From positions 62,001-126,000 of the IMG/VR virus record IMGVR_UViG_3300049043_000070: a stretch of 64,000 nt of DNA; one strand, written 5' to 3'. Positions 1-64,000 of the stretch are shown in pieces; within the stretch, counting starts at the first letter, position 1, and each line of letters begins with the position of its first letter. The position numbers and the translations under genes are program-made. The DNA comes from a virus. Below the pieces are notes generated by a model. It made no database searches. It was not told the DNA's origin and saw only the letters and a program-made list of their open reading frames with translations.

Positions 1-3000
1 TGCCAGATATTACAAGTTTTTATAATAACTTAGGATATTATAAATCTGATAAGGGAAAACTTGGTGTTTCTAATCAAAAGATTACAGATAGTAATTTCTA
101 TCAGGATTATTCTTACGTTATCAAATCAAAAACTCCTATTGAACAGTGGAGAGAGTTGATTAAATCAACAACTCACCCAGCTGGATTTAAATTATTTGGT
201 CAAGTTGATGTTGAAACAAATAGTTCAACATCAATGCCCCAACAAACGGCAAAGAATGGACATTTTTCAATTATTCAATTATGGGATCCAGAAAAAAATG
301 TCGTCACGATTGAAAATACAAGAAGAATTGTAACACAAACTATACAAAAGTAGAGAACCAAAGAATACGTAGAGGTTTTGGTTCGGCATCTCCATCAGAG
401 TTTAATTTTAGTGAATATCGTGCGTTTACTGTATCTCTTGCTCAACCATTTAATGGATATTATGATAGTGACGGTAGATTACAGGGAAGAACAGTATTCC
501 AAATAAGAAATGATGCTGGAGTACCATTCACTCCGATCAGCGCCAAGAGTTTGATTATTACCTTAGATGGAATTCTCCAAGAACCAGAAGTAGCATATAC
601 AGTACAAGGAGATACAATCGTATTTTCAAACCCACCACTTGGTCCAGGAACAGAAAGAACTGGTAATGATTTAAATGATCTTACTTCTTATAGAGGAGTG
701 ACTTTCTATGGTAAATATTTTGCTTTTAAAAATAATCAATACAATACAAGATATCTAAGAAAAATTAGAAATATCTATCAAAGAAGTGGTAGGTGGTTAG
801 ATGCTGCTAATCAGATCGAAAGAAATAGAACTTTCATTATTGAAGAGGCAATTGGATACGGAAAAGCAAAATACTCATCACTTGATTGGAGTTCTAAAAT
901 TGATGATTATCAAGAAGACATTGGTTGTGTCTTAGATGCTTATCAGCATGACATAAGATTTGGTGGAAACATAAAAACCGTTGATTATGTTAATATTTTT
1001 AGAACCAATACTGAATATGATTATATCACTAAGAACAAGGCAAGCTCTTTAGATATCTTTAGATATGCTACTAATTTAGCAACTCTTGCGATAAGAAATT
1101 GGGATATCGTTGAAAGCAATGTTGTTTATAACTTAGGATCAGCAACAATTACAATTTCTGATACAAATAGAGTTGCCATTGGAATGTATGTCAGTTGTGG
1201 TAGGGCATTCCCAGCAAACACCAGAATAACCGCAATTACTAGCGCAACACAAATAACAGTATCAAATACCGCATTAGCATCTTCGGTATCTGATCAGATT
1301 ACATTCTATTTCAGTGGTATCAATAATGGAACGTTCTATGATGCTTCTAATTTAATTCAATCAAACAAAGCATATCTACAGGATGAAATTGGCGAATACA
1401 TTTATGATAATTATACTTTACCACCAACAGATAAGCAAAAGTGTAAAAGAGATCTCGGATATCTCATTGATGCTATCACTTATCACTTAAAGTTTGGTGG
1501 AAATAGAAAAGTTGTAGAATTTGCTAGATCTTATTATACAAATGCTGGATATCCATACGGAGAAGAATTAACTTACATTAACAGAACACCAGAAGAGACA
1601 GCAGCTGCTATTGATGCTTGGGAAAATCTTGGATCATTAATGATTGCTGCTATGAGAAATCAGTTAACTGCTGGTGCTTATACAACAATCTCTCCTGTAA
1701 TTGATAGCACCGTTCTCACCGATCCGATTTCTCCTATTTGTCAAGAGGTTGCTTCTAGTATCAATACAATGATTAACATTGTTAAAGAAATTATCGCAGA
1801 TGGCGCTGGAAGTGTAGAAATTACAGAAGTAAATCAAAACAAAACAGGATATTGGTCAAACACAGAAACATATTCAAACTACAATCTAATTGATGATCCA
1901 TTACTTCTTTCACAGGAATGTAATGATGTTTCCTCTTCACTCAATTCACTTTATCTGAATGTAAAAGATATTTTAGATAAAAAATCTGTAACAAGATCAC
2001 TTCCAGATTATGTTGATGGAGAAAATAGAGTATTTGATCTTTATTGGGAAAATGGCGATGAAGTCATCACAGATGAGGATGAAGATCTTTTCTTAACAAT
2101 TAATGCTGTTCTACAGAGACCAAAATATACCGAAGATTATCCAAGATTTGATTCTTATTACATCAAAAGAGATGTAATACCAAACCAATTGGTATTTGAT
2201 GTAGCTCCAATCTGGGATCAAGATTTTAGTGCCAAGAGTATCGGGGAACCAACTGCCGTTGAAAAAGTTGTAGGTATTGGTGTTGGTAATTACAAGAGAT
2301 TAACCATTGATTATAATTTGGTTAATGGTACTAGATCTGGTCCATTCTTAATATTAGATGTTGAGGATTTAACCGTACAAAATATAGAAGAACCAGACTT
2401 TTTATATGTCTTCCTAGATGGAGTGTTACAAAGAGAAGGATATTCATATACGATTTCTGGTCCAAATATTTTCTTCAATGTTCCGATTTTAGAAGAAATG
2501 AAGATTGATATGAGATATTTGTACGGAAGAGATGTCGGACAAGTACTTAACATTTATGATTTTAATCCTGATACTTATTACGCAAAATCAAGAGTTTCTA
2601 TACAAGTTACTGGTGGATTGTCTCAATTTATTAACTATGGGTGGATGGGTGATAAGATTGGTTCTTCAATTCACGCATATCAAGTAAATGGAAATAATAC
2701 TTACAATGTGATTGGAGAAATTTCAAATGTTTACGTAAACGGGAATACGATTGAATTTGATGTATTTGGAAACAAATATCAAATTGACAATACCAAAAAT
2801 ATAATTTTTTCTGTAAAAGGTTTTTACGATCTTAATACTTCTATTTCTATTTCAAACTCCACTGTTGTATTTGAAAAAGATGAAGATAACAGATTATTAC
2901 TTTCAGATTTAAATCAAATTTGGTCTGGCACAATTTTAGGAAAAACTTATAAGAAACCATTTGTTTTCCTATCAAACAATGATTTAATCCGAATTGATGG

Positions 3001-5809
3001 CGAAGAAAGTTTTAGAAAAATTAAAAAACTGCCAGGAGTAGCAGTCAGCAAAGAGAATAGAAGTAATCAACAAGTTTCTAATTCTCTTTATGGAACCGTT
3101 GATGTCGAGACTTACAATGGAGTTACTCGTGGAGAAGGTCTTAGTGTTGTAGCAAAAATAGAAAATGGTAAAGTCATCGGTCTTGAATGGAACCAGAGAA
3201 GTTATGATCCCCTAACTCAACCAACAGCATATCAATACTACATTCCTCCTGTATTAAACTTTATCTCTACAGATGGGAATGGTGGTGGAGCTAGGGCTAA
3301 TGTTTTAGTAAGCAAAGGTCAAGTCATTAGCGTTGATTTGATTGATGGTGGATCTGGATATACAAAAGCACCAAAAGTTGTTGTTTCAAGAGGATATGAT
3401 ATTCTTTCTGAAAGAGATATCGGTGTATCTTTAATCAACGTTGGTGTTAATTCTTTTGTAGATCTTGAGAGTTTAACTATTGTATCCATTGTTGATGTTC
3501 TTGGAAATCAAATTTCTGGTGTCAATTCTTTCACATCTATTTTCTTTGATAGTCCTGTATCTTCTGATAGAGTTATTACATCTATTATTCAATTAGTAAG
3601 AAATACTGGTGATAATCTAAGTAGAGAGCATATTGAATTCTTAGATACTATAGCGCCAGAGTTAGACGAGGTAAAAGTTGTAACAATATCTGAAGAACCA
3701 ACGATAATAATTGCTCAAATTCAAGATATTATCTCTAATACTACGATTTCAACAAGCCAACAAATTACAACAACAGTTGAAAATCTAATTCCCAATGATG
3801 CTCTTTCTAATGTTAATTACTATGCTACTGGTGCTTATCTTGATGTTGATCTTGGTGCATCAGACAATATTGTATACGTTGCTGATACAAGTAAATTCAA
3901 GACAAATGGTTATCTATTAATTGGTGATGAGATTGTTAGATATTACAGAAAGTTAAGTGATCGTTTCCTCAAAGTACAAAGAGGACAATCAAACACGATT
4001 GCTAAATCTTGGACAGCAGGAACTTTCTTGCGTCAAATTCCAGATCCAATATCTACTGTATTTGGCGGCGTATCTGTAGTTGAATCACAATCACAAGTTG
4101 TAACAGTTAAGGGCGGAACATCAGCAATAGAGGGAATTGAAGAAAGAAAAACACAATTCCAAATTATTTCTCCATCAACATCTGTTACAACTACTTCCAT
4201 TTGTATAGTAGCTGAATTACAACCAGAAATTTCAGTTCAATCTATATCCTCTATTTTTGTTGATGGTGGAAATAGAATTATTGAAGCAGGATCAACCAAT
4301 ATTATATCTGGTTTTGATCTGAGATATTTGGCGGTAGAACTAAGAGGAGAAATAAAAAAAGAAGAAATTAAATTATCAGAATTCTTAATTTCAGAAAAAC
4401 TTGTAAATATTTCAGTTTCTCCATTTGTTTATTATAATTCTGTAGTAACAACTACATCAAGATGTCAATCTGAGATAGCAACACAAGCATTTAGTATTCT
4501 AAATTCTATCGCAGATACTGAGCTCAATATATCAGTTAAAATACAAAGTGTTACAAGTGAAGTATCACAAATTTATATCAATCAAACAGAAGTATTAATC
4601 ATTCCTCCACCAACAGGAATTGTTGATGGTTATACAGAAAGTTCCTTACTAAGTGATCCAATTTTCACAAGAATAAATGGTTTTATAAACCTAGATGATA
4701 TAAATGGACAATATTTTGTTGGCAGAAGATCATTACCGGATATTTTAATAAGAAATGCTATATTTGGTGGCTTAACAGAATATATTGGAACATATGAAAA
4801 AACCAATGCTGGGCATAGAATTTCGCATTTTTCTGGAATATTTGATGATGGATCTGCTAGAGTTTCTGGGACAACAATACAAGAAATTGATACATATTAT
4901 CCATCTTTAACATTACAAGATTTTACAGATAGAGCAAATTCAAGCTATACTCTCTCTGGAGATTATTTTAATCTTCTTCCTCCATCAATTCAAAATCCAG
5001 TTGCTACTTCTCAATTTACAGGAACAATTCAATCTACAATAGATGTTCCAAATACTTCTTATTTCCCATCTAGTGGTTATTTGACGACTGGAAATGGTGG
5101 TGTTATTCAGTATACTGGCAAAACTTCCACATCATTTACTGGTTGTTCATCTGTTAGAGGTTCTAATTTCTTAGTTGGAAAATCTGTTAAATTTGATGGA
5201 AATGGTGATTATTTACAAATATCCTCAGCATCTGATTTTGATTTTGGTAATGGAGATTATGGCATAGAATGTTTTGTTAATCTAACAAGTGTAACTGGAT
5301 ATTCAATGATATTTGCCTTAACTGGTATTAATTGGTATTGGGGAATTCGCAATAATTCTGGTAATTTATACTTAACTTCGTTTGACGGATCTTCAGTTTT
5401 AGAACAAACTTCTGGAACAAGGATTCAATTATCTACTTTAAATCATATTGCTTGGACAAGATCTGGAACAACATTTAGAGCTTTCCTAAATGGTTTTCAA
5501 GTCTTCACTGGAACTTCTTCTCAAACTGCCGATGCTACCGGATGTACTGTTGGTTACGCTACGAATTATCTCAATCAATATCAATTGAATGGATATATGT
5601 CAAGTTTACGAGTTGTTAAAGGTTCTCCAGTTTATACTCAAAACTTTGATATTCCAAGCAAATTGTCATCTATTTCTGGAACTGTTTTATTGACGTGTCA
5701 AGGAAATACAATTGTTGATAATAGTCCATCTCCAAAATCAATAACTGTAAATGGAAACACATCTGTTTCTGACACGGGAACAGAAATAGTACCATTTCAA
5801 TTGACATAA
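1..5809 (+). CDS. Giant virion structural protein at the gp7 (baseplate wedge) position, 5' end outside window, one frameshift
   Basis: The reading frame is open from base 3 to about 353, then continues in another frame from about 360 to the TAA at 5807-5809, so one indel lies near 350. More than 1,900 residues are visible. It sits directly upstream of gp8, the place of T4 gene 7, so a baseplate-wedge or wedge-attached fibre role is inferred from position only. The protein is a string of small beta-rich modules. A DGxLQ..YT..G..I.F module recurs near 545-670, 2085-2230 and 2395-2540. A Cys/FGGN helical module recurs near 820-1120 and 1355-1670. A GGSGYT module lies near 3280-3400, and an IQV.DTS.F..GYL.IG.. 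module recurs near 3855-4030 and 5030-5160. The C-terminal part (about 5180-5660) reads as a LamG/concanavalin-like jelly roll, with FDGNGDYL, GIECFVN and LNGFQVF strands, which suggests glycan binding. No enzyme motif was seen. Confidence 0.75.
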
Positions 5810-5816
5810 ATAACGG

Positions 5817-5830
5817 TATAAATATAAATA
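5817..5830 (+). promoter_or_regulatory. Two overlapping T4-type late promoter octamers
   Basis: Two perfect TATAAATA octamers overlap at 5817-5824 and 5823-5830, immediately after the stop of the preceding giant gene and 35-41 bases before the gp8 ATG. TATAAATA is the -10 element recognised by the gp55-type late sigma factor of T4-like phages, and gp55 itself is encoded in this window. Confidence 0.8.
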
Positions 5831-5864
5831 ACTTTGGCACAAATCACGTCGGAACGGAAAACCA

Positions 5865-7691
5865 ATGGCTGCTATTATTTCTGATAAGTTTAGAATTTTT
5901 AATGCGAAGCAATTTTTAGAATCGCTAACTGAAGGTGCTACGGATACTGGTTCCGAGCGTACTAGAATGTACTTCTTTGTTGGTCGCCCACAACCATGGA
6001 GGGCATACCTAGAGATTTATTCTAAGGGAACTGTAAATTTTACAGTTGGTCATAAAATTTTTGTTGGTACAACTGCTGGTCAATATGCTGCTTCTGCGTT
6101 TAAAGCAACAATCGCAGCCGTTTATGATTCTGCTATCTTGTTAACCGACGTGTTTGGAACAAGCGGAGTTAATTCGGTTCCTGCTGTTGGAAGCACAATT
6201 ACCGCCACTGCTGATAATGGATCAACAATTGTCACCAACGCAACAGCAAAGACTGGTGTGTATCGTTACGCTACGGAAGATGTGCCGCCACTTCCTTTAG
6301 ACAACCAGGCAGAGAAAATTGCCGTTTATGATGAGATTATTGCTGCGAAGCGTATCACGGATGCTTTCGCAAGAGCAGTAGTTCGCCGTTATAACTGGGA
6401 TTTGGTTGCCAATCCTAAGTTTGACATGTGGAAACCAGACTATTCCGCCACTCCTGGAGGAGGCGGACAGATTGGAAAAACAACCGCAACTGGTGCGACA
6501 TCAATTGCAGATGCAAAATTTTATGTAATGAATTCCGCATATGAAGTATTTAAATGTCTCTATAACGGAGAAAATCCAGCAAACGCTAGCGGACAAAATG
6601 CAACCGAAGAACCAATTACTACTGGTGCTAACTATACCGCAGGAACTGGTATTTACAAAGAAACAACTGGTGCTGGATACATCTGGAAGTATATGTATAC
6701 AATGCCTACCGATGATGTTCTAAGATTTCTTTCATCGGACTTTATGCCAATTGTTCTTCCATCAAACTCTTCACGTCAAGCAGTGGTAGCAGCAGCAGTT
6801 GACGGAGCAATTGATGTTGTAACTATTGAAGATGCAGGATCCGGTCTTCCTGCTTCACAAACCCTCTACACATCAATTAAAGGTGATGGAACAGGTGGTA
6901 TCGTTAAGTTTGTAACAAATGGAAGCGGTGCTATTACCTCAGCAGAAATTCAAGCAAGAGGATCTGGATACACCTATGCCAATGTTCTTCTTGGAAATGG
7001 TAACTTATTCAGCAATGTTGGATTGTCAACTGGTGTTGCCACGGCAAGCGGATGGAAAGGTGCTATTGAGGCAATTCTTCCTCCTCTTGGTGGTCATGGT
7101 AGCGATCATGAGGAAGAACTCAATGCTAAGAGAGTTATGACAAACATCCGTCTAACTTATGCTGAAGGTTCTGGTGACTTCCCAGTTGACAACGATTTCC
7201 GTAGAATTGGTATTCTTAAGGATCCACAAAACTTTGGAACAACAACTTTCTCTACAGCAGATACTCTCTCCGGTCTAAGAGCAGTTAAGATCACTGGAGC
7301 TGACTGCCGATTTTATCACAGACGAAAGAATTCAACAAACAGTAACAGGTGGTACTGCTTACGGTACTGTCGTTCTTGGACCCTTGATTCTGGTTCAACA
7401 ACTGCTGGTGTTCTTAAGTACATTCAAACCAATGATGCTCACACTGATTCTGGTATTGTAAGAGCGTTTGAAAGCAATGGCGCTAACGCAATTACTGGTC
7501 AGTTGTCTAGTGCTTCTGGAACTGTAAATACTTCATACAATTCTTCTATCCTTGGTTCCACATTCACCAATGGATTGGCAAATCCAGAAGTTAAGAATAA
7601 TTCGGGTGAAGTAATTTATATTGAGAACCGCCGTCTCATCACTCGCGCACCTGACCAAATTGAAGACATCAAACTCGTAATTGAGTTCTGA
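5865..7691 (+). CDS. gp8: Baseplate wedge protein gp8
   Basis: This 608-codon frame begins MAAIISDKFRIFNAKQF, which is typical of the cyanophage gp8 N-terminus as I recall it. That assignment is from memory of the family and from position between the gp7-like gene and the DUF4815 gene. T4 gp8 is shorter (334 residues), and the enlarged form is usual in marine relatives. A GSGYT-type beta module lies around 6800-6990. The frame looks intact but is not: between about 7305 and 7385 the translation turns into an Arg/Cys/Tyr-rich run, whereas the next frame reads ADFITDERIQQTVTGGTAYG, so two compensating indels distort about 25 residues. A late promoter precedes it and the next gene starts about 60 bases downstream. 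In the virion, gp8 is expected in the wedges that surround the baseplate hub. Confidence 0.75.
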   Translation: MAAIISDKFRIFNAKQFLESLTEGATDTGSERTRMYFFVGRPQPWRAYLEIYSKGTVNFTVGHKIFVGTTAGQYAASAFKATIAAVYDSAILLTDVFGTSGVNSVPAVGSTITATADNGSTIVTNATAKTGVYRYATEDVPPLPLDNQAEKIAVYDEIIAAKRITDAFARAVVRRYNWDLVANPKFDMWKPDYSATPGGGGQIGKTTATGATSIADAKFYVMNSAYEVFKCLYNGENPANASGQNATEEPITTGANYTAGTGIYKETTGAGYIWKYMYTMPTDDVLRFLSSDFMPIVLPSNSSRQAVVAAAVDGAIDVVTIEDAGSGLPASQTLYTSIKGDGTGGIVKFVTNGSGAITSAEIQARGSGYTYANVLLGNGNLFSNVGLSTGVATASGWKGAIEAILPPLGGHGSDHEEELNAKRVMTNIRLTYAEGSGDFPVDNDFRRIGILKDPQNFGTTTFSTADTLSGLRAVKITGADCRFYHRRKNSTNSNRWYCLRYCRSWTLDSGSTTAGVLKYIQTNDAHTDSGIVRAFESNGANAITGQLSSASGTVNTSYNSSILGSTFTNGLANPEVKNNSGEVIYIENRRLITRAPDQIEDIKLVIEF

Positions 7692-7706
7692 TCTTTCAAA
7701 ACTTCG

Positions 7707-7714
7707 CTAAATAC
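7707..7714 (+). promoter_or_regulatory. Late promoter octamer CTAAATAC
   Basis: CTAAATAC lies 35 bases before the ATG of the DUF4815 gene. It is a variant of the TATAAATA late element that recurs at similar spacing before most structural genes here. Confidence 0.6.
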
Positions 7715-7749
7715 TTCAACGAGAATGCTAGTATTATTGGCGAGGTACA

Positions 7750-10700
7750 ATGCCACAGAAGACCAACCTTAACGTAAATCCTTATTACGAGGACTTTGAT
7801 GCGAAAAAGAATTTTTACAAGATTCTTTTTCGTCCTGGATACTCCATTCAAGGCAGAGAATTAACCCAATTACAATCAACTCTCCAAAATCAAATTGAAA
7901 GCTTTGGAAAATATGCTTTCAAGCAAGGAGAAATGGTTATCCCCGGTGAGGTTGGTCTCAATACAAAATTAGATTACGTTAAACTATCATCTGTTTCTGA
8001 AGTAGCAGTAAATGAAGGAAACGATATCGTTTATAAAAAATATGATATTTCACAACTAGTTGGACAACAATTAGTTGGTTTAACTTCTGGTGTTATTGGA
8101 ACAATTCTGGCAACTAAAGAGGCAACAGAATTTTCTGCCGATACTATTTTTGTAAATTACTTAACAAGTGGTAATTCAACCACAGAAGAGACTTTTAGAC
8201 AGGGTGAGACACTAGAAGTCGTTGATGGTGTTAACACGCCACTGCTGGTCGTTGGAACTGATGGTAGCGTTCTTCCAACAAGTATTAGCATTACAAACCC
8301 AGATACTGGAGAAGTTACTTCTTTAGAAAGCCCAGCAATGGGATATGCTTCTGCCGTAAAGGTAGAAGAAGGAATTTATTTTGTCAATGGATATTTTGTA
8401 AGAAATGATGCCGATCTTCTTGTAATTGAGGAATATTACGATAAACCATCTGCTAAGGTTGGTTTTGTAATTAATGAACAAATTGTAACTCCAGAAGAAG
8501 ATAATTCTTTATACGATAATGCTATTGGATCTTCAAACTATACTGCTCCTGGAGCACATAGATTAAAAATTTCTCTTTCACTAAAAGAGTTTGATCTGAA
8601 CGCGATTACAGATAAAAACTTTATTCAACTCCTAACCGTTTCAAGGGGGGTAGTTCAAAAAAAGTATCGCCAACCGACTACAATCTTTTAGAAGAAACAT
8701 TAGCAAGAAGAACTTTTGATGAAAGTGGAGACTATGTTGTAGATAATTTCTCCATTGATGTCAGAGAATACGCTCAAAAAGATGGAAACAGAGGCATATA
8801 CTCTGCTGATGAGTTTGGATTATTTAACGGAATTACCTCCGGCGAAGCTTCACGAAAGATGATTGCCAGTATTAGTCCTGGTAAAGCATATATCAAAGGA
8901 TACGAAATTGTCAATAAAGAAACAAAATATCTTGAGATTAACAAAGCAAGAGAAAGTCTGAGTAGTGATAACGTAACATTAAAATCAAAAGGTTTGCCAA
9001 CTTTTAGCGTCACTAACGTATTTGGTAGCATCCCATTAAACAAAGAAGGAGCAGATCTTACAGCATACCCAGATGTATTTTTATACTCTAGTTTCAATGA
9101 TGGATCTATTGGATTAAACAATACTGAACTTCCATCAGATCACAGACAAACTCTTAATAGAAGGGGACTGATTTTTAATTCAAATGACGCCATCAAAACG
9201 ATTACTATTCAGGTAAGTAGCACAACCACATTAATTGGTTCCATCACTGATAGCACTTTTCAGAATTTAATCGGAACACTGTATTATATCAAGTCTAGAA
9301 GCGATGTAGGATCTCCAACATCTGTTGGAAGATTTACTTCTTTATCATATGCAACTGTTAATAAACCATTGATCAATCCATCTGTATCAGTTCAATTCCT
9401 GGAACTTACTGTTGTTGGTCCAAAGGATGAATTGGAGTTATTGCTTCTAGAATATGATAATGGAGATAGTGAATTTAGAAGAAGATTGTTCTTGTCAGAA
9501 AATGATGCTCAAAGTGATGACAATGAATTTGGGTTCATTGTTGATTATCGTCAAACTATCACACCTGTCGTTGGAAAAGTAAAACCAAGTAATTTTTATC
9601 TACAGAAAAAGAGGACCTGGATTTAATTCAGATTCTGATATCATTTTATCAAAAGGTCGTCTTTCTCAGAGGATCTTCTGCTTACAATTCTATTTTTGGG
9701 TTTTCTTACTTTGACCCCCAGTTCTTTACTAAGATTACTCTAGAATCGGTTATAACAGGCGCCGATGCTTTTGATGAAGGAAAGTATGTGTTCGGTCTTA
9801 CTAGCAGCGCATATGGCGTTGTAGAGGGCACTGCGTCTGGTGTTTACACTACAAGCAATCTCTTGTTTGTAAAGACATTATCGGGAAGATTTTTACCAGG
9901 AGAAACGATTAGGGATGAATCTGGCAATACAATTAAAATTGCCAAGGAGAATACTATTTCTCATTTTATTATTCAGAACAGAGGTCTTGGTTATTCTGCT
10001 GGAGCAACAATCATTATTAATGGTTTAGAATTTGATTCATCTAAAGTACAGTTATCTTTAACCGGTGATGGAAAAGTATACAAGGCTATTATTAATAATA
10101 GAAGTGCCCTTAATGTTGAATATTCCCAACCACCAGCAGTGAGTGTAAAAAATCCAGATGGAGCAACACCTCCTAATGCTGGAGCAGCAATTATTCCTGT
10201 CTTATTCAGAGACTCTGTTATTACATACACCCCACAGAATGTTAAATCAATTGGTTGTAGATATGGATCCGGAAACGCAAACGCATTTAGTGCCGATATC
10301 CTAATTGATGATCAAGATTTTTCAGAAATTAAATCCGTAACTGATTTTACATTCTTTGGTTCGCAGGGTTATGATTTTATTGAATCAACTAGCTTTAGTG
10401 CTGATGCTAGCTCACTGCTAGTACAGGGAGATATGGTTCAATTCTCTGACGTAGACAATAATCTAGTTAGAGCAATTGTTCAATACGCAACAAAGCCATC
10501 GGGATCTTCTAAAACAAGAGTTTATCTAGACACGGTTCTTCCTGGAGGTGTCAGCAATACCAGCATTGTGCGTCTAAGACCAAAATTACAAAACCCAAAT
10601 TCCGGAACTTTATTATTTCCTACTGGGAGTAAGCAAGTAGAAAAAATTTCTGCTGGTGGAGATGACACAAAAATCAAATATTATTTCAGAAGAGATTTTG

Positions 10701-13700
10701 TCACTACTGCTTCTGCTAGTGGTGGTACAATTACATTTGCTGCTCAGTTACCTTTCGGAACACAAAGATTTTCAGCATTCACCGAAAATAATTTTATTAT
10801 CACTGTCTTGAATAGAGGTGATGCGCCAAATATTCAAAACGGAGATATTATCTATGTTGATCCGGATGCGATTGAAATTTCTTCTTCAACTGATACCGCA
10901 AGCGGTTTAACTTCTGGAAGTATTAGTTTAAATCTTCCTTCAACATATTTTGGAACAATTCCTTCAAATGGAACATTTCCAAAATTAAAACTAACCGCAA
11001 CTCTTGAAGTAAGCAATGCCAAACCAAGATTAAAGACTGTGATTAGAAATAAAAGAATTGTGGTGAACTCTTCTGGAGATAGAGTTCTTCCATTCAGAGG
11101 TACTGATTATGACAATGAAGTTGTTGAAGTTCTTTCGTACTCTGACGCATTTAAATTAAGATACGTTTATGAGGGAACTAGCACTCAACCACCCGATGTG
11201 GATAGTGCTGGTAATCTCATTTCCGGCACTGATGTTACATCAAGATTTACATTTGATGATGGTCAAAGAGACACAATCTATGATGTTTCTAGAATTGTTT
11301 TAAAGCCAGGATTTGAACCAACTTCCGGTCAAATTTTAATCGCATTTGATTACTTTGAACATTCTCAGGGAGACTTCTGTACGATTGACAGTTATCTACA
11401 TGAAGCCGAGAGTTGGTGAAGATGAAATACCAGCATTTAATTCGTCTGTTCACGGAAATCTTGAATTAAAGAACGTTTTAGATTTTAGACCAAAAGTAGA
11501 TAACAATGCAGTTATTGCTGGTTATCAAGATGTCTCATCATTAGAGATTACATCTGGGCAGTTCTCCGGATCTGGTTCCGTGATTGCGGCAACTCCTGCT
11601 CCAGATCCAAATATTGATTATACATTCTCATTTAGTCAAGTTCAATATCTTGACCGCATTGATGGTATTTTCTTGAATAAGCGTGGAGAATTTTTTGTCA
11701 AAGAAGGAAATTCTTCTCTCAACCCATCAAAACCAGATTCTGTTGATGATGCTGTTTCTCTCTTTTATGTCTATGTTCCAGCATACACAAAGACAAGCAA
11801 AGATGTAAGAGTTACTCCAGTAGATAATCGTAGATATACAATGAGAGATATTGGAAAACTTGAGAAGCGTATTGAGCGTCTAGAGTATTACACAACTCTC
11901 AGTATTCTTGAGCAACAAGCTCTCAATATGCAGGTAAAGGATGAAATCGGTTTAGATAGATTTAAGAGTGGATTTTTTGTTGATAATTTCGAAACTCATA
12001 GAGTTGGTAATCTATCATCATTAGATTATCGCTGTGCTGTTGACAGTCAGCAATCTGTTCTTTCGTCCACAGTCCAGAAGAAGATTCTATTCTTTTAAGA
12101 GAAGTTAATACTCAGAGAAGATCGAAGATCTATTGCTGGTTATAAAAAGTCAGGCAGTGTTATTACACTACCATACACTAATCTAGAATTACTTGGCAAC
12201 TCTTTTGCTTCCAAGAGTTAAATCCAAATCCATTTGTTGTTATTCAATATGTTGGAGATGTAGAAATTTCTCCAAATATTGATCATTGGTATGATCAATC
12301 TATTGATCCTATTGTGGTTGACACTAACACTAGTCTATTCAATATCTTTTTAGCAAAAGACAACTCTAAAGAAAGTTTTTCTAGTCTTCACAATTCATTC
12401 ATTGTGAATTGGGTTGGTACTGCTCCAGCATTTACTTCAATCAATTCGCTTGGAGAAGTTAATACACAACAAGCAACATCTGCGGTCTCTATGGCTTCAA
12501 CAGCAAGTTCTTCAAATATTAGTCCTCAGAATAATGATGTTGGAAAAGGTGTACAGACAAAATCGGTTAATGGCAAACTTGTATCTACTGCTCTGTCTTT
12601 CTTCACTCGTAGTGTTCCAGTAAAATATGTAATTAGAAGATTAAAACCAAATACAAAGGTAAATGTATTCCTAGAAGGAAGAAATGTAAATCGCTGGATT
12701 AATCCAGATCTAAGATTTACTGGAATTGCTGGTAATTCTCTTTCGTCATTTAATGGAGATATCGTAACAGATGAAAATGGTAATGCTAGTGGTTTAATTT
12801 TGGTTCCTGCTGGTGTTCCTCCAAGAGAAAATGCGACTTGGACAGGAGATGTCAATACTATTGATTACTGATACGACAGGGGAAGAAATTCGCCTCACAA
12901 CTGGAGTACTGACTTCAGATTTACTTCAAGTAGTTCTGACGCTCCGAAAGATACGGTAGATGCATACGCTGAAGTTAAGTATTATGCTACTGGATTGCTA
13001 CCAGAAATCCTGCTAGCATTGTATCAACCAGACCATCTTACTTCAAATCAAATGAAGGAGTTCAGGTCATTGATAGTAATACTCGATAATCCATTACGTC
13101 CAAATCCTCTGGCACAAACTTTTAAAGTTGAAAACTATGATGGTGGATTATATTACCACTGGGTTAGATTTATTCTTTTTCCAAGAAGAGCAGCAATATT
13201 CCAGTTAAGGTATATTTGACTGACGTTATATCTGGAAAACCAGGCAAAAATGTCATTCCTGGTTCTGAAAAGGTTTTAAATCCAAATACATTCTTGAAGT
13301 GTTACGCAAATGGAAATGTTTCTGTCACCCAGGGAGAACTCGTTACTGGAGCAAGTTCTTCTGCTAGCGGTCCAGTATTAAAAATTATTGATAAGAACAG
13401 TGTAGAGGCTTACAGCATCAACATCTGGAAGATATTCATTAACCAACGAACAAGTATATACTCTAGTTCTTGGTAATCATAATGGTAAAGCATTCAAGCA
13501 AAATGAAGATCTAATACGTTTTCATCTGTTACTTTAGCAAATGCTACAGATGGAACAGATTTGAAATTAACTATTGCTAAAGATAGCGGTAAGTTATCAG
13601 ATATTAGAATTAAGAACCCAGGACAAAACTACAGTAGCGCAATTCTAACTATTGAAAGCCCACAACTTCCTGGCGGATCTGTAGCAACTGCTCGTATTGA

Positions 13701-16130
13701 AGTGTCAAATGGAAAGATTTATAACGCAGAGATCTCATTATTTGGTTTTGGATACACTGAACCACCATCTGTTGTGGTTAAGGGGGTTGGTAATGGAGCA
13801 GGTGGATGTGAAATTGAAACATTCATTCGAGATTGATACTCCTGCTGTTGTTATGGGTGTAGCAACTGATACGGTTGAAGAGTTACAGAATTCAACTATT
13901 CCAAACAAAATTTGATTTTGAGATACCCAGTTTACTTACAAGAATGATACAGAATATGCTTTGATCGTAGAAACAGATTATCTTGACTATGAACTATGGG
14001 CTTCTCGTTTAGGAGAAATTGAAGATCTCAACAAGTACAGTTATCACAACACAACCATCTCTTGGTTCTGCTGCACGGGTATCTCAAAAGTGTTGATAAC
14101 TGGACCAGAAGACATTTTTGAAGATCTTAAGTTTAAACTTTACAGAGCAGAGTTCGATATTAGCATCAACCAGCAGAAACTTACTATTGACAAATAAAGA
14201 TCTTGCTCGAATATGAATTCTGTCAGTTCAAATCCTTTTGAAACAAACGCAAGTGCTAATACAAATGCGACTTCGAAAGCTCTTCAAGAAATAATAATAG
14301 TATTATCAAAGTCAATCACCGAGATAACGGTTTTGAAGGTTTTGAAAATTCATATGTATTCTATAGAAGTGCGGAAGAAGTTGCTGGAATTACATCAGAT
14401 ATTCTGAATACTACTTTGTTCCAGGTAAGTAATTCTGGAATTGAACGGTTATAATATTAGATCAATTTCAAAAGCATCAGGAAATGCTATTGGTGGGGGG
14501 TCTAATGTATATGCCACATACAACAGAAAGTATGAAGAAATTACTATATCCACAAATTCACTATCTAACGATTACTGGAACCAAACTTGATACATTTGTA
14601 AAGACAACTGATATTGTTCCTGTTGATTCTTTCAACAACAAATTATACTTTCATATTCACAAACAGATTATGAAAAAACTTCTTTAAATGAACCACATTC
14701 TCTTTACCAACCAGAAAGTTATTGTTTTCTTCAGATTAATGAAACTTTAAAACAGTGTTGATAGATCGTTGACTTATAAGATGACATTCTGTTCCTCAAC
14801 TAAGTCTTACCTCTCTCCCGCAATTGATTTATCTAGCGCATGTGTAAAGACAATATCAAATAGAGTTGAAGCAGCATCTGGCAAGGAAGACAGATATGGT
14901 AGAAGAGATCAAATCATTGAGTTCTACCCAGTCTATAGATTTGAACTATCTGGAAATGCTGGTACTCGAAATTACAATCCAATCAAACAATAACGGGCAG
15001 AGACCACAAAAGCAACCGGAACAATTGCCAAAGTAAGTGGAAATAATGTTTGGGTTCGTGTAAAAACAAGTCGAATTCTTCCAAAGAGGAGAGGGGTGAC
15101 GTTCGGAAATTGGACTATCCTTAACCAATGTAGTTATTGATTCCAACCCAGCACAAATTCTTGTTTCAATTGCCGATGCTTCTACAATTATTGCTCGCAA
15201 TCCATCAGTAATTTTACAGACTTACGATAATATTATCACTGGTAAAACTGTATTGTGGAATAATAAAACACAAGAACTAATCGTGAGAGTTGATGTTCAT
15301 CCAATTCTTGATGATTTCTTTGGAAGAATTATTGATAATGCAGCATTTAATCGCAATGCCGATGTTACTGATCAGATATCTGATATCTTTAGAGTTGGCG
15401 ATTTTGTTAAGTATCCAAATCAACCAAATGATGAGGCATCTTTCTTGGAAGTAAAATCTATTACATATACTGATGGCATTGATTTTGTTTCAGACAATAC
15501 TTCAAAAAATCAGCTCCGCTGTTGCTAAGTATGTGACAAAGGAAGTTTCAATCAACAATCCAGCAACTGCTATTGATGTTCGTCTGACTGCCAATGTAAA
15601 AGATGTTAAGAATATTTCAAGTTCTTTATAGATACAAGAAAGCATCAAGTCAAGAAAACTTTGAAGATATTGATTGGGTTTATTTTAATCAGAATGGTCA
15701 ACCAGATACACCTAGAAATTGCTTCTAGTGAAAATAGTATTTCTGGTACTGTAGAGAAGCAATCTTCTTACCAAGAATTTAAGTACAGCGTTGCTAATCT
15801 TCCAGAGTTCTCATCTTTTGCTGTCAAGATTGTAATGAAATCTGTTGATCCAGCATATGTTCCTAAATTCAAGATATTCGTGCTGTCGCTTCGTTCTGAT
15901 TTCCGCGTATGGACTATATCAAAGTTGCTGGTCATGATGGTCTCGTAAGAGATCAAAACACAGGTGCCATCTTGAATTTGGATGATTCTGCTATTGAAGC
16001 AAGACGTAAATCAAAATACCTCAGTTCCGCATTAGAAGACATAAATATGTTGAAGAATGAAGTTTCTGAGATCAAAACTTTACTAAGAGAGTTAATCAAA
16101 AATGCCAGCAATTCAAGTCGCCAGAACTGA
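7750..16130 (+). CDS. DUF4815-type giant virion structural protein, many frameshifts
   Basis: The N-terminus (NVNPYYEDFDAKKNFYKILF followed by PGYSIQGRELTQLQS) is the signature of DUF4815 proteins, large structural proteins of marine T4-like phages that occupy the gp9/gp10 region. The protein continues through at least 15 frame changes. Clear joins are near 8650 (a G homopolymer followed by an A homopolymer), 9612, 9660, 11395, 12090, 12870, 13210, 13430 and 13830, with dense breaks from 12.1 to 15.9 kb. Recognisable family segments include the RRYTMRDIGKLEKRIERLEY region near 11830-11890 and DRFKSGFFVDNF near 11955. The last reading frame ends at 16128-16130 after a short coiled-coil-like segment rich in Leu and Glu. 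Uncorrupted length would be about 2,790 residues. GSGYT-type beta modules occur near 9965-10060 and 13590-13830. The next gene starts inside the last 29 bases. Confidence 0.75.
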
Positions 16131-19100
16131 TACCTTTGAACAGCAAAGGCAAAAGATTAATCAGATAGGATCTTCTCTTTTTAATATTACTGCTGGTGGA
16201 AGTGATCTTTCTACTGGTAATTTAAAATTAAGGTGATTGAACAAGAGTAGCACCATCTCTATCATTTGTTAGTGATTCTAGTTTAGGTGTTTATAAAAAA
16301 ACACTTCAAACTATGGAGTTTGTTAGTGATGCTAAATCAATTTTTAATCTATGATACATCGGGAATAACCAATTATAGAAATTTAACTTTACAAAGAAAA
16401 TTTATTGGTAGTTCTGGATTAACTGTTACAAATTTTGGTTCTGGTTATGATGCTGGAACATATCAGAATGTTAATTTATTTGGCGGAACTGGTTTTGGTG
16501 CCACAGCAAATATTACTGTAACCGCATTTTCTGGACAAGTAACAAATGTAGGAACTAATTATTCTGCTGGATCATTTAATAATATAAAGTTAATTGGTGG
16601 ATCTGGATCTGGAACTAGAGTATCATTTATTGTCTCTGCTTTACTCGGATCAATCACAACAGCAGGATCGGGATACGTTGATTCTACTTACACAAATGTT
16701 CCATTAATAAACGTTAGCGGTACTGGAACTGGAGCTATAGCAACAATAAGCATATCTCAAGGATTGGTAGTTTCTGTATCTATTACTACAAATGGAAGCG
16801 GATATGTTCCTGGAAATATTTTAACAGCATCAAATACAAATCTTGGAGGTTCTGGATCTGGTTTTCAATATACAGTTAGTTCTACTCCAGGTGTAATTAG
16901 TAGTTTTGGTATCTCGACTTATGGATCTGGATATACTAATGGTAATATTTTATCTTTACCTTCAGCAGTATCTGGAGTAACAACATTTGTTCCTGGATCT
17001 ATTAGTGGTGTTTCAACTACTCTCTCAACCTCAAGTCCTAATATAACTGTAACATCCATAGAAGCGGCATCTATTGCTATCGGCATGGAAGTTAATACTG
17101 CGCAAGGATCAGTTGGATTGCTGAGTGGAAATACAACAGTGATAAATGTTAGTGGTACAACGATTACTCTTTCTTCAAATCCATCTACGTCTGGATCTGC
17201 CACATTAACATTTTCAACTCCAATAACACAACAATATACAATTGCAGTTCCATCTACAGCAAATATACAAATAGGATCTGTTGTTACTAAAACTTCTGGA
17301 ACTGGTGTTTTAGCAGCAAATACTGTAGTGTCTTCAATTCCTTCTAATACAACGGTTGTTATAAACAACCTACCATCCTTATCTGGAGATGCGATTTTAA
17401 CTTTTACACCTCCATATGGTTCTGGATCTGGATTCTCGTATACAATCAATGGTCTTGGATCAATTAATACATTTTCTATTTCTAGTGGTGGATTAGGATA
17501 TACTTTAAATGATGTGCTATCAATTTCTCCATCAGAACTAGTATCTCCAATTACATATACTGTTACTTGGATCACGACATCTAAATTAACATTTACAGGT
17601 ACTGTAAATACATCTCAAATACTGGTTGGTGATAATTTAGAGATAGCGAACGCTTCTGGTATTTCGTCTGCCGCAATTCAAACTGGTACTCCAGATGGAG
17701 CTGGTGCTGTTTATACTAATGTTCAGCAAACTTCAACTACAGGAAGTGGATCTGGAGCAAGATTTACTATTACAAAAACTTCTGGAGGATCTGCTTCATA
17801 TACTTTTAACAGCAGTAACAAATACAGGTTCTGGATATGCTGCTGGAGAAATATTAACTATATCTGGATTAAATTTGGGCGGAGCATCACCAGCAAATGA
17901 TTTAACCATCGTTGTTGGTACAGTAATTCAATCAGCAACAGGAGTTGTATTATCAAAATCTTTAAATGGATCCAATATAAACTTTATTAATTTAAATCTA
18001 ACAAGTGGATCTATTGGTAGTGGATCTATACTGAGAAAGGTTGGAACTACAACACCAACATTTACGGTTAACACATCAGGAAATGCTGTCAAATATTACA
18101 TTGATGATGGCAACGGCCCAGATTTACACCCAAGTTTAATTCTGTATAAAGACAATACTTATATTTTTGATATCACTGGTGCTGCAGCGCACCCATTTTA
18201 TTTTAGTATTCACCCAGATGGTAATCATAATAAAGTTACTGGAGTATCAACAACTCTTTCTACAACATCAACAACAATAACAGTTGCCGATACGACTGGT
18301 ATATTACCTGGAATGGAGGTAACAGTAACATCAGGTGATGGCGTTTTAGTTCCACCAGCTTCAAATAATATTATTACTGTAGTATCTATTGATAGTTTAA
18401 CTTCTATAACCCTGTCATCAACAGCATATACATCTGGAGCAGCTGTTTTACAATTTGCTGGAGCAGTGTACACTGGTTCCGAAGTAACTAGAACAAACTC
18501 AGCAGTTACGATAAAACCAATATCCACAACTCCAACTCTATACTATTTCTGTAATGCTGAAATCGGACACGAAGATGAAGCCTGGAGTAGAACGGACAAG
18601 AAGCTATAATTACTATTGATCCGAACAATCCTAGAGTTTTTGGTTCTGGATTTTCTGGATTTGTATCCGAATCTAGAAGAATCAAATATAATTACAGCAG
18701 ATATAGAAACTGGAGAAGTAGCGGTTGCTTCTTTTGATGGGTTAATAGCAACTCTAAACTCAGCAACTATAACATACTTTAACATCTACCAATGGTACTG
18801 TTTCTACTTTAACTTCAAGTACAATTCAATCAGGATCAAATCTTCAAATAAATGCTGGAACTGATATTGATATCACATCTCCTCTGTTAGATATAGGTGG
18901 ATATATTCAGATATCTGGAACTAATGGAAATATTACATCGTCAGGAATTATTAAAACTACAAATTCTTTTAATTCTAATGATGCTTTAAGTATTACAAAT
19001 TCAACAATCTCAACATCTGGATCAAACAATATTATTTTAAGTCCAGCATCAGGAAGAGTAACTAAATTAAATTCAAATACCGCTATTATAATTCCATCTG

Positions 19101-20627
19101 GAAATACTGCTGAACGACCAGTTGCTTTGGCGGAAAATGGAGCGATACGTTTTAATACGCAAACAAATCAATATGAAGGTTACAGCGGCACTACCTCTTC
19201 TTGGTCTTCGCTTGGTGGTGTAAGAGATCTTGATGGAAATACATATATTCTTGCCGAACTTTCTGTTGGATCAAATGATAATACATTATGGTTCTATAAT
19301 GATAATATTAATACAGTAAAATTTACTCCAGAATATCAAGAATTTTTAAGTGTTAAAAAAGTTAGATCTGTAAATACTTCAGCACCATCTTACAATAATT
19401 GGACCAGTAATACTCCAGTTACTACTGGACAATATTTAAAATATAGAAATAATATCTATGAAGTTGTAACTGGAGGAACTACTGGTACTTCTGGAAGTGA
19501 ACCAACGAGCACTAGTGGAACTAATTTTACAAATGGTACAGCAACACTAAGATTTTTTATTAGTGCTGTTTCTACATTAACATTTGAAGAAATATCGGAA
19601 GTTCTTATTGCTCCTCTTGGTGGTACTTCTTTAGTAGTAAATGACGAGATAGTCTTATCAAATAATATTATTTCTACAAAAATAAACGATTTACTAGTTA
19701 GACCAAATACTGGAAAGAAAGTCACAATTGATGCCAAGACATCTTTAGTATTGCCAGTTGGTACTATTAATGAAAGAGGAAATCCAACGCAAGGATCGGT
19801 TAGATTTAACACTACCATTTCTCAATATGAAGGTTATGATGGAACTAACTGGTCTTCTCTTGGTGGTGTTCGTGATGTAGATGGAAATACTTATATTATT
19901 CCAGAGCCTCTCCGCTGGATCAAATGAAAATATCTTGTATTTCTACAATAATGGTAGTAATACTCTAAGAGTTACTCAGAATGAAATTGAGTTAAATACT
20001 ATTGATACTATTAAATCTGTAGCATCAAACAATCTTAACTTAGATGCTCAACTAATCACATTCAATAGTTTAGCGGCATCTATTGACACATCTTCTCTGA
20101 CAACTACATTTATTTCAACCACAAAAGATAATCTTGATTTGGGATTATCTAGCGGTCTGACTAATGATCCTCTTTTAAGACTTACTGATACTGGTGATAT
20201 TTACTATAATCTTGGTTTTGGATCTGGAATTTATAATGGAATTAAAATATTTGATAATGAACTTAAAGAGCTGGAAATAGCAGATTACAAGATTTCTACT
20301 ACTAAAGTTACTCTTACAAGAAATACTGTAAATACTGGTAGCGCAATTCTATACGATCCAGCATTACATGAATCTTCTAAGGTTCAGATTATTGCTAGAA
20401 ATAGAGCAACTGGAGATAAAGAATTTATTGAATATTCAGTTATTGATAAAGCATCTGATATATTCTTTACGGATTTTGGTAATGTTAAGACAGGGGCAGA
20501 ATTGATTTCTTGTGTATTTGATTTTAACGCAAATGGTAACGTTCGCGTTACATTTACTTTAGATACAGCAATTGCTTCTGGAAATGTAGTAGACGTAACC
20601 ATCATTAGTAACATTATCAAGAGGTAA
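16102..20627 (+). CDS. Beta-module-rich tail fibre or baseplate-attached structural protein, frameshifted
   Basis: The ATG at 16102 gives MPAIQVARTDTFEQQRQKIN, a start I recognise from marine T4-like phage fibres. It overlaps the preceding gene by 29 bases in another frame. The protein (about 1,500 residues) continues through breaks near 16230, 16345, 17810, 18595, 18780 and 19905 to the TAA at 20625-20627. Its N-terminal third is a tandem array of GSGY beta modules (16420-16975), followed by GMxV...ITLSS modules (17010-17400 and 18235-18460). Around 18090-18570 there is a possible cupredoxin-like domain (HPFYFS, later YYFCNAEIGH) that carries one of these modules as an insertion. A module with RFNTQTNQYEGY and SSLGGVRD.DGNTYI is duplicated at 19127-19365 and 19772-20020. 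Everything fits an extended, protease-resistant virion fibre. The receptor is unknown. Confidence 0.75.
16420..16975 (+). repeat. Tandem GSGY-type beta modules within the fibre gene
   Basis: Five degenerate copies of about 35-40 codons follow each other. Each has an aromatic/Gly core (FGSGYDAG, VGTNYSAG, AGSGYVDS, NGSGYVPG, YGSGYTNG) and then a GGSGSG/GGTGFG-type turn. This is a protein-level repeat; the DNA copies are diverged. Confidence 0.75.
19127..20020 (+). repeat. Direct protein-level duplication inside the fibre gene
   Basis: Codons from 19127 to about 19365 and from about 19772 to 20020 encode two related segments. Both run through R-F-N-T, Q-Y-E-G-Y, SSLGGVRD, DGNTYI, L-S-(V/A)-GSN and a (F/Y)-YN pattern. 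The second copy is interrupted by an indel near 19905. About 400 bases of unrelated beta-rich sequence separate them. Confidence 0.75.
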
Positions 20628-20629
20628 AA

Positions 20630-21141
20630 ATGGCATCAAATTTAAAAACGTTAGATTCGCTTGGTGGATTTTCCATAGGAAATACTCCATTAGTTAATGA
20701 CAAAAAGGATATTCAGAATGCTAATTCTGTTGAAGTAAGAAATTCTTTCTTTCAAGATAGTTCAACTTCATATTATATTCTCAGAGGATTAAATACATCA
20801 ACATTAGCATTAGATAATGTTGGAAATCAAATTATTCTCCCATCAAATACAATTAACTTTATTACAGCAAATGTTGTTGGTGTTAATGATACTGGTGGAG
20901 GTCACATATCTTCTAAAATAGAAAGTGCTGTTTCTGTAGGTTCTACTGGAACTGTTTTGGAATTATCATCTATGACTACTATCATTAAGGATAGTATCCC
21001 AGAAGGACAGACTTGGACTATTGAACCATTTGATACTGGATCAGCAAATAGATACAGCCTATGCTACTGTTAGAGACTGGAACTACTACTACTATAAAGT
21101 GGATTGTGTATGTAAAAGTTGTGAGCATCACTTGGACTTGA
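20630..21141 (+). CDS. Small virion structural protein (unknown function), two indels near the 3' end
   Basis: The ATG at 20630 follows the previous stop by two bases and starts MASNLKTLDSLGGFSIGNT. It is about 170 codons long. The first frame runs to about 21060. After two single-base shifts the sequence reads YATVR, then TGTTTTIKWIVYVKVVSITWT with a stop at 21139-21141. It is beta-rich with no catalytic motif. It lies between two giant fibre genes and is probably co-translated with the upstream one, so a fibre-joint or cap role is possible. I do not recognise a named family. Conserved small proteins with this start occur at this place in marine T4-like phages, from memory. Confidence 0.6.
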
Positions 21142-21143
21142 TG

Positions 21144-21151
21144 CTAAATAG
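21144..21151 (+). promoter_or_regulatory. Late promoter octamer CTAAATAG
   Basis: CTAAATAG lies three bases after the stop of the small structural gene and 40 bases before the ATG of the giant fibre at 21192. Confidence 0.6.
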
Positions 21152-21191
21152 ATAAAGAAAATAAAACCTACGGCAGGGGCTCGATAGTAAG

Positions 21192-24100
21192 ATGAGTTTT
21201 CAGATTAATTCCGATAGAGAGCAAATTAGAGCATCTAGACCATCTTTAATCGGTAGTAATGAACTAACAATTCGTTCTGGCTCTGGATCTAACGAAAAAG
21301 AAGTTCTAAGAGCACAACTAGATACTGCCACGACTTTGCCTCGCGTTGGTATTAACAGAACTGGCAATAGAGTAGATACAATCCAAGTAACTTCACAGGG
21401 TTCTGGTTATACTCTACAACCAACTGTTACTCTGTCTCCTCCTCCAGCTGGTGGTGTTCAGGCTCTAGCATCTGCTGTGATTAGCGATGGACGTGTTGTT
21501 GCTATTCTTGTAGATAATATTGGACGAGGATACGTAACTGCTCCTTCAGTAACTATTACTGGTGGTAACGGACAGGGGGCAGCAGCAACGGCATTTCTAG
21601 ATACTGTAGATTTTGAACTTGATATTAATGGTGCTATCAGAACATCAACATCTATCATTTCAGATACCGCAAGAATTCTAAATCTTGATATTGATAATTT
21701 TGTTACTCCAGACGCACAATTTAGAGCTCCAAATTTAAAGACGTATTTAAATAATGGTGGAACTCCATGGTCTCCTAGTGTTATTATTCAACAAGGATTA
21801 TATCGTTACCATAACGCAAACGTATATCAAGCATTAAATACTGGAACAACAGGAACTACTCCTCCCCTACACACAGATGGAATCGCAACAAACGGAGAAG
21901 TTCAATTTAAGCATATTGGTATTAGAGCATCTGATGTAAATCAACCTTATTATAATCAAGGTGGGCAGTCTGGTATTTTCCCAAGATCAATTACTCCAGA
22001 ATTTGGTGATAAATCTGATAAGATTGCTACGACAGAATATGTCCTAAATCTTGCTACAAATGACGTTGGTGGTCGTGTCTATGTTTCTGAACAGATTGGT
22101 AGCGATTTGAATGATGGTCGTTCTGCTGTCAATCCAGTTAGAACAATTAAAAGGGCAGCACAAATTGCTTGGTCAACTCCAGGAGTAAAAGAAACTATTG
22201 TTATTTCTGGTGGCGATTATGTAGAAGATAACCCAATTTCTTTACCACCAGATGCTTCAGTTGTTGGTGATAACTTAAGACTTGTTATTATCAGACCAAA
22301 TAATCCACGTAAGCACATCTTCAAATTTGGCGATAAAAACTATGTAACTGGTGTTACATATAGAGATAAAATTGATTCAAATGGCGATGCTGTGGCAACA
22401 TGGGATTATGCCATGGTCTTTGATGACAAACAGCGTATTGAGATTGACGTTACAGCAAATGGAGATTATGGAGTTGATTTCCCAATAGGTCATCAAATAT
22501 TTGGACCAGAAAAATTCCGTGCTACTTATCAAACAAATACTGGTTTATCACAATTAACTTCTGGTCAAAGAGTTAAAGGCGTTAATACTGGTGCTATCGG
22601 TCTTTTGACTGCCGTTACATTTACAAGAACTACAGGAGCAAATGCTTACGTAGGAGGAACTGTAGATTTTAGTGTTATTAGTGGTAGCTTTAATGCTGGA
22701 GAAACTTTCCAATATGGTGGTATTGGATCTGTAAGTTTTGCTCAAAATACTGCGTACACACTCGGTCAATTGGTTTGGACTGGAGATAATGTATACACCA
22801 TAACTACTGCTGGAACTTCTGGATCTTCTGCTCCTTCTCACACAACTGGTGCTGTTACAAATGGAACGGCAGTATTTACTTTCTTAAGAACAGCATACGA
22901 GTTTATTTCAACTGACATTATTTCTATTAGAGCAGAAGGAGAAGTAGTATTTACAAATCAAGATATTACATCTTCTTTGCCTATTGTTAGAATTGATTTT
23001 TCAAAGCAAGGAACTCCAGAAGTAGCTACTGGGGGATTTGGAGATTATGGAACTCCAGAAGATCTTGGTGGTATTGTTTTCTATACCAACGCTCTTGTTG
23101 GTAGACAAAACACCCATAATTTTAAAGAAGGTCAAGAAATCTTTATTTCAAATCTTCCCACATCATCTCCAGATCTTTCTTTCTTGAAATGGAAAGCAAA
23201 GAATTTATAAAGTTATTGAAGATGCTGATGGTAGAGCAAGAAGATTTGTTATTCCAAAGAAAACAACAGTTACATTAGATAGTAATTTTGATCCAGGACA
23301 ATTTGCGAATGTAAAGTCATATTCAAAATCTATCACTATCTCACTACTAAACTCGCCAAACAAATTCCCGATGGCGACTCCAGTAGCAAGGAGATATCAA
23401 GATGCTTGCTTACAGATTAGAAATAATGTTGATTTTATTGCTGATGAAGTTGTAAGAAAGATTAATGATCAATTTAAGAAAGAATACTTTAATGTTTATG
23501 GAATAAGCGGTACGCAATTCAAGATTTATCTTGGTACATCAACATTCGCACATACTTATGTTAGTGGTGGAACTGTAACATTTGGTGGTACTGCTTACAA
23601 TATTACAGGATTTACTTATGACAACGTTGTAACTGGTGAAGCTACTATTACTACTTCAATTCCAGTTGCTTCTCTAGTTGATGATAGTATTGTAAGACTT
23701 GCTGATATTGTTGTTAGTTGTGTAATAAATGGTGTTGTAACACAAAAGACATATCCAAGTTTCAATATTCCAGTTAGTGACGCAAAATGTCGTAGAGATA
23801 TTGGTCACTTCTTGAATGCTATTTGTAGAGATTTGGAATATGGAAGTAACTACAATGTAATTGACGCTGCCAAGAAATATATTTCCGCTGGTCAAATTTC
23901 TCTTGTTGATTACGAAATTACACAAACTATTCGTGCAATTGAGTATGCCAGGAGAGCTTAGCAATCTATGCGATGAGAAAGTGGAGAACTGGTACGGGTG
24001 CTCCAGGGCAACCAGTATATACTCCACAATATTCATCTGTTACAAGATATTTTGATCCAACAGTAATTGATGATATTGCTTCTCCAGCATGTGCTAACGT

Positions 24101-27100
24101 AGCATCTGCCATCAACACTCTCTCATATCTATTTGTTGATGTACTAGCAAATGGTGCTAGTGGAACTGCTTTAGATGCTGCGTATCTAATTGCTAGAAAC
24201 AGAGATTATATTGCGGATGAAGCATATGGAAAAACAAAAGCACTTTATCCAACACTCAATCTTTCCAATCTAAATGAAAGTAAGTGTAGAAGAGATATCA
24301 ATCATATGCATTCAGTGGTCTAATAAGAGATCTAATCCTTGGTGGTAATTCTGGAATTGTTACCACCGCAGAATCATATTATACTGGTGGGGTTCTTACT
24401 GGCATTCCAGAAGCACAGAGAGATGAAACAATCTATGCTTTCAATCAAGTAAGAGATCTATGTATCCTTGCGATGCGTAATTGGAAGACTGGAACAAATG
24501 GTACTGGAGCGGTTTACACAACAGTACATACCCCAATTCCACAGTTTACTGATAATACAATTTTCATAGATCCTAGTGCTAATAAGTGTGCCACGATTGT
24601 TTCTGCTATCACTACTTCTTTTGCTCTCTAGAAGATATTTTAGATGGTACGATAGCACCTGGAGCAACTACAAAAACATATGGGAACTCTTTATAATACT
24701 ACAACAATCACAACCTATCCAGATAGTATAATTACCGATAGAGATGGAGTAGTTTATACACCACGTTCTGATTATGATGATTCTATCCAATTATTGAAGC
24801 TTCACCATACACACAAAATGCTTCGGTAATTTCGTTCCTTGGTGGTGGTGGCGCTCTCTGATGGGAATAAAGTTAAACAACCAAACTGTCCTTTCCCTGG
24901 TCTGAGAACTTGATGGTTCTGCTACTTTCCCCAACCAGGGTAAATCCATGGTTGCTTCTGCGTTTACTATTGTTTCATTTGGCGGAACTGGATACAAAAT
25001 TATCAACGATGGTTATGTTCAGTTGGTTTCTGTATTCGTTATCTTCTGTGAAGATGGTATTTTAGCAGAATCTGGTGGTTATGCTTCTGTAACGAACTCC
25101 GCTACAAACTTTGGTATCTATGCTCTAAGAGCAATAGGATATAATAGTTTTGCGTATTCATTTGACGTTGGTACAATTACTAACGTATCTTCTACTCCAA
25201 CTGGAAGAACTATCTTACCTATTGATAATCTGGGATTGAGAACCACTAGAGCATTATGTCGTTAAGATTGATGGTTATGAAAACGTCAATACTTGAAATT
25301 GAATATTATATTGATGCTGTTGGTGGTGTTACTGTCGGACCTCCATTCTCAGACTCAAGTAACTATTGAATCTGGATCTGGTGGTCCAGCTCGAATTTAA
25401 GTCAATTGCTACTGGGCAAGCAGTTTCTAACTCTACGTTGACTGGTAAAACAATTAGATTGCGTCGTCCATCAATTGTTAACTCTTCATCACATACATGG
25501 GAATTTGCTGGATCTGGTACGAACTATAATGCTCTACCAGAAAATGGTGGTGTTAAAGTTGATGCCAACGAGCAAGTATCACAATCATATGGACGAGTTT
25601 ATTGTTCAGGTACTGATGAACTCGGTGACTTTAAAGTTGGTACTTTTGCTAAAATTGAAAACAGAACTGGTAATATTACCTTTACTGGTACTGTTACAAT
25701 CTCTGAAGTTGAATTCCTCAAACTGAAGGGCGGTGATGTTGTTGTTACTGGTTTTGATGCTTCCAATACTCTTGGTGGTGCTAACTCAACCAACTCAAAA
25801 CTACCAACTCAGAAAGCAGTTAGAGATTATATCACTAATAGTCTTGGACCTTACATTAACAAGCCATATTCCACAAATGCTGTTCCAAGAGCACTTGTAG
25901 AACTTACTGATAGTGGCAAGATTTCTGTTGATCAAATCCCACCACTCAGACCATTTAGTGTTTATACAGTCCCAGATCAGGCAGCACGTCTTGCTATTGA
26001 GGGTGCTCTTGCTGGTGATATCGCAATTCAACAAGATACGTCAGCTTCATATATTCTGAATAATGACAACTCAAGTTTGTTTGCTTCATTTAACGTAGAT
26101 CCAACACTACAGTTTACAGCAAATGATGTCTTTACTGGAAGTATTAGTGGTGGTAAGATCCAGGCAACTGAATATAACAGGGTGTTGTATATCAAATTAA
26201 TATTACAGATCCTGGTTCTGGATATACTGCTCCTCCTGTTGTAACGATTACTGGCGGAAGTCCACAGGCTGGTGCTGTTCAAGCATCTGCTACATGTACA
26301 ATTGCTAATGGTCAGGTAGTCACCATCAAGATTGTTTCATTCAACGGATTTATTGGAGGAAAGGGATACACAACCCCGCCAACAGTTACATTCGCTGCTC
26401 CAGCTGGAACAGGAACACAGGCAACTGGTGTTGCTCTAATTGAAAGCAGATTATATGGCAATATTGTCAACAATATCAAGATACTAGAAACTGATACTAT
26501 TTTATCAAAGTGATATTCCAGCAGAGACGATTAATATCAATAGAGTTATCAATACTTCTGCTTCAGTCTAATAATAACTGGGTAATCACTTTCAACTAAT
26601 CAAATTGCTGCTTCTGACATTACATCTGGTGTTATCGCTACCTCAAGACTAGCAAATAACTCAGATGCTGCTAACTCCTTTAGATTCTTGAGAGGAGATC
26701 AGGCATATGCTCCTGTTGTACAGTCTATCAAGGGGGCAGAAAGTAGATATTTTGCTAGGTTATATTCTCAAGGTAATCAGTGGATCATCACAACTGATTT
26801 TTACAACCAATTCCAATACTTTAGTTGGTCATGAAGTTGTTAACACTATAACTGGCATTCAGTCAAATACGAATATTAGTGGAGTTACTACTGCTGCTGG
26901 AGATTCACAACAGTAGCATTAAATAATCCTCTCACAGCAACAATTCCTGCTGGAACTATTATAGAATTTAAACGCGGAGCATCACCTTTAGTGTTTGAGT
27001 CCTCATTCACTCAGGGTGGATTTGTTGATAGTATTGTTATTGCTAACGGAGGAACTGGATTCACTAACGGACAATACTTTGATGTTCCACTAAGCGGTGG

Positions 27101-29892
27101 TTCTGGAACTGGACTGAGATGTAATATTATTGTTTCTAATGGATCGGTAATTGAAGTTACCGTTACAAACTCTGGACTAAATTACACAGCAGACTTTAAT
27201 GTTTCATCGTCACCAGCTGAAATTGGTGGCGGTTCTGGTCTTGTGCTTGCTGCTAAATTGAATACTGTAAGCAAGCAATATGCTAATACATCTCTTGATA
27301 TTCAAAAGAGTAACTGATCTCACAATCTCTGCTGATGAATTTGGTACAATTGGTGTTGCTAGATTCAAAAAATCATAGCTCTTTATTGGTCAGGCGGGTA
27401 ATGGTTCGGTTGTTCTTAAGACTGGAGCCTGATAGCGGACTAGATGCTGATTTACTTGATGGAGCACAAGGAGCATATTATCTAAATGCTTCTAATATGA
27501 ATTCTGGTATTCTCTATCCTGTTGATAGACTTTCTGGTACATATAATATCAGTCATTTCTGGTCAATCAGGTAATACTATTCGTTTGATTTCAAATACAA
27601 CAAACCCAACATCAAATCCATCACCAAATGCTTTCTCTGCTGGTATTGTTTCTGATCTTAGAAATAATGTTTCAAACGGTCTTAGTGATGGTGGAACTAA
27701 AAACTTAGTTGTTACAATTAGACCAGGAGGATCTGGTTTTACTGTAGATGGTGGTGTCAAACAGTTAGCATTTACAGATAATGATAACATGTGGTTACGT
27801 GGTTCTGGAACTAACGTTAGACACCTTTGGTTCATGGTGAAGGTTTGGACATCACTAAATGATGGTCCTGGAACTGGACTTGATGCTGACAGACTTGATA
27901 ACAGACAAGGAACATGGTTCCAAAATGCTATCAATATGAATACTGGTATGCTAAGCGATAATCGCTTACCACCATACCAGACTAAAAAAGATTTCCAAGA
28001 TTTCGATTAGAATTCTTTCATTTACTGGGCAACCAAGATACAGAATTTATGTACCAGATGAGCTCTTAAATACCACACCATTCCTCCCTGGTCTCACAGT
28101 TAACCTTTATAATGCGAACGACCAAGGAACAGGTGTCATTTCTATTACTGATATACTAGTAAATAGTGATCCAAATGATGTATTTAATAATTACTCAATT
28201 ATTACTGGTACGCTAACAACAGGTAATTTTGTTGGTGCTGTATCTATTGGTATCGCAAACAACAAAAAACCATTCAAAGATTTTAGTATTGCTACTCTTG
28301 ATGCTAATGCCGATGGAATTCCAGATGGCAATTTTGTTGCTGCTACACTAGAAAGTGATGGTGGTACTGCTAACCTAAGACTTGGTAGAAAAGATGGTCA
28401 GGCATCATCCCCTGGTCTATATTTTAACTCATCAACACTTGCTGCTACTTATAATGCCGCTATTGTTGCTACAGGTGGTAACGGAATCTACCGCTAGTGG
28501 TACTCTTGATGTCAAGGTTGTTAATGCTGATGGATTCACACTTAATGGAAATAAGATCTGGAATGCTGGTAATGTAACATTCAATAGCACAAACGTTGTT
28601 TCTACAGCAGTCATTCGTGATGCTTCTGGTAACTTTGCTGCTGGTACAATCACAGCAAACTTAACTGGTGCCGCTTCTCAGAACGTTCTAAAGATCTGGC
28701 GATACCATGACTGGTTCGCTAACAATTACTGGTGCTGGAAGCAATCTGAGTGTATCTGGTACTTTAGGTGTTACTGGTAATACAACATTAACTGCGAACT
28801 TAACTGTTGACACTAATACTCTTTATGTTGATAGTGTCGGAAAACGTATTGGTGTTGGATTGAATCCATCATCCGCAGCAACATCTGATAGCAAACTTCA
28901 AGTATTTGGTGGTGCTCTAGGAACAACATCAGGTAATGCTACTTATATTGCTTCTTTTGAAAATACAAATTCAAACTATAGTAGATTATTAATCTTCCAA
29001 AGAAGAAATGCTAATGGATCTGATTGGCAAACAGAGTTCAACAAGAATCCAACAAAGAATAGATGTAACCGATCAAGCATATATCGAGTTCAACCCATCT
29101 GGTTCTACTTTTGGTCTTGCTTTAGGAACTCAGAATAACGAGTCTTTAAGATTAATTCAAACTGGTGAGGTTGGTATTCGTAAAACACCTGCTACTGGTT
29201 ATAACTTAGATGTATCTGGTAAAGGTAGATTCTCAACATCCATGGAAATTCGTGATGCTTCCGATAACTCTGGAGCACCAATTCTATTCCTTGGATCAAG
29301 TGGATTCAGAAACTTTAGAGTTGGCAATCAATTAAGTGCTAATGATGTATTTGAAATTACAGCATCTACAGCAAACGGAGGAACTACTTGGCAATCAACT
29401 CCAGCACTTGCTATTTCTGGCGCATCTCAATTAGTTGGTATTGGAACCACTACATTTACTAGTACAGCAACTGGATCAACCGTAGTTTATAAACTCAATG
29501 TAGAAGGAAACTTAAATGTAAACGGACAGGTTTATCAAAATAATCTTCCATTTGTAACTTCCAGATGGACTCAATCTACAAATGGAGCAGATATTCATAG
29601 ACTATCTCGTGTTGGTATCAATAAAGCAGATCCAACATTTACATTACATGTTCTTGGAAGTGCTAACATAGAAGGTCAAGATTTTGTTAGTGGCGTAAAT
29701 AATCGAGTTCTATATGCTAATGGAGATCGCCAGTGGCTAGATACATATGGAGTATTCAAGTCTAACCGCACAAGTATTGCTGAGAACGTTACTGTTCCAT
29801 CAAATACAAATGCTATGACGGCTGGCCCAGTATCCATAAATACAGGATATACAATCACAATTCAAGCAAACGCAGCATGGAGTATCGTTTAA
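21192..29892 (+). CDS. Giant tail fibre protein (about 2,900 residues), many frameshifts
   Basis: The gene opens MSFQINSDREQIRASRPSLI and ends with a TAA at 29890-29892. The first 672 codons are uninterrupted. They contain two GSGYT/RGYVTAP beta modules (21370-21600) and a segment near 22090-22360 that resembles the first coils of a right-handed beta-helix (DGRSAVNPVRTIKRAAQIAW, then ETIVISGGDYVEDNPISLP). Breaks follow near 23205, 23950, 24310, 24620, 24850, 25260, 25350, 26190, 26510, 27310, 27540, 28010, 28490, 28690 and 29040. Later parts hold two Cys/FGGN helical modules (23395-24500), further GSGY modules (26200-27270), two GLDADLLD..QG..Y.NA.NMNSG modules (27440-27990), RD.SGNFAAGTITANLTGAA fibre repeats (28610-28680), and a C-terminal SNTHVLGS/WLDTYG tail. 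It is expected to be a trimeric adhesin-type fibre. The receptor cannot be told from sequence. Confidence 0.75.
27436..27990 (+). repeat. Two GLDADLLDG-type fibre repeats
   Basis: Segments at about 27436-27545 and 27856-27985 share the order SGLDAD(L/R)LD, QG, NA.NMN(S/T)G(I/M)L and DRL/NRL. This repeat type is common in the shafts of phage tail fibres. Confidence 0.7.
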
Positions 29893-29893
29893 C

Positions 29894-30755
29894 ATGAGTA
29901 ATCTTAGTGTAGGATATATTTCTGGAGGATCTCAGAATAACAATACTATTAGGATTCCTTCTGGTCAACTTTTGATGCTTGAAGGAAATTTACAAGTTCC
30001 TGTTTGGACTACTGCATCAAGACCTACATCTCCCAATATTGGGTTTATTGGATATAACAGTACTTTAGGTATTTTTGAACTATATAAAGGATCACCCGAC
30101 GGTTGGGTATCTACTGGGGCAGCATCTGCTCCAGATGGTTCTTCGATATCAAAAGCAGCGACATCTGGATTACAATTAAAAACAGATTATCCATCAAAAA
30201 CAAATGGATTATATTGGATTAAATCTCCTCTGATGCCAAATGCATTACAGATGTATGTTGATATGGTGGAAGATGGTGGAGGATATGATTTTTATAATAT
30301 TACAAGCGGTCCATCGGTTTCATATATTACAGAAACTCATGGTGGAACTTCATTAGGATTACCTTTGTGGGAAGGAAGAAGTCCTGGATGTTGGTTGGCT
30401 GCTTCTAAAGCAGTTGCATATTTTGATAATGCTAATTTTGGATCGTATTGGAACGCTTGTGGTCATGTTTACAAACCAAATGGTGGTGGAAACTACACTG
30501 GATGTATTATGAGAAGTTCGTATTATGGAGGGAATAATTGCCCCGATTGGAGAGTGGCAAGTAGTCAAAGATGGTGGATTAGAAACACCACTCACTCCGA
30601 ACCAAATGGTGACTATAATGGAAATGGATTTTTAGCAATTTATGGTGGTCAAATAGGCAACCCATTTGATGTAAATACTAATATGGGGATTTAATGATGG
30701 CGGTGCATATGCTACTGGAAATAGATATCTAGTTTCAACAAATACAAAGACATAA
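29894..30755 (+). CDS. Tail-tip protein with fibrinogen-related domain, one frameshift
   Basis: The ATG at 29894 is two bases after the giant fibre stop. It starts MSNLSVGYISGGSQNNNTIR; the early segment has a fibre-like IGYNSTLGIFELYKGSPDGW module. From about residue 100 the sequence resembles a fibrinogen C-terminal-like (FReD) domain: NGLYWIKSPL, a YVDM strand, and many Trp/Gly/Cys positions (GCWLAASKAVAYFDNANFGS, RWWIRNTTHSE). An indel near 30690 truncates the first frame. The next frame continues GFNDGGAYATGNRYLVSTNT to the stop at 30753-30755. FReD domains bind acetylated or other glycans, so a receptor-binding role is inferred. A second, diverged FReD-type gene lies at 36.4 kb. Confidence 0.65.
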
Positions 30756-30761
30756 TAAATA
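30754..30761 (+). promoter_or_regulatory. Late promoter-like octamer AATAAATA
   Basis: AATAAATA lies at the end of the fibrinogen-like gene and 22 bases before the ATG of the oxygenase gene. It matches seven of eight bases of the late element. Confidence 0.45.
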
Positions 30762-30783
30762 TCACATATATCTGCTATAGATC

Positions 30784-31478
30784 ATGAATTTTGAAAATTT
30801 TGAACTGTTTCCAAAAGTGGTAACAATATACAGAATATGATCAAGAAAAACACCAAAAAATTATTGATATCACAAATCAAATAATTGAGAATATTAAACC
30901 TGGAAATAGTGAGTATTCCAAGAATGCTGTGGATAATTCTCTAACTCATTATTATAATCAATCAACATCTTCTTTACTTTATGAATGCTGAAGAACTAGA
31001 AGATTTTAGAAAATGGTGTTCTGATTGTGCAAAACACTTCATGACAGAGGTATTAGATTATACTATAGAAGAAAATAATTCCATACTCGTAACTGATTCC
31101 TGGTTGAATGTATGTGGTGAGAGATCACATCAAATTAAACACAATCATCATAATTGTTTAGTTTCTGGAACATATTATGTTACTAGGCAAGAATGGGTTC
31201 ATGCTGGAATTGAATTTTATAAACCAAATATAGAACTACATCCTATGCTGAGCTCACACAAGAACATGGGATGAACAACTCTAATAAATACACCAGATAT
31301 ATTGAAACTCTTTATCCATCTTCTGGTGATCTACTTCTTTGGTCTTCTGAGATGCTACATGGATATAATGGTATGACTAATTTTTGGGAAAGGAAGAACA
31401 TCTATCTCCATGAATTTTTTACCAAAAACAATAGATAATGGAAAATATTCATTCACTATTAAAGAATACGGAGAATAA
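30784..31478 (+). CDS. 2-oxoglutarate/Fe(II)-dependent oxygenase family protein, frameshifted
   Basis: The gene starts MNFENFELFPKVV and ends KYSFTIKEYGE. Breaks lie near 30835, 30980, 31250 and 31390. The motif order fits the 2OG-FeII_Oxy_5 type family. A first metal-binding stretch HQIKHNHHNCLVSGTYYV (near 31125-31185) resembles the usual HPHxHPxSxLSGVYYV. GDLLLWSSEMLHGY (near 31325-31365) carries the distal His. An Arg before SISMNFLP (near 31390-31420) is expected to bind 2-oxoglutarate. Length after repair is about 230 residues, normal for the family. These enzymes hydroxylate proteins, nucleic acids or small molecules. They are common in marine T4-like phages, but substrates are generally unproven. 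Its place among tail-fibre genes suggests modification of a virion or host-surface protein, which is inference only. Confidence 0.75.
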
Positions 31479-31486
31479 TTTTACAA

Positions 31487-31771
31487 ATGGAATTTCCTAA
31501 AACAAGATCTGAATTTAGAGAATGGGCAAATCAAAGAAATAGCGACATTCAAAATTTTAATTCTAATCGTTCTAGGATGTATGGTCCTCTCGGAAAGCAA
31601 CTAGATCTTTTATGGCATGATATAAATAATGGTACTATCCCTGGTAGGGGTGGGTTATTTCATCAGTATATTGAGAATGTAAAATCTAGTGTTAAGAAAC
31701 CAGATTTTGATGTAGATGAATACCAAAATTTTGATTTTTCAAAAGAAAAATTTGTAGAGGATCTTGATTAA
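31487..31771 (+). CDS. Conserved small phage protein with QLDLLWHD motif
   Basis: A complete 94-codon frame, MEFPKTRSEFREWANQRN to VEDLD, starts 8 bases after the oxygenase stop. The central YGPLGKQLDLLWHDINNGTI resembles a short motif seen in many small tail-fibre-associated phage proteins, where a G.QLD.LWH.I core is followed by a variable linker. It is soluble, charged, with no Cys and no membrane segment. Its position between an oxygenase and a tail-tip gene suggests a tail assembly or chaperone function, but I cannot assign one. Confidence 0.65.
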   Translation: MEFPKTRSEFREWANQRNSDIQNFNSNRSRMYGPLGKQLDLLWHDINNGTIPGRGGLFHQYIENVKSSVKKPDFDVDEYQNFDFSKEKFVEDLD

Positions 31772-31776
31772 GAGTT

Positions 31777-32989
31777 ATGTCTAGCAAAATTAAAGTAGAT
31801 TTCCTAGAGACTTTATCTGGATCTGGAACTCTAACTTCCAACAATAGTATATCTGTAACTGGTAATATTAATTTTACTGGAGTCTCTGCAAAATGGAACT
31901 CCATTTTGTTACTTTACCATCACAAACTGATGCTACGAGAGGTTCATACTTAGTATCAGATGGTAATAACGGTGCCTTTTGGGCATATCCTGGAGGGAGC
32001 ACAGGAGCATCTTCTCCTTTATCTGGAACTTATAGATATTGGAGCATTTACACGCATGGATTTCTTGCTGGTGGATACAAAGGATCACAACCATGGAGAT
32101 CGGTGAATAAAACTTGGCATAATACTGATGTTACCATTTATTGCGGCGAGCAACTAGATAGAGCAGCATCATATTTAGATGGTACTTTTAGTCATTATAA
32201 TGCTTACGTTCATGGTTGTGTAGATAGCTTTCTGGTAATTCTGCCCATACATCATCATACAATTTACATAATGGTGTTTTGAGACAGAGAGGTGATGGAA
32301 CATTCTCCCAGCATACTTATGGTTATGATGGAGACAATCCAGCTGCTGTTATGGGATATAACACAGCAGGTGGTTGGAATATGAGTGTAGCAAGAGATTA
32401 TCATAGTTGCGCTACTAATATTATTGGAGAAGCAGGATATATTACTGGAGGTGGATCTTCCGCAACTGATAAGATGCATTTCCCAACAGAAATTATGTAC
32501 ACAACAAATGGTTCACCATCTGCTGCTAGTATGACATCTGGATGTGGGCAAGAATTTAGAGGATGGTTTAACATCGCTGGAACACAATGTTATATCACAT
32601 ACTCAAATGATAGCTGGACAAATCAAACATTCTGTGGTGGAGATGCTTGGAGTAAATTCTTACCATCAAAATGGGGATTTTTCTACGCAGGAACTGGTAA
32701 TAATGTTACTACTCCAATCAGAAAAGTAAATGGAATAACTGGAGCTAACTTATCAGACTTCAGTAAAATTAGATCTGTTGGTGAAGAAAACTACCAGATG
32801 GGTCAAGACTGGGGTTATATGTTAGGTAACTATGATAACCAACAAAATAATCATACGGTTAAATTTACATACGCAACGGATGCTCAAACTACTATGGGTG
32901 CTGCTACAAGACCCAAAGGTCATTATGGTCAATCATCTGGTGCATGTCCACCTGCAGCAGCAACTGTAACAGCAACGAGGGCACTATAA
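31777..32989 (+). CDS. Tail-tip adhesin, possibly a Kelch-like beta-propeller, frameshifted
   Basis: The start at 31777 gives MSSKIKVDFLETLSGSGTLT, a short N-terminal segment like those of other fibre-tip proteins in this window. After breaks near 31905 and 32240 the frame continues to TAA at 32987-32989 (about 400 residues). The body has repeating Gly-rich, aromatic-rich units, for example HGFLAGGYKGSQPW and AGYITGGGSSATDKMHFPTE, separated by about 50 residues. A GG followed by a hydrophobic strand and a Trp/Tyr is the pattern of Kelch or galactose-oxidase-like propeller blades. The blade assignment is tentative. Together with the neighbouring fibrinogen-like genes it probably forms alternative receptor-binding tips. 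The next ATG overlaps its stop. Confidence 0.65.
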
Positions 32990-33773
32990 TGAAATATCTA
33001 GTAATAAAATCATCTTTATTAGATCCATCAGCATTTCTTTCAGCAGAAGCTTCTGGTGATGAAAGATTTATTTTTGAAGAAATCTTTACCCTTTTAAATT
33101 TTAGTTGTATTAGAGTAACAGAAGAATTATTTTCTATCTACAAACAAATATGGAATGGGAAATATATTGAAGTTGAATCTTCTGTTGCAGAAAAGGGATC
33201 TATACATTTTTCAGAAATAAGAGATTTTGGTAGGGAGTTTATTAGTGGTGGATCTACTGGTCCATATGCTACAAAAATTGATGTGGAAATGACCTCTGAA
33301 TTGAAAGAAAAGTTGTAGCATTTATGAGATTATTTGCTAAGGAAGTGATTGAAGATGAATACACTAAAAGATATTTTGCTCTTAAAAACGTTTCAGAATT
33401 AGAAAGTGCTTCTTGGGAAATTCAAAAACACGAAGCACGAGAGTGGTTAGCATATGAAGGATCAGATGGACACAAAACTCCATTCTTAGATTACTTATCA
33501 GTAGAAAAAGAAATTGATAGAACAGAATTAGCAACTAAAATTTTAGAAAAGGCAGAATTATATGAAGATAATTTGTCAACTTTATTAGTAGAGATGCAAA
33601 AATTACTCAAATTATTTAAAAATGCCTCCACAATATGGGATCTAAATATATTATACGAAGATTATTTCAATATCATGATGCCCCAATCTCAAGCAATTGC
33701 TTTGGGCAGAACAGTATCTGAAACTGATTGGACTAGATTAACTGAGGTGAAATCAAATGGATTCAATTTCTAA
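32989..33773 (+). CDS. Conserved protein with tail-assembly-chaperone-like C-terminal half, one frameshift
   Basis: Two frames (32989-33318 and 33324-33773) join smoothly if one A is restored near 33312: the junction then reads TSELKEKVVAFMRLFAKEV. The product is about 262 residues. The first half starts MKYLVIKSSLLDPSAFLSAE and is unrecognised. The second half contains AREWLAYEGSDGHKTPFLDY followed by EIDRTELATKILEKAELYE, a pattern found in small phage fibre-assembly proteins in which PFLD-x-L and ID-R-x-E-L-A-x-KI are separated by 8-10 residues. The protein is helical and acidic. ATG overlaps the stop of the propeller-like gene, so the two are probably translationally coupled, consistent with a dedicated folding partner. 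Confidence 0.6.
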
Positions 33774-34549
33774 GCATATTGACGCAAATAATATTGTCAA
33801 TTCAAATATATCTGATATAAAACTGAGTAAAGATTTTATAGAAGAATATAATATTTCAGATTTAGATTGGAAATTATTGGAATCTGCCTTACATATGGAG
33901 GGTGGTATGACAGATTATCAATGTCGTCATTTTGTAAAAAATTCCCAATTAACTCCATGGAGATCTGTAAGACAGTGTTTGTTGGAGCTCGAGACTAGGT
34001 ATCACTCATATGTTGAGATTAAATGTAGTCTCAGAAAAGCAGAAGTTTTAAGAAAAAAATTTTTACGTGATTATGAAAATTGTGATGACGAATTAGCAAA
34101 AGAACTCATCGAAATTGATATTGATAAAAACGATTATGATATTACTATTTGGAAAAGAAAGTATAATCAAGGCTCAGAAGGAAATGGATACCTTCCTAAA
34201 CTTAATTAAGGAGCATGTATCTACGGAAGAAGATATTAAATTCTTTACGGAGGTGAACGAAAGTGAAGAAAGAAAATATTGGATTGCTCGTATGGGAAAG
34301 CAAGCTGCTATGGATATTGTCTCTTACGGAAGAATTGGATCTGGAAATATGGATTTAATTGCTATGATGGATGAACAAGATCAGGTAGCATCATTAGAAA
34401 TTGCTATCAAATATTCGGGAATGATTGGCGGAGGTATTGATAAAATTAATAAAGCATTACAACCAGAGTTTCAAAATTACTTACAAGAGAAAGGAATTAA
34501 TGCTCCTCAATTATTACCACATGATTTTATAGGACAAAAGCAACTATGA
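33757..34549 (+). CDS. Conserved T4-like phage protein of unknown function, one frameshift
   Basis: The ATG at 33757 overlaps the previous gene by 17 bases. The first frame runs to about 34170 and the protein continues in the next frame (DTFLNLIKEHVSTEEDIKFF) to the TGA at 34547-34549, giving about 263 residues. The C-terminal portion, EERKYWIARMGKQAAMDIVS followed by YGRIGSGNMDLIAMM, is a well-kept block that I associate with conserved hypothetical proteins of marine T4-like phages. It is mostly helical, with no Cys cluster and no membrane segment. The next small gene begins 4 bases before the stop. Function cannot be stated. Confidence 0.6.
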
Positions 34550-34761
34550 GACACTTGCAATTAGCACCAGTTATTCACGTAGAAATTTACAAAACATATA
34601 ACATAGATCCATCTTCAAAACAAGTGAATCAAGATGTTGTTTTAGACTTATGTAATCACCACCAAAGTAAAGTTACTGCTGAGGGTGATTACGCTTTTAT
34701 TAATGCGGTGGTATCTTCTTATGGCGATTTTCTCTCTTCCAATCAATCCGAAGCTAAATGA
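34546..34761 (+). CDS. Small hypothetical protein, or 5' part of the next gene
   Basis: A 71-codon frame, MRHLQLAPVIHVEIYKTYNI to SEAK, begins in ATGA overlap with the preceding stop. It has no recognised motif. It overlaps the following large gene by 41 bases in another frame. Because indels are common in this window, it might instead be the true N-terminus of the following protein, with an indel near 34720-34740. The complete start context favours a separate small gene only weakly. Confidence 0.45.
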   Translation: MRHLQLAPVIHVEIYKTYNIDPSSKQVNQDVVLDLCNHHQSKVTAEGDYAFINAVVSSYGDFLSSNQSEAK

Positions 34762-36418
34762 GGAGTTTGTAGAGGGAACTTTTATACCCTTTCTCAAATC
34801 ACACAAACATTTAATTTTTGATTTGTATTTTACTTGCCGTATGCCTCCTTTTTCGCAGGATGCTATGGGTGATGTTTTTGTTTCTGAAAAAGAGACAACA
34901 TATAATGCTGTTTATATTTCAAATCAAACAGAAATACCACTGTCAGCAACTTTCAATAACATATACGTTGTACCAAACCAACAAAATTTAAATTTGTTCA
35001 TAGAAAATTTTAAACCATTATATGATGTTGGTATAAGGACTGCTACTATACCACATACTTCTTGGATACTAACTGGTCAAATTCAAAAAGAGTTTCCAGA
35101 TCTTTATATAAAGAATACAATTCTCAGAGAAGTAGCAAAAGCCAATGATATTGTATCTCTTGCTAAGGCTGGATTTCATTACATCAATCTAGATAGAGAT
35201 TTAATGAGAGACAAAGATCAATTGCTTCGTCTAAAAGAAACAAAAGAATTTTGTATTGTAAATGGAATGCCAGTAAAGTTCTCTATGTTATCTAATGAGG
35301 GATGTTGGGGTGGTTGTCCAATAATGCCAGAGCATTACCATTATAACAGCACCAGAGAAAAAGATAATCCCCAATATTTTAATGATAGTATTAGTAGAAT
35401 TTCCTGCTCTAGTTGGGATGAAAAAGATCCAGCATCATCTCTAAAAGCAGCAAATCTTCCTCCATGGAAAAAAGACTGGGAAGAAATGTTTGATTTGGGG
35501 ATTGACATTTTCAAAATGCATGGTAGAGAATCTGGTATGCGTCTCAAAGAATCTATGGACATCATAGAAAGATGGAATTTGGATGAGGAATTATTATTTC
35601 CCCAATTTAATGATTACATGACTGATATGGAAATGGGAACCAGACCTATTGATATATGGAGAGATAAAATTAAGAGTTGTAAGTTTGATTGCTGGAATTG
35701 TAACTATTGCGATTCCGTTGTTAAATCAACCATGAAGAAGCAAAATCTCAAAGTAGATGAATATACGATACGGGTTTTAGATTTTATCGATAATGCTTCC
35801 TTACACACGACATCATTCGTAGAAAGTGGTTATGATGTTGAGGGTCTAAGTTCTAATAAAATTAGACATCTATTAAACAACTTGTGTTCTTACGAAGACG
35901 TAAAGTACCTAGAGATTGGAGTTTATAACGGTAGTACTTTTTGTGCCGCTATTCAAAATAATGATCTAATCGCATATGCTTGTGATACATGGGAAGATAA
36001 AAATATAAAACCATTTAGAGATGAAATTGAATGGAATAATGTTGAGGGTTCTTTGGAGACATTTATTTCTAATGTTGAAAAATATGGAACTGATGGTTCA
36101 GAAATCAATATTTTACAAGGTGATTGTAGAAGTATTCAACAAAAAAATGTACACCACAAAATCAATCTGATTTTTTATGATGGTAACCACGATTATGATG
36201 TTCAAAAAGAATCTCTAACAAATCTATTAAATTATGTTGACAATAAATTTATATTAGTTATTGATGATTGTAATTTTGATGGAGTTGTTGATTCGGTAGA
36301 TCAATTCATAAATACAAATAAATTAACCACCATTTTCAAGAGATTAATTTTAACCACTGAGTTAGAAGATGAACAATCATGGTGGAATGGTATTTACTTG
36401 CTCGTCTTAGAAAAATAA
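34721..36418 (+). CDS. Fusion protein: U32-like Cys-rich TIM-barrel domain plus class I methyltransferase
   Basis: The proposed start gives MAIFSLPINPKLNEEFVEGT, about 565 residues without internal break. Residues about 70-230 look like a TIM-barrel with strands LYDVGIRTATIPH, IKNTILREV and HYINLDRDLMRD, then FSMLSNEGCWGGCP. This order, with an NEGC..CP element, resembles U32-type peptidase/hydroxylase-like proteins. A dense Cys cluster C-x3-C-x2-C-x2-C (CKFDCWNCNYC, about 35676-35709) could hold an iron-sulfur cluster or zinc. Residues from about 394 form a SAM-dependent methyltransferase of the Methyltransf_24 type: YLEIGVYNGSTF (SAM loop), IAYACDTWED, NILQGD, LIFYDGNHDY, LVIDDCNFDG. The two halves are joined in one uninterrupted frame. 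It lies in the tail-tip region, two bases upstream of a fibrinogen-like gene. The domain calls come from motif reading; the substrate is unknown. Confidence 0.6.
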   Translation: MAIFSLPINPKLNEEFVEGTFIPFLKSHKHLIFDLYFTCRMPPFSQDAMGDVFVSEKETTYNAVYISNQTEIPLSATFNNIYVVPNQQNLNLFIENFKPLYDVGIRTATIPHTSWILTGQIQKEFPDLYIKNTILREVAKANDIVSLAKAGFHYINLDRDLMRDKDQLLRLKETKEFCIVNGMPVKFSMLSNEGCWGGCPIMPEHYHYNSTREKDNPQYFNDSISRISCSSWDEKDPASSLKAANLPPWKKDWEEMFDLGIDIFKMHGRESGMRLKESMDIIERWNLDEELLFPQFNDYMTDMEMGTRPIDIWRDKIKSCKFDCWNCNYCDSVVKSTMKKQNLKVDEYTIRVLDFIDNASLHTTSFVESGYDVEGLSSNKIRHLLNNLCSYEDVKYLEIGVYNGSTFCAAIQNNDLIAYACDTWEDKNIKPFRDEIEWNNVEGSLETFISNVEKYGTDGSEINILQGDCRSIQQKNVHHKINLIFYDGNHDYDVQKESLTNLLNYVDNKFILVIDDCNFDGVVDSVDQFINTNKLTTIFKRLILTTELEDEQSWWNGIYLLVLEK

Positions 36419-36419
36419 A

Positions 36420-37364
36420 ATGTCTCAACTAAATGTAGGTAAAGTTACTGCTTCTACTTCTAGTCAATTTACCAGCATTTACGCTACTGCTAATTTACCA
36501 TCAAATCAAAGTGAAGGTGCTGTAGTGTATGATAGTGATGTTAAATCTTAAAGTACTGGTCTGGTACATCTTGGTTAAAAGTTGGTGCAAACAAATAGTG
36601 ATGGATCTTCTGAAGTTGGGCAACTTCATCATCAGCAGCTATCTTGACAGTAAACGTGCAGCGCCAAATGGATTGTATTGGATTACAACTCCTACAGTAG
36701 GAGCAAGACAGATATATTGTGATATGACAGGTGGTGGATGGATGCTTCTGATGAGATGGAGCTGGTGAATGATGGTTTAGCATATAATGATGCCAGATGG
36801 ACTGATGCTAGCGAAAGTGGTAGAACTAATTTACATTCAAATTCATATGGTTCTTACGCTAAAGACGCAGCATTTTATTATTATGCTACCGCAGTCAAAG
36901 ATAAGAATTGATGCTGGTGGTTATCAGAGTCGAGAGCAGATGGTCAGTATAGAACATTTACTTTTGATTTTACTGGAACAAATACACCTGCTTCTTTAAC
37001 GTTTACTACTCGAAATAGAATGAGTTGGGGAACTGGGTATCTAATAGTAGATCGGTATGGGTTTACATGTTGGACAGGACAGAGATGGAACACCAGTATT
37101 TGAAAGATTTGGCATACGACCGACAAATCATTCAATTGGAAATGAAGGGAGGGGTAGACGAGGTTGTGGAGCAACCTATGATGTTTGGATATCAAGCAAG
37201 CTGATACTGAGAGTGCTTCAACTAATGATGTTAATAGTGGATTAGGGACACACCCCAGTTATTGTGGTGGAAGTCCTGGTCAATTTGCTGGAGGGTATGT
37301 TGGATGGGTCAACTGGCGGTTTTGTCAAAATTTGGGCAAGATAAATGAAAGAATTTGTAGATGA
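36420..37364 (+). CDS. Second fibrinogen-related tail-tip protein, frameshifted
   Basis: The ATG at 36420 starts MSQLNVGKVTASTSSQFTSI, with a fibre-like NLPSNQSEGAVVYDS segment. The frame breaks near 36548, 36595, 36765, 36905, 37050 and 37090. The diagnostic part is RAAPNGLYWITTPTVGARQI followed by YCDMTGGGWMLLMRW (36650-36765), which is the N-terminal signature of fibrinogen-like domains (GLYWI.P, YCDM..GGW). Later WTDASESGRTNLHS, FGIRPTNHSIGNEGRGRRGC and YCGGSPGQFAGGYVGWVNWR fit the same fold. The exact stop (37362-37364) is uncertain because of the breaks. With the 29.9 kb gene it makes a diverged pair of FReD tips in one phage. Confidence 0.6.
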
Positions 37365-37566
37365 ATTTTGATATATGAACTAAAAAGTTACAGATGAGCA
37401 AAGATTACAACGATGGAATATTTGTTCTGTTTGTAGTTGTTTGGTTGGAGAATATATTGGTGCTTTAGGAATACAAGAACCAGATGATAAAAGGAAAAAT
37501 TGTAGTGAAGAAATGACAACTGCTTTTTGGTATACACAATTTGAACGAGCAAAATGCCCAAAATAA
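37345..37566 (+). CDS. Small Cys-containing hypothetical protein, frameshifted
   Basis: From the ATG at 37345 the reading MKEFVDEF continues, after a shift near 37370-37386, as KVTDEQRLQRWNICSVCSCL and ends FERAKCPK at 37564-37566. It is about 73 residues with CxxCxC plus two later Cys, a plausible small metal-binding protein. It overlaps the end of the FReD gene and the start of the next Cys-rich gene by 13 bases. Exact start and family are uncertain. Confidence 0.45.
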
Positions 37567-37827
37567 TAAATGGTGATGAAGAAATTATTACGGATGCTAC
37601 AGAATTAATTAAAAGCGGTTTGATTGATATTGAAACCAGAAACAAAAGAATTGGTATATGTGAAAGTTGCGATGATTATTTGCCAATTTGGATTGGTGGA
37701 GAATATAACCAAGAACACAAAATCTTATGGTATTTGGACCCCAAAAGTGACTTGTAAACATTGTGGTTGTAATATGCCGTGGAAAACAAAATTCAATGGT
37801 GCTTCCTGTCCAATTGGAAAGTGGTAA
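37554..37827 (+). CDS. Small zinc-ribbon-like protein (DUF6171-like), one frameshift
   Basis: It starts MPKIINGDEEIITDATELIK. The RIGICESCDDY block is followed, after an indel near 37680, by VTCKHCGCNMPWKTKFNGAS and CPIGKW. A CxxC ... CxxCGC ... CPIGKW order is typical of short phage proteins assigned to DUF6171-like families. It is about 91 residues and probably binds one or two metal ions. The role is unknown. The gene ends one base before the next late promoter. Confidence 0.65.
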
Positions 37828-37835
37828 TATAAATA
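37828..37835 (+). promoter_or_regulatory. Perfect late promoter octamer TATAAATA
   Basis: TATAAATA directly follows the stop of the zinc-ribbon gene and lies 28 bases before the ATG of the coiled-coil protein at 37864. Confidence 0.75.
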
Positions 37836-37863
37836 ACTCAACACACCATTCAACGTGATAACT

Positions 37864-38061
37864 ATGGATACCGCACAACTCAAAAAGAACTTTGAAGAGC
37901 AACTTGCTACTACTGATAAGCAAATTGCTGAACTTGAAGAAAATATCACTAAGGCAAAAGAATACAGATTGAAGCTTCAAGGTGGTCTAGAAACTCTAGG
38001 TCTTTTAGAAGAACCAGAAGCAGAGGCAGAAGCAGCACCAACGGAAGTGGTTGCTGAATGA
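37864..38061 (+). CDS. Small coiled-coil virion-region protein
   Basis: An intact 65-codon frame, MDTAQLKKNFEEQLATTDKQ to EVVAE. Residues 5-45 form a heptad-like Lys/Glu/Leu coiled coil, followed by an acidic Glu/Ala/Pro tail. Small coiled-coil proteins of this kind lie just upstream of gp13 in marine T4-like phages, from memory. It has its own perfect late promoter and is followed by a terminator, so it is a one-gene late transcription unit and could be abundant. Function unknown. Confidence 0.65.
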   Translation: MDTAQLKKNFEEQLATTDKQIAELEENITKAKEYRLKLQGGLETLGLLEEPEAEAEAAPTEVVAE

Positions 38062-38068
38062 TCCCAAG

Positions 38069-38102
38069 TCCCTTCTTACTAAATAGGTAAGAAGGGATTT
38101 TT
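38069..38102 (+). terminator. Rho-independent terminator whose loop carries a late promoter
   Basis: An 11-bp perfect stem (38069-38079 with 38087-38097) closes a 7-base loop TAAATAG and is followed by TTTTT. The last stem base plus the loop spell CTAAATAG (38079-38086), the late promoter variant used elsewhere here, 24 bases before the gp13 ATG. The same bases therefore probably end one transcript and start the next. Confidence 0.8.
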
Positions 38103-38110
38103 CGTGTCTA

Positions 38111-38911
38111 ATGGCATCTCCAAATAGTAGATCCACTCTCATCACATATTGTAAAAGGCAGCTTGGTGAACCTGTCTTACAAATCAATATTGATGACGAG
38201 CAGGTAAATAACGTTATTGACGATACCATACAGTTCTTCCAAGAGAACTGCTATAACGGCATGGAGCGTTGCTATTTAAGACACGAAATAACTGCTGCTG
38301 ATAAGTCAAGATTTGAAAGCGAAGTTACAACAACAAATGGAACCACAAATTGGGAAGAGGCAGCAAATTATATTCCAATTCCAGATCATATTGTAGGTGT
38401 TAGTAAAGTATTTGGAATAGTAGGAAATTCTATTCGTAGTAATCTATTTGGTATTGAATATCAAATTTTCCTCAATGATCTCTATGCTTTTGGATCTCTT
38501 GATATTCTAAACTATTTCATGACAAAGCAATATCTAGAAACTCTAGATATGATCATAAACAATGGATCATTCCAGCAGTTTAGATACACGATGCGTCGTG
38601 ATAGATTATATCTTGATGTTGACAAAGACTTCTTACAAGAAGGTCAGTGGCTATTGATTGAGGCGCATAGACTTCTCAATCCACTAGAAGCAACTGAAAT
38701 GTATAATGATATATTTGTGAAGCGTTATGCCACTGCTCAGATGAAGAGGCAGTGGGGACAAAATCTAATCAAATATAACAATGTCCAACTGCCAGGTGGT
38801 TTAACACTAAATGGCAGACAAATTTATGAAGATGCTATCGCTGAGATTGACAGAATTGAAAGCGAAGTATTGAGTAAGTATGCTATCCCACCACTAGACA
38901 TGATCGGATAA
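38111..38911 (+). CDS. gp13: Neck protein gp13
   Basis: An intact 266-codon frame beginning MASPNSRSTLITYCKRQLGE, then the segment NVIDDTIQFFQENCYNGMER, which is typical of cyanophage gp13. It is followed in order by gp14 and gp15, the T4 arrangement. In T4, gp13 and gp14 form the head-to-tail connecting neck that seals the packaged head. Length is close to T4 gp13 (309 residues) and usual for the marine group. The gene is driven from the octamer in the terminator loop. A one-base gap separates it from gp14. Confidence 0.85.
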   Translation: MASPNSRSTLITYCKRQLGEPVLQINIDDEQVNNVIDDTIQFFQENCYNGMERCYLRHEITAADKSRFESEVTTTNGTTNWEEAANYIPIPDHIVGVSKVFGIVGNSIRSNLFGIEYQIFLNDLYAFGSLDILNYFMTKQYLETLDMIINNGSFQQFRYTMRRDRLYLDVDKDFLQEGQWLLIEAHRLLNPLEATEMYNDIFVKRYATAQMKRQWGQNLIKYNNVQLPGGLTLNGRQIYEDAIAEIDRIESEVLSKYAIPPLDMIG

Positions 38912-38912
38912 A

Positions 38913-39800
38913 ATGCCTACAAGTCCTTATTTTCCTACCTACTACCAAGGTCATCCCGGCGAACAAAATCTCGCACAGGATCTTGCTGACGAACAGATCA
39001 AACTGTTTGGAACAGATATCTATTATCTGCCAAGAACTATTCTGAAAGATAACACACTTGATGATGTTATCTATTCCAAATATCTAGATGAATTTCAAGT
39101 AGAAATGCTACTTCAGAATGTAGAAGGTTTTGGTACAGCACCTTCTGAATTTATCAGTAAGTTTGGTATTCGCATTACTGATGAAGTAACGTTTATTGTT
39201 TCAAGTAGAAGATGGGATCAAGCAGAAGCACAATATGCTCCAACACTTACTGTTCCAGGAAGACCAAATGAGGGTGATTTATTATATTTTCCACTGACAA
39301 AAGATTTGTATGAAATCAAATTTGTAGAAAGAGAAACTCCATTCTATCAGTTTGGTAAAATTCAATTCCTTTTCATAACTGCTGAAATCTATGAAGTTGG
39401 TAATGATCTTATTGATACTGGTGTCGCTGATATTGATGATATTGAAACCCTATTCAGTTCTGCGATATCATTAGTTATGAATACTGGTGGATCTGGAGCA
39501 TTCACTGTTGATGAATTGGTTACGGGAGCAACTAGCAATACTGAGGTTACAGTAAAGTCTTGGAATTCAACATCCAGAATTCTACAAGTTATCAACAGAA
39601 CAGGAACTTTTGTTACCGGAGAAACAATTACTGGCGATGATAGTAATGCTGTGTGGGTTCTTGGGTCCTTTGATACTCTAAATAATACCAACAGCGAATA
39701 TGATCAAAATAGAGAATTTGAAGATGAAGCTGATAATATTATAGATTGGAGTGAAAGAAATCCATTCGGTGAATATGGAAATTATACAGGTAGCATCTGA
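38913..39800 (+). CDS. gp14: Neck protein gp14
   Basis: An intact 295-codon frame, MPTSPYFPTYYQGHPGEQNL onward. The N-terminal QNLAQDLADEQIKLFGTDIY block (DExIKxxGxDxYYLPR) is the conserved head of gp14-type neck proteins. Residues about 195-245 include a GGSGAFTVDELVTGATSN module that resembles the small beta modules of the fibre genes. The C-terminus is acidic with a DWSERNPFGEYG stretch. It pairs with gp13 in the neck. Its stop overlaps the gp15 start by one base. Confidence 0.85.
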   Translation: MPTSPYFPTYYQGHPGEQNLAQDLADEQIKLFGTDIYYLPRTILKDNTLDDVIYSKYLDEFQVEMLLQNVEGFGTAPSEFISKFGIRITDEVTFIVSSRRWDQAEAQYAPTLTVPGRPNEGDLLYFPLTKDLYEIKFVERETPFYQFGKIQFLFITAEIYEVGNDLIDTGVADIDDIETLFSSAISLVMNTGGSGAFTVDELVTGATSNTEVTVKSWNSTSRILQVINRTGTFVTGETITGDDSNAVWVLGSFDTLNNTNSEYDQNREFEDEADNIIDWSERNPFGEYGNYTGSI

Positions 39801-40603
39801 TGTTAGGATCACACTTTTATAACGAAATCACACGCAAGAATATCATTGCGTTTGGAACTCTCTTTAACAATATCACACTGAGAAAGAAAAATCCAGCAAA
39901 TGCTGATGTGTTAGAAGAAGAAAAAGTTCCTTTGGCTTATGGTCCAAAGCAAAAATTTCTTGCTCGCTTAGAACAAAATCCAGAAGTTGGTAGAAAGGTA
40001 GCAATTACTTTGCCACGTTTGTATTTTGAACTGACTGGCATTGACTATGATGCTTCGCGCAAAACGTCTCCAATTCAAAAATATAAAACAGTCATCAATA
40101 ATGATGGCGATGAAGTTAGAGTTCAGTATGTTCCCGTTCCTTATAACATGAACTTTGATCTGGGCATCATCGCAAAGTCTCAGGACGATGCTCTACAAAT
40201 TGTTGAACAGATCATTCCATATTTTCAACCATCATTTTCTGTGACATTGAATATGATCCCAGACATGGATGAGAAGAAAGATATTCCAATTGTATTGAAT
40301 GATATTTCATATGAGGATGAGTGGGAAGATGACTACATGCAGCGTAGGTTCATTGTTTATACTTTAAGATTTACTGCTAAGACATACTACTACGGTCCAT
40401 ACAGCACGTCAGATATTATTAAGAGGGCAATTATTCACGAGACACTTGGCGATGCTGCTGTCAATAGAAGAACTATTACCAGAACATATACTCCGGTTGC
40501 GACATCAGATCTTGATGGTGATAATGATATAGACAATGCTGATACAGCAATCATAACTGCCGACGATGACTTTGGATTTAATGAAGGTATTACGATCTAT
40601 TAA
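39800..40603 (+). CDS. gp15: Tail sheath stabiliser/completion protein gp15
   Basis: An intact 267-codon frame, MLGSHFYNEITRKNIIAFGT onward, with NNITLRKK and VPLAYGPKQKFLARL blocks that mark gp15. T4 gp15 (272 residues) caps the top of the tail and mediates joining to the neck. The C-terminal segment ATSDLDGDNDIDNADTAIIT carries a short Asp-rich dockerin-like or EF-hand-like loop (DLDGDNDIDNAD) that could bind calcium. That part is unusual and is inference. The gene overlaps gp14 by one base and is followed by gp16 after two bases. Confidence 0.85.
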   Translation: MLGSHFYNEITRKNIIAFGTLFNNITLRKKNPANADVLEEEKVPLAYGPKQKFLARLEQNPEVGRKVAITLPRLYFELTGIDYDASRKTSPIQKYKTVINNDGDEVRVQYVPVPYNMNFDLGIIAKSQDDALQIVEQIIPYFQPSFSVTLNMIPDMDEKKDIPIVLNDISYEDEWEDDYMQRRFIVYTLRFTAKTYYYGPYSTSDIIKRAIIHETLGDAAVNRRTITRTYTPVATSDLDGDNDIDNADTAIITADDDFGFNEGITIY

Positions 40604-40605
40604 TC

Positions 40606-41015
40606 ATGGAAGATTTAGAAAAAAACATGGAAAATATCTTAAACATAGAAGTTCAAAGATGTTGAGTGCTTGCCGAAGAAAGCAACAGTTGAAAGTGCCG
40701 ATCCTCTTCAAGATAGATTAAAAGATTATGAATACACAAGAGCAGAGTCTCTATACCCTCATCAGCAAGGGTCAGGAGGCGGTACAAGGCGCGTTGGAGG
40801 TCGCACAGGAGAGTGGACACCCCAGAGCGTATGAAGTCGCTGTGAACGCCATGAAGCAGGTAGCAGAGATGACCGACAGGCTTGTGGATCTTCAGAAGAA
40901 GATGAAGGATCTTGATACTGAGAATAAGAAGGTGACCAACGTTACAAATAATGCCATGTTTGTTGGCAGCACAACTGAACTACAAAAGATGCTAAAGCCA
41001 GATGGGCGGCGGTAA
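40606..41015 (+). CDS. gp16: Small terminase subunit gp16, frameshifted
   Basis: The start at 40606 reads MEDLEKNMENILNIEVQ. After shifts near 40660 and 40735 the protein continues as ECLPKKATVESADPLQDRLK, then YEYTR, then QEQSLYTLISKGQEAVQGAL to the stop at 41013-41015. It is about 136 residues. The YEYTR...LI.KGQEA and RAYEVA...KQVAEMTDRLVDLQ blocks are typical of small terminase proteins in this group, and gp17 lies downstream. It recognises concatemeric DNA and stimulates the large subunit. Helical throughout. Confidence 0.75.
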
Positions 41016-41018
41016 AAG

Positions 41019-41026
41019 ATAAATAT
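41019..41026 (+). promoter_or_regulatory. Late promoter octamer GATAAATA
   Basis: GATAAATA lies 20 bases before the ATG at 41047 and just after the gp16 stop. Confidence 0.5.
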
Positions 41027-41046
41027 TCAATAAATGGTGCCGTAAA

Positions 41047-41318
41047 ATGAGAGAGTAAGACTTCTTGGATCAGCAGTAACATTATCTGCGACAGCAAATG
41101 TGATTGGTAATGCTGTAGAGGTATTGATTGTTCATGATGCTGGTGGTAATACTGGTAGAACTGTATACTCTTACAGAAAACGATGGAACAACTGGTCGCG
41201 GCAACCTTACTTGTCAATCCAGGATTTCAACTAAGTTGTCCGTAAAGGAGCAACACAAAAACTCAAAGTTGATGCTGGAAGTGATGTAAAAGTAACACCA
41301 GTTTCGTACATCTCATGA
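41047..41318 (+). CDS. Small beta-rich structural-region protein, frameshifted
   Basis: After correcting an extra pair of bases near 41053 the start reads MRVRLLGSAVTLSATANVIG. Another shift near 41168 gives ENDGTTGRGNLLVNPGFQL, and the end is KLKVDAGSDVKVTPVSYIS with TGA at 41316-41318. About 90 residues, beta-rich and Ala/Val-rich. Proteins of this look occur between gp16 and gp17 in cyanophages, from memory. Its own late octamer suggests a virion or assembly role. Stop and next start overlap (ATGA). Confidence 0.55.
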
Positions 41319-41911
41319 AAAACTTTAAAGAAATCAGACAACTTGCTGAAGAAAAGCGTGGTCTTTACGCGAACATTCATGCTAAACCGTAAAAGAGGTG
41401 AAGAGACCAAGCAAGACCTGGGGTAAAAAGAAGATTACTCAGCAAAAGATGCTTTCAAAAAAGCAGCAAGAACTGCTAAAAAAGAAGAAATAGTTTATGA
41501 AGAGAAGAAAGATAAAGAAGAACAGAAATTTTGTAGGTCTGTCAGAAACCAGAGACTAGAAAAAGAATGTTCCTATGGTGAGAAAGCATGGATCGTTTCG
41601 CTGTTCCCATCAAATCTGTAAAGAAAGAAGAGGCAGACCTTTCTGATCACTTTGAGTTAGAGGAAGGTGCTGCTTGGACCCGTAAGGCAGGACAGAACAA
41701 GAATGGTGGTCTCAACGAAAAAGGTAGAAAATCTTACGAGAAAGCAAATCCTGGAAGCGACCTCAAAGCACCTTCGAAGAAGGTTGGAAATCCCCGCAGG
41801 GCGTCATTTTGTGCCAGAATGAAAGGCATGAAATCAAAGGTCACCAGTAAGAAAACTGCGAGAGATCCAGACAGCAGGATCAATAAATCTCTTCGTGCGT
41901 GGAATTGCTGA
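41315..41911 (+). CDS. Basic conserved protein (DUF6321-like C-terminal half), frameshifted
   Basis: The N-terminus is MKNFKEIRQLAEEKRGLYAN, with shifts near 41387 and 41430, then EDYSAKDAFKKAARTAKKEE, FCRSVRNQRLEKECSYGE, and after a further shift near 41585 MDRFAVPIKSVKKEEADLSD to the stop at 41909-41911. The C-terminal 80 residues (AWTRKAGQNKNGGLNEKGRK, VGNPRRASFCARMKGMKSK, RDPDSRINKSLRAWNC) are the signature of DUF6321-type phage proteins. The protein is strongly basic. I merge the pieces into one gene of about 199 residues, but the C-terminal part starting at 41588 could be a separate gene. Function unknown; nucleic-acid binding is possible from charge. Confidence 0.6.
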
Positions 41912-41965
41912 CAAAAAACTGCCAAAAAATTTACTATCATTATAATTAGTTTTGAGGTTTCTATT

Positions 41966-42137
41966 ATGGATATGAGACTTGAAAGAAGACGACATTACAA
42001 AACTCATTCTTGCTTGCGAACTTTACAAGAACTCAACTGGATCAGAATATATCTGGGATCAGTATAATGAACTTGTAGGAAAACTCAAAACATATTTGGA
42101 ACAATATTCCACAAACGATGAACAACACACTTTTTAA
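41966..42137 (+). CDS. Small acidic hypothetical protein, one frameshift
   Basis: The start at 41966 reads MDMRLE. Removing one A near 41984 gives EDDITKLILACELYKNSTGS and the end EQYSTNDEQHTF with TAA at 42135-42137. About 56 residues, helical and acidic. Its stop codon lies in the left arm of the following terminator. Confidence 0.55.
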
Positions 42138-42171
42138 TGCTATAGTGATTTTTTCCACTATAGCATTTTTT
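42136..42171 (+). terminator. Rho-independent terminator
   Basis: A perfect 12-bp stem AATGCTATAGTG (42136-42147) with CACTATAGCATT (42156-42167) closes an 8-base T-rich loop and is followed by further T residues. It overlaps the stop of the preceding small gene and ends the gp16-region transcripts. Confidence 0.8.
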
Positions 42172-42190
42172 ATTTACTGGGGATTGAATA

Positions 42191-42316
42191 ATGCTTACCC
42201 TGGTTGTACATTTAGCACAAAGTCAGATCTGGTTAGGACTATGTGGATTTGGTGTGATTGTCCTGCCGATCATGGGCATTCAGTACATTCACAACAAACA
42301 CAAAAATGATACATGA
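42191..42316 (+). CDS. Tiny membrane protein
   Basis: A 41-codon frame, MLTLVVHLAQSQIWLGLCGF to KHKND. A good ribosome-binding stretch GGGGA lies about 7 bases before the ATG. One hydrophobic segment (residues about 14-30, LGLCGFGVIVLPIMGI) is followed by a basic end. An overlapping longer frame from 42118 is also hydrophobic, but it would have to be translated across the terminator stem, so I prefer this one. No known function. Confidence 0.45.
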   Translation: MLTLVVHLAQSQIWLGLCGFGVIVLPIMGIQYIHNKHKNDT

Positions 42317-42417
42317 CCTTTCCTGGGAAATTGTAAAGTTATTCTTAGTAAATCTTAACATATTGTAACGTTATTTTTTGCTACATAGCTCATAATATTT
42401 GTAGCAGAGAGTTACAT

Positions 42418-42648
42418 ATGTACGGGACTTATTTTGTTGTTGTGTTTTTTGCGATCCTGGTGGCATATGCTGGGGTTGAGGAAACTATGAAACTCTTCGC
42501 TTACGCTGATCTTCAATTGCGTTACGCATTTGTCAGAGTTCAGATGAAGTGGATGGGTTGGAAACTCAAGAGGCAACTAGTGAGAGACACAACCGATTTC
42601 AAAAAGTTCCTCGCAAATTACGAAAATGAACACGAAGACCTGCCCTAA
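42418..42648 (+). CDS. Small membrane-anchored protein upstream of gp17
   Basis: An intact 76-codon frame, MYGTYFVVVFFAILVAYAGV onward. Residues 4-20 form one N-terminal membrane helix. The rest is a cytoplasmic-type basic segment (FVRVQMKWMGWKLKRQLVRD) and an acidic end. Small proteins of this plan between gp16 and gp17 recur in marine T4-like phages, from memory. It overlaps the next zinc-ribbon gene by 23 bases. Function unknown. Confidence 0.65.
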   Translation: MYGTYFVVVFFAILVAYAGVEETMKLFAYADLQLRYAFVRVQMKWMGWKLKRQLVRDTTDFKKFLANYENEHEDLP

Positions 42649-42838
42649 GTGTGGTGCTACTTGGATTGATGGTCAGCACTACTGGACGGGAACAAACAAA
42701 CCAGGAAACGAACTTGACCTAGCTGGTTTAGTATGTAACAAACTTGGAGACGATACTTGTATTAATCCTTGTCGTGGCAAAGAAGGTGGTGTCACCTGGG
42801 AAAAGAGATTGAAAGAATTGGAGGAAGACCATCCCTAA
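42626..42838 (+). CDS. Small zinc-ribbon protein upstream of gp17
   Basis: An intact 70-codon frame beginning MNTKTCPKCGATWIDGQHYW. A CPKCG knuckle is followed by two later Cys pairs (VCNKLGDDTC, NPCRGKE), so one structural zinc is likely. It is translationally coupled to the upstream membrane protein by overlap and directly precedes the terminase promoter. Function unknown. Confidence 0.65.
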   Translation: MNTKTCPKCGATWIDGQHYWTGTNKPGNELDLAGLVCNKLGDDTCINPCRGKEGGVTWEKRLKELEEDHP

Positions 42839-42842
42839 ATAT
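42835..42842 (+). promoter_or_regulatory. Late promoter octamer CTAAATAT
   Basis: CTAAATAT overlaps the stop of the zinc-ribbon gene and lies 22 bases before the proposed GTG start of gp17. Confidence 0.55.
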
Positions 42843-42864
42843 CAAATAGTGAGCAGGTTTTGAT

Positions 42865-44516
42865 GTGGCGGCCGGTAATGATGTCTATTTGGGCAATCCT
42901 AATTTAAAAAAGCAGGAACCCAAATTTCTTTTCACAAAAAAGCAAATCAACGAATGGATCATGTGTAAAAATGATCCGGTCTATTTTGCTAAGAATTATA
43001 TGAAGATTATTTCTCTTGATGAGGGATTGGTGCCGTTTGAGATGTATGATTTTCAAGAAAAGATTTTACAGGACTTTCATGAAAACAGATTTAACATCGC
43101 AAAACTTCCGAGACAAACTGGAAAATCCACTACGGTTGTTGCTTATTTGCTTTATTACGCAATATTCTTTGATAGCGTTAATATTGGCATTCTGGCTAAC
43201 AAGGCTTCCACATCACGGGAACTCTTAGGCAGACTTCAACTTGCCTATGAAAACCTGCCAAAGTGGATGCAGCATGGGGTTGTTGTTTGGAATAAAGGTA
43301 ATGTTGAACTTGAAAACGGATCAAAGATTTTGGCATCTTCTACATCTGCGTCTGCTGTCCGAGGCATGTCGTTCAATATCTTGTTCCTCGACGAATTCGC
43401 TTTCGTTCCAAACCATGTTGCGGAGCAATTCTTTGCCTCTGTTTATCCTACTATTACTTCTGGTAAGAGCACGAAAGTCATAATCATCTCAACGCCTAAC
43501 GGCATGAACCACTTTTATAAGATGTGGGTTGATGCTAAGAATGGTAAGAATGGTTATGTAATGAATGAAGTTCATTGGTCTCAGGTTCCTGGCAGAGATG
43601 CGAAGTGGAAGGAAGAGACACTTAAGAATACTTCTGCCAGACAGTTCGCACAAGAATTTGAATGTGACTTCCTTGGTTCTGCTGATACTTTAATTAGTCC
43701 AGCAAAACTTCAAAATATACCATTCACTGATCCAATTACATCCAATGCAGGACTTGATATTCACGAAAGAGTACAAAAAGATCACGAATACATTATTACT
43801 GTTGATGTTGCCAGAGGAATTGGTGGCGACTACAGTGCTTTTGTCGTGTTTGATATCACCACACTGCCGTATAAGATCGTGGCAAAGTACAGAAATAATG
43901 AGATTAAACCTGTACTGTTTCCCTCGGTAATTTTACAGGTAGCAAAGGAATATAATTTACCATATATCTTAGTAGAAGTCAATGATATAGGTGATAGTAT
44001 TGCTGCTACACTAAACTATGATTTAGAATATCCAAACGTTCTGATGTGTGCCATGCGTGGTAGAGCAGGTCAAATTGTTGGAACTGGTTTCTCTGGAACT
44101 AAAACTCAACTTGGTGTGAAGATGAGTGTGACAGTTAAGAAATTGGGTTGCGCTAATCTCAAAGCAATTATTGAGGAAGATAAATTGATGTTTGGTGATT
44201 TTAAATTTTACAGGAACTTACCACTTTCATTCAGAAAAAAATGGCATGGGAAGTCGATGAAGGATATCATGATGATCTTGTGATGTGTCTTGTTCTTTTT
44301 GCGTGGTTAGTCATGCAGGAATACTTTAAGGAGATGACAGATCAAGATGTTCGCCGTCGTATTTACGAAGAACAACGAAATCAGATTGAGCAAGATATGG
44401 CACCTTTCGGATTTATTGATGATGGGTTGGGAGATAATACATTCATTGATGCCGATGGAACTTTATGGGAGTATGGAAATACTCAAGAAGAAGTATCATA
44501 CATGTGGAACTACTAA
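42865..44516 (+). CDS. gp17: Large terminase subunit gp17, one frameshift
   Basis: The GTG start gives MAAGNDVYLGNPNLKKQEPK; no in-frame ATG is closer. Motifs run in the standard order: Walker A PRQTGKST (residues about 81-88), Walker B ILFLDEFAF (about 172), coupling motif STPNG (about 210), then the RNase H-like nuclease with VDVARGIGGDYSA (about 313) and VEVNDIG (about 372). The frame breaks near 44213. With one G restored the sequence reads FYRELTTFIQKKMAWEVDEG followed by YHDDLVMCLVLFAW, where the second Asp is the third acidic nuclease residue. Length about 549 residues, as usual. gp17 is the ATP-driven motor that packages DNA through the portal and cuts it. Confidence 0.9.
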
Positions 44517-44716
44517 TGAACTTAGATGAACAATTTTCATTAGAACATTTATTATTTGTAGAAAGAATTTGTCGGATTTGCGGACAGACAAAAGATCTTA
44601 TAGATGGATATTATCTCATCAGAAAAAACAAGAAAATGTTTCCATCAGCATATTCATATGAATGTAAAGAATGTACTAAAAAACGAGTGTTGTCTTCTAA
44701 AAATTCTAAAAAGTAG
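44516..44716 (+). CDS. Small zinc-finger protein (HNH-like zinc knuckles)
   Basis: A 66-codon frame, MNLDEQFSLEHLLFVERICR onward, starts in overlap with the gp17 stop (TAATG). CRICG and CKEC pairs frame the segment DLIDGYYLIRKNKKMFPSAY. This is the CxxC...CxxC pattern of small phage proteins whose relatives include HNH endonuclease zinc knuckles. No HNH catalytic His is evident, so nuclease activity is not claimed. The end is basic. Confidence 0.65.
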   Translation: MNLDEQFSLEHLLFVERICRICGQTKDLIDGYYLIRKNKKMFPSAYSYECKECTKKRVLSSKNSKK

Positions 44717-44785
44717 AGAAAACTTTATGGGTATATCCTGACTGGTAGTTCATGTACGGTTTCCCCATTTGAAGTAATCAAATTT

Positions 44786-44793
44786 CTAAATAC
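44786..44793 (+). promoter_or_regulatory. Late promoter octamer CTAAATAC
   Basis: CTAAATAC lies 34 bases before the gp18 ATG, in a 111-base intergenic stretch. A good AAGAGGTAA ribosome-binding site follows, 5 bases before the ATG. Confidence 0.65.
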
Positions 44794-44827
44794 TTTTAGA
44801 TAAATTTGATATCTAAGAGGTAAAAAA

Positions 44828-47012
44828 ATGGCAAGTCAAGTCTCGCCTGGTGTTGTTATTAAAGAGCGTGATTTATCCAATGCTGTTGTCACAGGAGCAC
44901 TCGCAATTCGTGCTGCTTTTGCTTCAACATTCCGCACTGGACCAGTAGGCAAAATTATTAACGTAAATTCAGAAAGAGAATTAATTGATACTTTCGGAAC
45001 ACGAGCTGAGGCAAATGCTTCTGATTGGTTGGTCGCAGCAGAGTTTCTACGTTATGGTGGACAGTTAGCTGTTCTTCGCGCAGAAACCACTGTAAAGAAC
45101 GCAACCAAGAGTGGCACTGGTGTTCTTGTTTCTGACAAGGACGCATTTGATGCTGGTGTTACAACAGAAAAATTCCTTGCTCGCTATGCGGGAACTGAAG
45201 GGAACTATTACCGTGTAGTTATTGTTGATCGTGGTGCTGATTACAAAGTAGCAAAAGTAGGTCACGGTCTTTCTGTTGGTGGTACTTTTACAGACAACTC
45301 TGGCGTTACTCACGAAGTTTATGACGTTGTTGATAACGACAACTTCACTGTTGTAAAAGGAAGCGCAGTACCAACATCAATTCCAACAGGAAAAATTCTA
45401 ACAACCAATTCAGTTAATGGAACTGCTGCTACTGGTTCTGCTTCATACACTAACGTTACTTATACAACTAATAGTTCTGCTGGAACTGGAGCAACCTTTA
45501 ACGTTTCTCGTTCTGCTGGGGCATATACAGTTACAATTTCTGGCGGTGGATCAGGATATATTGCTGGAAATACCTTTACAATTCTTGGAACTGCTTTGGG
45601 TGGAACTTCTCCAACAAACGACTTAACATTCAATGCTGCTACTGTTGTCACGGTAGCATCAACAGTTTCAGCATACACCAATTCTGATTGGAACGCAGAA
45701 CTAATTGGATCAACTGGTTTATCATTCAAGGCAATCAGGTCCTCGCCCTGGTACTTCACCATGGGCATCTGAGCGTTATCTTTCATATGACGAAGTTCAT
45801 GTTGCTGTAATTGATGAGAGAGATAATTCAGTTGTTGAGCGTTTCACATATCTTTCAAAGATCTCTGATGCTAAGTCACCAGAAGGAAATTCAACATACT
45901 GGAAGTCAGCAATCAATGAATTTTCAAATTACATCTATGCTGGCCAAGAATTGACTTCTTCTGAGATCACAACTGCTGGTGAAAATCCAGGTGGAACTGC
46001 TGCTTCATATGCCGCAACTTCTGGTGCTCCAAAAGAACTATCAAGAATTCTTCAGTCTGCTGGCGGAACTTTATCTGGTGGTCTTGATGATTTCGCATAT
46101 TCTTCTGGAGAAATTCAAGCAGCATATGACGAGTTCTTGGATACTGAAGCAACAAGCATTGATTTCATTCTCATGGGCGGATCTATGAGTAATGAAACAG
46201 ATACAATCGCTAAAGCACAGGCAGTTGCTTCTATCGCAAATAGTAGAAAAGATTGTGTTGCCTTCATCTCACCATATGTCGGTAATCAGGTAGCTACCTC
46301 TGGTGGTGCTGCGATTACTCCAGCAACTCAGTTAGCAAATACCATCGCATTCTTTGACAACATTGCTTCAAGCTCGTATGTCGTTCTAGATAGTGGTATC
46401 AAGTATACATACGATCGTTTCAACGATAAGTACCGTTATATCGGATGTAATGGTGATACCGCTGGTGTTTGTGTTTCAACTTCAGCAATTTTAGATGACT
46501 GGTATTCACCTGCTGGTCTAAATCGTGGTGGAATTCAGAATGTTGTAAAACTTGCTTTCAACCCCAACAAGGCACAGAGAGATGATCTTTACAGCAACAG
46601 AATTAATCCGGTAGTTTCTCTTCCTGGTTCTGGTCCTGTTCTCTTTGGTGATAAGACTGCTCTCGCTTCTCCTTCAGCATTTGACAGAATTAACGTTCGT
46701 CGTCTATTCCTGAATGTTGAGAAGAGAGTTAAGGGACTTGCCGAAGGAGTACTCTTTGAGCAAAACGATAGCACAACCCGTAGTAACTTTACTGCTTCAA
46801 TTTCTTCTTACTTGTCAGAAATTCAAGCACGTAGAGGTGTAACTGACTTCCTCGTTGTTTGCGACGAAACAAACAATACTCCAGAAGTCATTGATAGAAA
46901 TGAGTTTGTTGCTGAACTCTACCTCAGGCCAACCCGCTCAATCAATTATGTTACCGTGACAGTAACTGCTACCAGAACGGGCGTTTCCTTCTCGGAAGTA
47001 ATTGGTAGATAA
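44828..47012 (+). CDS. gp18: Tail sheath protein gp18 with an inserted beta module, one frameshift
   Basis: It starts MASQVSPGVVIKERDLSNAV, the canonical sheath N-terminus, and ends TGVSFSEVIGR. The break near 45742 is healed by one base change in frame, joining FKAIR to GPRPGTSPWASERYLSYDEV. About 728 residues. Conserved sheath parts include TFGTRAEANASDWLVAAEFL (N-terminal) and FNPNKAQRDDLYSNRINPVV followed by VRRLFLNVEKRVKGLAEGVL (C-terminal, used in sheath polymerisation). Residues about 195-275 (45415-45650) form an inserted module with GGGSGYIAGN and LGGTSPTNDLTF that closely matches a module in the fibre gene at 17.7-17.9 kb. The sheath contracts to drive the tube into the cell. Confidence 0.9.
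45415..45650 (+). repeat. GSGY beta module inside the tail sheath gene
   Basis: The encoded segment follows the order SSAGTGATFNVSRSAG, VTISGGGSGYIAG, NTFTILGTALGGTSPTND. The same order, with many identical residues, is encoded at about 17725-17930 of the fibre gene. Confidence 0.7.
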
Positions 47013-47050
47013 TTAGTAATAGAAAATAAACATCACAGAGGTAACCACTA

Positions 47051-47638
47051 ATGGCATTATCAAACGTAAGTCAGTTTCTACAAACTATCGGTCAGGGCGT
47101 AAAGCCCAATATGTTCCTGATCGACGTTCAGTTCCCTGCTACACTTTCAAAGCAAACCGAAGATCAAAATCTTACAAATCTACTTTGTAAGTCAGCAGCA
47201 CTTCCAGGTTCAAACTTGGGTGTTATTGAAGTTCCTTTCCGTGGAAGAACAGTTAAGATCGCAGGTGATCGCACCTTTGATACTTGGACTACTACATTCT
47301 TCAACGATAAGGATTTCAAACTACGCGCATTCTTTGAGCAGTGGGCAAACAGCATCAATACACACGAAGCAAATACAGCACCACTTTTTGTTCCTAACAA
47401 TTCTACTGGTTATATGGCAGATCTTTCTGTCCAGCAATTGGAGAAAGATGCTAGTGAGGAAGGAGCTATTCTTAGATCATATACTCTGAAGTATTGCTTC
47501 CCAACCAACGTTTCTCAAATTGACATTGCTTATGATAGCAATGATCAGATTGAAGAGTTCACCGTTGAATGGCAGTATTCATACTTTACTGCTCAGGCAG
47601 GAACCAGACAAGGAGTTTCTTCAATTCCAATCGTCTGA
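47051..47638 (+). CDS. gp19: Tail tube protein gp19
   Basis: An intact 195-codon frame, MALSNVSQFLQTIGQGVKPN onward, with the FRGRTVKIAGDRTFDTWTTT core of gp19-type tube proteins. T4 gp19 is 163 residues, and the marine version is slightly longer. It polymerises into hexameric rings inside the sheath and forms the DNA channel. AGAGGTAACC precedes the ATG as ribosome-binding site. It lies 38 bases after gp18, likely on the same transcript. Confidence 0.9.
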   Translation: MALSNVSQFLQTIGQGVKPNMFLIDVQFPATLSKQTEDQNLTNLLCKSAALPGSNLGVIEVPFRGRTVKIAGDRTFDTWTTTFFNDKDFKLRAFFEQWANSINTHEANTAPLFVPNNSTGYMADLSVQQLEKDASEEGAILRSYTLKYCFPTNVSQIDIAYDSNDQIEEFTVEWQYSYFTAQAGTRQGVSSIPIV

Positions 47639-47644
47639 TAAACA

Positions 47645-47652
47645 GATAAATA
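47645..47652 (+). promoter_or_regulatory. Late promoter octamer GATAAATA
   Basis: GATAAATA lies six bases after the gp19 stop and 29 bases before the gp20 ATG. Confidence 0.6.
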
Positions 47653-47681
47653 GTTTGACTAACAGAGTTGAATAAGTAATT

Positions 47682-49385
47682 ATGAGTCAACTATTTTGGC
47701 TTCCAAATCAATAGAAAGGAGGGACAGAAGGGTCAATCCCCTGTCCCTCCTTCTGCTGATGAACCAATCGCCGTTGCTGCTGGTGGTTATTTCGGAACAT
47801 ATGTAGATACGGATCATGCTGCTCGCAATGAGTATGAACTAATTCGTAGGTATCGTGATATGGCACTTCATCCTGAAGTTGATAGTGCCGTTGATGAAGT
47901 TGTCAATGAATTTGTAGTCAGTGATGCTCACGATAGTCCAGTTGAAATCAATTTAGATAATTTAGATATTGGTGCTGGTGTAAAAAATAAGATTAGAAAT
48001 GAATTTGATCATGTCAAAAAACTTTTAAATTTTGATAACAGAGCACATGAAATTGTGCGTAATTGGTACATTGATGGTCGTTTATTTTATCATAAAGTTA
48101 TAGATTTAGACAATCCAAGAAAAGGAATTTTAGAACTTCGTTATATTGATCCATTAAAGATCAAAAAAGTTCGCCAAAAATTAGATAACAAAGCAAAGGA
48201 TAGTCTCACTCGTGCTGCTATAAAAGGAACAGCATTAGAGTATGAATACGGAACATTTGTTGATTACTTCCTGTTTAATCCTAAGGGGTTTTATCAAGGT
48301 GGTACTCTTGGTCCAGTTGGAGATATGTCATTATCTCAAGGAGTTAAGATCACAACAGATGCTATCACTTTTGTTCCTTCAGGATTACAGGATCTCAACA
48401 AAAGAATGGTGTTGAGCTTCCTTCACAAAGCAATCAAGTCACTCAATCAACTCCGCATGATTGAAGACAGTCTTGTTATCTACAGATTATCTCGTGCTCC
48501 AGAACGTAGAATTTTTTACATTGATGTGGGCAATCTACCAAAGGTAAAGGCAGAGCAATATCTTCGTGATGTAATGTCTCGTTACAGAAACAAGCTTGTC
48601 TATGATGCTAACACTGGAGAGATGCGTGATGATAAAAAGCATATGTCAATGCTTGAAGACTTCTGGCTTCCTCGTCGTGAAGGTGGTAGAGGAACTGAAA
48701 TCACTACACTCCCAGGCGGTCAAAACCTTGGTGAACTCAAGGACGTTGAGTATTTCAAAAAGAAACTTTACAACTCACTCAACCTACCACCTTCCCGTCT
48801 TACTGATGACAACAAAGGGTTTAATCTTGGTAAGACCACAGAGGTTCTCAGGGATGAACTCAAGTTTGCTAAGTTCATCGGTCGTCTCCGCAAGCGTTTC
48901 AGCGAACTATTCCAAGATATTCTCAAGACCCAACTAATTCTTAAAGGTGTTATTTCACCCGGAGATTGGGATGATATGAAGGAGCATATTCAGTATGACT
49001 TCTTATTTGATAATCATTTCAACGAACTGAAAGAAATTGAAATGATGACCCAGAGAATGAATGCTGTCACTCAAATGGATCCGTTTGTGGGTAAGTACTA
49101 TTCAATTGAATTTATCAGAAGAAATATTTTACAACAAACAGAAAAAGACTATAAGGAGATTGACAAGCAAATTAAATCAGAAATTAATTCTGGTTTGGTC
49201 ATGGATCCAAAAGATACAAATATGTTTGACACAATGGATCGTCAGAACACATCTTTACAACCAGAGTTACAAAACATTCAAGCGGATGATAGTGCAGAAG
49301 AGAACAAGCATCTGCTGATGCCAATATGGAAAGAGAGATTGAAAAGATGAAGATGCAACCAAAAACATCTGAAAATAATAAATAA
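47682..49385 (+). CDS. gp20: Portal vertex protein gp20, frameshifted at both ends
   Basis: The ATG at 47682, after removal of one T near 47695, reads MSQLFGFQINRKEGQKGQSP and continues VAAGGYFGTYVDTDHAARNE. The central frame from 47860 is unbroken (HPEVDSAVDEVVNEFVVSD, then LPGGQNLGELKDVEYFKKKL, and LNLPPSRL). A shift near 49312 replaces the C-terminus, which should read ADANMEREIEKMKMQPKTSE to TAA at 49383-49385. About 567 residues, normal for cyanophage portals. A dodecamer of gp20 forms the DNA entry channel, and this gene is the usual marker for cyanomyovirus diversity. A strong hairpin lies in its first codons. Confidence 0.9.
47716..47752 (+). other. Perfect 12-bp inverted repeat in the 5' coding part of gp20
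   Basis: AAGGAGGGACAG (47716-47727) and CTGTCCCTCCTT (47741-47752) are exact reverse complements around a 13-base loop that can itself pair GGG with CCC. No T-tract follows, so it is not a classical terminator. It lies about 34 bases into the portal gene. Confidence 0.8.
49377..49384 (+). promoter_or_regulatory. Late promoter-like octamer AATAAATA
   Basis: AATAAATA overlaps the end of gp20 and lies 20 bases before the ATG of the small prohead-region gene. Confidence 0.45.
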
Positions 49386-49404
49386 AGTATATTGTCTTAA
49401 TATT

Positions 49405-49626
49405 ATGTCTGAAAACAATCAAGAGACTGGTGTGGTTGATATTGTAAATAAAATCAGCGACAACGATAGAGCATCAGCAATTGATGCTATTCACGATTTG
49501 CTTTTTTCCAGAGCATCTAATGCTATGGCGCAATATAAGCAAATTGTAGCAGATACATTTTTTGATGAACCTACCGAAGAACCTACCGAAGAAACTACAG
49601 ATGAAACTGATAACGGAACAGATTGA
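49405..49626 (+). CDS. Small prohead-region protein at the gp67/gp68 position
   Basis: An intact 73-codon frame, MSENNQETGVVDIVNKISDN onward, with a Thr/Glu-repeat acidic end (EPTEEPTEETTDETDN). It lies between portal and prohead protease, where T4 has the small core proteins gp67 and gp68, so a prohead-core role is inferred from position and acidity. It overlaps the gp21 start by 26 bases. Confidence 0.65.
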   Translation: MSENNQETGVVDIVNKISDNDRASAIDAIHDLLFSRASNAMAQYKQIVADTFFDEPTEEPTEETTDETDNGTD

Positions 49627-50245
49627 GGACGTACAAGTTCTTACAGAAGAAAAAGATGGAAAAAAACTCCTATACATTGAGGGTGTTTTTCTTCAGTCTG
49701 AACTAAAGAACCGTAATGGTCGTATGTATCCGTTTGACATTCTTAACAGAGAAGTTAGCAGATATACTGAAGAATATGTAAAGACGAAAGAGACTCTTGG
49801 AGAACTTGGACATCCAGACGGACCGACTGTAAATTTGGATAGAGTATCTCACAGAATTACAGAACTACGCACAGAAGGGCACAACTTCTATGGTAAGGCA
49901 CAAATTCTTGATACTCCAATGGGAAGGATCGCAAAATCACTTTTAGAAGAAGGAGTTCAACTTGGAGTTTCTTCAAGAGGTATGGGAAGTATTGATAAGA
50001 GAGAAGATGTTGCGATTGTCCGCGATGATTTTATGTTAACTACTGCTGCTGATATTGTAGCAGATCCCTCAGCACCTGATGCTTTTGTCAATGGCATCAT
50101 GGAAGGAAAAGAATGGATTTGGGAAAACGGTATTTTAAAGGAAGCAAAACTTGATAAATATCGTAAATATATTGATGAGGCTTCAGACCGCAAATTGGAA
50201 GAGAAGGTCCTCAAAGTATTTGAAGATTTTCTCTCAAATATTTGA
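49601..50245 (+). CDS. gp21: Prohead core protease gp21
   Basis: The start at 49601 (MKLITEQIEDVQVLTEEKDG) is chosen because upstream codons in this frame translate the repetitive 3' end of the previous gene. It is 214 residues, like T4 gp21 (212). The expected serine-protease residues are visible: His in GELGHPDGP (about residue 70) and Ser in GVSSRG (about 123), with the intervening LLEEGVQLG helix. gp21 cleaves scaffold and capsid proteins during prohead maturation and then itself. Overlaps the upstream gene; the scaffold gene follows after a late octamer. Confidence 0.9.
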   Translation: MKLITEQIEDVQVLTEEKDGKKLLYIEGVFLQSELKNRNGRMYPFDILNREVSRYTEEYVKTKETLGELGHPDGPTVNLDRVSHRITELRTEGHNFYGKAQILDTPMGRIAKSLLEEGVQLGVSSRGMGSIDKREDVAIVRDDFMLTTAADIVADPSAPDAFVNGIMEGKEWIWENGILKEAKLDKYRKYIDEASDRKLEEKVLKVFEDFLSNI

Positions 50246-50248
50246 ATT

Positions 50249-50256
50249 CATAAATA
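50249..50256 (+). promoter_or_regulatory. Late promoter octamer CATAAATA
   Basis: CATAAATA lies three bases after the gp21 stop and 40 bases before the gp22 ATG. Confidence 0.6.
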
Positions 50257-50296
50257 ATTTTAGATTAATCATAAGGAAATTAAGGGGTAAACTCAA

Positions 50297-51455
50297 ATGT
50301 CAGATATGCTAAACGAAAAGTTTGAGGAGTTTGTTGCTAAGCAAAATATTATTTCGGAAGCTGGCGATCCAATGCCAACAGTTTCCGCATCTGTGATCCC
50401 TGGTGCTGGCAGCGATCCTTCTCAGGTTTCTGACGCGCAGACTGCTAAAGCTGGCGGAAAGGATCCTATGCCAACTGTTCAACCATCAGTAGCTCCTGGT
50501 CAAAAGGCAGCAACTGATCTTGGCGGTTCATCTTCTGGTCCACTTCATAACAACAATGAAGATGGAGAAGAAAATCCTGGAGCAAAAGCAGCAGCAGGAA
50601 TTTCTCAAATTTCTGGTGACCCCCAACTAGCATCTAAGAAAGATGCTGGCGATCAAGGAACCCAACCAAAGGTTGGTGTTGAGGTTGCTTATGGAACCAA
50701 GATGGGCGGAGCAGTTACTTACCCAATCAAACCATCATTTGAAGACCTTGATGTTTCCGATGATATTAACGCCCTCCTTGAGGGAACAGAACTCTCAGAA
50801 GAGTTTGCCGAAAAAGCAAAGACAATCTTTGAAGCTGCTGTAAAGGCAAAAATTTCTGAAGAGTATGACAGACTTGTAGAATACTTTGCCAACGAACTTG
50901 ACAATCAGGTAGAAACTTTTAAAGCAGAACTATCTGAAGAAGTTAATGGCACTGTAATCTACGCCATCGGTCAGTGGATGGAAGAAAACCAAGTTGCCAT
51001 TGACCGTGGTATCAGAAATGAGATTACTGAAGACTTCATCGCAGGTCTTAAGAATCTTTTTGAAGAGCACTATATCTCTATTCCTGATGAAAAAATTGAA
51101 GTAGTAGAAGGTATGGTTGATCAAATTCGTGAGATGGAAGAGCGCCTAGACGAACAGGTTAAGGCGAACGTGAAGTTACAAAATCGCCTAAATGAGGCTG
51201 CCAAAATCAATATTCTGTCCATTGTGTCAGAAGGTCTCGCAGACACTCAGAAGGACAAACTCGCCGCACTTGCTGAGGGCATTGAATTTGTTTCTGAAGA
51301 AGATTTCTCCAAGAAAGTGAAAACTATCAAAGAGTCAGTACTTCAAAGAAACAATCACAATTCCTAGTGATGCTGCTGACGAAACCCCAGTAGAAGGTCA
51401 AGAGGTATCTCCAGTAATGGCAGCATATCTCCAAGCACTTAATCGCTGGTCATAA
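50297..51455 (+). CDS. gp22: Prohead scaffolding core protein gp22, one frameshift
   Basis: It starts MSDMLNEKFEEFVAKQNIIS. A Pro/Gly/Ala-rich low-complexity N-terminal third, with two GDPMPTV/KDPMPTV repeats, is followed by a long acidic helical scaffold domain (SEEFAEKAKTIFEAAVKAKI, VEVVEGMVDQIREMEERL-type coiled coil). The break near 51345 hides the real end, ETITIPSDAADETPVEGQ then VMAAYLQALNRWS, with TAA at 51453-51455. About 385 residues. gp22 forms the internal core around which gp23 assembles and is degraded by gp21. The order gp21-gp22-gp23 supports the call. Confidence 0.85.
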
Positions 51456-51488
51456 TAATAAATCCAAATTTCTTTCCGGAGCAAACAA

Positions 51489-52945
51489 ATGTTTAACGCA
51501 AAAGCTCTAACAGAAAAGTGGTCACCTGTTCTAGGTCACGAAGGCGCTGGTGCCATCAAAGACAACTATAGAAAGGCTGTTACCGCTGTTCTTTTAGAAA
51601 ACACAGAAAATTCACTACGCGAAGAGCGTGGTATGATGACCGAAACCATCAATAGTGCTGGCGCCATTGGAACCAACGCACTTTCAGGTTCTGGTCTTGA
51701 CACCAAAACTGGTGGTCTAGCAGGTTTCGATCCTGTTATGATCTCCCTAATCCGCAGAGCAATGCCTAACCTCGTTGCTTATGATATCTGCGGTGTTCAA
51801 CCAATGACTGGTCCTACCGGACTAATCTTCGCAATGAAGTCACACTATCAAGCTGAGAATGACGCTAACCTCCGTGCTGGTCGTGAAGCTCTCTACAATG
51901 AGCCAGATAGCAACTTCTCTGCTTCTTCAAAAGGTCAAAGCTGATTACGACAACGATCCACTCGGAACTGATGACGTATATCCTCTTGGCGATGGTGGTA
52001 CTACCGACGCAAACCGAGGTCTTCTAAACGACGCATCTGGTGGTGGTACAACTGCTGCTAACTATGAGCGTGGCACTGCTGCTACGGCTCGTAACGTTGC
52101 CGAAACTCTTGGTTCTGGAAACACTCTCTTCAACGAGATGACTTTCAGCATTGAGAAGACTGCCGTTACTGCTAAGACCAGAGCACTCAAAGCAGAGTAC
52201 ACTCTTGAGCTAGCACAAGACCTCAAGGCAATCCACGGTCTTGACGCTGAGCAAGAGCTTGCCAATCTTCTTTCCAGCGAGATCCTTGCTGAAATCAATC
52301 GTGAGGTTGTACGTACAGTTTATACTGTTGCTAAGCAAGGTGCTCAGAACAACGTTGCTAACGCAGGTGTATTTGACCTTGACGTTGACAGCAATGGTCG
52401 CTGGTCAGTTGAGAAGTTCAAGGGTCTTATGTTCCAGGTTGAGCGCGATGCTAACGCTATTGCTCAGCAAACTCGTAGAGGAAAGGGTAACTTCATCATC
52501 ACTTCTGCTGACGTTGCTTCTGCTCTCGCAATGAGCGGAACTCTTGACTACACCTCTGGTCTAACTGGAGCTGGTGGTCCTTCAATCGGTGAAGTAGATG
52601 ACACTGGTAACCTACTTGTAGGAACCATGAACGGCAGAATTAAGGTCTATGTTGATCCTTATTCGGCAAAACGTTTCCAACACCCACTGACTGATGTTGT
52701 TGGCATACAAGGGTTCTTCGCCATATGACGCAGGACTATTCTACTGCCCATATGTTCCCCTTCAGATGCTCCGCAGCATTGACCCTAACACCTTCCAGCC
52801 AAAGATTGGCTTCAAGACCCGTTATGGTATGGTTGCTAACCCATTTGTCGTTCAGTCAAATGGTACTCCAGATGCTGAGACACTCACACATAACCGTAAC
52901 CAATACTACAGAAGAGTACGTGTTGCTAACCTGAATGTGAGTTAA
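51489..52945 (+). CDS. gp23: Major capsid protein gp23, two frameshifts
   Basis: It starts MFNAKALTEKWSPVLGHEGA, contains the FDPVMISLIRRAMPNLVAYD and GVQPMTGPTGLIFAMKSHY blocks that define cyanophage gp23, and ends RVRVANLNVS. Breaks lie near 51940 and between 52670 and 52715. The joined sequence is about 485 residues. The NRGLLNDASGG and SIEKTAVTAKTRALKAEYTL blocks also match. This is the shell hexamer protein of the HK97 fold, cleaved near its N-terminus by gp21. A strong terminator follows directly, consistent with a very abundant transcript. An imperfect octamer AATAAATC at 51457 may be its late promoter. Confidence 0.92.
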
Positions 52946-52962
52946 TTCACACATTAACACAG

Positions 52963-52988
52963 GGGACCCCGAAGGGGGTCCCTTTTTT
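52963..52988 (+). terminator. Strong rho-independent terminator after gp23
   Basis: A perfect GC-rich 8-bp stem GGGACCCC (52963-52970) with GGGGTCCC (52975-52982) closes a GAAG tetraloop and is followed by TTTTTT (52983-52988), 17 bases after the capsid gene stop. Confidence 0.9.
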
Positions 52989-52989
52989 A

Positions 52990-52997
52990 TTAAATAG
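52990..52997 (+). promoter_or_regulatory. Late promoter-like octamer TTAAATAG
   Basis: TTAAATAG lies immediately after the T-tract of the gp23 terminator and 20 bases before the next ATG. It restarts late transcription after the stop. Confidence 0.5.
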
Positions 52998-53017
52998 TAT
53001 CAGATGTAAATAATCCA

Positions 53018-53187
53018 ATGCCAAGGGGTCGTTTATCTGAAGGTTGATATTCAAAACAAAATTTATAAATTAAAAATGTCTCTGACATAATAATGAAATT
53101 TGCTCCAATTGTTCGGAAGAAAAAAGAGCAGGAGCACAATGGATTTTAAATGAACTCTTAGATTTTATTAACGAATATCACTCCTAA
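53018..53187 (+). CDS. Small conserved protein after gp23, frameshifted
   Basis: The start reads MPRGRLSE, then after a shift near 53043 VDIQNKIYKLKM, and after a second near 53085 HNNEICSNCSEEKRAGAQWI with the end ELLDFINEYHS at 53185-53187. About 56 residues. A short helical protein of this type (PRGRLS-x-x-I-x-x-x-IYKLK ... LDxxNEY) is found at this place in related phages, from memory. The CSNC pair may be partly an effect of the indels. Function unknown. Confidence 0.55.
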
Positions 53188-53188
53188 A

Positions 53189-53326
53189 ATGGAATTAGAT
53201 CAATTATACAAACAAATTATAAGAATTAAAAACGATATGCTCATGGAGGAACCTTGCCCATTATACGAACCAGAATGGGAAGATGCCTGTGAGATGCCTT
53301 TGCTTGAACGGATAAATATGGTATAA
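53189..53326 (+). CDS. Tiny hypothetical protein
   Basis: A 45-codon frame, MELDQLYKQIIRIKNDMLME to LLERINMV, starts one base after the preceding stop and ends 14 bases before gp3. It is acidic, with an EPCPLYEPEWEDACEMP segment. The late octamer for gp3 is embedded in its last codons. Coding status is likely but not proven. Confidence 0.5.
   Translation: MELDQLYKQIIRIKNDMLMEEPCPLYEPEWEDACEMPLLERINMV
53311..53318 (+). promoter_or_regulatory. Late promoter octamer GATAAATA
   Basis: GATAAATA lies 22 bases before the gp3 ATG. It is the last clear late octamer at a gene start; none is seen at the starts of the recombination genes downstream. Confidence 0.55.
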
Positions 53327-53340
53327 CTTGGGAAGTTGAC

Positions 53341-53859
53341 ATGTCTGCTAAATGGTATAAGGAACAACCAAGGAATAGAAATTTTCTAAATCCAATTGGT
53401 TATCTCCTGAAGTTGGAAAAATTTGAAGGAACTGATTTCTTTTGTCAAAGAGCAAATCTTCCTGATATCAATATGCCAACTATTGAATATGCGACAAGAT
53501 TTCGTAATTTACCTATCATCCCTGGAGGTGGTGTCACCTTTGGGGATTTTACAATACAATTTATTGTTGATGAAGATCTGAAAAACTACTATTCAATTCA
53601 TAAGTGGATGCGTCAAAACGGCAGAGCAGACGATGATGCTGACACTCCACCACAAGAAGAATACAGCAATGCTCAACTACACATTGTAACTTCTGCTTAC
53701 AATCCAGCATTTATCGTATCATTTGAAAATATTTTTCCAATTTCATTGTCTAGTCTAGAGTTCAATGCTACAATGACAGATGTGGAATATCTTACAGCTG
53801 AAGTTACATTTAAACATCAGAGATTTTTCATCTTGAACAAAAACATGAAACCCCTATGA
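53341..53859 (+). CDS. gp3: Tail completion protein gp3
   Basis: An intact 172-codon frame, MSAKWYKEQPRNRNFLNPIG onward; T4 gp3 has 176. The FFCQRANLPDINMPTIEY and LPIIPGGGVTFGDFTIQF blocks match cyanophage gp3. The protein terminates tail tube growth and stabilises the tail top. It overlaps uvsY by 4 bases (ATGA), so a structural gene is translationally joined to a recombination gene, as in related phages. Confidence 0.85.
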   Translation: MSAKWYKEQPRNRNFLNPIGYLLKLEKFEGTDFFCQRANLPDINMPTIEYATRFRNLPIIPGGGVTFGDFTIQFIVDEDLKNYYSIHKWMRQNGRADDDADTPPQEEYSNAQLHIVTSAYNPAFIVSFENIFPISLSSLEFNATMTDVEYLTAEVTFKHQRFFILNKNMKPL

Positions 53860-54329
53860 ATTTTGAAAGTCTTCGTAATAAATTTGACAAATTAAGAGAA
53901 GAATGGGCAGAAGATAGCGCAGTAGATTTTCAGTTTAAGAATAAACAGTATACCACAGATCTTGGACAACTTGCGTTGGACATCCCTTTTCAACACAATA
54001 AATACTTAAACCACTACACTGACATCTCTCAGATAAAGACTTCTTTAGAGTTTGAAATCCGAAAATTAGTAAAAGAGAAACGTGAGTATTACTCAGGCGA
54101 AGCAGACGCAAAAACTTACGCCTCTAAACCATTTGGATCCAGCATCAAGACTTCAGAAAAAATGAAAACTTATCTTGAGGCAGACGAAGATATCGTCAAT
54201 CTTGAGGCAAAGATCAAATATCTTGACCAGATGTTGTACTGGTTGGATCAGGTTATGAAGCAAATTTCAAATAGAGGTTTTCAAATCAAGAGTGCCATTG
54301 AGTGGGAAAAATTTATCAATGGACAATAA
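53856..54329 (+). CDS. uvsY: Recombination mediator UvsY
   Basis: An intact 157-codon frame beginning MNFESLRNKFDKLREEWAED. The LDIPFQHNKYLNHYTDISQI and EFEIRKLVKEKREYYSGEAD blocks are typical of UvsY. The length is near T4 UvsY (137). The protein loads UvsX recombinase on gp32-coated single-stranded DNA during recombination-dependent replication. No uvsX gene lies in this window. The start overlaps gp3 and the stop overlaps the uvsW start (TAATG). Confidence 0.88.
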   Translation: MNFESLRNKFDKLREEWAEDSAVDFQFKNKQYTTDLGQLALDIPFQHNKYLNHYTDISQIKTSLEFEIRKLVKEKREYYSGEADAKTYASKPFGSSIKTSEKMKTYLEADEDIVNLEAKIKYLDQMLYWLDQVMKQISNRGFQIKSAIEWEKFINGQ

Positions 54330-55797
54330 TGACCATCCTTTCTGTTAAGAAGAAAAACGAAGTATATGTAACCATTCAATCCGAGGAGCTTCATGTTCAT
54401 ATGGAGACTTCTCGGATTATTTTACATTTGAAGTTCCCGAAGCAAAGTTTTTGAAGAAAAATCCACGTTACAAATACTGGATGGAACTATTCGTCTGTAC
54501 TCTCCTGGTACTGGCGAACTGTATGGTGGTCTAATGAAGCACCTACAAATATGGGCAGAAGAGCGTCAATATACCATACGATATGAAAAGAATGATTGGT
54601 ATGGAGATGTTGAGGAAATTAACGATTTTGTTTCTCTTGCTGGCATTAAAACCTTTATGGATAAAATCACCAGAGAAGGAATTAAACCAAGAGACTATCA
54701 ATATACTGCTGTTTATGAAGCAATAAAAAACAATCGTAAATTACTTCTTTCTCTACGGGTTCTGGAAAATCCTTGATGATCTATTCCCTCGTCAGATACT
54801 ATACTGCTACCAACAAGCAAACGTTGATCATCGTCCCTACTACGTCCCTCGTAGAACAGATGGTCAATGATTTTAAAGATTATGGGTGGAATGCGGATGA
54901 TTACGTTCATAAGATTTACTCTGGTAAAGATAAGAATACTGACAAACCCATTATCATTTCAACTTGGCAATCAATCTATAAGTTTCCCAAAAGATACTTT
55001 GATGATTTTGATTGTGTAATTGGTGATGAAGCTCACTTGTTTAAGTCTAAATCATTAACTGGTATTATGACAAAACTTCATAATGCGAAATATAGATTCG
55101 GTTTTACCGGAACCCTTGATGGCAGTAAAACACATAAATGGGTTTTGGAAGGTTTGTTTGGTGATTGTGAGCGTGTTACGAAGACAGATGATCTTATCCG
55201 TGATGGATATCTATCTAAATTTAGGATTAAAATATTATTATGTAAACACAGTCCGCAATATTTTGAAAACTATCATGATGAAATTGATTATTTGGTATCG
55301 CATAAAGGTAGAAATAATCTAATTAAAAATCTTATAAAAGATATTGAAGGTAATACTCTTGTGCTGTACAACTATATTGAGAAGCATGGTGAACCACTTT
55401 TTGATTTAATAAATAAGACAGTTGATCCGTCACGAAAAATATTTTTTGTCCATGGCGGAACAGATGTAGAGGATAGAGAGCAAGTCAGACAAATTACCGA
55501 GAATGAAAATAACGCTGTAATTATTGCTTCATACGGAACTTCTCTACTGGGATTAACATCAAAAGATTACACAATATTATTTTTGCTTCCCCTAGCAAAT
55601 CAAGAATTAGAAACCTCCAATCAATTGGTAGAGTTTTACGAAAAGGAGAAGGAAAAGATATGGCAACACTCTATGATATTGCTGATGATATTGGTGGTCA
55701 AAATTATACCCTTAAACATCTCAACGAAAGAGTTAATATTTACAATGAAGAAAACTTTAAGTATGAGGTAATCAAAATAAATTTACGCGCAAATTAA
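54329..55797 (+). CDS. uvsW: RNA-DNA and DNA helicase UvsW, frameshifted
   Basis: It begins MTILSVKKKNEVYVTIQSEE. Breaks lie near 54405, 54480, 54755, 55535 and 55610. After repair the superfamily 2 motifs appear in order: PTGSGKS (motif I, about 54757-54775), VPTTSLVEQM (Ia), IGDEAHLF (II), GFTGTL (III), then HGGTDVEDREQV and QSIGRVLRKG (VI, about 55618-55645). The N-terminal EVPEAKFLKKNPRYKYWDG-like segment is the UvsW-specific domain. About 489 residues. UvsW unwinds R-loops and branch-migrates recombination forks, shifting replication from origin-dependent to recombination-dependent mode. Confidence 0.85.
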
Positions 55798-55800
55798 ATA

Positions 55801-56199
55801 TGGAAGAAGAATTTTATGCAACCATTAAATTAGTATCTGGTGAGGAAATTATTTCAAAAGTTTGTTATATGCCAGAAGAGGATAAACTCCTATTGGATAA
55901 ACCTCTATTAGTGGAGACAGCAAAACAAAAGAAAGGACAATTAGAAGTTACTGGATTTATTCTTAAAGAATGGGTATCAGCAACTTTTGATCAAATGTTT
56001 GTGGTTCGTAGAGATCATATTTTAACAATGTCTGAAATTGAAGACTTCAATTTTAGACTTCTACGAAAAGAGCCTAAACAGATTTAACACAGGAAAAAGC
56101 TTTGTTGATGGATCTAATAAACTTCCCAGAAGATCCGGATACCTAGGATCAATAAAAGAAATGAAAAAATCTTTAGAAGATATCTATAAAAAAAGTTAA
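55801..56199 (+). CDS. LSM-like small protein after uvsW, one frameshift
   Basis: It starts MEEEFYATIKLVSGEEIISK. A beta-barrel-like first half (ATIKLVSGEEIISKVCYMP, LLLDKPLLVE) has the strand pattern of Sm/LSM folds. The frame breaks near 56080, after which it reads RFNTGKSFVDGSNKLPRRSG and ends KKSLEDIYKKS at 56197-56199. About 132 residues. A protein of this kind follows uvsW in related phages. Its partner and RNA binding are unproven. Confidence 0.6.
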
Positions 56200-56267
56200 A
56201 AGCCTTAATTCCCTTGAACCCTTAACAGAGTTATTGTACTGAGTTTTTGAGGTTGTGTCAGGCCCCC

Positions 56268-56296
56268 TTTACAATTGACCAACGTAATGCTATACT
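56268..56296 (+). promoter_or_regulatory. Sigma70-like promoter upstream of gp55
   Basis: TTTACA (56268-56273) and TATACT (56291-56296) are separated by exactly 17 bases. Transcription would begin near 56303, about 33 bases before the preferred gp55 ATG. No late octamer lies here. A host-type promoter is what an early or middle gene such as the late sigma factor would need. Confidence 0.65.
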
Positions 56297-56335
56297 TGAT
56301 ACAGATAATGTGAGAAACCCGTGATTACAGCAGTA

Positions 56336-56824
56336 ATGACAAAGAAAAAAACAGAGAACTACGTTAATAATAAAGAGTTTCTTGCTGCGATCAGTGAATA
56401 TCGCTTGAAGGTTATTGCTGCGCGAGAAACAGGCAAACCTCGCCCGAGTAACAAACTACTTGGGGGAATGTTTCTTAAAGATTGCTACTCATCTATCTTA
56501 TAAACCAAATTTCGTCAATTACATGTTCCGCGAGGATATGATTTGTGACGGAATTGAAAATTGCTTACAGTATATTGATAACTTTGATCCAGAGAAATCA
56601 ACCAATCCGTTTGCTTATTTCACACAGATTATTTACTACGCATTCCTTCGTCGTATTCAGAAGAGAAGAAACAGCTTGAGATCAAAGGAAAGATCCTTGA
56701 GCGTTCAGGATATGACGAAGTAATGCACACTGACACATTTGATGGTACAATGTCTGGTATGAACGCATCTTACTCAGATATGGGAACGATCAAAGAAAGT
56801 ATTGAAACACGAATGAACCGATGA
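56336..56824 (+). CDS. gp55: Late-transcription sigma factor gp55, frameshifted
   Basis: The ATG at 56336 gives MTKKKTENYVNNKEFLAAIS; an in-frame GTG at 56321 would add five residues. Breaks near 56490 and 56665 are healed as THLSYKPNFVNYMFREDMIC and KRRKQLEIKGKILERSGYDE, ending TIKESIETRMNR at 56822-56824. About 162 residues. The FDPEKSTNPFAYFTQIIYYA block is a sigma region 2-like core (promoter -10 recognition). gp55 directs RNA polymerase to the TATAAATA octamers found before the structural genes in this window. Confidence 0.85.
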
Positions 56825-57033
56825 GTGATTATGAATGGATTGACGAATGTTTCCGTGTGGAACAGAAACGCTTTGGAACTTGGTCTAGCTACGATAAAGA
56901 AGGTAAGGGCATCCTCACCACACTTGATAAGGAACACCTTATTGATGCGACCCGTTGGTATTTACGAGCAAAACAAGAAGGGTTCTCTGAACCAACTATT
57001 CAATACGATGGAACTGTTGGAGGAAAGTTATGA
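56821..57033 (+). CDS. Conserved small protein between gp55 and gp47
   Basis: An intact 70-codon frame, MSDYEWIDECFRVEQKRFGT onward, overlaps gp55 by four bases (ATGA). The SYDKEGKGILTTLDKEHLID and YLRAKQEGFSEP pattern recurs at this position in marine T4-like phages, from memory. It is helical and charged. Overlapped at its end by the gp47 start. Function unknown. Confidence 0.65.
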   Translation: MSDYEWIDECFRVEQKRFGTWSSYDKEGKGILTTLDKEHLIDATRWYLRAKQEGFSEPTIQYDGTVGGKL

Positions 57034-58074
57034 AGAGTAGCTCTGATTACTGACCAGCACCTTGGATGGGCGCAAAGGATCTCTAGCATTTTGGAATTTC
57101 TTTCAGAGGTTCTATGATGAGGTATTCTTTCCTACCCTAGAGAAAAAAGGTGTTACCCATGTAATTGATCTTGGTGATACCTTTGACAATCGTAAGTCAA
57201 TGGACTTCAACACTTTTTACCGTGTCAAGACAAACTATTTTGATAAACTCCAAGCCTTATAAAGTACATATGCTTTTGGGTAATCATTGTACTTATTATA
57301 AGAATACCAATCGCATCAATTCACCTGAACTCCTACTGGAGCAATATTCAAACATCAGCATTTATGCTTCACCAAAGCATCTTACATTAGGTAGTAAAAA
57401 GTTCCTGATGTTGCCTTGGATAAACACGGAGAACCGTGATGAGGTCTTGAAGCTACTTTTGAAACCTCTGATGCTGATATTTGTTGTGGTCATTTGGAAC
57501 TTGATGGATTTGAAGTTACACCTGGCATGACTATGGATCATGGAATGGATCCTAAGTTATTCCATCGTTTCCATCGTGTATGGTCTGGACATTTCCATCA
57601 CCGTTCACGGAAAGGAAACATTCAGTATCTTGGCAATCCTTATCAAATGTATTGGAATGATTATAAGGACACCCGTGGATTTCATATTTACGATACTCAA
57701 AGTGATAACTGGAGTATATCCATAACCCGTTTGAGATCTTTGAAAAGATCATCTACGACGACAGCAAAGAAGACTACAACAAACATGATGTGTCTAGTTA
57801 TAAAGACAAGTACATCAAGATCGTTGTTGACGAAAAGAAAGACTATCAAATGTTTGAAACGTTGGTTGATCGTCTTTACAACGTAGGTGTCCACGACGTA
57901 AAGATTGTTGAAAATTTGGTTGGTGAAGACAACAAAGAAGACATTGAAATGTCCGCAAAAGATACATTGACACTTCTAAATGAATACATTGATGAAGTAG
58001 AAATGTCCGTCAGCAAGTCAGATCTCAAGAACTTGATGAGGTCTCTATATATTGAGAGTTGTAACGTTGTCTAA
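57030..58074 (+). CDS. gp47: Recombination endonuclease subunit gp47 (SbcD/Mre11-like), frameshifted
   Basis: After shifts near 57036 and 57058 the start reads MRVALITDQHL then DGRKGSLAFWN. Metallophosphoesterase motifs follow: ITDQH (first metal site), DLGDTFDNRK, a GNH motif near 57280-57295, CGHLELDGFE and SGHFHHR. The frame is broken again near 57260, 57455, 57490 and 57715-57730. The C-terminal frame is intact from 57790 (ends IESCNVV). About 347 residues. gp47 forms a complex with gp46 that processes DNA ends for recombination. In the GNH motif the next residue reads Cys, where Asp is normal in this group; a base error is likely. Confidence 0.8.
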
Positions 58075-58075
58075 T

Positions 58076-58340
58076 ATGTTCATCGTAACTTTGGAAGATC
58101 ACCCTGATGGCGTATACTCTGTCTTTGACGATGCTGAGGACAGAGTTATCCCTATCTTTCAAGAAGAAGATGACGCAGAGCCGTTACTTAATGATGTTAG
58201 AAGAAGACCAAGACTATCCGCCCATGCAGATCGTTGAGGTTGACGACCATGTTATAATAGGAGCATGTCAAGAGCGTGGACATAGGTTTACGATCATTAC
58301 TCCTGATGATTTTTTGATACCACCTGATGATTTAGAATGA
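58076..58340 (+). CDS. DUF3110-like protein between gp47 and gp46, one frameshift
   Basis: It starts MFIVTLEDHPDGVYSVFDDA one base after the gp47 stop. Removing one C near 58178 joins EEDDAER to YLMMLEEDQDYPPMQIVEVD, ending TPDDFLIPPDDLE. About 87 residues. The order LEDxPDGxYxVFDDxxxxVIxxFxEEDDAxRYxxMLEExDY matches DUF3110, a domain otherwise known mainly from cyanobacteria and their phages. It supports a cyanobacterial host. Function unknown. Overlaps the gp46 start. Confidence 0.7.
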
Positions 58341-60069
58341 TTATCTTTCAAAAAGATCCGCTGGCGCAACTTTCTCAGCTACAGGCAACGTCTTTAGTGA
58401 AGTTGATTTGGAAGCGAGCTAAAACCAATTTGATCGTTGGCACCAACGGAGCAGGTAAGAGCACCATTCTGGATGCGCTTACCTTTTCTCTGTTTGGCAA
58501 ACCATTTCGTAAGATCAACAAACCTTTGCTGGTCAACAGCATCAACGAAAAGGATTGCCTGACTGAGATTGAATTCAGTATTGGTCGTAATGAATACAAA
58601 GTTATTCGTGGTATCAAACCTAACAAGTTTGAGATCTATTGTGATGGTCAGATCTGGAACCAGAGAGCACAGTTGTAGATCAGCAAAAGAACTTTGAGCA
58701 GAATGTTCTAAAGTTGAATTACAAATCATTCACTCAGATTGTGGTGCTGGGATCTTCCACGTTTGTTCCTTTCATGCGTCTGCCTCTGGCACAACGTCGT
58801 GAGATTATTGAAGACATTTTGGACATTCAAGTATTCTCTACAATGAATGTATTGCTCAAGGATAAAGTCCGAGAGAATAATGAAGATATCAAGAATTTGG
58901 ACTATCAACTTCATCTTCTGGACGAAAAGATTGAACTTCAAAAGAACTATATGTTTGAATTGGAGAAGAAGACCAAGGAAGAGATCACCCGTAAGGAAAA
59001 TAAGATTGCTGAATTGTTAGAAGATGAAAACACACAGCACCATGAGATAGAGCGTCTGACTTCTGAAGTTGAAAAACATTCTATAGAAATGGAAGCACTA
59101 TCAAATTCTTCATCCAAGTTGAAGAAGATGAACACTTTTCTCTTCAAAATCCAATCAAAACTTTCATCTTGTCAGAAAGAACATTCTTTCTTTACTGATA
59201 ATCATGTCTGTCCTACCTGTACACAAGACCTAAGTGAAGAGTTTAGACAGAGTAAGATTGCTGAAGGTGAAGGCGAATTGAATAATTTACAGACTGGTAT
59301 TCAAGATCTGCTCGATGCTATCTCAAAAGAAGAGAGAACGAGAAAATGAATTCGCAAGACTATCAAAAGTTATACTTGGCTTCAACTCTTCTATTACTCA
59401 AGCGAATTATCAGATTACTTCCTTACAGAAAACAATCGGTGATATAGAAACTGAGATCAAAGAACTGGAAGGAACCAACCCAGACAAGAAAGCAGAGTTC
59501 GTCAAACTTGAAGGACTTGTTACGAATAAAAAAGATTTGAGCAAGACCTTTGCCGAATACGAGAAAGATCGTGATACACTATTAGTTGCCTCTCAACTTC
59601 TCAAAGATAACGGGATCAAAACCAGGATCATCAAGACATACCTGCCTGCGATGAACCAACTGATCAATCAGTATCTACAACGTATGGATTTCTATGTGAA
59701 CTTTACGTTGACAGAGAACTTTGAAGAGACCATCAAATCTAGATATCGGGATGTGTTTTCATATGATAGTTTTAGCGAAGGAGAAGAAACTAGAATTGAT
59801 ATTGCTTTGCTGCTTACTTGGAGAGTATTGCTAAGCTCAAGAATTCTGTGGATACTAACCTCTTGATCCTAGATGAGATCTTTGATAGTTCACTGGATCA
59901 GCAAGGTGGTAGTGATCTGGGTTGGATCCTTCGTAACTTTGACGATAAAACAAATGTTTATGTGATCAGTCACAGAGAACAACTGGATGGGAAGTTTGAT
60001 AGAACACTAACAGCGGTGAAGGAAAAGAACTTCTCCGTGATCCAAGAGACAGTTTCCGAACTGGACTAG
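58337..60069 (+). CDS. gp46: Recombination endonuclease subunit gp46 (SbcC/Rad50-like ATPase), frameshifted
   Basis: The start is MIIFQKIRWRNFLS after correction. Between about 58355 and 58425 the uncorrected frame shows a compensating shift. Walker A GTNGAGKST lies at about residue 35. Breaks occur near 58672, 59330 and 59820. Long coiled coils flank a zinc-hook CPTC (near 59212-59223). The ABC signature FSEGEET (about 59770) and Walker B LLILDEIFD (about 59862) follow, then SHREQLDG. About 577 residues. With gp47 it resects DNA ends. The terminator-like hairpin starts over its stop codon. Confidence 0.88.
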
Positions 60070-60095
60070 GGGTGCCTCCAAGGGGGTGCCCCTTT
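60068..60095 (+). terminator. Probable weak terminator after gp46
   Basis: A 10-bp RNA stem with three G-U pairs (60068-60077 with 60084-60093) around a 6-base loop is followed by TT. The T-tract is short, so read-through is likely. Confidence 0.5.
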
Positions 60096-60126
60096 GCTAT
60101 GCTTACCACATCAGCAAAAGAGACCG

Positions 60127-62282
60127 ATGACCCGCCAAGAAATCAAGGGCAACCTTGCCCGCCTGCTAGCTACCGAGAACCTCGTTGTAGAGCACCGTAA
60201 TTGCCCTACAGCGTGCTTCAACGTTGAGACCCGTGTGCTTACCCTCCCGAACTGGGATCGTGCTTCTGGCACCGTATACGATATGCTGGTGGGTCATGAG
60301 GTGGGACACGCTCTGTTTACCCCTAACGAAGACTGGACTGCGAAAGTCAGATTGTCCCAAAGACTTCATCAACGTGGTAGAAGATGCCCGTATTGAGAAA
60401 CTGATGAAGCGTAAGTATCCTGGTCTGCGTAAGTCGTTTGCTGGTGGTTATCAAGAACTGAACGCTAAGGATTTCTTTGATATTGCTGGTGACGACCTCT
60501 CTACCTATAGCTTGATTGACCGTATCAACCTTCACTTCAAGGTTGGTGCTAGTGCTTTCATTCCCTTTGCTGATAATGAGCAAGTGTTCGTCACTCGGAC
60601 GGATGAGGCAGAGACCTTTGATGAGGTGCTCCAGATTGCTGTTGATATCTACAACTTCAGCAAGCAAGAGAAAGAGATGGAGCAATTGGATGCTAATGTT
60701 GGACTTGAGCAAACTACTCAAGGTGGGGGTGGTATGACCCAATCTGGGGGTGATAATGAAACTGAAGGTGATGCTGACGAAGACCAACCTTCCAGCAATT
60801 CTGATCAAGAGTGTCAGCAGACTGGTTCTCCTACTCAACCGAAAGGTGAGGATGGTGATAGTGCTGGTGATGAAGGTGATGACGAGAGTTCCCAAACTCA
60901 AGATGCCTTTGATCGTGCTGCTGAACGTCTGACGAATACCTTTGCTGGCAATAACACCATCTATGTTGAGATCCCCGATAACGTAGTCCTAGAGGATTAT
61001 GTTGCTGACTGGACTGAAGTTCATGCTTGGATTGATGAGCAGCGTGAAGCTAATGAACAGATGCTTGCTAACGCTTATCGTGAAGTAGATAATGATTACG
61101 CTTCTTTCCGTAAACAGTCTCAGAAAGAAGTGAACTATCTGGTGAAAGAGTTTGAGTGTCGCAAATCTGCTGATGCTTATGCTCGTGCTGGTCAATCCAA
61201 GACTGGTGTGTTGGATACTTCCAAGCTTCACACTTATCTTTACAACGAAGACATCTTCAAGAAAGTCACAGTCCTTCCTGATGGTAAAAATCATGGTCTT
61301 CTGTTTCTGCTTGATTGGTCTGGCTCTATGCAGCGTGAGATCTTTGCTACTGTCAAACAACTCCTGAACCTTACTGCCTTCTGTAAGAAAGTTCAGATCC
61401 CGTTTGAAGTGTATGCGTTCACGAACGATTACTTCCCTGTTCGTCGTATCAAAGAAGGTAAGTCTCAGTATGTTTCTAACGATGAATACTTTGCTGCCAA
61501 CGGTTGTCATGATGGTAAGATCTACCTTCAGAAAGGTATGTTTCATTTGATGAACTTTATTTCGTCTCGCTCTAACGGTAAAGACTACGAACGTATGTGC
61601 CGTAATCTATATCGTGAGGCATACACTTACACTTACCACACTTACTATGGTGCCACTACTGGTCTGGGTTTGTCTGGCACTCCTTTGAATGAAGGTATCG
61701 TGATGCTCAATTACATCATCCCCCAGTTCAAAAAGAAGAACGATCTTCAGAAAGTGAACGTCTGTATTCTTTCTGACGGCGAAGCTTGCCAAACTGCCTA
61801 TGGTCATAAGATGTATGATGAATACAGGGATCGCAACTATATTCGCCCTCGTCGTTTGGATAGTGGCGCGGTTCTTCGTGACCGTCAGACCTGGCCGTGT
61901 TTACAAATCATTTGAGGGTTGGGATAACAACACCAACACTTTTATTCAACAGGTTCGTGACCGTAACCCTGGCGTGAATGTGCTTGGTTTCCGTATTCTT
62001 TCTGGTTCTCAACTGTCTAACTTTGTCAGTTCCTATGCTGACCTTGCTTATTACGGTGAAGTCCAGAAACAGTGGCGAAAAGACAAGTCCGCTATTCTTC
62101 CTCACCCGAAAGCATTTACTGCTCTGTATGCTATTGCTAACAGCTCTCTTGAAGAGAATGCTACGTTTAGTGTAGAGGATGGTGCTAACAAAGCAGATAT
62201 CACCAAAGCATTCAAAAAGATGCTAAACTCTAAGACCGCCAACAAAAAACTTCTCAATTCTTTCGTGGAGTATGTCGCATGA
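60127..62282 (+). CDS. CobT-like protein: HExxH metallopeptidase-like N-terminus and VWA domain, frameshifted
   Basis: The ATG at 60127 gives MTRQEIKGNLARLLATENLV. The HEVGH motif (about residue 57) with following INVVEDARIEKLMK supplies zinc ligands of a gluzincin-like site. A Ser/Gly/Asp/Glu-rich linker (about 60680-60900) leads to a von Willebrand factor A domain with the MIDAS sequence DWSGSM (about 61311) and LSDGEA (about 61770). Breaks near 60347 and 61895 are joined by frame continuity. About 718 residues. CobT-like proteins pair with MoxR/CobS AAA ATPases. The cobalt-chelatase label commonly given to such phage genes is not supported by any cobalamin gene here. Confidence 0.75.
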
Positions 62283-62788
62283 ATATCTTTGTCACCTCGC
62301 CATTTCCTGCCGAGAGTGCCATTTGTTTACCTGACAAACATATTGTGAAGATGCCACTTGAGTGCTGCCAGATGTTATCCATCGTGGCATCCAAGTGGTA
62401 TCACAATTATGGACCAATTCATAAAGCAGACGGTGTAGCATACCGCACAGAGAAAGGTGCGTTTCGTAATCACCCATGTACAAAATGGGCAGCAGAAACT
62501 ATAGATAATGCCTACTGGTTGATCAAGTGGGGTATGAACTTGTGTGATGAATACTCTGTTCGTTATGGCAAGTTTCATTTTTGCTATAATACTTTGCTGG
62601 AAGCATATTACCTTTTCCCCAAAGGTAAGATTACAAACGTAACTCCATTTGCTAGAGCTATGCCAGATGAATACAAATATGATACGAGCATCACTACGTT
62701 TGATGCTTACAAAATGTATATCGCTAGTAGACCCTCGGTCTCAAGCAACTACCTCCGTATGCCAGTTCGCAAACCGTCCTGGGTCTGA
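62279..62788 (+). CDS. Conserved phage protein of unknown function
   Basis: An intact 169-codon frame, MNIFVTSPFPAESAICLPDK onward, overlaps the CobT-like stop by four bases. The segment CLPDKHIVKMPLECCQMLSI, then EKGAFRNHPCTKWAAETIDN, and the end NYLRMPVRKPSWV form a pattern found in conserved T4-like phage proteins whose published annotation is usually hypothetical. Several invariant-looking His, Asp, Lys and Arg residues suggest an enzyme. I cannot assign one. It lies between the CobT-like and CobS-like genes. Confidence 0.7.
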   Translation: MNIFVTSPFPAESAICLPDKHIVKMPLECCQMLSIVASKWYHNYGPIHKADGVAYRTEKGAFRNHPCTKWAAETIDNAYWLIKWGMNLCDEYSVRYGKFHFCYNTLLEAYYLFPKGKITNVTPFARAMPDEYKYDTSITTFDAYKMYIASRPSVSSNYLRMPVRKPSWV

Positions 62789-62831
62789 CGCCAAACCGAC
62801 CCGCCTGCCCTATAATAACTACATCAACGAA

Positions 62832-63976
62832 ATGACTTCCATGCCTGCCAAATCCGATGTGACCACCGAGCAGCTGACTTCTTATCTATCCAGCAACTTC
62901 GGCAACGATATCAACGCTGCTCAAGTTCAAGATGCTTGCGGCGTGTTTGGTATCACCTATGCTACTGCTACTAAGCGTCTGCGTGACTTTTATGTGAAGC
63001 GTGGCACTTGGAACCTGACTGTTCAGGAGCGCCTTGAGCAGACCTTCAAGGCACCTGCCGCTGCTCCTGCTGTTGCTGTTACCGCTCGGGAAAATCAGAA
63101 CCTTGTTCCTGACAAAGACCCCCATTATGTCCCGTTCGGGAATTTCTCGGATGTGAAAAAGATTATCCAATCTGGTCTGTTCTATCCTACTTTTATTACT
63201 GGTCTCTCTGGTAACGGTAAGACTTTCTCTGTTGAGCAAGCATGTGCCAAACTAAATAGGAGCTAATCCGTGTGAATATCACGATTGAAACTGACGAGGA
63301 TGATCTTATTGGTGGGTTCCGTCTTGTTGCTGGCGAAACTGTCTGGCATAATGGACCCGTCGTGGAGGCTCTGGAACGTGGACCTATTCTCCTTCTAGAC
63401 GAGGTTGACCTGGCATCTAACAAGATCCTGTGTCTCCAATCTATTCTTGAAGGTAAGGGTATCTTCCTGAAGAAGATTGGTAAGTTTGTTCAACCCGCTG
63501 CTGGTTTCAATATCTTCGCCACTGCCAACACCAAAGGTAAGGGTTCTGAGGATGGGCGTTTCATCGGCACCAATGTGCTGAACGAAGCATTCCTTGAGCG
63601 TTTTGCTCTGACCTTTGAGCAAGACTATCCTACCGTCACGATTGAGACTAACATTCTCAAGAAAGTTTCTGCCTCTCTGGGTATTGATGATGTAGAGTTC
63701 TGCGAGAACCTTGCCAACTGGGCAGACATTATCCGTAAAACTTTCAAGGATGGTGGTATTGATGAGGTGATCAGCACCCGCCGTCTGGTACACATCGTTC
63801 GTGCTTTTGCGATCTGGCAGGATCGTATCAAAGCTATCAAGGTCTGTGTCAATCGTTTTGATGATGAGACCAAGCAATCTTTCATCGAACTGTATGATAA
63901 GATTGATGCTAAGGTTGAAACTAAAAATGAATTAGAAGGAACCATGGAGATTGGTAATGCCAGCGATCCGTTCTGA
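62832..63976 (+). CDS. cobS: CobS-like AAA+ (MoxR type) ATPase, one frameshift
   Basis: The preferred start 62832 reads MTSMPAKSDVTTEQLTSYLS (a second ATG at 62841 is possible). A helical DNA-binding-like N-terminal half (ACGVFGITYATATKRLRDFY) precedes Walker A GLSGNGKT (about residue 124), Walker B ILLLDEVD (about 186), the sensor segment FATANT and the arginine-finger region NEAFLERFAL. A break near 63255 is restored by one G, giving NRELIRVNITIETDEDDLIG. About 382 residues. Cyanophages carry this gene under the name cobS. It is here read as a MoxR-type ATPase partner of the VWA protein upstream. Confidence 0.8.
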
Positions 63977-64000
63977 TGAATTCCACGGTTACGTGGATCG
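63957..64000 (+). CDS. Start of a further gene, cut by the window edge
   Basis: An ATG at 63957, in another frame from the CobS-like gene and 17 bases before its stop codon, reads MPAIRSDEFHGYVD and is open to the window end. A GGAGA stretch lies nine bases upstream. The family cannot be told. Confidence 0.4.
   Translation, partial: MPAIRSDEFHGYVD

Follow-up and report, generated by a model that had tools for sequence, protein, structure and literature searches.

In bacteriophage T4, a late promoter lies within an RNA hairpin upstream of the gene e (lysozyme), soc, 49, I-TevI/II/III, and segB, and the same arrangement is known for the mobE gene of Aeh1 (PMC3014915, PMC2988022). In early transcripts, the hairpin of the gene e type conceals the site of ribosome binding (PMC3014915, PMC2988022). 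The T4 late promoters span the positions −13 to −6, and the CTAAATA of Aeh1 begins at −12 (PMC1524935), which is also the late promoter sequence of that phage. In the cyanophages, T4-type late promoters read NATAAATA in S-PM2, and homologues of gp55, gp33, and gp45 are present (PMC2984593). No published case of a promoter in the loop of a terminator was found in the open literature; an earlier description may exist elsewhere.

The gp13 Locus and Its Neighboring Genes

The window (the whole stretch of 64,000 nucleotides analysed) comprised the positions 62001–126000 of a 186-kb virus record (G000). The phage carrying the element at 38069–38102 was found to be a T4-like cyanophage (Kyanoviridae), and its nearest annotated relatives were Kyanoviridae such as S-MbCM7, S-WAM2, and S-RSM4, with a gp13 identity of 81–83%. 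All the features of the gp13 locus described below were located on the + strand. A small gene at 37864–38061 encoded a protein of 65 amino acids (T4-GC 834/PHROG 580; phrog_580 match 4e-20), whose translation was coiled-coil-like with an acidic tail; the gene is annotated as T4-GC_834 in S-MbCM7 and S-PM2. A late octamer TATAAATA (exact match) was present upstream of it at 37828–37835. Five of the seven genomes having the small gene contained such an octamer (37828 here and four of the six others), and no late octamer was found within 75 nt of the gene in Sf-FP1 and S-RIM44. The small gene was followed by gp13 (neck/head-tail adaptor; 38111–38911; PHROG 211; 83% identical to gp13 of S-MbCM7), which forms an operon with gp14 (neck/head closure; 38913–39800; PHROG 460) and gp15 (tail sheath stabiliser; 39800–40603; PHROG 227), and the terminase subunits were found downstream of gp13-gp14-gp15. 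Because a late octamer precedes the small gene itself, a short single-gene transcript ended by the hairpin is plausible. This anatomy fits the view of the first-pass annotation that the small coiled-coil gene would be decoupled from the neck genes gp13-14-15.

The genes encoding gp18, gp17, gp41, MazG, and the PHROG 1462 protein were each split over overlapping frames (window 44828–47012 and 42865–44516; L218:16080–19442), which suggests either indel errors in the metagenomic contig or real frameshifts. The element itself was confirmed by the relatives despite these indel-like split frames.

Sequence and Fold of the Element

The 5′ arm of the hairpin was located at 38066–38079, with a core of TCCCTTCTTAC at 38069–38079, and the 3′ arm at 38087–38100, with a core of GTAAGAAGGGA at 38087–38097; both cores were read directly from the sequence, and the 5′ arm is further supported by the fold and by the covarying homologous stem. 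The late-promoter element CTAAATAG occupied 38079–38086. Its initial C closed the stem, and the remaining nucleotides, TAAATAG (38080–38086), formed the loop. The T-tract TTTTT of the putative terminator was found at 38098–38102, ending 8 bases before the start codon of gp13. The stem contained 11 bp, or 14 pairs with the flanking A/T nucleotides (38066–38079 with 38087–38100, including one G-U), where the extension AAG paired with the first three T nucleotides of the T-tract. The stem, T-tract, and octamer thus share bases, exactly at the coordinates where the first-pass annotation had placed them.

The hairpin folded at −20.8 kcal/mol (z = −6.5), and none of 200 shuffled sequences was equally stable. 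It contained the two features of an intrinsic terminator, namely a stable GC-containing stem-loop and a T-tract immediately 3′ of the stem, together with the octamer of T4-type late promoters ((N)ATAAATA or CTAAATA) before a late gene. When one mismatch was allowed, the count of the octamer in the window was below the chance expectation, so the case rests on its placement and conservation. A generic terminator scan of the window did not list the 38069–38102 site, probably because the first T bases were counted into the stem, and the promoter scanner returned nothing direct for the element. The Rfam search gave no match above the gathering score; the only match, PyrR (25 bits; cut-off 54), was sub-threshold and was rejected as chance.

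Conservation and Covariation at gp13

A set of 180 distinct gp13 upstream regions was compiled, including the added S-PM2-like and Sf-FP1-like relatives, and 171 of them contained a late octamer at the appropriate distance. With a threshold of at least 9 bp and at least 4 G-C pairs around the octamer, the hairpin was found in 122 of these 171 regions and was absent in 49, which shows that the hairpin is dispensable. CTAAATA was present at the gp13 site in nearly all of the first 80 related contigs. The octamer read CTAAATA in the close relatives and GATAAATA or CATAAATA in the S-PM2-like phages, and it was kept even at the loci devoid of the hairpin. Since the promoter core persists where the hairpin was lost, the functions of the promoter and the hairpin are separable. 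The overlap of hairpin and octamer was present in Sedonavirus, Cymopoleiavirus, Gibbetvirus, Nodensvirus, Vellamovirus, and Sf-FP1. The deeper relatives Syn9, Syn19, P-SSM2, S-SM2, ACG-2014f, and T4 contained no such element at gp13, and the gp13 of S-CAM3, S-T4, ACG-2014d, and others was also devoid of it; a plain octamer was found at gp13 in S-SM2 and S-SSM7. The absence at gp13 in many phages indicates that the element marks a subset of the cyanophages.

The stems at gp13 varied in sequence and included CCCTTCTT..AAGAAGGG, CCCGTCTT..AAGACGGG, CCCTATCTG..CAGGTAGGG, GTCCCTGCCTG..CAGGTAGGGAC, CCCTACTTC..GAAGTAGGG, and CCCTACATG..CATGTAGGG. In L033, L071, and L074, CCCTTC/GAAGGG was substituted by CCCGTC/GACGGG, and the loop-closing pair was found to swap between G-C and C-G as the loop swapped between GATAAATA and CTAAATA. 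Covariation was examined in a gap-free alignment of 29 sequences of the S-PM2/Sf-FP1 group, where the pairing was kept in 89.7% of the cells. Double-changed cells numbered 37, against 15.4 in shuffled alignments and at most 8 when slid, and the covariation score was 0.319, against 0.156 when shuffled and at most 0.113 with the partner columns slid. The number of pairs changed on both sides was 6 against 4.1 in shuffled alignments, which is only a modest excess, as 23 of 500 shuffles reached 6. Non-conservation of the overlap had been named beforehand as the outcome that would count against the proposal; the overlap was instead shared by five or more named genera, the stem changing in a compensatory manner and the T-tract following the stem.

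The T-tract was found to accompany the stem. A T-run of at least 5 nucleotides was present at 115 of the 122 hairpin loci, and among all the 171 loci the stem and T-tract occurred together in 115, neither in 42, the T-tract alone in 7, and the stem alone in 7. On the gp13 tree, the stem and T-tract changed together in about 11 independent pairs and in opposite directions in none (median sign-test p ~0.001), where the tree and pair tests rest on one gene and a fixed threshold. At 29 of the 49 hairpin-less loci (including L463 and L452), the upstream frame ran on and its stop codon was the TAA inside the octamer. At most of the hairpin loci, the upstream frame stopped 19–22 bases earlier, just 5′ of the 5′ arm. 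Thus, when the upstream gene extended over the region otherwise taken by the 5′ arm, loss of the T-tract usually went with it, and the promoter core was kept.

Occurrence at Other Positions

In ten cyanophage genomes, the late octamer was found in forward orientation in the loop of 8 of 261 terminator-like hairpins and as its reverse complement in none of the 261. The 8 hairpins were mostly two positions repeated in related genomes and are not 8 independent events. Loop shuffles gave a mean of 0.25 and a maximum of 3, and none of 2000 reached 8. The identical hairpin scan on T4 recovered the gene e and I-TevII, and the octamer was found in the loop of none of the 120 terminator-like hairpins of T4.

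A second element, with CTAAATAC in the loop of a terminator-like hairpin, was located outside the window at 137905–137937 of the genome (137914; L218:17905–17937), between gp41-mazG and the PHROG 1462 gene. Its sequence was AAACCTCCCT[CTAAATACTAGC]AGGGAGGTTTTTTT. It was conserved in relatives with other stem sequences, and equivalents were present in S-MbCM7, S-RSM4, and S-WAM2, lying before other genes in S-MbCM7 and S-RSM4. An unrelated terminator with an octamer was found at 56167 of ACG-2014f, upstream of the gp25-gp6 baseplate genes.

A looser version, a terminator followed at once by the octamer, had been reported after gp23. The strong terminator at 52961–52989 was recovered, but the following TTAAATAG is a near-match and not an exact octamer. 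The gp23 terminator (window 52961–52996) was conserved from T4 to the cyanophages, and the near-octamer TAAATAG after it was present in G000 and, among the relatives, in close ones only (S-MbCM7, S-WAM2, S-RSM4, and S-RIM44).

Two other candidates were rejected. The palindrome upstream of gp18 (44786; window 44750–44828), considered as another copy within the window, contained a conserved octamer, but its hairpin was AT-only, with an unconserved shape and no T-tract. The octamer upstream of gp18 in S-RSM4 and S-WAM2 reads AAATCTAAATAGATTT. The octamer hairpins between gp19 and gp20 (Syn9 113914 and S-MbCM7 109605) contained no T-tract, were unconserved in other genomes, and were considered sporadic. 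These gp20 hairpins of Syn9 and S-MbCM7 were 10–12 bp long, unrelated in sequence, and located before the portal gene.

Proposed Mechanism and Alternative Explanations

The hairpin, the promoter in its loop, the T-tract, and their conservation, covariation, and geometry were established by comparison of sequences, and from these we infer that transcripts would actually end and start at the element and that the phage would make use of it. We consider the element likely to be a Rho-independent terminator with a T4-type (gp55/gp33/gp45-dependent) late promoter in its loop, insulating the adjacent transcription units. A polymerase arriving from upstream would transcribe the entire hairpin, and the RNA would fold over the T-tract, so that the transcript ends at about 38100–38105; the product would be an mRNA of about 260 nt for the GC834 protein, if started at the 37828 octamer. 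A polymerase loaded at the octamer would begin transcription within the 3′ arm, near 38091. The late mRNA would be devoid of the 5′ arm, form no terminator fold, and so escape and read gp13-gp14-gp15, with a leader of about 20 nt (5′-GAAGGGAUUUUU...). The element would insulate two late units at gp13 and, at the second site, separate replication genes from the downstream unit.

The predicted start was assigned from the spacing of T4 and Aeh1, taking the end of the octamer as −6 (PMC1524935), which gives 38091 in the window. The 3′ arm would therefore also encode the first nucleotides of the late mRNA of gp13. At all the 122 hairpin loci the predicted start fell inside the 3′ arm, which is the arrangement of the T4 gene e (late promoter in the hairpin, start in the 3′ arm). 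Because of this position, the late mRNA cannot re-form the hairpin and would neither terminate nor mask itself by it. The predicted late leaders started with GAAGGGA or AGGGA, also at most of the hairpin-less loci, and were almost unstructured, with a median fold of −3.3 kcal/mol against −20.8 kcal/mol for the read-through RNA.

The same geometry, shared with the gene e, I-TevI, and I-TevII (PMC3014915, PMC2988022), would also be expected if the hairpin served to mask a ribosome-binding site, with termination secondary or absent. The 3′ arm of the second site contained AGGGAGG, a good Shine-Dalgarno sequence about 10 nt from the ATG and thus a ribosome site in the stem, so both controls could act there. 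At gp13, however, a site of this kind is weak: the Shine-Dalgarno-like AAGGG is 14 nt from the ATG, and AGGTGC, which sits closer and outside the hairpin, is present in Sf-FP1 and S-RIM44. A T-tract co-evolving with the stem is not required for masking, and the hairpins of the T4 gene e and I-TevII contain no T-tract. Masking as the main function is therefore unlikely.

A variant of the terminator reading is that termination is coupled to re-initiation. The polymerase stopped on the T-tract would overlie the promoter, and the late sigma factor with the clamp-bound co-activator (gp55/gp33/gp45) could reload it in place, so that the boundary would pass polymerases between units under late control and would double as an early/late border elsewhere in the genome. 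We regard such coupling as very unlikely. A slightly less credible explanation is that the main role of the hairpin is to stabilise or define the processed 3′ end of the upstream mRNA and that its overlap with the promoter reflects genome compaction only. Hairpins at the 3′ ends of mRNAs are generally protective, and the separability of the hairpin and promoter would agree with this role, but intrinsic terminators are marked by a T-tract that follows the stem directly, and this tract was lost along with the stem. More improbable still is a DNA operator, where the inverted repeat around the promoter would be bound by a regulator acting on the transcription of gp13. Operators often take the form of a perfect dyad with a promoter at its centre; however, the arms differed between phages and changed in paired fashion, whereas a protein site would conserve sequence and not pairing, and the stem was accompanied by a strand-specific T-tract. 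A chance overlap of an AT-rich octamer and a terminator has almost no credibility, for although CTAAATA-like words are common in a genome of 37% GC, such an origin is refuted by the cross-genus conservation with covariation and by the loop shuffles.

If the reading as a terminator with a loop promoter is true, the element would be a widespread minimal-space device of about 37 bases, ending one transcript and starting the next in abundant marine viruses. It would connect transcription termination with the late promoter in a hairpin of T4, which is a known translational switch. The coordinates given here can be used for 5′- and 3′-end mapping in the cultured phages S-PM2, S-WAM2, and S-RSM4. Such sites would be overlooked or placed in the wrong order by annotation pipelines that assign promoters and terminators to separate intervals.

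Comparison with Known Systems

Ordinary T4-type late promoters share with the cyanophage element the octamer, the spacing to the start, and the position before late structural genes, but they are not located in the loops of terminators, which contain just a few of the ~60–95 octamers per genome. The T4-like Rho-independent terminators, such as that after gene 23, share the GC-containing stem and the T-tract between two transcription units. The gp23 terminators contain mostly short loops, e.g., TTCG or GAAA, whereas the loop of the gp13 element is the promoter element, with 7–12 nt. The T4 gene e group resembles the cyanophage element in carrying a late octamer in a hairpin, where the late transcripts start inside, are devoid of the 5′ arm, and escape a structure that affects the transcripts initiated upstream. 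It differs in that its 3′ arm holds the ribosome-binding site and its control is translational, whereas at gp13 the genes downstream were structural and masking of the best start signals was not clear. The T-tract that co-evolves with the stem further sets the cyanophage element apart from the gene e and I-TevII. The comparison suggests that the cyanophage element would use the topological trick of T4, starting inside a hairpin to escape that hairpin, but with a terminator.
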